DNA from: Medicago truncatula
Taxonomy: Eukaryota > Streptophyta > Magnoliopsida > Fabales > Fabaceae
NCBI RefSeq assembly: GCF_003473485.1
Contig: NC_053044.1
Coordinates: forward strand, 50,136,091 to 50,200,090
Length of the DNA: 64,000 bases
Direction: 5' to 3'
In this document: positions 1 to 64,000 of the stretch, one piece after another
How the letters are laid out: every line of letters starts with the position of its first letter
Numbering within the stretch: the first letter of the stretch is position 1
Notes under the pieces: model-generated
Seen by the model: only the letters and a program-made list of their open reading frames with translations
The model's database searches: none
What the model was told of the DNA's origin: nothing
Program-made: the position numbers and the translations under genes

Positions 1-820
1 GCTCTTCTTAAAAACAGTTTGTCTATCATGAGTTATTGGGGGATTACTTTTCCCACCTATCACCTTCTCCCGCACCCTATTTTTTTTAGGAAATTTCTCT
101 ATAACTATATAATGTGACTCTAAAAATTAATTTCTTCATTTGATTACTAATCATTTTCATTGCTTTCACATCAAGAAACTCTATATTGGCACAATCTGGA
201 TTCTACAATCCAAAGAATTCAAATTTCAATTCAAAATATAGAATCTGAGTGTCATTTTTACATAAGCATGCCAATTTTCTTAAATTTTATACACTGTTTC
301 AAATGTAGATGCTCATCTCAATCCTCCAGATTATTTGAAACCTAAAATAACAACTCTAATTGTGGATCATCACATTGATGCAAAAGTCGAGATTGTACCT
401 ACAGTTGCATATGGTATTGATTGTTGCCTATAATTCACGACGAGACGAGATGTTGACATGAGTTCGAGGTGAAGTGAAGAAGTTAAAATTTATTGTTGGG
501 TTGGATTTAAAAGAGGTGGTGTATATCAAGAGTACAAGAAAAAGTTGAAACATCAAGAGTAACAACCTTAAAATGTGAGTGTCTGTCTATTTAGATTGAG
601 GTAATATTTTTTTTAGCAGTGGTTTATCGAATCTTAGGATTGTGCATGGAGAACAAAATCATAAGCTACCTCAATTATTTGAAAGTCATATATATGAAGA
701 GTGCATTAAATGGAAAGAGAACAAGCTTGTTCTAGGGATGACAAGTAATATGGTCCTCCAAGAAATACTCTAATGACTTTTCAAGAATAGAAATGGCCGT
801 GGTGCAACCACTATCAATCA
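1..820. other. Intergenic, no gene seen
   Basis: AT-rich sequence with only short chance reading frames. I recognise no coding, RNA or repeat signature before the first transposable element. Confidence 0.5.
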
Positions 821-829
821 TATTTATAA

Positions 830-1521
830 GGCTTAATTAATGATTTGGTCGCTTAAGTTATTTGTTGGTTACATTTTGATCCCATAAGTTATTAACATTA
901 CGTTTTGGTCCCTTAAGTTATCTTCCGTCAGCCAAATAAATCGCCACCGTCAGAACTGTTAACTCTTGTTTAATATTAACCATTTGATTTTTTTAGAAAT
1001 TACAACCATTAGATGACGAGTGTCTACTAATTCTAACGGTGCACCATCAGCACCTATCTTTTTTCACCTTTATTCACCTTCTTCCCTCTGCCTCTTCTTC
1101 ATCTTCATCTCCATCTTCATACATTCATAACAACTTTCAAACATACCAACAAAAACAAAATCGAAAAATAAATTCTCATTATCATCAATAATAGCAGCAA
1201 CACATTACAATTTCTCCGAATTGAGAAAGTTAGTTTCTCCAAATTCTCATCGTCATCATCATCAACAAATCAACTGCAACAGCAACAATGCATCACAATT
1301 TCTGCAAATTCAGAAGAAAAACAACCAGAAAAATATTTCTCCAAATTCTCGTAATCATCAAAAACACATCAACCACAATAGCAACAACAACATCAACAAC
1401 AACATCAGCAACACAGAATCAACAAAGTAGCAAACCAAAATCAACAATTTTTGTTTCATTTCATCATCATCATTGTCAATTAAAAAAAGAGAGAGAAAAG
1501 AAAAAGAAATCAGGAATAGAT

Positions 1522-1558
<37 letters not shown>

Positions 1559-2333
1559 TTCCAAATTCAACCCTTTTTTATTCCACTGTTCTCAAACAAC
1601 AACAAATCCAGAAAAAACCATCTTCACCTCTCATAATAAAATATAAACTTAGTGTGAACAAGAATTTTGGTATTCTTAAAATAAAGTTTTAATTTTAGAT
1701 CTCAAACAAAAAACGAAATTGAAAGTTTGGAGTTAAAAGGGGTTTTGATTTTGGGAGATTTTTGTGTGTTGTTGTTGTTGCTGTTTGATTTTCAAATCAG
1801 GAGGGAACAAAAAGAAAAAAAGAGGACGAAACAGAAGAGATAGAGAAGGGCGCAGGAAAAGAAGAAGATGGTGTGGGCATGATAAAAGGATCTAATTTTA
1901 CTTTTGTTGTTTCAATTTTGGACCCAATTTTTTATTTTATTTTTTTAATTTATTTTTCTGGGTATGTTTAAAATTTTATATAAATGTATGAAGATAAGGA
2001 TGAAGATGAAGGAGAGGAGAGGGAAGAAGATGAAGAAAGTTGAAAAAACTTAGGTGTTGGTGGTGCACCGTAAAAGATTTATTAGACATCCATTATCTAA
2101 TGGTTGTGATTTCAAGAAAAAAATCAAACGGTGAATATTAATCAAATTAATGAGATCTTTGGTGCACCACTTGTAAAGTGCATCCACCTTAGACATTGTG
2201 TTAACGGTTTCGACGGTGTGGATTTATTTGGTTGACGGAAGATAACTTAAGGGACTATAACGTAATGATAATAACTTATGGGACCAAAATGTAACCAATA
2301 AATAATTTAAGGGACCAAATCATTAATTAAGCC
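830..2333. mobile_element. Mutator-like TIR element with ~300-bp inverted repeats
   Basis: A 1.5-kb element flanked by a perfect 9-bp duplication TATTTATAA (821-829 and 2334-2342). Both ends begin GGCTTAATTAATGATTTGG when read inward. The inverted similarity runs about 300 bp, through the GGTCCCTTAAGTTA and GTGCACCA motifs into a pyrimidine-rich stretch (about 1070-1115) mirrored by a purine-rich one (about 1990-2040). The right arm has roughly 60 extra bases near 2140-2200. The 0.85-kb core contains a GA microsatellite and no protein I recognise, and no transposase is visible, so it is non-autonomous. A 9-bp duplication with long TIRs is the usual MULE pattern; the family name is inference. 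Confidence 0.9.
1524..1553. repeat. (GA)n microsatellite
   Basis: About 15 uninterrupted GA units inside the core of the TIR element at 830-2333. Confidence 0.95.
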
Positions 2334-2342
2334 TATTTATAA

Positions 2343-3339
2343 TGCATGCACATATTTAAAAAGTCTATCATGAGTCTAAGATCGAAAATGCAACATCAAA
2401 TATCGTCTACCGTTACTTAAGTTTGTCGATGCGACTTCTACTTTTAGCTTTTTTCTTTGAGGTCTTGAACTCTAGACAGTGGCGGTTCTAAGGTCCGGCA
2501 AGCCCGGACGCCGGCCCAAATTTTTTGCATTTCTTATGTAAATCCCCCTAAATTTCTTATATAAACTCCTATAAATTTGACAATTTCTTTATATTTTTTA
2601 TTATTTGTTTGCAATTTCTTATGCAAACCCCTATACATTTATTTGTAGTAAGTCATCCTTTGTAGTCTATTGTATCTGCTACAGCTACCACTACATGCTA
2701 AAAAAAGTCTTTGATTAATCCGCGTAAAACCTTGGAAATATAAGCCATAAATCCAAGGGTTTTCCAAATTGCATAGATCGAGAGATCCATCCTCAAATAG
2801 AGCTTATGTCATGGTTTTTTGGTATTTATATATTTTTTTGTTACTCTGATCCTTGTTCTTATTTTAGGTTCTTATTTCTAATCCATGGTTTTAGTTGACA
2901 TCATCATCTCATAGGCCATGGCTATTAAATTATAGTAAGAATGGGCTTCAAGAGAAGTATTGCTTAACCTTTACAACAACTACGAAATGGATTCATGGCT
3001 TAACACAGGCTCTTTATATATGTAGGGTCTAAAGATGTTATGGAGGTAGTATTTTTTTTAAATAAGATGTTATGGTAGTTGAGATTCATTATATATGTAC
3101 AAATGAATCTCCCTTTCTTTTCATTTAAACTTTAATAAAGCATAAACCAATTGGTTGGAAACAGGCAATTCACAACTTTTTAACAGTGAAAAATGAGAAG
3201 CTCAAATTAGATAGATCTATTATTATTCACGAATGATTAAACTAAAGTATTTAAACACAAAAACACAACTCATTATTATTAATGAATAATATGCTTCCAC
3301 ACAAAGACAAACACATACTTGGATTATTGAAAAACTTTA
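2343..3339. other. Intergenic with a possible transposon end near 2478
   Basis: No gene is seen. At 2478 the sequence CAGTGGCGGTTCTAAGG resembles the end of an hAT-type element, followed by a locally GC-rich patch. No matching opposite end or target duplication was found. The rest is AT-rich and probably includes the 3' flank of the carboxylesterase gene on the minus strand. Confidence 0.35.
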
Positions 3340-4290
3340 CTATTCATTGATGAAAACAGCTATGCGTTTAATCAAACTCTTAGCTTTATCACACTCAGGA
3401 TTGAAAATATGGAACACATGATCTTTCCCTTGAATCTCATATAATTCAGCCGTTCCTTTCCAACCACTATTAACCAATTTATTATGATAAAGTTTACCTC
3501 TTTCTATCAATATATCTTTCTCACAAACAGTAACAAGAACTTTTTCAACACCTAACCCTTCAAGCCTTGGTGCTTCTTCCACAAACGGATTAATCAAAGG
3601 ATCATCATTTCCTTTATCAGAAGGACAAACCAATTCCCACCATCTATCCACCATTCTTCTCTTCAAATCATCACTTGTTTCCTCACCAATTGGTTCCTTA
3701 CCCCAAAAGTAAGGATTCACCATGATAAGACCCAAAATCTTGAAATTGAAATTATGATCCTTTAAGGCTATGTAGTTTCCTATGTTAGCACCTGCACTAT
3801 CACCTGCCAAGAAAACTTTGTTAAAGTCAACTTTTTCTTTAAGCCAACTTTCATAATCATTCTCTTCACCATTTTCAGCAGCATGTGAAGCAATCCATTG
3901 AACTGCTTCCCAAGAATCATCGTAAGCGGCTGGAAGTGGATGTTCCGGTGCTAACCGGTAATTAACCGAGATAGCTATGATGTTTGCTTCTGCTACAAGT
4001 TTGTTGAGGGAGTTATGGTAAACAGGGTCGGAGGATGAAGCTATACAATAGGCTCCACCATGGAAGTATACAATCAATGGAAGCTTTTCTGAAGTTGAAT
4101 TGTTTGGAGAATATAGTCTTGCTGTGACACCGGTTTCTGGGATGATTGTGATGTCTTTGGAGATAACGTTTGTATGAGGATCGATGCCGGGAGGAACGAC
4201 GGCAATGCCGGCATATCTTTCGACGGTTCCGTCTTTGTGTACACGAAGGTAGGGAGGAACTTCATAGATTTGTGGATGGGTTGGATCCAT
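3340..4290 (-). CDS. Plant carboxylesterase (CXE family, alpha/beta hydrolase)
   Basis: An intronless 316-residue protein, a normal length for plant class I carboxylesterases related to gibberellin receptor GID1 and 2-hydroxyisoflavanone dehydratase. Visible motifs are the oxyanion-hole HGGAY at 77-81, the nucleophile motif GDSAGAN with Ser165, a probable acid Asp259 in CEKD, and a probable His291 in GKDH. There is no signal peptide, so it is probably cytosolic. Enzymes of this family hydrolyse small esters or act on specialised metabolites; the substrate cannot be read here. A serine rather than threonine nucleophile favours esterase over hydroxyisoflavanone dehydratase, by family knowledge. 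The ATG at 4290 gives the usual N-terminus (MDP...EVPPYLRVHKDGTVER). A TAAATAA-like TATA motif lies about 75 bp upstream on the minus strand. The gene looks intact. Confidence 0.93.
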   Translation of the reverse strand: MDPTHPQIYEVPPYLRVHKDGTVERYAGIAVVPPGIDPHTNVISKDITIIPETGVTARLYSPNNSTSEKLPLIVYFHGGAYCIASSSDPVYHNSLNKLVAEANIIAISVNYRLAPEHPLPAAYDDSWEAVQWIASHAAENGEENDYESWLKEKVDFNKVFLAGDSAGANIGNYIALKDHNFNFKILGLIMVNPYFWGKEPIGEETSDDLKRRMVDRWWELVCPSDKGNDDPLINPFVEEAPRLEGLGVEKVLVTVCEKDILIERGKLYHNKLVNSGWKGTAELYEIQGKDHVFHIFNPECDKAKSLIKRIAVFINE

Positions 4291-5123
4291 TTTGGAGGAA
4301 AGAAAAAAAAGAAAAGAGAAAGATTTAGGAGTGAGTGAGTCAAAGGGTGTTTATTGATGAGGCTATTATTTAAGGACTTTGGTTGGTTGTCTCAAAAGTC
4401 GCAAGACAAGGACATCATGCATTTTTATTTAGGGAAATGACTAAATGTGGGGTCATATATGAAATATGTAGAATAGGTGGATGAGATGATATTTCTCTTA
4501 TTAATATCTTCATTTGGTGGTAACAATTTCAATTTGTACATTATATTATTTTTTCCCACACAAGAAAAGTTTACTTTAAGACTTTTATTATAAAATTGAT
4601 TTTTCGTTTTCTTATTTTGAATATTAGTAGTACTATGTTCCAATTGATTTAATATATTTTTGACATTTCTTTTCTTTAAAAATTATGATTGTTTGTTTTT
4701 CTCGTTTCATATGATCCATTCTTCTGGGACTTAAATTATTTGATTGATTTGCTAAAAATTGAAATTATGAAGGAAAGTGAGTTCTATTTATTTCTACCCA
4801 TCTTATATGATTTATACGAGGATGAAATTTATCTTATGATTTAAATTTATATGGGATAAAATTTGAACATGTGTTTATTAATGGAAGCAAGCATCATTTT
4901 ATAAATATGTCTTGTAAGATTAAGTGAAGTTCAATCTAAATTTTAAAATGATATTTGAATCAATTCATTTTCGTTTGAATGTTTGTTATTTGTCATCGCT
5001 ATCAAACCACTTCGATCTTGTTCTAGATGTTCAAATATTGAGTCAATGAGAGCATATTAAGAGTATGGCACACAATGTTTATAAGTGGGGCACACTGTTT
5101 TCTCCTTATATTAGCTGGTTTAG
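4291..5123. other. Intergenic: carboxylesterase promoter and AT-rich flank
   Basis: About the first 150 bases should hold the carboxylesterase 5' leader and core promoter, reading on the minus strand. The rest, up to the next transposon, shows no recognisable gene or repeat. Confidence 0.4.
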
Positions 5124-5661
5124 TAAGGTTAAAGACTTAATGCATCCCCTGGTCCTTTAACTTATTTTAATTTCTCAATTTGATCCTGTAATTATTAAAT
5201 GTTTTAATTTGGTTCTTATCTTTGTTTTTTTCATCGATTTGGTCATATTTTATTAATTTTAAATCCTAAAAAAGAAGACCGCTGGATAAAGCAGGTTCAT
5301 CATATCTAACTGTGTATCACCAACACCTAATTTATTTTACCTATCATCATCTTCTTCCTTCATCATCATCTTCATATAGCCTTCATCAATCTTCATCATC
5401 TTCATTAAAAAAACCTTTTTTTTTTCTTTCAAAAATTCATCATTTTAACTACAACTTCATCATTTTTCTATTCCTTCTCAAACATTATAAAAAAACAACG
5501 ATAAATAAAAAAACAACAATAAATCTCACTTTTTATTTATTTATTTATTTCCTTTTAATAACAAAAGCTGCAATTTTGATCCCTTCTCCATAACAAAATC
5601 AATTTCTGAAACCAACCCATTTCAGGAAATCGAAAACCCATTAGCAGAAGAATAATAAATC

Positions 5662-5969
5662 ATGAAAATTCAAAGTTCTTCTCCAATGAGTTTATTTTTA
5701 GGGTTTCTGTTACTATCGTTGACGCCTTCATCAATGGCGAAATTCGTGGTGGAGAAGAACAACTTGAGGGTCACTTCACCGGATAGTATCAAAGGAACAT
5801 ACGACAGTACAATTGGTAACTTTGGGATACCTCAATACGGTGGTAGTATGGATGGGACGTTGTGTATCCAAAGGATAATCAAAAGGGTTGTACAGAGTTT
5901 GATGAGTCTGGGTTTTCCTTTAAATTTAAGCCTGGTGCTCTTCCAACTACTGTTTTGCTCGATCGTGGA
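5662..5969 (+). pseudogene. Captured exon 1 of a vacuolar sorting receptor (BP-80/VSR), frameshifted
   Basis: The reading frame from 5662 gives a signal peptide (about residues 1-26, ending SSMA) followed by KFVVEKNNLRVTSPDS and [12 protein letters not shown]. These match the mature N-terminus and start of the protease-associated domain of plant vacuolar sorting receptors. After about 5862 the family continues in the next frame ([17 protein letters not shown], then [14 protein letters not shown]). The pattern fits a one-base loss near 5860, where TTGTG stands in place of an expected TTGGTG. A GT donor follows DRG at about 5970, and 5970-6280 looks like intron. The remaining receptor (rest of PA domain, EGF repeats, membrane segment, tail) is absent. 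About 100 bases of probable 5' leader precede the ATG. It cannot encode a sorting receptor. Confidence 0.85.
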
Positions 5970-6412
5970 AGTATGATTCTGAAACTTGATTTTGGGTTTT
6001 GTTTTATTGTGATTTTGTTACTGTGTTTGTTTAAGAGACTTTTTTAGCTGGATTTAGCTTGTTCTAGTATATTCTTTTATTTTTAGTTGATTGTTATGAT
6101 TGTTTTTGAGCTAAAGTTGGTTGCTTTTGTCTGTTTAGTATTACTGACATGTTGTTTGGTTAGTGAAGATTTGCTATGAGTTGTTTTTTTCTTCGCCAAT
6201 CTGCTTGTTTAAGTTTAAAGCATTGTGAAGTGTTGATGTTTGTTTAATGTTCAAAGAATTTTGCATTCTAGATTTAGTTAGATTGGTTTTTTTGTTGAAG
6301 TTGAAATGGTGAATTTTTTAAAGGAAAAAATGGTTTTTTTAATGAAGATGATGAGGATTGATGAGGATTATATGAAGATGATGATGAAGGACGAAGATGA
6401 TAATAAGTAAAA

Positions 6413-6935
6413 GGGTTAAATATGTTTTTGGTTCCTACATTTTATGCGATTTTGAGAATAGTCCCTACATTTCAATAAATGTTTTTAAAATCCCTACATT
6501 TTTCCTCCGTTAGCGTAAATAGTCCCTGTTGTCAAATTTCTAACGTGATGTCAATGTTGGTGGTTCAATCTCGCCGGAAAACGGCGGGGAACTTCACCAC
6601 GGTCTTTCTCCGCAATGTCGTAGATGCGGATCGCCGGTGTTCGTGACATTTCCAATGAAATATGTTGGTTTAGATGGAAAGATTTGGAGGTCGAAAGCGA
6701 TGATGTTATCGTTAAAAGTGTTTGTTGTTGCGGGTGTGGAAGGTGTTGTGGTGGAGATTTGGTGGGGTGGGTTTGAACTTGTTATGATGGCTTGTGTTTC
6801 ATCAATATGACATTGAAGGCATGGACCAATTGCACCAACGAAAGAAAAATGTAGGGATTTTAAAAACATTTATTGAAATGTAGGGATTATTCTCAAAATC
6901 GCGTAAAATGTAGGGACCAAAAACATATTTAACCC
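6413..6935. mobile_element. Nested 523-bp MULE-like MITE
   Basis: Flanked by the perfect 9-bp duplication TAAGTAAAA (6404-6412, 6936-6944). Both ends begin GGGTTAAATATGTTTTTGG and the TIRs match for about 100 bp. It sits inside the right TIR arm of the vacuolar-sorting-receptor element, so it inserted later. The roughly 320-bp interior is richer in GC than its surroundings. A minus-strand frame of 91 codons there matches nothing I know. The same end sequence recurs at 26964-27464. Confidence 0.92.
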
Positions 6936-7157
6936 TAAGTAAAATAAATTAGGTGTTGGTGATACACGGTTAGATATGGTAAACCTCCTTTATCCAATGG
7001 TCTTCTTTTTTGAGAGATTTAAAATTAATAAAATAGAACCAAATCGATGACAAAAATATAGATAAAGATCAAATTAAAACGTTTAATAGTTAAGGGATTA
7101 AGCTGGGAAATTAAAATAAGTTAAGGGACCGGAGGATGTATTAAGCCTAATGTTAAA

Positions 7158-8145
7158 TTAAACAAGAAGAGTGTGTGTTTAATTAAGTATATATTATCCG
7201 TGCAAGATCCATGAGACGAACCTAATCAATTGAATAATTTAAAAAACTATATCATTTTTTTTTGGGTGAATTAAAAAACTATATCATTATGAACCACTTG
7301 CAAGAGAAACTCTTCTACATATACAACCGCAAATGATAAATATTTAAGCACATTCATATCAAATGAAAAAATTTAAAACAAAAATAATTAGATGATATCA
7401 ATCAACATCATTTATTTTATTTCTTTTTTAATTTTTACATTTTACGTGTATATGTCTAAATATTTATCTTCATTCATGATTGTGTCCGGAGTTTCTCCCA
7501 CTAGTACACTTTGTTCATATTAAAAGCTGCATTTGTCCGGAACCTTAAATATTTTTCCGATTGCCGTCTTTTTGGGACATTGACCAGGAATACAATGGTA
7601 AAAAGACTTTTCCATCTTATTAGACTTGAAAGTTCAAAGGAACACACTGCCAAACAAATCACCACCTTCATATTGTTAACAATATGCAGGATTAATGTAA
7701 GGAGTACCCCCCCGAGTGGGTCTAAAATTTAGGTGGAAGTATTATGCAGTCTGAAGCCACAAAACTAATGCATATAAAATTAAAAGCTAATATTGTTCTA
7801 AGTCATATTGGATATAATATATGGTTTAAAAGTGTTTATCAGACCCAATACATATTAGACTTAGCATTAAGGACTAAACTCCTACGATTTGATTCATAGT
7901 TGAGAGAAGTTTTTATATTTAGTGTCTGAATAGTGTTTTGAATAGGATTATTGTTATGAAAGGAATATGTGAGAGACAAAAAAATATTTATTAGAGGAGG
8001 TATCCTCGTGCCAGTTTTTGTATTTTTTATTTTTTTTTATCGATGAGATACATGTTAAAAGCACAAGATTTCTTAAAAAAAAATTATCAATGAGATCCAT
8101 GTTCAAAGTGTTAACAATACATATGCAAAATAAAGAAAGTAAGAA
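7158..8145. other. Intergenic, no gene seen
   Basis: AT-rich sequence with no recognised coding or repeat signature. Confidence 0.4.
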
Positions 8146-8290
8146 CAACAAAGACGGCTAGGATTTATCAATAGCTTGTCAATGACTTAACATTACAAAA
8201 GGTTATAAGAGAATATATAATAAAACTAATGGACTCTAACTTACTAGTATAAAGGTCCAATAACTTAAGTTCAATACTTTATTATCTAAC
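8146..8290. repeat. Left copy of a ~145-bp direct repeat
   Basis: Begins AACAACAAAGACGGCTAGG and ends at TTATTATCTAACAT. A diverged copy in the same orientation is at 10736-11165, where a Stowaway element splits it. The two copies bracket about 2.4 kb and could be remnants of retrotransposon terminal repeats, but I see no clear primer-binding site or TG...CA ends. Confidence 0.5.
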
Positions 8291-8439
8291 ATCTACCCTC
8301 AAACTTACAATGAGTCAACAAGAAGCATTGTGAGTTTGTTAAACAAAATACGAAAAACATACTAAATATATGAAGTTTTAACATTACCCTTCTAATATTT
8401 AAGCTTGTTACAAATTATCTCAGAAAAATAAACTAAATC

Positions 8440-9420
8440 AGCTAATCAGCTGTCAGCAAAACCAATGGAGAGCAACAACCAGCCAAAGTGAGTTATCTTT
8501 GTAGAGAGAGCAGCAATAACCATCAACATCAACCAATCAAATAGAGAACCATCCAAACAATAGAACCAATAGAGAGAAGGTCATACATAATAAGAACCAA
8601 TAGAGGAGTAACCAAAGAATCATCAAAAGTGGGAGAAGTGCAATCAGAAGAATTAAAAGGGGAAAAAGTGCAATGCAATCAGAAGAATAAAAAAGGAAAG
8701 AAGAAACCAAATTGTGAACACTCGACTCACCAAAACAACCAAATGTGAGAACTAGACTCACCAAACCACCAAATTGAAGAATCAAAAGGGAGAGAAGAAA
8801 CCAAATTGTGAGCACTCGACTCACCAAACAACTAAATGTGAGAATTAGACTCACCAAACAACCAAATTGTGAGAACTAGATTAACTCACCCAACAACCAA
8901 ACAATTCAACCAAACGAAATCAAATCAATCTGAACCAAATTAAACTGAATGAAACCAACCTAAGACAAATTGAAGAACCAAAAAATGAACCAAGACAAAC
9001 TGAAACAAACTAGACAAAATCAAAGACTAAACGAACAAAATCAAACTAAACCAAAGAAAACAGAGACCAAAAGAGGGAAATAGAAAACCAGCGAACATGC
9101 AAATTTGACGTCAAACACCTCAAAAGCCAAACAATCACCAAGACTCAGTCAACCCGCAATCAGAGAACTTACATACTCAAATTAATAAACAGAATTGGAG
9201 AGTGACTCAAACACAAAAATAAAACCAAAAGAACGTCCACAAACATCCCAAGACTCTTAACAAAAAATGAAAATCATACCGAAGGATCACAACAAACGAA
9301 GCAACTGAAGCCAAATTAAACAAGCATAGAGAAACTTGCCGACACCCAAAACAAAAATTGCACAATCGAATTACCACTCAACCGATAAGCATTTCTATAT
9401 GTATCATCCATGAGTCACTA
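8440..9420. repeat. Strand-asymmetric A/C-rich region with degenerate tandem repeats
   Basis: The plus strand is strikingly poor in T over nearly 1 kb, dominated by AACCAAA-, AGACAAA- and GAACC-like words. At about 8700-8890 a degenerate unit containing CCAAATTGTGAACACTCGACTCACC (given here only as its core CACTCGACTCACC) recurs three to four times. It lies between the two direct-repeat copies, so it may be the interior of a decayed non-coding retroelement. No protein is recognisable. Confidence 0.5.
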
Positions 9421-9696
9421 TAAATTATAAATCCAATTGCTATGATCCGTTGCAAAATATCTCATCCAACCCTTATCCAACAAAAAAGTGATGCTGAACT
9501 TTTCACTATTGTGTGGAAACCAATCCACACGAACACTATATTGAACATTTCATAACCTTTAACCTTCAAATATTGACCAACGGATGAGAGGCAATAATGA
9601 AGAATAAAAACAAACCCACTAAATCAACAAACCCACGAACAGATGAGAGACAAGCAATTTACACACGAAATCGCACCATACCAATAATAGAAAAAA

Positions 9697-10696
9697 GGTT
9701 AAAATGCACTTTTGGCCCCCTAAGTTTGGCTCCGTAGTAATTTTTGGCCCCTATTAAAAAAAAAAACTTTCCTGCCCCCCAACTTCACCCCTGTTTGCAA
9801 CTCAGTAACCCCCTCCTATTTTAACCCGGTCAAAGCTTAGGTGACCATTTGATGGATGCCATGTGGCATTTAATGAATTAAAAATAAAACAAAAAATCAA
9901 AAAGAATTAAAAAAAGAAATTGGCACGTGAGACAACAAAGAAAACACATAATGGAAAATCAAATTGTCATCATCATCTATATGTGTACATCATCATCCAT
10001 AACCTACAAAGAATCTTCTAATTTCTTCTTCAATGTTAATTCTTTATTTCTTATAAACAAATTCCTTAAAATCAAACCCATATTTTCAAAAAAAATATTC
10101 ACCTTCATCTTCTTCAAACTTCGTCAAACTTCAATTTCATTACATCTTGATCTTGTTCCAAAACACCATTGCACAACACAACAATACAACAACATCATCA
10201 TCTTCTTCACAAATCCTTACCCCAGAAAACTGAAAAACCCAACGACACCAATTCACGTCCACCACCAGATCACCGAATCTCGCATCAACACCCCTCTTAT
10301 TCCATCAAACATAGCAAATTTAGCCTCTAGATTAAGGAATTGATTGAATAAAATGGTGTTGGATTTTCTGAATCTTTCATTTAAAAATTTTAGAACTAGA
10401 AAAAAAGGCTTTTTTAAATCTTTTTTCAATTGTTTTCTTATTGTTTTTAAAACGAGACCAAAAATTGAAAGTGGGTCTCTTGGGAAACCCTCATCAAGGT
10501 ACGATTCTACTAGTGTTCCATAACATGTTAAAAACCAAAAGTTTTTGTTTTCAGTATATTTTTTTTCTTTAGATCTTTTTTTTTTTTAGTAGATTGTACC
10601 TTTGTGTTGCAAAAGGAGGGCTGAAAAGTTATTTTTTTAATAGGGGACTAAAATTGCTACGGAGCTAAATTTAGGGGCTAAAAGTGCATTTTAGCC
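9697..10696. mobile_element. 1.0-kb Mutator-like TIR element
   Basis: Perfect 9-bp duplication TAGAAAAAA (9688-9696 and 10697-10705). The ends are GGTTAAAATGCACTTTTGG and GGCTAAAATGCACTTTTAG, inverted. The match continues for about 80 bp through GCTCCGTAG and CCCCTATTAAAAAAA. The interior is AT-rich and low in complexity, with one 138-codon frame (9927-10343) of biased composition that I do not regard as a gene. Non-autonomous. Confidence 0.92.
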
Positions 10697-10735
10697 TAGA
10701 AAAAAAGAACAACATTGTTGCCGAGAGAGAGAGAG

Positions 10736-11165
10736 AACAACAACAAAGACGGTTAGGGTTTATCAATAGCTTGCCAATGACTTAACTTTAGAAAAGATTA
10801 TATGAGAATATATAATAAAACATAATGAACTCTAAGTTACTACTCCCTCCGTTTCATAATACTTGTCCATTTTAGAGAATAATTTTGTTTCACAATACTT
10901 GTCACTTTCAAGTTTCAATGCAACATTAATTATTGTCTTGTCAATAATACCCTTGCATATTTATTGTAGAGAGAGAAAAAAATAAAATGAAATAATAAAT
11001 GATTAAGGGTATTATAGAAAACACACACATATTTTCATCAAAAATAACAAAATTTATTTGGTTTCTTGATTAGTGCAATTTCTCCAAAAAGGACATGTAT
11101 TTTGAAACGGAGGGAGTAATATAAAGTGTCAATAATTTAAGCCCAATACTTATTATCTAACACAA
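10736..11165. repeat. Right copy of the ~145-bp direct repeat, split by a Stowaway
   Basis: Matches 8146-8290 from AACAAAGACGGTTAGG to TTATTATCTAACA, interrupted at 10843-11116 by a Stowaway element. A purine run (GAGAGAGAGAGA) immediately precedes it, as a polypurine tract would precede a 3' terminal repeat; that interpretation is weak. Confidence 0.5.
10843..11116. mobile_element. Stowaway (Tc1/mariner) MITE
   Basis: The ends CTCCCTCCGTTTCA and their inverted counterpart TTTGAAACGGAGGGAG are flanked by TA on both sides (10841-10842, 11117-11118). The element is 274 bp and AT-rich, with no coding potential. Confidence 0.9.
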
Positions 11166-12347
11166 AACACAAGATTTTTTCAACAAAATAAAAATGGTCA
11201 AAGCACAAGATGGCCCACTTTGTGTGAACGATTTGTTTTACGAGAAAAAAATTAAAAATAAACCAAGCATTTGTCCTTCCTATCTTGTATTTATCATTGA
11301 GCCAAATATATTGGTTTTTATCACTTTTTATACAACTAATTTCCACTTTAAAATTAACATACCAACTCATACGAAATAAAGAAGAAAAAAATGATACGGA
11401 TCATATTTAAATTATTCAAAAATAGTTAATATCAACATTAGCATTCATATAAATGAATAAGAATATAAGGGAAGGTCACGGAAGAATTGATCCTGAATCA
11501 ATATTTGCCTTTACGCTGCAGCCAAGATGGTTTTAAATCTGTCCTAATATAAGTGAGATGTACTTATTAGAATATTAGTATTGATTTACAATTGGTTTCT
11601 GGTGAGAAAATACAACTCAACACACTCTGTACCGAAAAAGAAAGATACAACTAAACACAAACAAAACCATCGCTCCAAGTTCCAAATTCCAGAAGAAAAA
11701 CTTAGGATGGAAGGTGTATAATTTATTTGAATGAATATGTACATGCTTTGTTGGAGCGGCAAAAAATATTAGAATGATTGAGCATGCTTGATTAGTTTAT
11801 TTAATTATTTAATAAAACAAAATTGTAGCACGTTATTTATTCATAAAAAAAAAAATTGTAGCACGTTAAATTCGCCGATACGTAGGGTCCGTCCTTTAAC
11901 CCTGGGTCTTTAAAGAAGAAGAAAAAAAGTAAACCGTTTTGAATTTTGCGACATTTGTCATCAATACTTTCTTGACCTTTTGTTTGTGGGAAAATGATAT
12001 TTATACCACAATTTTAAAACAAAATACAAAAGTATGAGAGGGAGAGAGGAAGAACAAATGACAATATGAGAAAAAAAAGTGTATTAAAAGTTGTTATCGG
12101 TTGTTTAAATATTATTTTTTGTTGAGTGTGATGAAATAAGTTATTTGATAAAGATATTGAAACATTTTACACATTGCAATTCATAGACGTTGTTATTTTA
12201 TTACAGCGAGATAAATGAGTTTTTTCTTGTTTTTTGCCGTGTTTATATATGCTTCTTCACACACAACTCATATTAGCATCAAGGAAAGAAAGTGTTATGC
12301 TTTAAAAAGTCGAGAAACAATAACTCATAATTGAGTCGTCGTATATT
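11166..12347. other. Intergenic, no gene seen
   Basis: No feature recognised apart from a short direct repeat of AAATTGTAGCACGTTA at about 11820-11870. Confidence 0.4.
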
Positions 12348-13184
12348 CAGGGGCGAAACTGCTTGAGGCTGGGTGTGGCAATAACCACACCAGTCCCGCT
12401 CAAGTTTTAGGAAAAATAAAAATATTTGTGATAAAAAATACACTCAGTGCAACCCAATACAACATTAATACCCAAACTTTCCCTTACCTATTCCAAAACA
12501 CACCACACATTTCTTTCTTTCTTTCTTTATCCCCTCTCAGATTTCCTTCACTTTTCTTTCCTCTCCTCGGAGCCTCACCTTTCTCTCTTTTTCCCATTTT
12601 CCCCTCACTCTCCTTTCAACATGTCCTTCTTGTTGGTTGTTTCATGTTTCCCCAGTCCAGTATCACAACCGACCACCGCCAAAATATAATTTTATTGGAA
12701 TATTGATTTGTGGTCTTAAGTTTTGGTACGCTAATGTTGAATATTGAAATTGAAACATTGATTTGTGGTTCTAGGTTTTGGTACTTTATTATTGAAACAT
12801 TGTAGAATTTATGTGGCTTTAGGTTTTGAAACTGAAATTGAAACATTGATTTTATGGTTTTATGTGGCTTAGGTCATAGTTTCTTTTCGGCAGGCATAGT
12901 CAAGTAGAGATAAGACAATAGAATATAGGACACCAAATGTTCTTTAAAGTGGAAAAAATGTGTGACATATATTAGGTTTTGTTCACATTTCATTTTCCAA
13001 AAAACCACTATACACCCAAACACTTACTGGTATTTTAAGAAATTGATGATAGATTATTTTTTTCCGGTAATTTTGGTTGCGACAATTATTTTTAGTATAA
13101 TTATTTAGTAAAATTAATATCATTTGGTTATTTGACAAAAACTTTTCGCCTAACTGCTATTTTTTATGTATGAGTACGCCCCTA
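12348..13184. mobile_element. Candidate hAT-like element (uncertain)
   Basis: The left end CAGGGGCGAAAC and the right end GTACGCCCCTA are similar when inverted and resemble hAT-type termini. The interior starts with a short GC-rich patch and is otherwise low-complexity. No convincing 8-bp duplication was found, so the limits and even the unity of the element are uncertain. Confidence 0.35.
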
Positions 13185-13353
13185 AATACATCAACCTTGT
13201 TTTGTTGATAATATTGGGAAGTGAAAAAGTATTATACTTTTGTGGAATTATGTATAATATCGTCACTTTCATTAGTTACATACAGGTGTATATTATTACA
13301 TATAAAAGCACGACATCCATGACGTGTAGGACGTGTAGGGTGAATTAAATCTT

Positions 13354-14008
13354 GAGAAATGATAACTAAGCACATAATATTTGACACAAATACTACAACA
13401 TGAATAGTTTTGACATTTCATCCATAAAATAGGGCAGTTTTGTAAATTCCCTAAAACCTTTACAATCATCTTGTGCATTCTCTTTCTTTTCCATCGTATC
13501 TGACCCACCAAAATCCTCACCACCAACCATCCTATCTTCCTCTTCTTTTTCTTCCATTTTCAACCACCCTTCTTCCCTGCAAGAACAACCACCACCCACG
13601 ACCATGTCGTTGAGCTTAACCTGCGCGTCGACGTTGCTATTTCCGGCCAAATCTCTTCAGATGCGATAAGTGATCTGTGAGTCGATATTTGGATCTGAAT
13701 TGCAGGGCTTTTGCAGAAGAGGAAAGAACGACGCTCGTTGTTGTTGGTGGTGGTCAGATCTGAGCTGATCGGAGAAGACGGTGGTTGATAAGAGAGAGTT
13801 TGTGGTGACAATGGTGAAAGAGAGACTGTGAGTTATAGAGAGATTGTAGTTGGACGAATACGATGGTCGAGCGGTGGTGAGAGAGTGTCATAGAAGAGGG
13901 AAAGAAAAAAGAAAAAAAAATTGATGTATAAATACCGTATAAATATACGGTGAACAGTGTTTGGTGTCAAATTTGTGTTTGTATTTTGATGTCTAGTTAT
14001 CATTTCTC
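13354..14008. mobile_element. 655-bp MULE-like TIR element
   Basis: Perfect 9-bp duplication TTAAATCTT (13345-13353 and 14009-14017). Both ends begin GAGAAATGATAACTA and share a downstream AATTTGACAC/ATATTTGACAC motif. The interior has overlapping short minus-strand frames (13393-13811) without a recognised protein. Confidence 0.9.
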
Positions 14009-14204
14009 TTAAATCTTCATATCAATCCTTATAAACATTTATTTATTATCATATCAGTCTCTATATAAAAATGATTAATGTCAGCATTGATGAACTATTA
14101 TAGAGCTAAAGAGTATTTTGATTAACGAAATACACAATCGAAGATTATTTAAAATTTCAATACATAGATTAGTGTAGTTACTCATTACACCACATTATCC
14201 TGTG

Positions 14205-14335
14205 AGCTTAGTTCACTTGGTAGGATATTGCATCTTATATGTAGGGGTCAGAATTTAAACCTCAAACACCTCATTTCTCCACATTTAAAATGAATGAGCT
14301 CTGACCTCTAGACCACATTTTTTAGAGATCAAAAG
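14205..14335 (+). repeat. tRNA-derived SINE fragment
   Basis: GTGAGCTTAGTTCACTTGG followed by an ATATGTAGGGG stretch and GAATTTAAACCTC resembles the A-box and a decayed B-box of the tRNA-like SINE family seen also at 27584-27705 and 47474-47573. It has no clear ends. Confidence 0.5.
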
Positions 14336-14429
14336 CACTATCACCTAACTAAAAAAAATAGTGATAAAGTAAGTTGAGAATTGCTGTTCCCACATCTTGT
14401 TTGGCTGTGCCACACGAGTAAAATACGAA

Positions 14430-14575
14430 AATGCCCTTCGGCAGTTTGCTACCGAAGTTTTTAGGCAACCGGCGGCAGTTAACTGCCGAGGAAAACCTCG
14501 GTAGTTAACTGCCGAGGAAATCTGAACTTAAACAATTTCGGTAGTAAACTGCCGAGGAAATCTTCATCTATAAAA
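14430..14575. repeat. Subterminal palindrome cluster, left end
   Basis: At least three variants of CGGCAGTTAACTGCCGAGG, itself nearly self-complementary, lie in the left TIR of the PMD element. The mirrored cluster is at 18750-18835. Such subterminal repeats often serve as transposase binding sites in plant TIR elements; that role is inferred. Confidence 0.8.
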
Positions 14576-15857
14576 CATTTCAAAATCATTCTAACAGTAT
14601 TTTTACACAAAGTTTTAAAATTCATCATAACAGTTCAAATAACAAATAAATATTGGTGCAAATGCACAACTTAATTAAACCAACATTTTTGTACATTAAA
14701 CAAAGTAAAAAAAGCCCATGAAATTAAAAATAATGTCATCAAAGTAGAAATATACAAATATACATAACTCAATGTCATCAAAAGACTAAAGCTAAAAAAT
14801 AAGTCCTAAAAAAGGAAAATAGTACTACTGGTCCTGGTCTTGATCCTGATGATGGTGCCTCCTCCTCGGCCTCTGGGCTCTCCTCCTGGTCAAAATCGGC
14901 GCGATCTGCTCCCTCATATGGGTCATGGCCTCATACCACTGCTGAGGGGTCATGCTCATGACCTCCTCCTGGCCTAACTGCGCATCAGCGTATGCAATAG
15001 CGCCACTAACCATGTCATAGGTGTCAGGCGAGCTTCTCGCCTCATACCGCTGCCACTGCTCTGCAATGATCTGCTCTTCATTTGCAGGCCTCGGAAGATC
15101 TCCTGGAATAGGTGGCAAGATCTGAGGGTGAGACACCCTAGTGTACCACAGGACATAGCCATCCGCCACCCGCCATGTATCCTCTCCTGCCTGCTCACCC
15201 CGAGCGTCCGTCTTAAGCGTGTGAGTGCGGAAGTCGACGAACATCTGCACAATGGAAGGCGGGGGGAGGTCCCTAACATCAGTCGGATGTCTGGGGATGG
15301 TCTGCACGTATCCGTACTGCCTCAAAACCCTCTCGGGCAAGTGACGGTACACCCTACGGACGCCGCACATAATCCATCCAGAATACCAGAAAACCTCCTC
15401 GAAGTCCTGGATCTCTCTGTGCTCCTCGTACGGCCTCCAGCATACATCATCTAACTGTATACGATCGAGCAGTGACCGATACGTGATCCCCTCCCCATGA
15501 CCCTTCTGGAGCTTCCACCTCGCTGCAACCGGATAGTTTTCCAGGTAGTCAGTGTTGAGATCAACACTGAAAAACCCTGAAAAATGCGCCAAAAACCATG
15601 CCTGCACAAACCAAACAAATAACATTTATAAATTATTACGCACGGAAAAATATAACAAAAAATTAAAAGTTCACAAAAAAATAAAGTTAACATAAATATA
15701 AAATTTCAGTTTTCTTACAGTGAGCAGTGTCACGCTCCCCCCAAGCGCTCTGTGTCCAGGCCTACATGCATCCGCCAACTCGCCGTATAGGTAGGCGAGG
15801 GTCATAGCTCCCCAGGAATAATTACGCATCCCTGCGTAGCCGTCCGCCATGGTCGTC

Positions 15858-16036
15858 GCCCTGATCACTTCAGATCTTTCTAAAGATGAATTTGGTACTG
15901 CTTTTTTTATTACAGCAACAACAATGTCACCAATATAAGCATACCGTCGATTACTAGCTCCTATGATTCGAATACACATCAATTCGCGGGCTCCGCTATT
16001 ATCGGCTACATTTAAATAGGTTTGAGGTTGAATCAT
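15858..16036 (-). pseudogene. rpl14: Plastid rpl14 5' fragment
   Basis: Starts [18 protein letters not shown] and continues through [16 protein letters not shown] to LERSEVIRA, the first half of chloroplast ribosomal protein uL14 (about 122 residues when complete). After ERSEVIRA the frame runs directly into the PMD sequence (TTMADGYAG). It is a truncated nuclear copy and is not expected to function. Confidence 0.92.
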
Positions 16037-16362
16037 ATCATTTTTTTCTATCTTTCAGTCAAAAAGTTGAAGTACCTTTTCTGAACTTTGAATTTAATGA
16101 AGTTAAAGAATTTTTTGTGCAACCTAGTCTATTCATATTTCACTTAGAGATTCCTAGATGGAACAAATGAAATTTTTTGTCTTTCTTGCATATCTTACAG
16201 AGAAGATATTCTTAGGTACTTTATTTCAAATCACGTGAGCAGTTATATTAGCATTACTAAGGAACATAACGAAATATCAGATGAAATAGAACTATTTTAG
16301 AAGGGATATAAGAAAATCTTTTGATTGTTTGTTGCTTTATATTTAGAAAATGAATGATCCGT

Positions 16363-16410
16363 ATTCTCTTTATATTCTATTCTCTATAGAGAATAGAATA
16401 TAAAGAGAAT
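16363..16410. repeat. Perfect 48-bp palindrome
   Basis: Arms of 22 bases (ATTCTCTTTATATTCTATTC plus TC) surround a TATA centre with no mismatches. It lies about 55 bp downstream of the ycf3 stop inside the plastid insert. It may be a plastid 3' mRNA stem-loop carried over with the DNA, or may mark the join of two plastid pieces. Confidence 0.9.
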
Positions 16411-16465
16411 TATAGAAAATATAGAATATTAGAATAAAAAAAAGAAAATAATAAACAGAGTGTTC

Positions 16466-16555
16466 TTATTCAAAACGCCCTGTGATCTTCAACCAATTCT
16501 GTGCTTCAATATAATTCCCAGGGGTAAGGGCTATAGCTTGTTTCCAATATTCAGC
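16466..16555 (-). pseudogene. ycf3: Plastid ycf3 (pafI) 3' end fragment
   Basis: Encodes [20 protein letters not shown] and then WLKITGRFE with a stop at 16466-16468: the C-terminal 29 residues of the TPR protein Ycf3, a photosystem I assembly factor. Only the end of the last exon is present, and its upstream edge abuts the PMD codons SNKR. Confidence 0.92.
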
Positions 16556-18749
16556 GCTTGTTGCTTCTATCGCCAAACAACAAGCATCCGACCAAGTACA
16601 TAAGGTAACACCGGACGCAGTATGTCCTGACCCTCTCCAGCTCCTCAACCTCCTCAGGATCCTCCGTACCCGCCAATACGTTGGCCCTACCAAGGTACGA
16701 GGTATAGAAGTCCCTCAGCCTGGGGTAGCTAATGTACCCACCGTACTCCTGGTTGCAGATCTTCTCAGCCTCATGTTGGGCCACACCAAGATACGTCATC
16801 AACAGTGCCGCTCCCTCATACTTGGGCATCTTCTTCCCATTGGCCAACATCCGCCCCTCAATAGGAAGATGCGTGAGACATGCGACATCATCCATTGTCA
16901 CAATCATTTCCCCCATCGGCATGTGGAAGGTGCTGGTCTCCGGATGCCACCTCTCGCATAAAGTAAGCAGCAGGGCATGAGGCACGGTAGAGTACCCCAA
17001 GTAGACCAAGTCATGTAGCCCGCTCTGCTGAAGCGCATCCCAAAACCAATTCTCATTCCCGTTAGGGCGTCTGAGAGTGAGAATCTTCGCCCCATGATTA
17101 ATCGGTTTAAGCACGAGGGTCTTACGAACCTGAAATAATAGAAAAAAAAAATATGGATATAATAATTAAACATAAAAACACATAACAATGTATAACAGTG
17201 TATATAATAATTAAAAACACATATAAACAAAACAATTAAACATAAAAAATAGAATTAAAAAAATAAACATATAACAGTGTATATAATAATTAAAACAAAC
17301 ACACATTTAAAGAAAATAATTAAACATAAAGAAAAAGAATTAAAAAAAAACACATATAGAGGTGGATATAATAATAAAAACAAACACACATTTAAAGAAA
17401 ATATTTTAACATAAAGAAAAACCAATTAAAAAAAACACATATAAAAGTGGATATAATAATTAAACAAACACACATTTAAATTAAAGAAAATATTTTAACA
17501 TAAAGAAAAAACAATTAAAAAAAATACACTTACATTATTTGAATTATACCAGAGTGACAACGCCACATGACCGGCATAAGAGTGGAGCAAGGACAAGTCA
17601 GCCGGTCCACCAGGAAAGGGAGGGTCCGTAGGTAACACCTCCGGTGCAGCAGCTGCTGCAATGTCATCCTCGTCTCCTGCATCCTGCTCATGTGGTATAT
17701 GATCCTGGTCATATCCACTGTCTGTCACATCATGATGTACATGATCCTGATAGTTCAGGTACTCCACCCCAGTCTGGTCAACAGGCTGTGACGGGTCAAC
17801 AACCTGTGACTCCTCAGACTGTGTAGCCTGAGAGCTTCCTGAGCCATCTCCCCTCCGACCTCTACCCCTCTTTGGGATGTGGGCAATCTGTCTCTCCCTG
17901 CGGTGGCTCTGAGTCATGGCACGCCTACCACCAATCATCCTCGATGGATCAATGGGGTCCTGATCGGCCATATCTACAAAAAAAAATAAAAAAAATTAAT
18001 ATCATTCAACCACTTTATCAACAAACAGTAAACCTAAACAAAACCTACACTTTCACATTCAACCTAAACATAACCTAAACATAACCGCTTTCATATTAAA
18101 CCACTTTACCAAAATAAAGACATTGATTGAACCTAAACATTATCATACACATTATCATTAACATTCAAACGCAAAAAATCAAATGCATTATCATACACAT
18201 TCAACCTAAACTAAACATAATTCAATATACACATTCAACCTAATTCAATATACACTTTTTCAATATGCATTCAACTTAATTCAACATACACGTTTTCGAA
18301 TTACAATCAAGATCGTATCCAATACCTAAACTAACTAAATAATCAATAAAATTGTCATTGACACATTTTATCAAACACTTTGTGTGCAAAGTATCAAACA
18401 TGCTCAAAATGTCTTATTTTGCCACCAATCAAAACCACATTATACCCTAACATCATTCAATCATCAATTAAACCAACTACATTCAATTATAAACTACATG
18501 CACTCATAAAAAATTCAATTCATACATTAACCCTAACCACATGAAAACTACCATTTTTTTAAAAAAAAAACCTACTCAAACTAACATTATGATTAAAAAT
18601 GAGTCAAGATACTTACTTGTGATTAAATAGAGATGATGCACTTGATTTTGCTGAAAAATCAAATTTGGAGAAGTTGGATGGTTTGGAAGAAGTTTTGAAG
18701 AATGAAGCAATACTGGAAAACTGAGTTTCTGCGTTCTGGTTATGTTCAG

Positions 18750-18835
18750 TTTTCCTCGGCAGTTAACTGCCGAGGAAATCCTCGGGAGTTTGCTGCCGCC
18801 GGTTCACTCAAAACTTCGGCAGTTAACTGCTGAAG
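18750..18835. repeat. Subterminal palindrome cluster, right end
   Basis: Carries CGGCAGTTAACTGCCGAGG and two diverged copies in the right TIR, mirroring 14430-14575. Confidence 0.8.
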
Positions 18836-19061
18836 GACATTTTGGTATTTTACTCGTGTGGCACAACCATACTATATGTGGGAACAGCAATTCTCAACTA
18901 AGTTTTGAGAGCTTAATATTTTCTGCTTTTGAGAATGAACGTTCGCTCAAATAATTAATTAAACGCAAACGCAATACAAATTCAGAATTGGCCCGACCTT
19001 AATTTGTGCGCTACTTTTGTTGTGAATTATTGATTGGAATCAAATAAAAAAAGGGTGAAGT

Positions 19062-22050
<2,989 letters not shown>

Positions 22051-22818
22051 TTTTTGCATTCCTGTCCGCAAGAAATTGTTAATTATAATTTTGTTTTAGT
22101 CAATTTTTTTTAATTTCCCCAAAATTTTCCAGAGGAATAGGATTACCTCACATAATGGATAAAGTTTCTACCTACATGTTTGACATTACAACCAGACAAG
22201 AAATGTGCAAGCATTTCAAATATTTTGATAGGGGTCCTTTCAAAATGCACATTGATTGATTCTCGCCAATCTATTTTAATATTCTTTGTCAATAATATAG
22301 TTAAATAATGAAAGTACCAGATGCTGCTTCATTCGGCATGATCATCACTATTTGTGCTGGCTTTTGTTTGCTTAATTCTAAAAAATGAATATCTTATTTA
22401 ATAATATTAGTAACATTTGTTGTTTCTTTGAGATGAAGTTATTAGGTGATTCCCATCATTCCAATCATGCCATGGTGGCTGTGATTTTACTATTCTATTC
22501 GTGTTTGAATTGCTTTGGTTCACTGGCTTGATAAAAACGCAAAAAAATAGCAATATTTTTGCTGGAAAAATGTAATAAATAGAGTGCAAGATGCAACAAA
22601 GTAAAGAAAGACCTATCTTTAATATATCCGTGTTTGAAAAATAACGGTAATTTAAAAGTATTAATGAGAAATGCCCCGTCAATGTAAATCTGCACGTTGA
22701 AGAATAGAATGTATAACCACCAATCATGAGAATGGATGTGCCTGACACGCTCGAAGCTCTGGTTGGGTTGATCATGGCCTATTACCTTTGTTGTTACCTT
22801 CGTTGTTGGTTACTTAAC
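22051..22818. other. Shared 3' region of two convergent genes
   Basis: About 770 bp separates the IDH stop codon from the stop codon of the convergent Cys-rich protein gene. It should hold both 3' UTRs and polyadenylation signals (several AATAAT/AATATA stretches), and transcript overlap is plausible. No other gene is seen. Confidence 0.5.
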
Positions 22819-25261
22819 TCATGAACTGACAACTCCAGAGACCCATGGAACAACCACTGGTGCTGATGGGTATGAATTTCGATATGATTCAGGATACTTG
22901 TCTTTAAAATTTAGTTGAGGTTTCTCATCCTGGATTCAGAAATATCAAAAGGTATTATGCAAAATACACATAAAAGAGCAAGCCAGTGAATCATCATCGT
23001 AAGGTAACTTACATATTTCAGCCAGCATTCCCGATGTTTGTGTTCATAGATGTCTGGAGAATGACACCCAAACTCATTTGGGCAATAAACCCAAATATTG
23101 CATTTCATTACACCTTCTTTGGCATGTCTTGCATGATCCAAGCAAGCCTGGCAGCAATCAGCTGCACTATCTTTGTGGTGAGTAAGACCCCATCTTACAG
23201 CAGTACCGTCATAATCGGTGTGATGTTCTGCATTGCACTCAGGTGGAAGGGGTCTGCCAGGAAGAATCTCCTCATCTGGATAGAATTAATACAGGGTAAA
23301 TGCAAAGAATAAATTTCTGCAACAAAAAAATATTTACATACTACTACTTCCAAGTTCCAGTTTCTATTGCACAATGTCTGCATATTTACAGGTTTCAGGA
23401 ATGTTTTTGAAGGAATGTAATGTTTCGAGAGAATTCTTAAATACTTTGAGGTGAATTCCATTGTTTGGATAATAATTTGAAGAATTTTCAAAATGATGGA
23501 AATTTATGAAGTATTTTTTTCAAGTTAAATTTAGAGAATTTCAAATGATACCTAAAAGTTAAGAATTTAATAATTCTTCAAATTTTGCATTTTGGTCATC
23601 AAATTTTCCAAAAATTTCAATTTGACCCCAATTAATTTCCAAAAAATTGCAAATTGACCCTTCAATTATAATTTGACCCCTCAAAATTTTTTAAAATTAA
23701 AACTGACCCCTAATTTTAATTTTCAGATTTGGCAAAAAAAATTAAAATTTATAAAAGTTGTCCAAAAATGATGACAATGAAATTTTTTATTACTCCGTCC
23801 AAATAAAAAGTATTGAAAAATGAAAGTAATTTAATTGAATAATTTAAATTGCTTAGAATTCTAAATTCTTCATTAAAGCACACTCTAAAGTTATTTTCGA
23901 CAAACGCAATTCAAACCGGGCATAACAAGGGGAAACTGATATTACCAAACTCCTCTGCACCCTCAGGTTTGTCATCATGTTCTTCATTAACTATTTGTGC
24001 TGGTATCCAAAGCCCAACCTCTTCACACAGCAGATCCCAATCAGACTCCAAAGCTCTTACTAGCAGACCTAGGAAGTTAAAATGCAAAGGCTAATTTCAA
24101 CTTCTAGAAGAGCATTATGTTTAAGCACATCACAATTAAACTATGATAGTCATAACAAAAAATCAATGTCCATACCAGCCTCTTCGCCAGGGATGGTTGA
24201 GTTAGAGGTCCCCTTCACATGAGCCAACTTAACCTCTTTAAGTTTTTCCTTGCGCCAACTTTCAACAACTTCTGTAATTTTCAAAACGTCGTATCATCCA
24301 AGTTACAACTACGAGTTATGTACACATATTTAATGAGGTAAAATGGATTATAAATGAGTATTTCAAGAGAGAGATGTGTCAGACAGATATCTAAATCAAT
24401 AGGAGAAAACAACAACTTAATTAAAAGCAATGCCTTATTTTTCACAAAACACTTGGCCAGTAATAGAAGGTGAGTTAATACAACTACACAACATGCAAGT
24501 TAGTGCAGTTAAATGATATTGGCTGCAAAAATCATAGATTATTAGTAAGGTGCATCAAACTGAAATTGTTATCACTGTAAAACCAATAGATGTAATAAAG
24601 AAAATCATATCCTAAACATTTAGCTTGTTGTATTAGTCATTAAGACATCAATGCAAACATAATCACCAAATGATTAACATGAATACCAGTACAATGTTGC
24701 AGTACTAGCACACACTCACCTCGTTCCTTAGCAATATTAATGCTACTTGAATTCAAGCTCCTTAGCGTATGCAAAATCTCATCAACTATTTTCTGCTTCA
24801 AATATCGCGGTAACTCAACCGCCAAATTCTCTCTCAAAAATTCCCCTTCTAAAACCTTCACCTAATTGCACAACGGTTTCACAACAAGCAAACAATCAAT
24901 AGATACAAATGTAAAGCGTTGTTAGATATTAATTAATCTGAGTTCTTACCAAATTAATTAACTCAACCGGTTTATATGCCATGCGGATATGCACCGATTC
25001 TTCCATTTTGTGAATCTGATCCGGGCTATAAGATACAACGACTGAAAACACAAGAAACAAAATCAATATGGAAACGGTTTATCTTGAAAGTATGAGAAGA
25101 TTGATGTTATTAAACTTACCATCACTGGAAACTTCTGCAAAGTGGATAGAAAGAGAAGAATAAAGAGAGCGAAAAACGAAGAGAGCAACAATGGCAATGT
25201 TGAAAAGGCAAAGAAAGAGAGTAGTGTTGTTGAAGGAACAAAGGTACTTCCCTCTGGCCAT
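22819..25261 (-). CDS. Uncharacterised membrane-anchored protein with C-terminal Cys-rich (PAN/apple-like) domain
   Basis: Assembled on the minus strand from seven exons: 25261-25120, 25041-24950, 24861-24720, 24271-24176, 24068-23946, 23275-23013 and 22929-22819. All have GT-AG borders and join in frame to 322 residues. An N-terminal hydrophobic segment (about 13-35) suggests a signal anchor. A middle region (50-200) is rich in charged residues. The C-terminal part (about 199-286) starts EEILPGRPLPPECNAEHH and has nine cysteines, including the CCQAC and CNIWVYCPNEFGC clusters and a final CWLKY. A short tail ends PWVSGVVSS. I recognise the Cys-rich block as conserved in plant proteins of unknown function with PAN/apple-like spacing. 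An extracellular or lumenal binding role is inference. An in-frame ATG at 25291 would add 10 residues. Confidence 0.8.
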
Positions 25262-25291
25262 GTCTCTCTCACTATCTTCATTCGACCACAC

Positions 25292-26954
25292 TCTCTCTTT
25301 TATTTAACTGCAAAAAGACACAACACCGAATTTTTATATGAGATTGAGCAATTCAAGCAACCTCAAAATTCAGTTAATGATCTCCTTTTGTTATTCTAAG
25401 AATATTGATTTTGCTTTGTTTTGGTCGCTGGTCACACTCAACTGAACTAACTGGGTTATTGTTTACTGACATAAATAAACATATTCCTTACTTTTTAAAA
25501 AACTAGTACATCCTACATAATAACAAAATCAAAGTCATAATTGAATTCTTGATATTGTTATTGTTTTTTATTTTTTGAAATATTGATATTGTTATTGTTT
25601 ATTAAACAAGTATATTGATTTTTCTAAGAAAGTTTCTTAATTACTACAAAAATTGAAGTGTTTTGTATAACTTTTTTCAATAGGTTAATAAGATACCATT
25701 TAGTGAAAACTTTCACTTATTGCAATTGTATACTTGATTGTAAAATTTCGTATTTATATTTTTGGTTTTATGTATTACAATAGCTTTCTTCTCATTTCTG
25801 TCAACAAAAAAAGAAGCTTTCTTTTATGTAAGACAATGATGGCCTTGTCATTTTTCATTTCCATCATTTACGTGCAAGTTGGTTGTGAGTCACTATGTGT
25901 TTTAGGAAACGGTGAAAAGGACATTTTATTATAAAAAGAAATTAAACTACCGATTTCGGTTTATGAAATTCACAATGAGAATAGTTTGGACAAATAAAAT
26001 ACATTTTTCTATTATTTTTGAAGTGAAAATTTGTCATAAAAAAAGTGAAAATATGAAACAATAATCTCATGTGCTTAATTTTGGTGTTACCATTATATAC
26101 TCTGTTAATTTAAAAATAAAAACTTTTAAAATAGTTTCTCTCTTTAACAATCTCTAGAGTTGCAACTTCATATCCAAGATGTTGAGTATAGAAGTTTTTA
26201 TTTGAGTCTTTTAATTATTAATTATGTGAAAGAGTCTAAGACAAAGAAGAGAGAATGAGGAAGAAAAAGGATGGAGTAAGATTGTTACCATGATTACAAG
26301 TTTTGAAATGAAACTATAGTGTATAATTTGGTGTTAATTTACTTGTTTGCCCCTAAAATTTCTTTAAAATGGTGTATTTTTGTTGATGTAAAGTGAATGT
26401 GAATTGGTTTTTTAGAAAAAAATAACTTTTATTTAGCTACACTACTTTGACCGATGAATTATCTTAATATTAAAAAATCGAATAATGAAGAGTGAGGTTG
26501 AATCCAGCAGAAGGAATTAGATTATCAAAACGTGACAAATCATATTTCAATTTGTATACAGATGTAGTATAATATGCTTCGAATAATATCAACTCAACTA
26601 AATGTGGGTGTTTACCCTCGTTGATGCGGATGTGCAGTAAACTTGAGTCCAATTGTCATCCTTACATTAATTGGTATAAAGAGAAGTGCTAACAACACTT
26701 ATTATTTAATTGAGTAAACATATGTGTGTCTTGCACTTTGAAAATGGGATAATAATATATTTGAATACAATATTTTTTGAAGAAACTAAACTAGTCCATC
26801 CAAATTGCCACGAGAAGAATTAAACATGAGACAGGTATATTCCAAGATCTCAAACCAATACAACAAACATAAGTGAGTTTATTTGAATACAATATTGAAA
26901 TAGGAGTATTGCCTTGTTTTTTGTTTACAAATAGCCTAGTGGTCATAGTTCATA
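25292..26954. other. Intergenic, no gene seen
   Basis: AT-rich region upstream of the minus-strand Cys-rich protein gene, so the first few hundred bases probably hold its promoter. Only short chance frames are present. Confidence 0.4.
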
Positions 26955-26963
26955 TATTTTTAA

Positions 26964-27464
26964 GGGTTAAATATGTTTTTGGTCCCTATAAATATGTCAA
27001 CTTTTCGGTTTAGTCCCTCTAAAATTTTCCTTCAACTTTTAGTCCTTATAAAATTTTCAATCACTACTTTTGGTCCCTATTTTTAATTTAATTTTTGTAT
27101 TTTTTTTAATTAAATTGCGCAGAAATATGTATAATATTCTAAAAAAAATTCCTACAAAAAATTAGAATTTTTTAACAAAACACAAATTAAATATGAATTT
27201 TTAACCGTAAAACATATAAAAATTCATATTAAATTCATGTTTTGTTAAAAAATTCTAAATTTTGTTTGGAGTGATTCTTGTAATATTTTGAATTTTCTGA
27301 AAATTTTTATTAAAAAATATAAATTCTACATATGAGTTTACTTTAAAAGAGGGACCAAAAGTGGAGATTGAAAATTTTATAGGGATTAAAAGTTGAAGGA
27401 AAATTTTAGAGGGACTAAAACAAAAAATTGACATATTTATAGGGACCAAAAACATATTTAACCC
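26964..27464. mobile_element. 501-bp foldback MITE, same family as 6413-6935
   Basis: Perfect 9-bp duplication TATTTTTAA (26955-26963, 27465-27473). The ends begin GGGTTAAATATGTTTTTGG, and the inverted arms match for about 130 bp through several TTTGGTCCCT / TTAGTCCCT motifs. The central part is AT-rich and non-coding. Confidence 0.93.
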
Positions 27465-27583
27465 TATTTTTAAATGTAAAATGTTGAGTGAGCGATTCGA
27501 ACATTTATTCTTACATAATACTATCCTCTCAACTGTCAGCTAAATCGTGCCCACGTGATAGAGTATTACCTTTTTTTTTTTTT

Positions 27584-27705
27584 GATCTAGTAGTCTAATG
27601 ACTAAAATTCACCTTATAAAGTGAATAAGTGGGGTGTCTGAGGTTCGAACTCTGACCCCCTATATATAATAATGCATTGTCCTACTAATTGAGCTATACT
27701 CACGA
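27584..27705 (-). repeat. tRNA-derived SINE fragment
   Basis: On the minus strand TAGCTCAATTAGTAGGAC (A-box-like), a TATATATAGGGGG spacer and GAGTTCGAACCTC (B-box-like) occur at tRNA-like spacing, followed by CACCCCACTTATTCAC. It is not a functional tRNA: the arms do not pair as a cloverleaf. Confidence 0.6.
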
Positions 27706-29332
27706 AACGAGTATTACCTTTTTTATGTAACCCTAAAAAACCTTTCGTGTGTAACTCAGAACTATATTCAATAACGTTGAATATGAGTTGAAGATAAATA
27801 TCTTCCCAAAATCAATCTTTCGTGCAACGTGCTAATTGAATGGACCAGGTATGGTCGAAGATAAGGACAACGGTAGTATTTATCTTCAAAGATAATCATT
27901 CTACGACACTCAAAAAATAAAATCAAACCAAAAAATAATAGAGTAAGGTTATTAGGTTAACAACATACGTTTTAACTCACATTTTTCCCACATATATTTT
28001 TTAATTGATTAAAATCTACCTGCACTAAATATGATTTCCTCGACTCAAATTAGATGTTTCTTTTAATATTTTTATTTATCTTAAACTATTTGTCTCTATG
28101 TCTAAGAAAAAATAAAATTGTAACTCCGTTATAAAGTTTTTTTAAATCAAATAATAAAGTTGTTTATTGCATCTCATAAAATATTATTTGCATGTAAAAC
28201 TCAATTTAGTTGTTATTATGTCCTTGAATGTTTAATGAATATTTACAATAATATATATATTATCGTTGACAATAAATCTATTTTTATAGCGAGTGAAGTG
28301 AGAATAAGTACTCCCTCCGTTCTATATTATAAGAAAAAAATCACACTTATTAAGAAAACGAAAACATAAGAATTTGGAGTATAATTTTTTGTGTTTTCTT
28401 TGAAAAAAGTTTTATAGGAAGATGTAAAAACAATATTCATTGGCTATTGGTTATGAAAAAATGAAAGAGAGAGAAATTTGAATGTAATTTGTATTTAATT
28501 TTATGAAAATAAACAAAAGTTTTTCTTGGAAAAGAGAGTTTTTTTTAAAGAAAAAGATTAAATAGGATAAAAGTTTGTTTTTTATGCTTATATTTTGAGA
28601 CAAAGAAAATGAAAAATGTTAACGAGTGTCTCCGTACACTTTTTAAGGACCATAAATAACAAGTATTTATAAAAATGCATGTAATCAATGCATTGGAAAT
28701 CAAAATGTTTGACTTTTTTAAAGAATAATTACTTATTTTATTTTAGTGTGATTAAAGAGTGCCCTGGGACAGTCGTTACCAAGATCCTACATTAAAATAT
28801 TATAGTGATTATATGATACACATTTAAGGACAAAAATGACTATTTAACTTGGAAACAATTTCAACGCACTGGAAAAAAGTTCCTCTTCAACACAGGAATC
28901 AATGAAGGACATGTTTGACTTTTCTCATGTGAATCCCAAAAAATACTGACTAGTTGTAGAAATGATAACAAACATAAGTAGAAAAGAGAAGATAAAATGC
29001 ACCAATTGAAGAAATATAAAAATAATGGAATTTGAGTTTCAATCTTGTGATGGCGTAGCGTGACCTCAAACATATCTTCAATTGACAAAATCTTAACCCA
29101 ACCATTAAGGTTGTTTCTTGATTTCTCCAACCTCGTTTTCGTGCTTCCTTAATAACAGGAATAAACAAAACAAAAACTCAAATTGCATGTACTACTTGAC
29201 CCTTCTTTTTCTTCCTCAATTCTTCAACCCTATACGATTTTCCACAAAAAATCGAATTTTGCAATTACCCATTTGAAAATTTATTAAATGTTCAGAGTTT
29301 TTTAGTTTTTGTAGTGTTGGAAAAGAAGGAAA
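27706..29332. other. Intergenic; partial Stowaway-like end and a possible MITE
   Basis: At 28309 a Stowaway end CTCCCTCCGTTCTA occurs; its partner near 28590-28607 (TATTTTGAGACAAAG) is badly decayed. At about 28619-28779 GTTAACGAGTGTC and GACAGTCGTTACC are inverted and may bound a small MITE. The last 400 bases probably contain the promoter and leader of the TMEM53-like gene. Confidence 0.4.
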
Positions 29333-32300
29333 ATGTGGGGGTTTGGTGGGAGATATTATTGGGGAAGAAGAAAGGTAGATTGTGAGAAAGCGAATGGGAT
29401 AGTTGTTGTGTTTGCATGGATGTCAAGTGAGGAAAAGCATTTGATGAGATATGTCGATCTATACTCTTCTCTTGGTTGGAATTCACTCATTTGCCATTCT
29501 CAATTTCTTAATATGTGAGTTTCTTAGCTTATGATTTTGATGTTGTTGATGATAATCTTTGTAGTTGTAATTGATAAGGGTTTGATTTAGGTGGATGGTG
29601 CTACTATAACTACCAATTTTACAAGACATGGATTTATATAATAGTAGTAGTTTAGTATTTATAAACTATTGTTGCATATATGATCAGTTTTATAAACTAT
29701 TTTATGCCAAATTGAAGCAAAAGAGAATTGGTGAATGGTCCTTCTCAGCTAAGGATTACTGGTATGTCTATTAGTACCAGACATTGTGGTTTACTGGTAG
29801 AATTGAAGATTGAAGCCTGATCACAAGGCAGGGGATGAATTACATCCAGGATAACTGTTTTATGTTTGCCGAAGGAGCCATCGTGTATTAGGTTCATTAA
29901 GTGTGATTGGTAAACTAGCAGTTGTGCCTTTGCCTTCTAGGTTTTTGAAATAGACAATACTATTTGTCTGCTTGTTGAAATAGCCACCCGAGGCATTTTC
30001 CATTACCAATTGCAAATTGATGTCTGTTTAATTTTAAGATGAGATGAGACCATCTATACTGTGGTTGCTTACATATCTCACTCTATACCGGATGATTAAG
30101 GATGGAAATGAGACACGCTAGGTTAGGCTAAGCCTTACCTTAAAACAGGGTTGGCTTATTTACTTAACTTAACATAAACCTTTTTAAAAGGCTTGATATA
30201 ATTTTTTGAAAAGTATCACTTGGCTTGAAAGCCTATTTAACAGCCTTCTTTATAGTAAGACCTTGCCTATCTCCAAATAGGGCATTAGGCCTATGTCTTT
30301 ATGTTGACTAATGGGATTAAACTTTTAAATAAGCTTACAAGATTAATTAGTTAATCATCAGTACAGTGATAAAAATATTATCATATTGTGCACATTCATT
30401 TAAATAGGGTGACTTGTCGATCCCGAAGGACATTTAAAAAAATTTAAAGCCTAACATTTTTAGCTAAATTTGCTTTTAAGAATTCCTTGGCCTAGCTTAT
30501 TTAGTAAATAAGCCAAGGCAAGTAAGGAATAATACAATTATACGTGTTTGTCATAGCCCCAATGAGCCACTTGGGTCATTCCCATCCCTATGGATATTGA
30601 ACTTAACATTTATATTATTTGTAGGTTCTTCCCTGATAAAGCCACAATTCCTGCAGTTGATATTCTAAATGAATTAGTTGAGGTATGTTTTACTGTAGTC
30701 CTTCCATTTTGTAGGTTAGTCAGTCTGAATTCAAGTCAGCTAAAAATATTTTTTTTCCTTGCATGCTAAGGTGGTCTATGATCTTGTGTGTTAAGATTTA
30801 CACTAAAATGAGTCTGGACGAGATAAGAAGCATATATATAACATCTATTCTTGTTTCATGTCCCGTTGATTAGAAAATGTCTAAAATAGTCTACAATGAA
30901 GTATTAGATTAGAGTCTAGCTAGTGCAGCTAGGCTAAGTCCCGTTGATTAGAAAATGTCTAAAATAGTCTACAATGAAGTATTAGATTAGAGTATAGCTA
31001 GTGCAGCTAGGCTAAGTAAGTGTAGATTAATTGGTAACTTCGGTACCCACCAAATTGCTCATATAGTTATTTCAGATACAAGTCAGTTTGTCCTGCACAG
31101 CTACTGTATAAAGCTGTATTTTATCTCAGTAAAAGTGTATTCATTTTACAATTCTTAATAAGTAATAACTCTTCTCTCTTGAATTATCTTTATCTCAGTG
31201 TTCTACAGTTTCTACGGTATCTTAAACTATATCATGAAATAAACTGACTGTATATTAAATTTAGTCTTCTGTCGAATTTTTAATCTTTTGTTAATTTAGT
31301 AAAAAATTGACTAGTATGAACAAGCTTACAAATACTGCTATTTGTTCAATATGCAGGTGCTGAAAATTAGGCGTTGTCCCATTGTCTTTGCATCTTTTTC
31401 TGGTGGTGCAAAAGCTTGTATGTTAAAGGTTCTTCAGGTATTTTAACTACAGGCTTCATTCTGTGCGTGTTTATTTACATTTTTATCATTGGCCTGTAAC
31501 AGCTCTTAATTCTGGCTGATTACATTGTTTTCCTTTGTTCCAGATAATTGGTGGGGAGTGTGAAACACATAATATGGTATGTTTTCGGGCATTAGCTGTT
31601 TATTTTGAGGATAATTGAGTTCATAGATTGCATTGTTAGTAAATTCATCGATGTCTTAAGTCTCAAAAACTTAAATGATCTACAGTCTCAAAAACAAGGT
31701 CTACAGTGTTGAATCCCCAACTTGCCATCCATGCTTCATAATTTAAATGATCTTTATTTCCCTTCACTTATTTTTTTGACCAAGTTCCTGTTCACACACA
31801 AAAAAAACTGTTCATGTTTAATCTTGTTATATTCTTCACTGCTTAATTTTTGTCATTGCACAGGATGATTATCAGCTTGTTAGAGACTGTATTTCTGGCT
31901 ACATTTATGATTCCAGTCCAGTTGATTTTACTAGTGACTTGGGTGTTCGATTTGTTCTACACCCATCTGTTTTAAAAGTGTCACATCCACCAAGATTTGC
32001 TTCATGGATTGCCAATGGCATAGCATCTGGTCTTGATTCCCTTTTCCTCAACAGATTTGAATCGCAGCGTGCAGATTATTGGCGAACACTTTACTCCACC
32101 ACTGTAAGCAGCTAAAAATACACAGTACATGACATATAACCAACAAATTACCTCCTTTTTTTTTTGAGGTATCTTGGCATATCTGCTTATTAGGTATCTT
32201 TTTGTTGCAGAGTATGCAGGTCCCGTATCTCATTTTTTGTTCAGAAAATGATGATCTTGCACCTTTTGAAGTTGTTTCAAATTTTTTCCATCGACTAAAA

Positions 32301-33097
32301 GACCTTGGTGGAGATGTCAAACTGGTAAAGTGGAGTTCCTCTCCTCATGTAGGTCAGTATCTTGACTAATTATGCATAATAGCGCATGGGTGAGATAATA
32401 AGATTCAGCTATGCCTATTAACTCGTGCCATAACTTTGTACTTTAGATTGACAGCATAAATTAGAGCTTCGTTTAAGTTAGTTTTCTTGGTAAATAGGAT
32501 TCATTGTGCAAAAAATGGTGTGCAACCATGGAAATTGTAATGAACGAATGTAATTTTTATGTCATGCATGTACAGAGGGAAAAATGTATTAAATTTTACT
32601 TGAATATGTTAGGTCATTTTCGTCATCATCCGGATGAATATGAAGCTGCTATCACCGAAATCCTTGGCAAGGCAGTTGCAATTTACCGCCACAAAAACAG
32701 AAGATTTGAAGACGAGAAACTGGGCATAGAGGGAACAAGAGATGAGATCACTGATCCGTTCTCTGAGCTGAGGAAAGCAGCAACAACCTCAACTAGTTTC
32801 CAGGGTTTTGCTGTTGCTCCGAGTGAGAATTTGTCTCCTAGTTCAATGGAGTATTATGATGATAAAGATGTTGGCTCCGTAGCAGATGAACGAAAAGGAA
32901 GTTTTATTCATCTTCCCACCCGTCCGAGCATCAACGCAAATGGGGTTCTTGGTCAAATATTATTCGATGTTTGTGTCCCCAAGACAGTCGAGGATTGGGA
33001 TGTTAGGTCGAATTCCAAAAATGCAGGACTATTATCTGGTACAAGGAGGCACGCTCCTTTCAATCCTATAAAATGCATCCGACGCTCAAGGTTGTAA
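29333..33097 (+). CDS. TMEM53/DUF829-like alpha/beta hydrolase-fold protein
   Basis: Seven exons: 29333-29514, 30625-30682, 31357-31437, 31544-31576, 31864-32103, 32211-32352 and 32613-33097, giving 406 residues in frame. The DUF829 family (transmembrane protein 53) has an alpha/beta hydrolase fold; here the possible triad is Ser95 in FASFSGGAK, Asp212/213 in SENDD, and a His in SSPHVGHF (244 or 247). The N-terminus IVVVFAWMSSEEKHLMRY is the family's first strand and loop. The last about 120 residues are Ser-rich and lie beyond the hydrolase fold, ending FNPIKCIRRSRL. The biochemical role in plants is not established. Intron 1 (1.1 kb) holds a possible MITE, and intron 2 an almost perfect 78-bp tandem duplication. 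The gene looks intact. Confidence 0.92.
30100..30589. mobile_element. Candidate TIR MITE in intron 1 of the TMEM53-like gene
   Basis: GGATGGAAATGAGACACG at the left and, inverted, GGGATGGGAATGACCC at the right suggest an hAT-type MITE of about 490 bp. The interior has repeated CTTAGCC/AAGCCT words. No exact target duplication was resolved. Confidence 0.5.
30860..31015. repeat. Tandem duplication, 2 x 78 bp, one mismatch
   Basis: The unit starting GTCCCGTTGATTAGAAAATG is repeated head to tail at 30860-30937 and 30938-31015. The only difference is GAGTCTAGC versus GAGTATAGC. It lies within intron 2 of the TMEM53-like gene and must be recent. Confidence 0.95.
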
Positions 33098-33787
33098 CAT
33101 TGTTGAATGTTGACATACAAGTTTGAAATCTGATGTAGTAGAACCTGAAATAAGAGTCCGAACGACTTGTAAATCCCCTCTCAGCTGTCTTTTTAATTAC
33201 TGGAGTAATGTGATTGAGAGAAGCTGGTCATTTCCTGCGTGAATTGTACAGTTACTTCAACGGAGATAAAGTATATTTTATGTTGTGACTAAGATCACTG
33301 TAACAGGAATATATATGTTCTATGTATGATGAGAGAATATTGAAAAATACAAGATTATATGAATTAAGACGAAAAGATAGACAAAATTCACTGTTATTAA
33401 TATTAAGTTAAACACATGTATTTTTCGTTATGCAAAAGTTATTAGTATTACCCTTAATATATTATGATAATAATCAACAATCAAGTAAACAAAATTCACC
33501 AACTTATCTGATAGTTATGCAAGGAATCAACATATATCTTGGTACAAAGTATTTTATTTATATATGTAAAAAAATAATCTAATTTAAATTAGTTACAAAA
33601 TCTTATCTTATCTTATTGTTGTCAACAAATAGTAGTTACCAAATGGAAGTACTACATTTTTTTTTATTTTTTTTTAAGGATGAAACGAAACAAAGTTGAA
33701 GAGTTGAAGAAAAAGAAGAGAATCTGAGAATGGATCATTGAGACTCGAGTTATGTAGTTGGTAGCAAGTAGAGTTAGGGTGAAAAGA
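33098..33787. other. Spacer between two tandem genes
   Basis: Contains the TMEM53-like 3' UTR and the promoter and leader of the farnesol dehydrogenase-like gene. No other feature is recognised. Confidence 0.5.
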
Positions 33788-35883
33788 ATGAAGAAGGTTG
33801 TGGTGACCGGTGCATCCGGTTACCTTGGTGGAAAGCTATGTAATTCCCTCCACCGGCAAGGTTACTCCGTTAAAGTCATAGTCAGACCCACCAGTAATCT
33901 CTCCGCACTTCCTCCCTCTACCGAAATCGTATACGGCGACATCACTGACTTTTCCTCTCTTCTCTCCGCCTTCTCTGATTGCTCCGTCGTCTTCCACCTC
34001 GCCGCTCTTGTTGAACCCTGGCTCCCCGATCCCTCTAAATTCATCACTGTAAGATTCTCCCTCATTTCGAATTTCTCCTTAATCCTCTTATTCTGTTTAT
34101 TAATTCAATCAATTTTCGTTTGAAATTAGGTCAACGTTGAAGGTTTGAAGAATGTGTTGGAAGCTGTGAAGCAAACCAAGACAGTGGAGAAACTTGTATA
34201 CACGTCGTCGTTTTTCGCTCTTGGACCAACCGATGGAGCTATTGCTGATGAGAATCAAGTACAATACATCAAATCAATACTTCTATTTTTGCTTTTTTAT
34301 TTTTTGTTTTTCTTCTAAATCCTAATTCGAAATGTAGGTTCATCATGAGAGGTTTTTCTGCACGGAGTATGAGAAATCAAAGGTTGCTACCGATAAAATT
34401 GCATTGCAAGCTGCTTCTGAGGGGGTGCCAATAGTGTTGCTTTATCCTGGGGTAATTTATGGACCTGGAAAAGTTACTGCAGGAAACGTTGTTGCAAAGA
34501 TGGTACTTTTTTATTTCTTCTTGTGTGTTTTGTTTTATCATATGTTAATTTTGAAGTTAGATCATCTAAGGCTGCAGTGTTGCAGCAGTAGGATAGTTGG
34601 ATTTAGTGCATGTTTGGATTGACAGCCGTATTGTTAGAGGCAGAGTGAACTATCGTGATTTTAGCAAAAGCTGCATATGAATGTTAGGTATCAAAGTGAA
34701 TTTGCAGAATCACGGTGGGTGCCTTAGATTCTGAGAAACTCACTATGATATCAAACATGCTTCAACAAAATCAGGGTGCCACTGCCACCGTGATTCTGTC
34801 ACTAACCACCCATCCATACATACACTTAGAGTTCTGTTAGACTGTTACATTTAGAGAAGGTTAAATTTAGTCTAAATAAATGTTAGATTTGTAATATGTA
34901 TGGATACGCGCTGATTCCACTTGACTCGTGTTACAAAGCTGCTGTATGTGAGAAGCAATAAAGTATAGCTTTGAGTTAACGCACGTTCAAGTTTGTTTTC
35001 ACTTAGTCTAATCTAAATTTGGAACAGCCGGGACATCATACTGCTGCTCTAAATTTTGATTTTTTTGTAACATCTAGTTTGATAATTTTTTATTTATTTT
35101 TTTAATTTGTCAGCTGGTAGAACGTTTTAGTGGTAGATTACCTGGTTACATAGGCAAAGGAAATGATAAATTTTCATTCAGTCATGTCGATGATGTAGTG
35201 GAGGGGCACATTGCTGCTATGAAAAAGGGACAAATTGGGGAAAGGTATTTACTGACGGGTGAAAATGCATCCTTTAATCAAGTTTTTGATATGGCTGCTG
35301 TGATCACCAATACTAGTAAACCAATGGTTAGTATCCCTCTGTGTGTGATTGAAGCTTATGGATGGTTGTTAGTTTTAATCTCTCGAATCACTGGAAAGTT
35401 ACCTTTTATCAGTCCACCGGTAAGCTTCCTTTTAGACTTTGATTTTCAATTTTCATGTATCTAGTTAAAAAATTTAGCTGACAAATTGATATCTCAGTTA
35501 AAAAATTTGTAGACCAAATTGGTTTCAATGTTTAACTGCATAGAAGTGTAAAAATAAATGGCTAAACAAAAAATCCTTTTATGTTTCAAGATTATCCTTC
35601 CTAATGGGCAATAGTAAAATAAAATTTCATGAACAAATTCGGTTTTATCTCAATAAATGGCTAGCCAAGCTATAATTTTCAAAAGAAAATAAAGCATATT
35701 ATCTTCCCTGTTCTCATTTTGTGTGTTTTAACATTGAACCAGACGGTGCATGTTTTAAGACATCGTTGGGAGTATTCTTGCGAGAAAGCGAAAATGGAGC
35801 TAGATTATAAACCCAGAAGTCTGAGAGAAGGGCTTGCAGAGGTACTAATCTGGTTGAAGAACTTGGGATTGGTAAAATATTAG
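33788..35883 (+). CDS. Farnesol dehydrogenase-like extended short-chain reductase (DFR-like)
   Basis: Five exons: 33788-34048, 34130-34258, 34338-34502, 35114-35419 and 35743-35883, giving 333 residues. The Rossmann motif TGASGYLG is at residues 7-14. The catalytic Ser/Tyr/Lys candidates are in YTSSFFALG (about 111-119) and YEKSK (Tyr141, Lys145). Blocks such as HLAALVEPWLPDPSKF, SEGVPIVLLYPGVIYGPGK and FSHVDDVVEGH match Arabidopsis FLDH (At4g33360), an NAD-dependent farnesol dehydrogenase often annotated as dihydroflavonol-4-reductase-like. That orthology is from memory. The ATG at 33788 starts directly before the Rossmann strand (MKKVVVTG). The reading frame is open for 10 codons upstream but has no ATG there. 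Conserved hydrophobic residues near 270-290 (VSIPLCVIEAYGWLLVLISR) could contact a membrane. Confidence 0.92.
34608..34760. mobile_element. Small MITE in intron 3 of the FLDH-like gene
   Basis: GCATGTTTGGATTGAC at the left and, inverted, GCATGTTTGATATC at the right bound about 150 bp. A related copy with the same left end is at 51379-51510. The superfamily is not determined. Confidence 0.5.
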
Positions 35884-36382
35884 CGGAATGTTCTGCTACT
35901 TTTCATAGGGCTTCTCTTTGGCATGATCTATAACACTTGTAAATTGTCAAAAAAACAGAGTGTAATAAAAATACAATCACCAATACAAGAAAAGGTGTTG
36001 CTGTAAAAGAGGGAACTTGTAGACACTGTAGCTAATGTATGAGATGCTGCATTTAGCCGTCTCTTGATAATCTGAACGTGATCGATTGTTGGCAATGATA
36101 GCATAGAAGGACATGCTTGCACTTGAAAATAACGACCCCAACTTTGACATTGTTGCAATGTACTTCTGTGGTTTTGGATTAATCTACTACTGTTTTGCAA
36201 TCAAGTTCAAATCTAATTCTATGGAAAGAAAGATCTCGTACATCTTTGACCTGCAACATTAGAGCTCTACATTTAGATTGGGCAACTAATTAACACTTAT
36301 TTTGGTCTCTCTAACACAACCCTTTCGTATTTCTTTTAGTCTATGTAATGTAATTTCGCAAAAACTGAAATGCATTGGAAGT
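35884..36382. other. 3' flank of the FLDH-like gene
   Basis: Probable 3' UTR, then AT-rich sequence up to the next TIR element. No gene is seen. Confidence 0.45.
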
Positions 36383-36671
36383 ATAAACTGAGGTGCCATT
36401 TAATTTGGGAAATGCTAGTTTTTTCTCATCATGGGAAAGTTAGTTTTTGGCCATTAGATTAAATAGGGAACACAATTTTACCATGGTCTCTCAACATTAA
36501 ATATTTTCTACCACATCTTCCACCACCACTCTTCTCCCCCACCTTTGCTTGACCGTAACACATAATGTGATATCTCACAACTCCATCTTTTCTTTAATTC
36601 AACACTTATACAGTACAAATAGACATATGTGTTTTCTCTATCAATATTAAAAGAATCATCTTTTGTTTAAT

Positions 36672-37220
36672 GGCTAAAGTGCATTTTTCCCCCCTTAACT
36701 TTTAAAAAGTTGCGATTTTGGCCCCCTATGTATAAAAACTACAATTTTAGTCCTCTAAGATTTAGCCCATTTGCATATTTGGTCCTTTTGGTCAATTTTG
36801 ATCAAGTCAACGCTGAATGGCATGCCACACGTACAATTTTTTAATTTTAAAATAAAAAGAATTCCAACTCACCAATTAATATTAAAAAGACAGATTAAAA
36901 TTTTAAAAAAAAAATCATCAATATTCAATCCACACAAATCATACCCAGAAAATCTTCTTCTCTTTTCTCTTTCACGCGAACTCTTCAATCTTCTTCTTCT
37001 CTGGAATAAAGGATACCAACAACAAAACATACTTTTCTTTCTCTCTCTTCACACACAACCAACAACAACGGCAAAAACATGCCTTCAATGAGCTCGTCGC
37101 GATAATCGTTGATGTTGTTCTTGCTGCGATTTGGGAGAGCCAACAACCTTGAACACACTGACATGCTTGCTTCATTATTTGACTCATTCCTAATGGCAGG
37201 TCCAACGGATAAACACTAGG

Positions 37221-37264
<44 letters not shown>

Positions 37265-38052
37265 AGTACCCTTATGGCTTCCAGTTCCAAATCAGTGAAA
37301 GTATTCATAATAACACCATCAAACAATGATAATTTTGGACACACACTTGATTAAATCGGGTCTGGAATCACTTTATTATACGGGTCTGAAAGATCTTTGA
37401 CATGGAATGGAATAGAAAAACTAGGAACATTTACTGTTTCATAATTTGATTCGAAGAACTGAGTTGAAGCAACTTCATCAAGGTTTGGAATAGTGAGAAA
37501 CAAAGAGAATAAAACAGCTACTGAGGACAAGAAAAGGTAACACAAGGTTGAAATGTGCTCTCTATCGTTTTTTTTTTTAATTTTATGGGTTCAGATGCAG
37601 GCTTAACTTTGGTTGTGGTGGTTGTCTTTTAGCACTTGCAATTGGGATAATATTAGTGATTGTAGAATTTGTTGATTTTAATATTTATTTAGACTTTCAT
37701 TGTTTGGGGTTCTGGATATTTAAACAATGATAATATTGGTGATTGTTTGTTGTTGTAGAAGATGAAGACTGTTGCTCTCAAATGCCAAGCCTTTTCAATT
37801 TTCTTTTTTCTTTATTTTTTAATTCAACTAATTACATGCGTGGCTTTTAGTTTTTTTTTTAAATATTGATATACACACGTGGCGTGCCACCTCCTTGAAC
37901 TGACAAATCAGCGTTGACTTGGTCAAAATTGACCAGAAGGACCAAATATGCAAAGGGGCTAAATCTTAGGGGACTAAAATTGTAGTTTTTGTACATAGGG
38001 GGTTAAAATCGCAACTTTTTAAAAGTTAGGGGGAGAAAAGTGCACTTTAGCC
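36672..38052. mobile_element. Nested 1.4-kb MULE-like element
   Basis: Perfect 9-bp duplication TTGTTTAAT (36663-36671, 38053-38061). The ends are GGCTAAAGTGCATTTTTCC and (inverted) GGCTAAAGTGCACTTTTCT, and the TIRs match for about 150 bp, including CAAGTCAACGCTGA. The interior carries a CT microsatellite and a minus-strand frame at 37351-37545 with a hydrophobic start (CYLFLSSVAVLFSLFLTIP) that could be a captured gene fragment; its source is not recognised. Confidence 0.92.
37223..37263. repeat. (CT)n microsatellite
   Basis: About 20 CT units in the core of the nested element. Confidence 0.95.
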
Positions 38053-38921
38053 TTGTTTAATTCTTCATCCTTATACTCACAAAATCCATAACCTTTTGGT
38101 TTTCTAATCTCTCTATCAATAACTAATATGTACATAAGAGAAAAAATCAACCCACTTATACCAAAGAAGACTTCTTTTTATCAAACTAAAACATACCCAC
38201 AACTACAAAACATAAAAAACACTTTTCCATTATTGTTCATCTTCACCAAATTGAACTATCCATAGTGAACGTTATCTTCACAAACAAATAAACCAGCCAT
38301 GAAAGTTAATTTCAGAAAATTCAGAGTATATGATTGTTCATCTTTTCCATTATTATTTTCATCTTCACCAAATTAATTACAAATTCAGAAAATTAGGAAT
38401 GAAAAACCCATAAAATAAAAATAAGAAATTAAAAAAAAAAATCAAAACCATATCAATTTTTGATCAAATTAATCAAATCATCACAAAATATAGAGAAAGT
38501 GAACGAGATTTAGATGTTAAAGATGGTGATGGTTATGATGGTTCTATTGAGAGAGAGGAGGGGGGAGGAGGTAGAGAGAGAAAGTGAGAAATTGGATGAT
38601 TGTGTGGTTGAAGAGAAAGGGAGAAAAATCTAGTATTGAGGGAGCATGATAAAAGTATGTTCTCCATTTAATTTAAAGGTTAAAACTTACTTTCCCATAG
38701 AGGAAAAAAAGTCTTCTTTCCCAAATTAAATGACACCATAAATTGAACCCAAAGTATTAAAGATAATAATGTGAAAAGAACCCGTTGACGTGATTTACAC
38801 CCTAATCATTTGGCCAAGCTCATCTAACTTAAATTTAAATCTGCCGTGAATTTGATTTAAGTTCAAGTTGTTATACCAACAATTTCTTTTTTACCTATAA
38901 GAAAAGTTTGAGTGAGTTGTG

Positions 38922-40961
38922 TGTAACGCCCTAGTTGTTATTAATTATTTTTAATTTATTTTAGAGTCTTTTGTATGATTTTAATATGAATTATGTTGAT
39001 TGGTGTTGATTTTTGGTGTGCTATACTTTATTATATGATTTATTATGATATTTATTAGAATAATGTGATAATTATTATTATTTTAAAAATTGGGGAGTTA
39101 ATTAGAATTTAATTGAATTTAGTGGGAATGAGGTGTAATTAAAGGGAGTTATAAGGAGTTAAGAAAATAGAAAGGAAGTTAAGTTAAGAGTTAGAAAGAC
39201 AGAAAACTGTCTGTACGTACAATTGAACTTTTGGGAGGAAAACAGAGAAAACCAAGCCAAAGGTAGAACAAGAGCAAGAGGGGAACGATTTTGCTGTAGC
39301 TTTGTTTGTGCAATTGAATTCAGGTAAGGGTGATGTTTACTCTCAATGATAATGGTTATATAATTCTGATTTTGGTTTAGAATAGTTCTAGTTGAAATTG
39401 GGAATTGGGGGTTAGGTTTTGGGAGTATGATTCTTGGATTGAAAAGTGTGGAAACTATGGCAATTGTGTTAAGAATTGATGTTCAGGTTGTAGAATAATC
39501 ATAGGTTAAGTTTCCTATCAAATTTGGGGTTTCGGTTGCTGAAATTTGTTTTTTTTGGGTGAAAATTGTGCAGAAATCGTAACAGCAAGGGAAAAACTCG
39601 CTAGGAGTTCGCTATTAGCGAAACTCCCTGTAACTATTTCGCTATTAGCTCACTTTTCGCCATTAGCGAACTTGCCCAGTGACAGCATACCCTGTTTTAT
39701 GTTCTTGTGTCTTTTTTACACGTTTCTATTTTGAATTGGCCTTTGGTGTAAACATGAAAGTTGTAGATAATTTTGTTAGCTTTCCAATGGCTTTGGTTTG
39801 ACGTGAAAATGATTTTTGGTTTTTGAGTTATGATGAAAATACTCCAAGGAGGTCTTACTAAAATCTTATGAAAATTCAGCCATTTTCTGACTTTAGCTTC
39901 ATACACTAGGGGACCAATATGAACATCCTAAAATGTTTCTTTCAATTTGTATAACCTTAGAAAAGTAGTAAATCTTACTGGAACTTCTTGGTGGCCATGA
40001 TTGATTGAATTTGATGAATTTAGATATGAATATATGTATGATACCATGTGAAATGCATTGTCTATTGGTGATTGGTGGTCGTTGGAGTCGTTGAGTCATA
40101 ATGGCTAGGTTGAGTGGTATGTAGATATACCCAAGTTGAGTCCATGACATAACATAAAAGCGGGAGGACTTATGTCCTGGAACGCCTCGTCGTTCAAAGC
40201 GGGAGAACTTATGTTCTGGAACGTCTTATCGTTCAAATTGGCGAGGACTTCGGTCCTGTGAATGCTTTAACCATTCAAAATCCGGTGATGACTTATGTCC
40301 TGTAAAATGGTACCACATGCATGTGTCTAGTTGCATTTGTCGAGGAGTCTTAGTGGTGTTGTCATGTCATTGCATGGGTCATTGTCGGTGATTGAATGAT
40401 ACTTTCTACATAATTGGTTGAAGTTGATTATGATGAATTTGATGTGAACACGAAATATATTTAAATATTGAAATGTTGATTATAATAGGGTGTTAGATTC
40501 AATTGATGAGTTTTATGTCTATTATTGTTGATTGTGAATCTCACCCCTTCTGTTTGAATGTTGCCTCGACCGTGGGTAACGTGCAGGTGATTCCGAGTAG
40601 TAGGTGTGGTGGCTCAACTGTCTAGGGCTCTGATACGTACGGGATGGGAATTAGTTATATTTATTTTCATTTCTTATGTATCAATTTTGGAATTATGTTG
40701 TGGAGCCTTTTTATTGTTATTTGAACAATGTTGTTGACTTTATGTTAAGGCCTTTCGTACCATAAATTGTTGTTGGATGTTTACGATGTTAATGATTTGA
40801 AAACTATTCCGCTGCTATGTTTTGATATTTTATGAAGTTGTTTTAATTAAATAGTATTTTATTCTATTTAAGAAATTTTGAAAAGTAGTGTGACATACCC
40901 GTTCGTGTTTAACTCTGATTATTTATTATTATTAATAAGTTTGAGATAACGAGGTGTTACA
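38922..40961. mobile_element. Solo LTR, probably Ty3/gypsy
   Basis: A 2.04-kb segment beginning TGTAACGCCCTAG and ending GAGGTGTTACA, so the termini are TG...CA with a short inverted repeat (TGTAAC / GTTACA). It is flanked by a perfect 5-bp duplication TTGTG (38917-38921, 40962-40966). There is no internal domain on either side, so the element was reduced by recombination between its LTRs. Degenerate repeats of the form GCGGGAGGACTTATGTCCTG occur at about 40158-40310. Assignment to Ty3/gypsy rests on the TGTAACGCCC start and LTR length as remembered from legume elements. Confidence 0.9.
40158..40310. repeat. Degenerate tandem repeat within the solo LTR
   Basis: Four diverged copies of a roughly 40-bp unit with core GGACTTATGTCCTGGAACG, itself containing the small inverted repeat GGACTTATGTCC. 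Confidence 0.75.
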
Positions 40962-41273
40962 TTGTGTTTCATGGATTCATTAGAGTCAGGATAGAGTAAA
41001 CCAAAAAAAAAAAAGAGTCGGGATAGATTTTAATGTTCAATAAGTGTTGACGTACGTACGGATAACCCATTCAAGGGGTCTCATGTACATAACGGTCTAA
41101 TATTTTTTTACTAAACAATCTAGTGTATATTACTATGTTGTTATTTGAATTCAAACTAGCCAATGTAAGATAAAAATATTAATAGTAGTAGGCATCAAAT
41201 CAATCACAAAAATACCCAGAAACATGCCGTGAGTGGATGGCGTAGGACAAGACACAGTATTGGATATTGCTTC

Positions 41274-41632
41274 GCCTAAAATATGATTTTGATCCTTGCA
41301 AATATATCTCGTTTTAGTTTTAGTCCCTGTAAAAAAAAATTATTGTTTTTGGTCCCTGCAAAATATTTTATTTTTGAAAATAGTTCATGGAGGGACTATT
41401 TTCAAAAGTAAAATATTTTGGAGGGACCTTTTCAAAAATCAAAAGATTTTGCAGAGACTATTTTTCTAATGAATGGGTTCAGTCATCATGTGACACGTGT
41501 TTAAATCATCACAAAAGTGGGGCCATAGATCAAAACGAGACATATTTGCAAGGACCAAAAACAAAAAAAAAAAATTACAGGGACTAAAATCAAAACAAAA
41601 CATATTTGCAGAGATCAAAACCATATTTTAGC
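41274..41632. mobile_element. ~360-bp foldback MITE
   Basis: The left end GCCTAAAATATGATTTTGATC and the right end inverted GCTAAAATATGGTTTTGATC, with inner GGTCCCTGCAAA / TTACAGGGACTAAAA motifs, give long mirrored arms. Exact target duplication is not resolved. It resembles the other GGTCCCT-type elements in the window. Confidence 0.7.
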
Positions 41633-42180
41633 TTTTTCCTTATTCTCACCTTCTCCCTCTTTTTACAATTTATTTCTATCTCTCTCTTTTGATCTTTTTT
41701 TTTTATTCTCTCTCTATCTTAACATTCTCACTAGATAACCACTTATGAAGAAATTAGGATAGGAGAGAAGAAGAAGAAAAAAGAGGAAGATGAATGAACA
41801 AAATTTATATTTTTTTAATTTTATCCTTTTGTATTTTTGGTTTGGTCCCCCCTTTCTAGCCACTCATCATCTCTCTTGATACATAAGTCTATTTTTGCCA
41901 ACTCCGTCGGCCACCATAATTTTTTTTGTAACGGGAGTTAACGGGAGAGACTAATTGCAGACGGTTAATAACTTATAAAGATGATTTTGAAAAAATAGGG
42001 ATACAAGGACGAATTACAAAAACACGCGAACTAACAGGGACATTTTACATATTTAAACCATGTAAATATTTATACATGAATTTGAGGAAATGTCATAAGA
42101 ATGTATAATCATATGATTTTTTTTATTAATTAGAATAATATGATTAACATGGAAAGTTATTTTGAATATGTACAATCATT

Positions 42181-42326
42181 AAGAGGTGTTAGGTTTGAAT
42201 GCAGCCTTGGGCATTCAACAACGTTAAAACTCTTAGGGATAGTTTGCTGTCCATCTGGGTCCACAATGCTTGAGGGATTAGTCTCTTCAGTTACGCGCGG
42301 AGGATACTTGGTTTACACCCAAAAAA
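42181..42326 (+). mobile_element. SINE-like retroposon with 17-bp target duplication
   Basis: 146 bp flanked by the perfect duplication GAATATGTACAATCATT (42164-42180 and 42327-42343) and ending in an A-run, the mark of LINE-assisted retroposition. Inside, TAGGTTTGAATGC resembles a B box. The sequence TAGTTTGCTGTCCATCTGG belongs to a repeat family I associate with legume SINEs. The 5' tRNA-like part is short, so it may be truncated. Confidence 0.88.
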
Positions 42327-42343
42327 GAATATGTACAATCATT

Positions 42344-42739
42344 ATAAAACTTTAAGGGTCTTATTAACGAGTGTCCACGGGATACTCTTTAAGCATTCTA
42401 AATTAAGTAGTTATTTTATAAAAATGTTAAAATTTTCAATTTTCAATGCACTTTATTACACAAATTTTTAAAAAAGTTGTTATTTAAAGTCGTTAACTAG
42501 TGCCCCAATTTCCAAATTACAGACGGTTTATTTTGTTTGACTGATAAACACGGTTGACGTAGCATGAAATTAAATTAAAGTCTTTAAATATAGTAGAATA
42601 TTTTTCAAATAATTCCCTCTACTTAATTTTTTATTTATATATAGTGGTGAGTGGAATGGGAAACGCAACGGTCGACGAGTAAAACAACACCATTTTGATT
42701 TGAGCAGAGAGAACACCGAGCTAAGAACTCGAAATCAAA
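42344..42739. other. Upstream region of the B3 gene
   Basis: Contains two direct copies of a TTAACGAGTGTCC / TTAACTAGTGCCC motif (about 42364 and 42493) of unknown meaning, a TATATATAG stretch near 42635, and probably the B3 gene leader. Confidence 0.4.
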
Positions 42740-43920
42740 ATGGTGGCAAAAGCATCATCATACGAAGAGAGTCGCCGCAAGAGAATGGAAGAGAATCAAA
42801 AGAGAATGGAAGCTCTGAGTCTTACCAAGCTCTCTCAATCTCTTCACAAATCATCTTCCCCCATTTCAAAACCCTCACCTTCCAAACCTCGCACTCCTAT
42901 CAAGAAAGAGCTCGTTGTTGTTCGAAGATCCGGCCGTGTCGCCAATATGCCTGCTCCTGTTTACAAAGAAGTCTGTAACTGTAAACCCTAACCCACATTC
43001 ACCATTTCATCTTTCTCTCTCTAACTTTATTTCTTTTTTTCACAGATTCTTATTGATTCCGTTAAGATACCTAGAAATAGAATTTCAAGGTTTGTTCTTT
43101 CTTCTGTGGAATCACATTTGTATTTTATTTTTTTTTATTTTTATTTTAAATTTTTATATTTTTTGTGAGTAGATGTGGTGGATATGATAAGTACAGGGAT
43201 TATTCGAAGCGGGTGTATGCGTCGGACGAAGCTAGAATGGAAGCAATGGAGAAGGCTGATAAGTTGCTGTCCGATTTAGATTCTGATCATCCAACTTTTG
43301 TCAAGTCAATGCTCCAATCTCATGTCACTGGTGGATTCTGGCTGGTATAATTTCTATTCTAGTAAGCACTTTTTTTTAATTTATTTTGTGTGTTTTAGTT
43401 TTTTTGTTGATTAAAGTTCACTTTTTTATTATTGTGGATTTTGATGAAGCTCACTTTGCATCACTGAAAGTTTACAATTTTTTATAAGGTTGTTAAAAAA
43501 TGGGCCTTTGTTTGATTCCACACATCTTTTCAATTTGTACGTATAAATGCTGGTTTAGCTATTGGTTTTAATGCCTTTCCACGGGAGTTGATGAGGTAGC
43601 TTGAACTCAGTTTATTAATTTAAGCTTATGCACTTTTACTGAATGGAAGCATTCTAATCTCTTTGCTAAATCAACCGTTATTCTTTTACAAGTACCTTTA
43701 GTTATTGCTTTGAATGCTTTTCAATGGAAGTTGTTGAGGTAGCTTATGTCTCTTTTCACTCAATGGAAGCATTATCTCTTTGTATTTACAAATGAACCGT
43801 TAAAATCTTTCAAGTCCCCTTTATTCAATTGGAGCATTCTCTCTTTGCAATTTACAAATCAACCGTTACAATCTTTCAAGCCCCTTTAATAAAAATAAGA
43901 TACTTCATTAAAAGTAGCCA

Positions 43921-43969
<49 letters not shown>

Positions 43970-45868
43970 TTAATTTTAAGCGTGATTTATAGTCCCTCTC
44001 CCCTTCCACCAGAAAAATTCAATGCATTTCCTTACTTTTTTATTTGAAAAACCTATACTACTCTCTATGGAGCGAAAATATTACAATTGAGCTTTCCAAT
44101 GTCAATTTTCTTTCTACTCATTTTCAATATACCTGACTAGTGACTACTAACTTTGAGTATTTTATGATTCACTTTTCATAATATAAAATGAAGTGGAACA
44201 TTCGTTGCAACTACTTTGGGAATTTGGTCTCCATTGTCTAATGTATGTTTTTTATCTGACAAAATTGTCTATTGTATGTTAGTATGGGTTTACAACTAGT
44301 TATTGATGACATTAAGAATAATATACAGCGAAAATATGTTCAACAATATCTTGTTTAAGGTTTACATGAATATTGATCAATAATGCACGCACAGTTGCTC
44401 GCTTATCGGTTAATGTTACAAATATTACCAGAAACCCACCTATATTAGATTATTTACTCTCAGTGCTCATCACTAGAGTTTTTTTTTTTTTTTTGTTAGA
44501 ATCTTGCTATCTTGCCTAAGGATCGACTAATTCGAGGGTCCAATTTCAAAGTCCTATTATTTGTGGGGGCCTCATTTAAAGCCAAAACAAATCTTTGTAG
44601 GAACTAACCCACCAAATTTGGCATTGGAGGGAATCAAAACCAAGACCTTGAGAGGAGCACACTCCAAGGTTTCAAGCTAACAGCACTAGGCCAACCCAAG
44701 TTGTAATTGTGACTGGCAAGCTGCAATAGTCATTGCAAATAATATGACTTTTAATGATAATAACAGACATAATCGATTGAGAGATATAGTGTTATGTACT
44801 TGCTGACAGATGTTACAATCTCAATTGATTAAGCAAAAACTAAGTCTTTGCGAAGAAATTTGATATGTGAAACTCAGAGTCAGACTTAAGTCTATAGCTC
44901 ACATGGAAGAGCTTAGATAGAACACACACCACAAACGAAGCAAAGAATGCATGCACAAGAGTTGAATAAAATTATGTCATTCTGGCAGAGATTAGTTACT
45001 GCTAAAGGGCGTAGATTAGCCAGAGTCCTGTACAAATAAATTAAATTATTCCTTTCAATTCAATACAACTAGCAAACAACTAACTTTCAAATTAAATTAT
45101 ATATCTTTGCATACAACTACAATTCATAATTGGTTAATCATTTTGGCATGCCTCAACAACAGGGCCTTCCAAATCATTTCTGCAGGAAAAACCTTCCAAA
45201 ACGGGACGAAGTGATGACTTTAATTGATGAGGATGGGGATGAGTCTCCAACTACATATTTGGCTCACAAAACAGGACTTAGTGCTGGATGGAGAGGTTTC
45301 GCTATTGCTCATAACCTTGTTGATGGGGATGCTTTAATTTTTGAGTTAGTTAAACGCACTGCATTCAAGGTGATTAATTTTTTATTGTTTGTTCATTCAT
45401 GCCTTGGTGTTTAACACATCTACCATATTTAATCGTGCTATATTCCTTGGTATTCAAAAGAACATTCATGAGTGTTAAGAAAATAAGAAAAGAAGATGAA
45501 TGTTATATGCATGTGGCTAATAATGGAGCTCTTGACACCCTTTTTTAATACTCCTATTTATAATTGATGTTATCATTTTTAAGTCCATGTGCTGTGTGCT
45601 GTTCTAATTTACACCATTATATTTATTTCAAATGTTGTGGAGGGTTGTTAAATTTTAGCACTTGTACAATTCTTGTTAAATATAATTGATCAAAATAGAA
45701 AATACACATTAAAATACTACTGATATTTATCTAGGTTTGCTGAAACTTGAATTCCTATAATTAGCAATCTCATTATTCCACATATATTAATCAATGAATA
45801 GTGTGGTTGCTAAAATTTTCTTTCAGGTGTACATTATTAGAGTGAATGAGGGTAAACAGGACGATTGA
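42740..45868 (+). CDS. B3 domain-containing DNA-binding protein (At3g19184/At5g42700 type)
   Basis: Five exons: 42740-42970, 43046-43089, 43173-43344, 45163-45369 and 45827-45868, giving 231 residues. The N-terminus MVAKASSYEESRRKRMEENQ with KRMEALSLTKLSQSL is characteristic of this B3 subgroup. The RRSGRVANMPAPVYKE block follows, then a helix-rich linker. The B3 domain covers about residues 132-223: PTFVKSMLQSHVTGGFWLGLP, then NLPKRDEVMTLIDEDGDE and GLSAGWRGFAIAHNLVDGDA. The protein ends soon after the last B3 strand (VYIIRVNEG). B3 domains contact DNA in the major groove; targets of this subgroup are unknown. Intron 3 (1.8 kb) holds a GA microsatellite, imperfect repeats and a SINE-like element. 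It seems intact. Confidence 0.9.
43660..43885. repeat. Three imperfect ~60-bp repeats in B3 intron 3
   Basis: Units share GGAAGCATT...CTCTTTG, AAATCAACCGTTA and CTTTCAAGTCCCCTTTA-like words and are clearly diverged from one another. Confidence 0.6.
43924..43967. repeat. (AG)n microsatellite
   Basis: About 22 uninterrupted AG units in intron 3 of the B3 gene. Confidence 0.95.
44480..44705 (-). repeat. SINE-like element in B3 intron 3
   Basis: Read on the minus strand it starts TTGGCCTAGTGCTGTTAGC (A-box-like), has GGTCTTGGTTTTGATTCCC (B-box-like), and ends in an A-run (seen as a T-run at about 44480-44495). No clear target duplication was found. Confidence 0.55.
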
Positions 45869-47473
45869 ATTGCAGCTGGAGATTGGAGGTAGTAAAACTA
45901 TTCTAGGTATTATTTTCTCTGTGCTCATAACAAAATTATAAACTGCATACTAAGTAATGTCTATATTGTTCTTTCCCCCTGTTATATGCTCGGAGTATGG
46001 TCACATGGTAACAACTTGGGTTATTTTGGCTGATGCATGGTCACTATAGTGTTGTTAGTCCTGGAAAGTGGCTCCATGGAATGTTGTTTTTAAAAACTTC
46101 CAAGATGAAAAGGGAAATGTTAACGAGTGCCCCCGGATGCTAATGATGTTTCATCATCATCACCATCGAGTTTCTTGGTTGCTTCCAAGTCTTAGTGTTA
46201 GGTTAGGCACACAAGTAGGCATGGCTTCATTCCAACTTTCCTATGACTTTATGCTGTCTCTATGAACAAATGTGCAGTCTTTAAGAGACATGTGGGTATT
46301 GTTTGTGGGGTTTCAAATTTCCATTTTGTCATTATCTATGTTCTTATTGCGTCTTGAAGTTGTGAAACGTGGCTTTATGTTTTTAGTTTTAATTTAATTC
46401 TCGTTTTTCTTGGGATACTGCCAGAGTAGCATAAGAGTGCAACTTTTATTTGGTGCTCTCTCATAAGAGTGCAACTTTATGTTCTTATTTGTTTATTTTT
46501 CTTGTTTTTCCAGGTTCTAATATGCTGGTCTTTGGCCCATGGATTCAGTTTTTTGGTTTTGTAGTTTGGTTAACGAATGATGTCTAACTTATGTTCTTCT
46601 GTCTCCTATTTTGAGGTCCTACATGTGAAGTTAACTCTTCTGCATATGTATAAATGAATGGAGCTAGCGAACCTTATAATCTTAAATATTTATTTAAATT
46701 TGAAAATCAGTGTTTTGAGTGGTAAATATTGTCTTGTTGACTTCAACAAATATCTAGCTGGCTGGCCTTACCCCAGTTTCTGGCTAAACCAGTAGTAGCA
46801 CATACCACACAAAAGAAATCAGCCTGGGAGCACATGGGGTACATAGGCTAATAACACGTCACGATCATGTGCTTTCTAATCCAAATGAAAATCATAAGTT
46901 GGGTAGATATATCATACAATCATTAATGAATTATGCACTTTTTGACAAGATCACTAGAAAACAACTTTATCCCTTTAATTGGAATTGGAAGTTAGTCAAG
47001 TTACTACTCCATTTCCTTGGATGACAAGTATAACCAAACTGTTAAATTTGTAATAGCTAAGATGCTCAAAGTAGCACATGTTATGGGGGTGAGTTCCGTG
47101 ATTAACTGCGGTAGAGTACGCGTATTTGAAACTTGATACAATTAGAATTGATAGAGACACTTGCTTGGAAGTGTCGGGTGGGGTGTCAACAGCTTGCAAA
47201 AGCATGTAGCATCTCATTCTCATCTAATGCATTTTCATGGTATCAGCCCCCCTCACTTCCAATAAGTCATCAAAAGTCTTGCCAATTATTAATTTATATT
47301 GATATTTAGTGTCTGGTTTGGTTAGATTTTGCACAATTAACTCTCATAACACCACCTCTAGTGTTGAAGTCCTCCCTTGATAGAGTTGAAGACATCCATC
47401 CCTTTTCTAAAACTTTCTTTTATCAAGTAAAATTCAAGCGAGATTCATTTTGTCTTGTATGAAATAAAGTGTT
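45869..47473. other. Intergenic, no gene seen
   Basis: Probable 3' UTR of the B3 gene, followed by AT-rich sequence. A fragment GTTAACGAGTGCCCCCGG at about 46118 shares the motif seen at 28619 and 42364. The rest is not recognised. Confidence 0.4.
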
Positions 47474-47573
47474 AGAGTAGCTAATTTTAAACCACAAAGC
47501 AGCTCATTTTGGTTCGAACTCCGGTCTCTGCATATAATATGCTATATGCCTATCAACTGAGCTAAGCTCACGG
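47474..47573 (-). repeat. tRNA-derived SINE fragment
   Basis: On the minus strand GTGAGCTTAGCTCAGTTGAT (A-box-like) and GGAGTTCGAACC (B-box-like) lie about 30 bases apart around an ATATTATATGCAGAGACC spacer. It belongs to the same family as 27584-27705. Confidence 0.65.
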
Positions 47574-47789
47574 AGATTCTTGAACTTTCTAATTGCTATA
47601 GTTGTTTGATGTGTTTGTAATAAATATCGTATTTTAAAACAAATTAGAAGTCACTTGTGGTAATAAATAATTCATTGTAAAATTTAAAAATTGGCAAATA
47701 GTAAATCATTGTAGTTTCCCACTTAAAGTCAAATTAGTCCCATCACAATTTAACTATTTTGTTGGATAATAAAATGGCTTCTTGTGATA

Positions 47790-48470
47790 CAGAGAACGAA
47801 AAGGTATACGAATTACGATATTCATTTTGCGATGGTGTGACTGTGGAGTGTGTACGCCCTTATATAAAAGCAGCGCGACACTCATTTGTCTAACTCAGGG
47901 CACCGATGATTGCGGGTAGTCCAAATCAACGAGGCTTTGGTCGGATCTATAAGTTAATTAACAAACTGTTAGTAAATAAAATCATTCCCATTGCCGCATG
48001 TGTCATTTCCGGTCGAAGATGTATCAGATGTTCGACATCAACACAGAACTCGCTCTGGTTGTTATTTCTAGCGAAAAGACGGACACTAGAGATGGATCAT
48101 TATTAGGTTATGACATAGGGGTTGTTACTTGCGGGGAGAACTCCAGGTCAAGAGATTGGGTAGAGTTACTTTGTTAATATGTCGTTGAACTAGATAATCA
48201 TTGATTGAATTAGGAGTGCAAATTACCATATGAGAACTTCGGAGGATTCGAAGGTCTTAACCTTACATCTCTCTAATTTTCTAAAACCAATCCAACTGCC
48301 TAGGGCAACCTTGAGTTTAATACATCCTTTTTGATAAAGAAATTGCTGAGTAGAAGTTAACAACGGTCCTCGTGGATACAAATTTATTCATTACTTCGAT
48401 AGTTTTTGTTCACTTGCCAAATCTCTATCAAGTTTTTGGAATCACTGCCGGGGACTAGAGAGAACTTTTA
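47790..48470 (+). mobile_element. Decayed LTR-retrotransposon 5' region (Athila/Ogre-like)
   Basis: The stretch GGTCCTCGTGGATACAA followed about 65 bases later by ATCAAGTTTTTGGAATCACT and GCCGGGGACTAG resembles the LTR end and leader of Ty3/gypsy Athila/Tat elements (usual form ...TTTTTGGCGCCGTTGCCGGGGA). No gag or pol reading frame follows, and the boundaries are not defined. Confidence 0.5.
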
Positions 48471-50459
48471 ATGAATGAAACAACTGATCACACCAACAAT
48501 ATTTGTTTATGAAATTTTGATTTTGATTAAAACTAAAAATATAAATATTTGTTGCTTTCAAGTTATAGTAGACCAAATTAGTTGTGATTATCTATTTCAA
48601 TCACACCAACAATATAACAAAAAAATATATAATCTAAATTTCTTTTTTTTAATAACACCAACAAAAAAATTTATTATAGAAAAAATTGTTTAAGGGTAGG
48701 TATAATTGAGATCATGAAAAAGTAAGTATAAATATATTTATCTAGATTGTTACACTTTTTAAATGATAAAGAAAAAAAATATAGACATATATATTTATAT
48801 CGTGTTTATTAAATTTGTTTTAATATTTAAATTTATTCTTATCTATTTGTTACCAGTGTTATTTTTATTAAAAATTGAGGGTATTTTAGAAAAGAAAAAT
48901 TCAGCTTAAAAATGTTGAAAGAGATAGTTTTCTTTATATATAGTATAGATAAACAAAAATTATCTATTTAGATTAATTTATTAACTGATGTATCTGATCT
49001 ATATTACAAATCAGATGCATCAATTACTCGATGGATTTAAAAATTAAATTGTTTTTTATAATAGTCATCGGAGAGTGTTTGTCATTTTTTCAAATTATTA
49101 TTAGTGTTAGTGTTATGTCGATGTAAGACATATTTTTTTTCTTCAAAAATAAACGATATTCATTCATTTAAATTGATAGAGTGCAATGATGTAATACAAA
49201 CCCAAGATCGCTAACAACAAAAAGGATGAATATGCGAACAAACCCACGATATCTATTTTAATAACATAAAACGACATAGCATTTATGCCTACAAATATGA
49301 CTATATTTAAGTTACATGAATACTTATGTCTCCTGTAATGTTATTCATGTCTTAGAATTTGTAACATTGACGATGTCAAAGTTATTGATTGAATTTGCAC
49401 TTTATCAAAGTCAATATTTCAAAATAAACACTACATTAAGACGATAAATAAAAAAACACACCACTCAAAGAAGAAAAATCAAAGAAAATTGTGCAAAAAT
49501 GACGAAATCACAAAAACAAAAGAAATAAAATTGAAAATATGTGAAAATAACTAATAAAAAAACAAGAAGGAAAAAGAATTCGGATGAGTGATTTTAGGTC
49601 AAAATTAACCTTAAATGAACCTCTCCGATAGATCAAAAAATAAAAAAATCAGTGATAACTATGGTTTGAGAAAGAGAAGAGAGCGAATCAATAATATATA
49701 TAAATATTAGACATATAGGGTTGGTGTAAAACATTATTGCGGTTGAAAAAAAATTAGACATAAAATTACTAATTAAACAAAAATTAATGTATTTGATTCA
49801 AAATTTGTATCAAATGCATCAGCTTACGTTGACTTATTTTTGCTTACATTTTAGGAAAGATGAAATATTCAATAAATATAATCGCAACAATACAAATATG
49901 ATTATAGAAGAAAGGAACTTATTGGTTTTGATATCACATGGATAAAGCAGGATCAAACGACCCATCGTAATTTTTCAAAAGCTACGTAATTTCTGCAAAA
50001 TTATGGCGAATCATCGTGATCCTCATATACCTACCATTATATCGATGATGAGCCGATCAATTTGCTTGTTGTGTGGGTTGGATAAGGATGTACAAAAGGA
50101 CAAAGTAGGGTCTAGTTGATTGTTCCACCAGTACCACTGTAGTTTTACGTAGCTAGAGTTGAGAGAAAGTCTTTGATTCTTTTCGCTTTTTGAACTATGT
50201 AAAAATCACTGTTTATAAAGTAGTAGGAAAATCCATAATTAAATCGTGAGTATGAAATGAAAATGCAACAAATAATAGTAACGCAGTAATTCACATGCGC
50301 CGCAAGCACAAAATCAATAAATAAATAAATAAAATAAAATAAAATAAACATTGATATTGAGCGGGTCCTACAATCACTGTCTGGCTCCAAAAAATAGCTC
50401 ACACTGAGCTACGAAACGCTGCGTTTTGGCCAACTCATTCAATTTCACTCTCTTTATTT
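48471..50459. other. Intergenic, very AT-rich
   Basis: No gene or named repeat is recognised. The last few hundred bases before 50460 probably hold the promoter of the phosphatase gene. Confidence 0.4.
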
Positions 50460-50827
50460 ATGTTTTTTTGGGGCAAGAAAATAAAAATGAATGGTTCTTT
50501 CTTTTCTTCATTAATTCATTCATCTCTCTCTCTCTCTCTACGATGCAAGTTTTGCAGAACAACAGGATCCAACATTTCAGCGTATCTCAACACTTTCGCG
50601 CCTGATCGCGTTTTCTTCCATCTTCAAGTAATTAATTTTCTTACATTGCAATTTCTTTTCATAATAGTAATACATAAATGCTATTATTATATTAGATTTG
50701 TAGTTAATTTATTATTATGATTGTTGATTTGTTTCCTGATTTTTAGGATTTCGTTGTAATCAACAAAACAATATCGTGTGAGGCTTAAATTGAAGGTGTT
50801 GTTGTGTTTGAAGAAATTGAGGGAACA
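50460..50827 (+). other. Probable 5' UTR of the PP2C gene with an intron
   Basis: A pyrimidine-rich leader (CTCTCTCTCTCT at about 50520) precedes a possible donor near 50627 (CAAGTAATT) and an acceptor near 50745 (TTTTTAG), with the start codon 80 bases further on. 5' UTR introns are common in this phosphatase clade, but the exact leader is not provable here. Confidence 0.45.
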
Positions 50828-53800
50828 ATGTCTGGTCGGGGAGAACATCATTCCGTACCCCTTTCGGTGCTGTTGAAGCGTGAATCGCTGAGCGAGAAAA
50901 TAGAGAAACCTGATATGGTTGTAGTGTATGGAAATGCTAGCGAGAATAAGAAAGGAGAAGATTTCATTTTACTAAAGACCGAATGTCAAAGAGTCGTTTG
51001 TGATGGTGTTTCTACGTATTCTGTCTTTGGGGTATGTTTCTTTCTTAACTCTTCAAATTTTGCTTTTTTAAATTCTAATTTCATGGGTTGTAATCTTTGT
51101 AGCACAGAAAGCATGCTCGGTGTCTAGAGTGTCTGTTACCAACACAGACACACATGATTACATTCAATTAATATATTTTTACTAGCGTCGAGTTGTTGTC
51201 TGATGTCTGTGTGGTGTTTCATAGGTTGTGACTTATGATTGATCATCAAATATTTATGTGACTGGGAGGCATCAAAAGTCAATGTGTGTTTTTTTGTCTT
51301 ATTTTACTTATTATTTTGGTGTGGCATGATGATTAAGAAAAGTAAATGATTGGGTGAAAAGCAACTTAACTATGTTGTGCATGTTTGGATTGACTGTGAA
51401 TTTGGTGAAATGACGATAGCACCGTGATATTGTTGAAACTCCAAAGTGAAGTTTTTTTGTCAAAGTGGCACATTGTGATTCTGCCAAACTCATTGCCAGT
51501 CCAAATAAGCCCATTATTGAGTTACGGGCGATCTTTTTTTTTGGTTGACTTTGCAAAAGCGAACACTTTGGAGCTTCAACCAAATCACCCCGGCTCTATC
51601 AAACCCACTGTGATACAATAAATAGTTTAGCAAATTGAATCTACATGGAGGAACATATCGCGGACTTATTTGTGCAGTGGCAAGTACCTTCTGGCCCCAC
51701 CCCACTCTCTCCTAGCAATGGTTTTGTTTTGTGATAGCTTTCTGTTTGTGTGTATATGAAAGCATCGTGTGGCCTTTTTATACAACGAATGCATATGTTA
51801 TGACTTAGTAATACTGTATTTTTCTTTACTTGGTTTCTGTTTTTTTCCATGTTGCATTTGCATTTTCTGATGCAGAAAATTTACAGCTATTTGACGGACA
51901 CAATGGATCTGCTGCTGCGATTTATGCCAAGGAGAATCTTCTGAACAATGTTTTAGGTGCCATTCCTCCTGATCTCAACAGAGATGAGTGGGTAGCAGCG
52001 TTGCCAAGGGCTTTGGTTGCTGGCTTTGTGAAGACTGATAAAGATTTTCAACAGAAAGGTATGGCTAATTATGTGATGTTTGTTCTTGCCTCCATTAAAT
52101 ATCTGGTTATGAGGCAAGTTCATAAACTCCATCTGGAATCTTCATATGAATAACGTAATAAACAACATTATCGAAGTTACTTATTCCCAATTCTCAGAGT
52201 AAAATAATTTAGGAACAAAGAAACAAAAAACAGGTTGATGGATACAGAACATGATGGCAGTATTTTAACCTCAATAAAAATATAAACAAGCAGTTATTAC
52301 ATTTTCTGCAGCTTGAGCTTAACATTGTCTAATGTACATAGAGCATGGTAACTACATGCGTCTACTGTTGTTTACCCATACTGATATTAGAGTTAGTTTT
52401 ATTTTTTTGGCATATTGTGTAGATATTTTTACTACGGAGCATCATTTACTAATGAATATTATTGAACTTGTGCACCTGAGCCATGACTGATGATTCTTGT
52501 ACCTCAGTTCATGATTTTTCTATTATTTTTTCTTCTTAAGGTGTATGTTAATATGTGTATTATTATATTCATTTGCACAGCACAAACATCGGGAACAACT
52601 GTAACATTCGTGATTATAGAAGGTTGGGTTGTAACAGTTGCATCAGTTGGTGATTCCCGTTGCATACTTGAACCTTCTGAAGGTGGGCTTCATTACTTGT
52701 CAGCAGATCATCGACTAGACACAAATGAAGAAGAGTAAGTTTTTACTGGAATGTTATTGTGAACAATTGTCTGTAATTGCTCCATTACATTGCAGTAAAG
52801 TCTCATCGTTTCATTTTCTTTCATCAGGAGGGTGCGCATCACTTCTAGTGGGGGTGAAGTTGGTCGGCTAAATACAGGCGGAGGTGCAGAGGTACATTTC
52901 CTTTAAACTGTTATCCATTTTTATCTCTGATGGTATTGACTACCTAAAAAGGCTCCAAGACTCATCACCCAATAAAACACAACAAAAACCACTACCACTA
53001 AAAACAACAAAGCAATGGCTTGTCGAATGGGTTTGATGCCTCTATTAATACTATTTCTTATTTCTTTTTTACAAGATGCTTTAACATAAACTACATAAAC
53101 ATAGATTTGAAAATAAAATTAGGTCAATCATATCATGGGGAATCAAGATGCAATATAATTGATGCTGGTCATAAGATCGTGTCTTTTCACTTAAAAGTAC
53201 TCATCACATAGGTCTATGTCATTTTTAATGATCTCTTAAGAAAACTGTTTACAGTTTTTATGTTGTACCTGCAATATTTGATGATATTTAGATTATCTCC
53301 TGTTGTGATTCATTAATACTTTTTTTTAGGTGAAATGTTTATTTGTGTCAAACTTATTTGCTTGACTACGTTAATCATTTTTATAGGTTGGTCCGTTGAG
53401 ATGTTGGCCTGGTGGGTTGTGTCTCTCTCGATCCATTGGTGATATGGATGTTGGTGAATTTATTGTCCCTGTACCATATGTAAAGCAAGTGAAGGTTGGT
53501 CAATGTTATCCTTTGCAAATGCATCAATATTGAGCTTATGTTTTTACTTTAGTGTATATAATTCCCGTATCTACTTAAGTTTAGTTTTATATTGTTTTAA
53601 TAAATATGTCACTAGTACAGATAGCTTCTTTACATCATAGTTTTCTACCATCTTAAAAGAGCAAACTCAATTATCATAAGATTGACTGCTGGCTTTTAAA
53701 AGTCAAAACGAACCTTTCTTGCTTTATTGCTGTAAGTCCTTTTGTTTTCCAAAAATACTAATGATTGCCGTTGAACACTAATTGATGAAACCAAAATGGA

Positions 53801-54877
53801 AGTATTTTAATGGAAAACATAGTTATGTAAAAGTCATTTAATACTTGTATTTTTAAGTCATTTAATACTTGTATTTTTAAGTCATTTATAGGATATACAC
53901 AATACTTTTTAACCATTATGCCTTATGAAATTCACAAGACCTATTTGTTAATTGCTCTAATTCATTTTTCCCCTCTGGTTTCTATTTATACAGCTTTCCA
54001 ATGCTGGAGGAAGACTTGTTATCAGCAGTGATGGAGTCTGGGATGCTCTAACTGCAGAAATGGTCCTTGATAGTTGTCGTGGAATGTCGGCGGAGGCTGC
54101 AGCACCACATATTGTAAAAGTATGCTCTACAGACATCTTTTGAATAAATTTTGTATGTTCTAGTTTTACCTTGTCACTCATGTCACTTTGTGTGTTAACT
54201 TATTTGCACTGTTTACTCATGTCCTTTGCTTTCTTCAGGAATCTTTGCAAGCAAAGGGCCTCAGAGATGACACAACCTGCGTCGTGGTCGATATATTACC
54301 CCAGGAGAAACCACCTACTTCTGTACGAACACAAAAGAAACCGGTAAAAGGAATGTTGAAGGCCATTTTCCGCAAAAAGTCCTCCGAGTCATCTTCATAT
54401 GTTGAAAAAGAATACGTTGAGCCAGATATGGTACGGGAACTATACGAGGAAGGATCTGCCTTGCTTTCAGAAAGGTTTGGTTTTGTTGTTAATGTTTGCA
54501 GCTTGTTCTCTAGTAGTCTCTCTTGACATGGAAACATCTTTGTCTGAACTGCAGGTTTGAAACAAAATATCCACTCTGCAACATGTTCAAGTTGTTCATG
54601 TGTGCAGTGTGTCAAGTAGAGATTAAACCTGGGGAGGGTATTTCAGTACATGAGGGTGCGCCTAACGCAAGGAAACCGCGTCCCTGGGATGGACCTTTCC
54701 TTTGCTTAAGTTGCCAAAAGAAGAAAGAAGCCATGGAAGGGAAACAGATATCAGGTGATTGACAACTCTTCATTATTTATATCCATTGATGTTGATTCTC
54801 GAGTTATATGTGTCCATAATCTTATTCCCTCCATCAATATGTTGCTTTCAGATAGACATAGCAATGGAAGTGACTAA
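50828..54877 (+). CDS. Protein phosphatase 2C (clade of Arabidopsis PP2C At1g47380)
   Basis: Nine exons: 50828-51031, 51887-52058, 52581-52734, 52828-52891, 53387-53494, 53994-54119, 54239-54474, 54555-54754 and 54852-54877. They join in frame to 429 residues. It is a metal-dependent Ser/Thr phosphatase. Visible PP2C motifs are LFDGHNGSAAA (69-79, Mg/Mn Asp71), SVGDSRC (147-153), SRSIGDMDVG (212-221), SSDGVWDA (245-252) and RDDTTCVVVD (285-294). A C-terminal extension carries two CxxC pairs (MCAVCQ, FLCLSCQ) like a zinc ribbon, as in the Arabidopsis homologue. The final exon has only 26 bases and replaces an in-frame stop 11 bases past the donor; it adds DRHSNGSD, which matches the family tail. 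A Cys replaces the usual Gly before DGVST near residue 58. The substrate is unknown. Confidence 0.93.
51379..51510. mobile_element. Small MITE in PP2C intron 1
   Basis: Left end GCATGTTTGGATTGACTG as at 34608; right end inverted GCTTATTTGGACTGG. It is about 130 bp and non-coding. Confidence 0.5.
53830..53893. repeat. 24-bp tandem repeat, 2.6 copies
   Basis: The unit AAGTCATTTAATACTTGTAT plus TTTT repeats in PP2C intron 5, with the third copy incomplete. Confidence 0.9.
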
Positions 54878-55574
54878 TGAATTATCATGTACATATGCAT
54901 TTTGAGATTGACAGAGATTGTTCATATAACGCAAAAGTCAAACTTCCAAGCAACTGTGACTCCCATTATTACATCGGGGGTTTCTCAGAATATGGATTCA
55001 TTTTGAAATCTTCTGATCGTTCATATGAATTTTCGAGTTTTCCAATGCTTCATAACAGGAGACTAACAGTAGCATCCTGTTAGAGGATTTCTGTGACCTG
55101 GAAAAGTTGAATATGAACCACCCAAGAGTGGTGAAAGGTTTCTTTAAAAAAAAAAGAGTGGTGAAAGGTTCTGTAAAAAGATGGAATGCTCAATAGGAAG
55201 TCGGAGGTGATTCATTCTTTATCTTATATTCCTATTTTGTTTCTGGATGTAGATCTGTTCAGTTGTATATGGGTCTTAAATGGAAGTACCCTTGTTGTAT
55301 TATGCAATAGGAAGTTTATCTAGACATCGTAGTCCCAATTCTACCAACACGATAGTAGATTAGACCTACATTGAATCTTCTGAATATCAACACTTTGTAA
55401 TTGAAACAGTGAATGTTTTTTAAAGCTCAGTTTCGTTTTTTTCTTTTTGCATCTGTTTGATCCATAGTCAGGAATAATAACCTGGGGTTATTTCTACAAG
55501 GGTGCCATACTGCCACTAGTGTATGCGTAGCGCAGGCACCAACAACAAACTATGCGTTTTTATAAAATGAATGA
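54878..55574. other. PP2C 3' UTR and flank
   Basis: Likely 3' UTR with a short direct repeat of AGAGTGGTGAAAGGTT at about 55124-55171. No other gene is seen. Confidence 0.5.
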
Positions 55575-56035
55575 CTATAGTTTTGAACGAACTGACCAGG
55601 TTGGCGAGTGTGGATAAAGGTACCTGGAAGGAAATTTTGAAAGCAAAATACAGAGAATGAGATGGTGATTTTAACTAATTATTGTTAAATCTGAGTAAGG
55701 CGCCCAAGTATGCTTCCCAATGGTGGAAAGACATTTGTGAGCTTGGTAAGGTTAGGGGGGAGGATTAAAGATTGGTTTTTTGAGTTGGCTAAGAAAAAAA
55801 AAAATGGGAATGAGGAAGCTACTTCCTTTTGCCTTGATCCATGGCTAACAAAATTTGCTACAAAGCAAAATGTTTCCAAGGATTTTTGCTATGTCGATTA
55901 AAAAAAAACCTTCTATTAGTGAGAAAGGGAGAGTAATGGATCGGTCTTGGTGTTGAGACTTTAAGTTGAGGAGAAATTTCTTTGAATTAGAACTACAATT
56001 ATTGGGTGATTTAAGGGATTTAATTGACGGCTGTA

Positions 56036-56180
56036 CTCCCTCCGTTTCTAAATATGAGCAAATTTTACTTTTTAGGTTCATTCAATTAATGATGTATATG
56101 GTTCATAATATAGATCACATACATTATTAATTGAATGAACTTAAAAAGTAAAATTAGCTTATATTTAAATACGGAGGGAG
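56036..56180. mobile_element. Stowaway MITE inside the LINE relic
   Basis: 145 bp, ends CTCCCTCCGTTTCTAAATAT and its inverse, with TA on both sides (56034-56035, 56181-56182). The arms pair over almost the whole length. Confidence 0.93.
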
Positions 56181-56350
56181 TAAATTGAGCTTCGTGAAAG
56201 ATGAATGGATTTGGAATATTGATCAATCCTTGTGTGAGGTCTTATCAAAAAATTCCAACCCAAAAATAATCTAAATGCGGGGCATGAGAAGAGGTTTGAG
56301 AAACCTGTGGGAATCTCTCAAAAAGGGAAATCCTTCATGGCGATAAAGTG

Positions 56351-57344
56351 GGTGCCATTTAGCCTGGGAATGTCTAGTTTTTTCCTATGGGAAAGTTAGT
56401 TTGAACCATTTAATTAAATAGGGAACATAATTTCATCATGGTCTCTCAACACTAAATTTTTGTCACATCATCTTCCACCACCACCCTTCTCCCATACCTT
56501 TGTGCATTTCCCTCAACTGTAATTGTGGCTTCTTGTCACACCTCCTCCATCTTTTCAGCGCTAGAGTTCCATCAACATCCATATGCAGAAACCACAACAT
56601 ATACGATGCTTACTTCAAGAGAGTTGTCGTTTCTCTATCAATATCAAAAGCATCATATTTTCTTTAATTCTTCATCCTTATACTCACAAAATCCATAACA
56701 TTTTGGTTTCCAAGTTTCTCTATCAATAAATAGCATCAAAACCTTTTTTAACATAAATAAATTAATAAACCAGCGGGTTGAAAGTTAATTGCAGAAAATC
56801 CAGAACACATGATTATTGGAATACTATGAACACTTCAGATTCATCACCATCATCATCAACATCCTTGAAAACAAAACCCCAAAATCCAACTCTAAAAAAT
56901 AAAACAATCTGGAAGAAAAAAAACAACTCAAGAATTGAAACTAGAAAACCCCTACTCTAAATCCGGATTCAACCTCATAAATTAAAAAATATCATGTTTG
57001 GACATATAGAGACAATATACAAGGATTTGAAAAATATTATTAACCCATTTTTTCAAAATCAAATTCGATCTCAGCTAATTCTATTATAAAACCCATTTTT
57101 TCTTCTTATGAGTTAAACATGGTGGTGGTGGTAGGTATGATGGTTCTGTTCAGAAAAAGAGGAGAGGAGGAGGGAGAGAGAGTGAGAAATCTGGTTGATG
57201 ATGAGATTGTGAGGTTGAAGAGAAAGCGAGAAAAATCTAATGTTGAGGGAGTATGATAAGAGTGTGTTTTTCATTTAATCCAATGATTAAAACTTACTTT
57301 CCCATGGTGGGAAAAAACTAGTCTTTTCCAGGCTAAACCTCACC
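56351..57344. mobile_element. 994-bp MULE-like element, relative of 36392-38737
   Basis: Perfect 9-bp duplication GATAAAGTG (56342-56350, 57345-57353). The ends are GGTGCCATTTAGCCTGGG and (inverted) GGTGAGGTTTAGCCTGG. Subterminal and internal sequence (TTCTTCATCCTTATACTCAC, ATCTTCCACCACCAC) is shared with 36392-38737. Non-coding, inserted in the LINE relic. Confidence 0.93.
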
Positions 57345-57675
57345 GATAAAGTGGCCGATTGTGTGTGGTCTTTGAGGGGAACTTAGAGGAAGAGGATAAT
57401 CTCTTTTGTACTTGTCATTTCACTGGCTTGGTTGGTATCACATTTTCAAGTGGATGCGAACGGGGGTAATTTTGCCGGAAAAATTATTTTTCCTTTTTTA
57501 TTATTTCTTCTCCTCCTCTTTGAATGTTAAACATAAAAAATGTTTAATGTTAATTTCGCATGCAACTGTTTGAAAGATTTGGGAGGCGAGAAATGATGTT
57601 ATCTTCTCTGATAAGATTCTTAGTTTGGAAGGTTTAGTGGATGATATCAAAATTACTTCGTGGAGGTGGCTTCTA

Positions 57676-57953
57676 CTCCCTCCGTCCCAATTGTATGATA
57701 TTTTGGCCATTTCACACGTATTAAAAAATGTAATTAATATTGTGTGGGGAAGAGAAATTATGAGTTGTTTTACAAAATTATCGTTAATAAATGGTATGGG
57801 AAAGATAAATGAAATAATTGAAAGAAGAGAGGGTAATTAATAGTTAAGGATATAATAGGAAAAATAACATTAATATTTCATTAGTATTGTAAAGCGACAT
57901 ATAATTTGGGACAATTTTTTTCCAAAGCGACATATAATTTGGGACAGAGGGAG
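57676..57953. mobile_element. Stowaway MITE inside the LINE relic
   Basis: The ends CTCCCTCCGTCCCAATTGTA and (inverted) CTCCCTCTGTCCCAAATTAT are flanked by TA (57674-57675, 57954-57955). A direct repeat of GCGACATATAATTTGGGACA lies near the right end (57893-57946). Confidence 0.92.
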
Positions 57954-58030
57954 TAGTTAATAAAAAATACCGTCCTTGTTTGTACTATGAATGGTTTTCA
58001 AACCTTGTTGGGTGTCTTTTGTTTTAGGCA

Positions 58031-59080
58031 TTTGTCATTGCAGTATGGTGGGTCGAATACCCCTCTCGATTGATGGGTCAAATACCTAATTGTATTTCTC
58101 TCATTATTATACTCAATAATACTCATTTTACCGTAGAAACTTCCCTACAAGTTTTTTTTTTCTTTTCAAGAACTTCCCTTCAAGTACTGTAAAATTTAGT
58201 TGGTGCATGTGTAAACAAACAAATATTATACTGACAGTACGTATAAATTAAACACTCATATTGTAATTGATCCAAGTTTTGTTTTTTTTTTAAGTACTCA
58301 TAGTGTTGTTGATGTGCTAGCTGTTTGTCCTATGACTGGCCATGTTTAGGGGATAAAAAGGATTGATCGAGGACATTGAGTGGCTAATATGAAAGGGAGG
58401 AAAACATTTTTTTAATTTTCTCAAATAAAAGGATCTCTATGTTGTTCGATCGTGAAATATTTGTTTTATGCCACGTTCTCTTTATCTCTCTCATGTCACG
58501 AAAAGCAAAGATGAAAAACTTAGATCACAGTTACATGTTTTCAGCAGTGAAAGTGTTGAGGATGATTCAATCCAACCAAATAATGGCTCTATGATTAAGA
58601 TGTTGACATGAACCATGCATATACAAAATTCCTTTGAATGGACCTCCACCATATGCACGTGTGTGTGGGTCTATTATCACTCCCACCACCTATAGCCACA
58701 TATAAAATAACTAGGTTTGCTTGTTGGTAAAAAAATTAATATAACTAACCAACTAGGTTTAAATATGTTTTATTTCTTGAAGATATACTATTTTTTTTTC
58801 TTTTAATTTTTTATAAATGTATTTTGTTTGTTTTTATTCTTTACAAATATATCACCTTTTTTGAGATGAATCATTTTTTTTTATTGATGGTGTTGTGTCT
58901 TCGTTAGTCCTTGTAAATATGATGAGTGATATTTTGACAACCAAAATCAAACAATTTTAATGACAACATTTTTTCCTCTCTTCTTATTGGATAATATCAC
59001 GTTTTTTATGATGACTAACTTTTGTTTTTTTATTGGTAGTGTTTTGTCTCGTCATTCCAACATTTATTCATATTAACATC
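58031..59080. other. Intergenic, no gene seen
   Basis: AT-rich sequence with no recognised coding or repeat signature. Confidence 0.4.
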
Positions 59081-59082
59081 AA

Positions 59083-59162
59083 TCCTATAATATTCATTTT
59101 AGTCTTTATTTTAAACAACTAAAATTAAATTTTCTATATATTATGAAATCAATTCTAATATA
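59083..59162. repeat. First unit of a ~90-bp tandem duplication
   Basis: ATATTCATTTTAGTCTTTAT...ATTATGAAATCAATTCTAATATA is repeated, diverged, at about 60266-60350 after the retroposon. Without the insertion the two units would be adjacent. Confidence 0.7.
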
Positions 59163-60248
59163 CTCTAAAAACAGAACCCGTCGCATACACCTTCTTCCAC
59201 CCCAATCCAAACCCTCAATTTACAAGATGTAGCCGGTCAGGGTGGTGGTGCGACGAGTGACACCAGTCCTCCGCACCACCTCTAAACGCCAGATTTGTCG
59301 ACGCCGGCGTTAAGGTTGCTGTTCTCCGATGGTCTTGTGTGTTTTGGTTGTTTTTGTTCCTCTTCGAAACGACGACGACTTTTTTCGTTTTGAATTGTTG
59401 CGTGTTCTATTTTCTGTTGGTGTGTTGTGGTGGAGTAGGTCATAGTTTTGGCGGTGATGTAAGGTGAAGGTGGTGATGACGTGGTGATTTTACAATGGTG
59501 GCGACGATGCTGTTTTGGTGGATTGGTGGAGAGAAGAGTCCGACTTGTGGTGGTTTTGTGGTGGATCTGGAATTTGTGGTTGCGGATCTGCGGTGTGGTG
59601 GTGGATTTGTGTGGTGGTGATGATGAAGTGGTGATAGAGAGCATCGAGTTGTTTTCGTTGTTGTCTTCGTGGTGGTTGTGTGGTGGCTAGGGGTGTGTGG
59701 TGGTGGCTGATGGGAGGATCAGTGGGGTTTATTGGTTTTCGTGGTAGCTGATGTTGTTTTTTGTGAGGATTAATGGTGGTTTTTTTGGTGGTGGCTAGTG
59801 GTGGTTATGCTTTTTATAGGTTTTCTTCTATGAGTTTGTTGTTGATGGGGTTTTCAAATACACGGATGTTAGATGGTGTGGCTTGTTTAAGGTGCGATTG
59901 CATGAGTTTTTGGTAGGTTTGATGGTTATTTTGGATAGGTTTTTTAATGGTTTGGCACAAGATTTGTTTCTGCTATTGCGCGGGCGTTTGGACTTTGGTT
60001 TTTAGAGATGACTTCTTGGTTTGATGTTTAGTTTTTATTGGTTTCGAGGGCCCTCAGTGGATGGTGTTTTTGGTTTGCTTGTAGAAGTTTGTATTTGATA
60101 CATGGGTGATTGTTTGGATGTTCCGCACATATACGAAACACTTTTTGTTTGTATGTTGCTCTTTAAATCTCCTAACTTAGCATTCCTTGTGCTTGCTAGG
60201 ATTCTTTGTGTTTTAAATAAATTTCATTTTACCTTCTTAAAAAAAAAA
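59163..60248 (+). mobile_element. Poly-A-tailed retroposon (non-LTR type)
   Basis: About 1.09 kb ending TTTTACCTTCTTAAAAAAAAAA and flanked by TCTAATATA (59154-59162 and 60249-60257). The 5' half is unusually rich in GGTGG/GTGGTG words, like a plant LINE 5' UTR, and the 3' end resembles LINE tails. No ORF1 or ORF2 is present, so it is a short or truncated copy mobilised in trans. The 9-bp duplication is short for this class, so limits are approximate. Confidence 0.6.
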
Positions 60249-60461
60249 TCTAATATAAATTAATTATATTCATTTTAGTCTTTATTTTAAGCAACTAAAA
60301 TTTATTCTTTTTATATATTATGAAAATCAATTATAATATAAATTAATTTTGTAAGGATTAAAACAAAACAACAATCATCAATTCTTCTAAAGCGAAAAGT
60401 GACAATTTAGCATAGACCAAAACCGTATTTAAACTATATAATTTGTTTTCTTTGTCCCTAT

Positions 60462-60530
60462 GAGCTCATCTCATTTGCATTATATATGTATGGCGGAAGT
60501 TCGAACACTGGACACCCAATTTATTCACAT
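60462..60530 (+). repeat. SINE-like fragment
   Basis: TATGAGCTCATCTCATTTGC, ATATATGTATGG and GAAGTTCGAACACTGG followed by CACCCAATTTATTCAC resemble the B-box side of the SINE family at 27584-27705. Truncated. Confidence 0.45.
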
Positions 60531-63481
60531 TAATAAAAAGTTAATTTTTTAGTCAATAGGCTACTTCACAAAAACTTTTTTTTTCCGTATTTCTAATACA
60601 TTTGCATGTCTTGAATTTCATGTCTATCTATGACGAGATGGCGGCTGCCTAGGACATCATTTTTGTAGGAACATCAAAATTATTATTTTTATTTTTATTT
60701 TGAATTTATTACTATTTACATATTTTTTTTAACTCGTTTTGATTAATTCTATTAAAAATATATTTTTGTAGAACCTTAATTATGAATGAATCTTTTGCAA
60801 AAAAAAAGACATTCAAATAATTAAAAGAACGCAACTTTATTGATTCATACATGACAAAAAAAATCTGAAGACCAGCCCTAGACTCAGCTGTCAATGTATA
60901 TTCGTTTTTTCAGGGGAGTCAATGTATTTTTTTTTTGTTACAAGGGGAGTCAATGGTATATTTGTTGTGAAATTATATGCTATAATATAAATTCATCACA
61001 CATACACTATTTATTTATTTTTTTGACAAAATCACACACACACTATTATTATATACGGTGTTGGGGCTCACAATCACATGACATTCCTTCCCTAAACGAC
61101 ATTGCTCCTTCTGTTTCTTTGAGCTTTCGTGCTCATCAATGAATGATTTCTGAATGGGTGAAGTGAATAATTCCCCAACAGCTGGACGAGTGAGTGATGG
61201 TCCTCCCACTCTCTTTTCTTTCTTTCAAATTTAATAAATTATTTGCATTTATTTATGTGATTATATATACTTTATGCTGCTTTGTATATGCCTTCAAGTA
61301 GGATTTGTTTGACATTTGTTTTTAAGGATAACATGGTGAATTATTTTATGATATCCTCTTGGTTCGGATTGTATACCTTTTTCTTATCCTAATGGAATTT
61401 CACTTTTGTTATTTAATCCCTATCTTTCAACATTTACTTCTATTATTTTGTTTTTTAAAGTCTTAAATATGATATAAAATCGAAAATGATAAAATACAGG
61501 TACATATTTTGTATAAGTTAATTAACTAGACTAGTACATATATTTTGTAAAAATAAAGATACTAGTAAATATTGTCAATTTTTTTTAAAATGCTCCCAAA
61601 TTTGTAACAATTGTCTATGAATATTATTATTTTCTCACATTATGGGTCCATTTTTTTTAAACACGTATGGGTCTATTTGTTATAAATGTTTTAACACAAT
61701 AACAATCTTTAAATTGTTTCGTCTATTAATGAAAAAAAAAATCATTTGTTAGTTATTTTTTTATAAAAAAAAAAAATCTGAAAACTACTTTAAATGATTG
61801 AAAACAGTTTAGAGTAACTTCTCTAGAAAACTATTTTTATAATTGTGTTTTTTTTTTTTTTTTATAAAATAAATATGATTATCATTATGTTAAACAAAAA
61901 CAAAATAGTTTTATTAATCTCTAAAAATTAATTGCTAAATTGCTAAATATATTTTTTTTTATATAATTCATAACATACGGATCCATAATCGTGATCATTT
62001 TAAACAATTTCATCATCATTTCATATAATCTTGAATATTTTGAATTATCAAAAAGTTATGGAGAATTATATAATCTTGAATGAGTAAAAAAACATTATGA
62101 ATCATAAGATCATTTTCAGATATTCTCTAAAGAAATTACATAATCTTAACTCATGATTCAACTCATTCAAAAACGCTTAAATAATTATATCGGAGGTTCA
62201 TATTTTGTTTTCCTTGTATGTTTATTTCTAGTAAATGTACATATGACATTTGATGATGGAAACTTCATTCTCTAAAAAGTGAAAAGCATCTCACTGATTG
62301 GGGAAAAACTTCCAAAAAAATTGAGTGGAATCCGCCATGCCAATCGCGTCTAATATTTGGAGTTTTGTGACCTCATTTCCAAAACCAGCACAACAATTGC
62401 TGTTGGACTAGACAGGGACCCAACGTAACAAACCACCAAATTTCTTAACACACTACTAATCTCACCCTTCTATATGCATTACAATCTAATCCAATACAAT
62501 AATTGTGTTTGCAAACAAATTATTTATGCCTAATTTCAACTTGTATCTTTTTCTTCTGTTAAATAACGGGGATTATGACACTCCGTAAGATTGCAACCAC
62601 AATAGTCAATGACTACTCATAAACAATCAATCAAAAACTAAGACCACAATCCAACTCGGATAATTTTTATTTTTTTTCCATTTCCATAGCTTGCCTCCAT
62701 CTCTATCAAAGATAGTCTTATTTAAGATAATTTTTGAGCACATACTAAAAACCTAGATAAAATTCGAACATTGATAGGTCACATTGTTAAACTAGATCTA
62801 AACTCGTTGGTATTTAAATTATCTTATACCATCAACAATTTTTTTACCTTATAAGAATACAAAGATAATTACTTATTGTATGTCTTATAATTTGTGACTT
62901 ATTTGATCATTTCACTTAGATAAGAAAAAATATATACATGAAAGAAAGAAAGAAAAAAAATAATATTTTACTAAATTACTCGAGTATCGATTATTCGATT
63001 TATTCATAATTAAACATTAACGCAAAAGTGGAAAATATTGAATTGAATGTGAAGTATTACATTAAAAATTAAAAGTGTCATTTTTTTAACTTTTTTTTTT
63101 TGTTGCAATACCTATACCTAATGTGAAATTGGAAGGAAGTGAGTAATAAAAATATACACACACTTCCTTAAAAAAAATAAAAAATAAAAATAAAAATAAA
63201 TACACACACAAATAATAAATGCAATGTCTTATATGTATGAAAAAGTATCTAAAAAAGGGCACACAAAGTCCAAAGAGAGTTATTGACAAGGACTCAACCC
63301 TTTCCTTGTTTTCCGGTTTTCTTATCCCTCCTAAAAACCTTTCTTAAAATTCCATCCATACAACAAAGAGAAAGATCATTCACAACACCTTTCCATATCT
63401 CTCTTCACCCAAAAAGAAAAAAAAAGTATTATAGATAGACCTAACAATTCCAAACACTTCATCAAATCTTGTCAAACTGTT
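60531..63481. other. Intergenic and promoter of the BKI1-like gene
   Basis: Nearly 3 kb of very AT-rich sequence without a recognised gene. The last 200 bases (from about 63290, with CT-rich tracts such as CATATCTCTCTTCACCC) are probably the BKI1-like leader. Confidence 0.4.
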
Positions 63482-64000
63482 ATGGAAACACAACAACACC
63501 AAAACATCATTGAAGAAGAAAAAAACAACCATTCAATCCAATTAGAACAAACATCATCACCAAAACATCCTTCTTCACCCCCCTCTTCTTCTTCTTCACC
63601 TTCTCATGAATTTTCTTTCACAATTTCTCTCCACTCTAATTCCTCCACAACAATCCATGACAAATCCAAACCACCTTCACCTTCTCTTGCACTTGATTTA
63701 TCTCCAGCTGATGACATTTTCTTCCATGGTCATTTACTTCCTCTTCATCTCCTTTCTCACTTCCCTTCCTCACCGCGATTTTCCACCAATTCAAATGATA
63801 GTTTCACTCTTCCAATAAGAGAATTATTACAAGATGAAAAGATTAGAAAAGACACTAGCAGCTGCAACACCAGCCACAGAGAAGACAATATCAACATCAA
63901 CATCAACAATACAAGAGGAGTTACAAAGGATGAAAACAAGTCCACCAATACTAAAGCTAGTAGTTTCTCATTGTTTGGATCATCAAAAGGAAATCATAAC
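63482..64000 (+). CDS. BKI1: BKI1-like (BRI1 kinase inhibitor / MAKR family) protein, 5' part
   Basis: Open from ATG 63482 to the window end (173 codons, no stop), so the 3' part is missing only because the window ends. The polar, Ser- and Asn-rich N-terminus carries blocks typical of BKI1: SHEFSFTISLH, LALDLSPADDIFFHGHLLP, LHLLSHFPSSPRFSTNS, DSFTLPIRELLQDE and SFSLFGSSKG. BKI1 binds and inhibits the brassinosteroid receptor kinase BRI1 at the plasma membrane and leaves it after phosphorylation. The basic membrane-binding motif and the C-terminal receptor-binding peptide would lie beyond the window. A MAKR paralogue is the main alternative. Confidence 0.85.
   Translation, partial: METQQHQNIIEEEKNNHSIQLEQTSSPKHPSSPPSSSSSPSHEFSFTISLHSNSSTTIHDKSKPPSPSLALDLSPADDIFFHGHLLPLHLLSHFPSSPRFSTNSNDSFTLPIRELLQDEKIRKDTSSCNTSHREDNINININNTRGVTKDENKSTNTKASSFSLFGSSKGNHN

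Follow-up and report, generated by a model that had tools for sequence, protein, structure and literature searches.

Two joined plastid fragments interrupt a PMD exon within a Mutator-like element of Medicago truncatula

Results

The host element and its PMD gene

The window, by which we mean the whole 64,000-nucleotide stretch of Medicago truncatula DNA that was analysed (C3:50136091-50200090), contains at 14376-18895 an element with inverted repeats of about 159 bp at its ends. The left repeat (14376-14534, plus strand) and the right repeat (18737-18895, minus strand) match at 136 of 159 positions and are flanked by 9-bp target-site duplications, AAGTAAGTT at 14367-14375 and AACTAAGTT at 18896-18904, which agree at 8 of 9 bases. 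Three other copies of the element have duplications of the same length agreeing at 9/9, 8/9 and 9/9 bases. With 9-bp duplications and long inverted repeats the host is a copy of a Mutator-like element. Contig C3 is the 58.9 Mb nuclear contig that carries the insert described below and belongs to assembly G000, which has 429,922,655 bases in 42 contigs.

The element encodes a PMD gene on its minus strand. A downstream PMD-encoding exon lies at 14825-15625 (PF10536, E 2.4e-15) and the upstream half of an interrupted PMD exon at 16557-17129, where the open reading frame 16551-17165 (minus) matches PF10536 with E 6.5e-17 and the 3' exon/intron limit was set by eye. An open frame with approximate limits at 17530-17971 (minus) is, from its position, probably the first coding exon of the gene; it has no Pfam match. 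Of the open frames of at least 60 codons, 15 were scanned with Pfam: two matched PMD, another matched plastid L14 and none matched a transposase, and the host copy is therefore taken to be non-autonomous. The PMD frame stops at a TGA (16551-16553, read 16553-16551 on the minus strand) which lies just within the insert and beside its joint with the exon, so that the host copy could give at most a truncated protein.

Of 1334 candidate copies in the genome 40 were scored, which makes the copy number a lower bound. Among these 40 the closest relatives are 98% identical and the best copies mostly start at query base 10 or 11. The PMD-bearing family is high-copy and looks recently active. Many copies match only from about query base 309 and so include the PMD part but lack the left end seen in the window, as if PMD modules might sit between different termini.

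Two plastid sources of the insert

The PMD exon is interrupted at 15858-16556 by DNA that, from a whole-genome search and a direct BLAST comparison, derives as two pieces from C42. This contig (117,500 bp) carries plastid genes including a complete rpl14 and was taken as the plastome of the assembly; it has 20,000 masked bases (17501-32500, 82501-85000 and 102501-105000) and both sources of the insert lie outside them. The first-pass annotation had described two plastid gene ends, both on the minus strand, breaking the PMD exon, and this holds, with PF10536 matched on both sides and the exon halves ending at SNKR and resuming just before MADGYAG.

The first piece (piece A, 15858-16074, minus strand) corresponds to C42:44852-44636 and consists of rpl14 codons 1-59 with 38 bp of upstream sequence. 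Over its 217 bp there is a single mismatch to C42, at 15908, which is synonymous in rpl14. Translation of window minus 16036-15858 gives residues 1-59 of plastid uL14 (PF00238, E 2.1e-19), with chloroplast L14 also found in the PDB (E 1e-28).

The second piece (piece B, 16074-16556, minus strand) corresponds to C42:105487-105987 and comprises the last 29 codons and stop of a reading frame that we take to be ycf3 followed by its downstream spacer, which includes a hairpin. The coding part, window minus 16555-16466, is identical in its 29 residues and stop to the end of the reading frame in C42. There are no substitutions over 483 aligned bases, and the piece is 18 bp shorter than its source, a difference made up by two gaps in the hairpin repeat, one of 7 bp and the other of 11 bp. 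The hairpin itself (16363-16410) is perfect with 24-bp arms, and a homologous repeat in C42 shows that it came with the plastid spacer. The 82-aa open reading frame that contains the ycf3 part (16466-16714, minus) had no informative match in Pfam or the PDB, and the plastid origin of piece B is based on the match to C42 and not on the gene name.

Matches of this kind, with one mismatch over 217 bp and no substitution over 483 bp, are far beyond chance. In C42 piece A lies on the minus strand and piece B on the plus strand, so that they are mutually inverted, and they are separated by 60,634 bp in one direction and 56,148 bp in the other. A blastn search of plasmids and three patterns run on viral contigs found no match. 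The rpl14 half, and not the ycf3 half, is matched at 85-86% by NZ_QPKJ02000013.1, a record titled Solirubrobacter sp. CPCC 204708 that holds plant plastid DNA with rpl14 and is a contaminant in a bacterial assembly.

Borders, empty site and joints

Ten copies of the element were fetched and all ten have an empty site, which reads GGTCGTC, then an identical stretch of 20 bases, AAATATATCAGCTCGATGCG, and then CTTGTTGC. All ten also have the PMD gene, which bears out the earlier suggestion that the insertion came after capture of PMD by the element. Comparison with these copies puts the left border of the insert at 15857/15858 and the right border within 16554-16556, where 3 bp are common to plastid and element. 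Among the 39 other scored copies the match ends at query base 1492 (window 15857) in 38 and at 1491 in one. Relative to the empty site the window copy has lost 17 of the 20 bases of AAATATATCAGCTCGATGCG and retains GCG at the right joint, a triplet that is present in the plastid DNA too.

No target duplication accompanies the plastid insert when compared with the empty-site copies. Microhomology amounts to 0 bp at the left joint, 1 bp at the inner joint where the pieces overlap by a single A (16074), and 3 bp on the right, in the GCG (16554-16556) common to the element and piece B; overlaps of 1 bp and 3 bp can arise by chance. The site shows the features expected of an insertion by end joining (NHEJ or MMEJ), with no target duplication, a small target deletion (17 bp) and microhomology within 0-7 bp. 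A whole-genome search with the insert listed 26 matches and, among the best candidates scored, the two pieces are joined only in the window. No paper on a ycf3-rpl14 joint was found within the open library that was searched.

Age of the insert

Two differences are private to the insert. At 15908 a G is present in C42 and in all four fetched nuclear copies that cover the site, and neither C42 nor any of five other aligned nuclear copies has the 11-bp hairpin deletion, which we read as a putative private slip within the repeat. With substitution rates between 6.5e-9 and 1.08e-8 per site and year, one change in 700 substitution-comparable bases corresponds to roughly 0.13-0.22 My, with 95% limits of 0.003-1.2 My, and since there is only this one change the insertion is suggested to be recent.

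Discussion

Origin of the insert

We consider it highly probable (about 0.92) that the insert is a chimeric nuclear plastid insert (NUPT) made by end joining of two plastid fragments into a broken PMD exon. A double-strand break would have occurred in the PMD exon of one Mutator-like copy, the broken ends would have lost 17 bp, and fragments carrying the 5' end of rpl14 and the 3' end of ycf3, from opposite sides of the plastome, would have been ligated together and used to bridge the gap. This may have taken place in a single event by NHEJ or polymerase-theta type joining, with the fragments probably arriving directly from plastid DNA. The loss of 17 bp without a duplication and the 0, 1 and 3 bp of microhomology argue for repair by end joining in which organelle DNA served as filler. 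The inverted orientation of the pieces in C42 means that a plain deletion of the plastome cannot yield the joint. Of the two origins put forward in the first-pass annotation, ligation of two fragments before or during nuclear insertion is borne out by two separate C42 matches that are far apart and inverted, and the other, a rearranged source plastome, lost its footing when alignment of the insert to C42 gave two matches and not one.

That second origin, in which rpl14 and ycf3 lay side by side in the source plastome and were copied as one fragment, would fit the fact that plastomes of the legume clade without the inverted repeat are prone to rearrangement. However in C42 a distance of 56-61 kb separates the pieces, which are mutually inverted, all five fetched nuclear rpl14-side copies are contiguous across C42:44636, and four of the five ycf3-side copies cross C42:105487 while the fifth (L017) starts at 105664, short of the site, and we regard a rearranged source as extremely improbable. 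The same can be said of a mitochondrial route in which the pieces were already joined in the mitochondrion and then transferred. Plant mitochondria do contain plastid DNA, yet C41, a 271,618-bp mitochondrial contig, gave no match at E 0.001 in the whole-genome search (26 matches listed, best candidates scored) and direct BLAST of the window against the first 100,000 bases of C41 found nothing. A passage of PMC7139807 gives the Medicago mitogenome as 271,618 bp, the same length as this contig. Plastid DNA is plentiful in such sequencing libraries, and plastid reads could have been built into the chromosome during assembly, but an artefact of this kind would have to account for the base and the 11-bp deletion that are private to the insert, for a 17-bp deletion at the site and the joining of two distant plastid sites, and for the matching target duplications that flank the surrounding element; it is very improbable.

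Copying of one or both pieces from older nuclear plastid inserts carries somewhat more weight than the other alternatives and is still unlikely. In its favour the 7-bp-shorter form of the hairpin repeat is common to the insert, C7, C3:12.19 Mb and C4:12.54 Mb, and the longer form is found in C42 and C4:12.67 Mb. A short repeat is however equally well explained as an older plastid allele, and neither the private base nor the 11-bp deletion occurs in any fetched nuclear copy; overall we judge copying from an older nuclear insert a less likely source of the short repeat than an older plastid allele. Successive insertion of the two pieces at one site is compatible with the data but would need two independent breaks at one point, and the pieces look equally young, with 1/217 and 0/483 substitutions; we think it improbable. 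Joining of two fragments at a single break is our preferred reading.

Relation to known insertions and elements

The insert is, in our reading, real, recent and ordinary, a chimeric NUPT of the complex or rearranged class. Near-identity to C42 over 217 and 483 bp is found inside nuclear contig C3, and the adjoining pieces come from non-adjacent plastid sites on opposite strands. The relevant part of PMC7037861 describes plastid segments end-joined on 1-7 bp of microhomology or bluntly as filler at breaks, as well as inserts mixed from several plastid segments that were ligated either beforehand or in the course of insertion, and in PMC3989485 a passage names the rearranged NUPT class and counts Medicago truncatula among the species surveyed. 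A section of PMC12181080 implicates both NHEJ and MMEJ in plants. The insert shares with rearranged NUPTs its mixed origin and orientation, 0-3 bp of microhomology, target deletion and lack of a target duplication, and it differs only by its site, the coding exon of a transposon-borne gene, while its structure falls within the class. The general view is unchanged, as complex plastid insertions by end joining are already established. What is offered here is a case resolved to the base, with both plastid sources, three joints and an empty site in ten relatives, and it is young. The insert may be used as a marker of plastid-to-nucleus transfer, scored as present or absent among accessions.

Capture of PMD-C by Mutator-like elements (MULEs) in grasses and Amborella is described in part of PMC5418596. 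With PMD-carrying Mutator-like elements the host shares target duplications of 9 bp, an internal PMD gene and terminal inverted repeats, here about 159 bp long. It differs from the elements treated in that part of PMC5418596, which are PMD-transposase fusions, in having PMD and no transposase match in the 15 frames scanned. The idea that such an element might spread plastid DNA found no support, with the joined pieces present only in the window among the 26 matches listed, for which the best candidates were scored. If the tagged cut-and-paste copy were still mobilised in trans, it would act as a vehicle and take its chimeric plastid insert to further places in the nuclear genome, a reading that we consider very improbable.

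Other plastid DNA was met both in the window and elsewhere in the genome. At window 10373-10602 there is a plastid-like stretch 94% identical to C42:15763-15999 over 237 columns, an older and separate NUPT, and a third plastid-like stretch at 13248-13353 is 88% identical to C42:82272-82371 over 106 columns. At C4:12541882-12739312 both pieces of the insert occur twice, with the ycf3-side copies 123,822 bp apart and the rpl14-side copies 136,281 bp apart, a spacing that points to plastid insertions of very great length, which may be tandem copies of almost the whole plastome.
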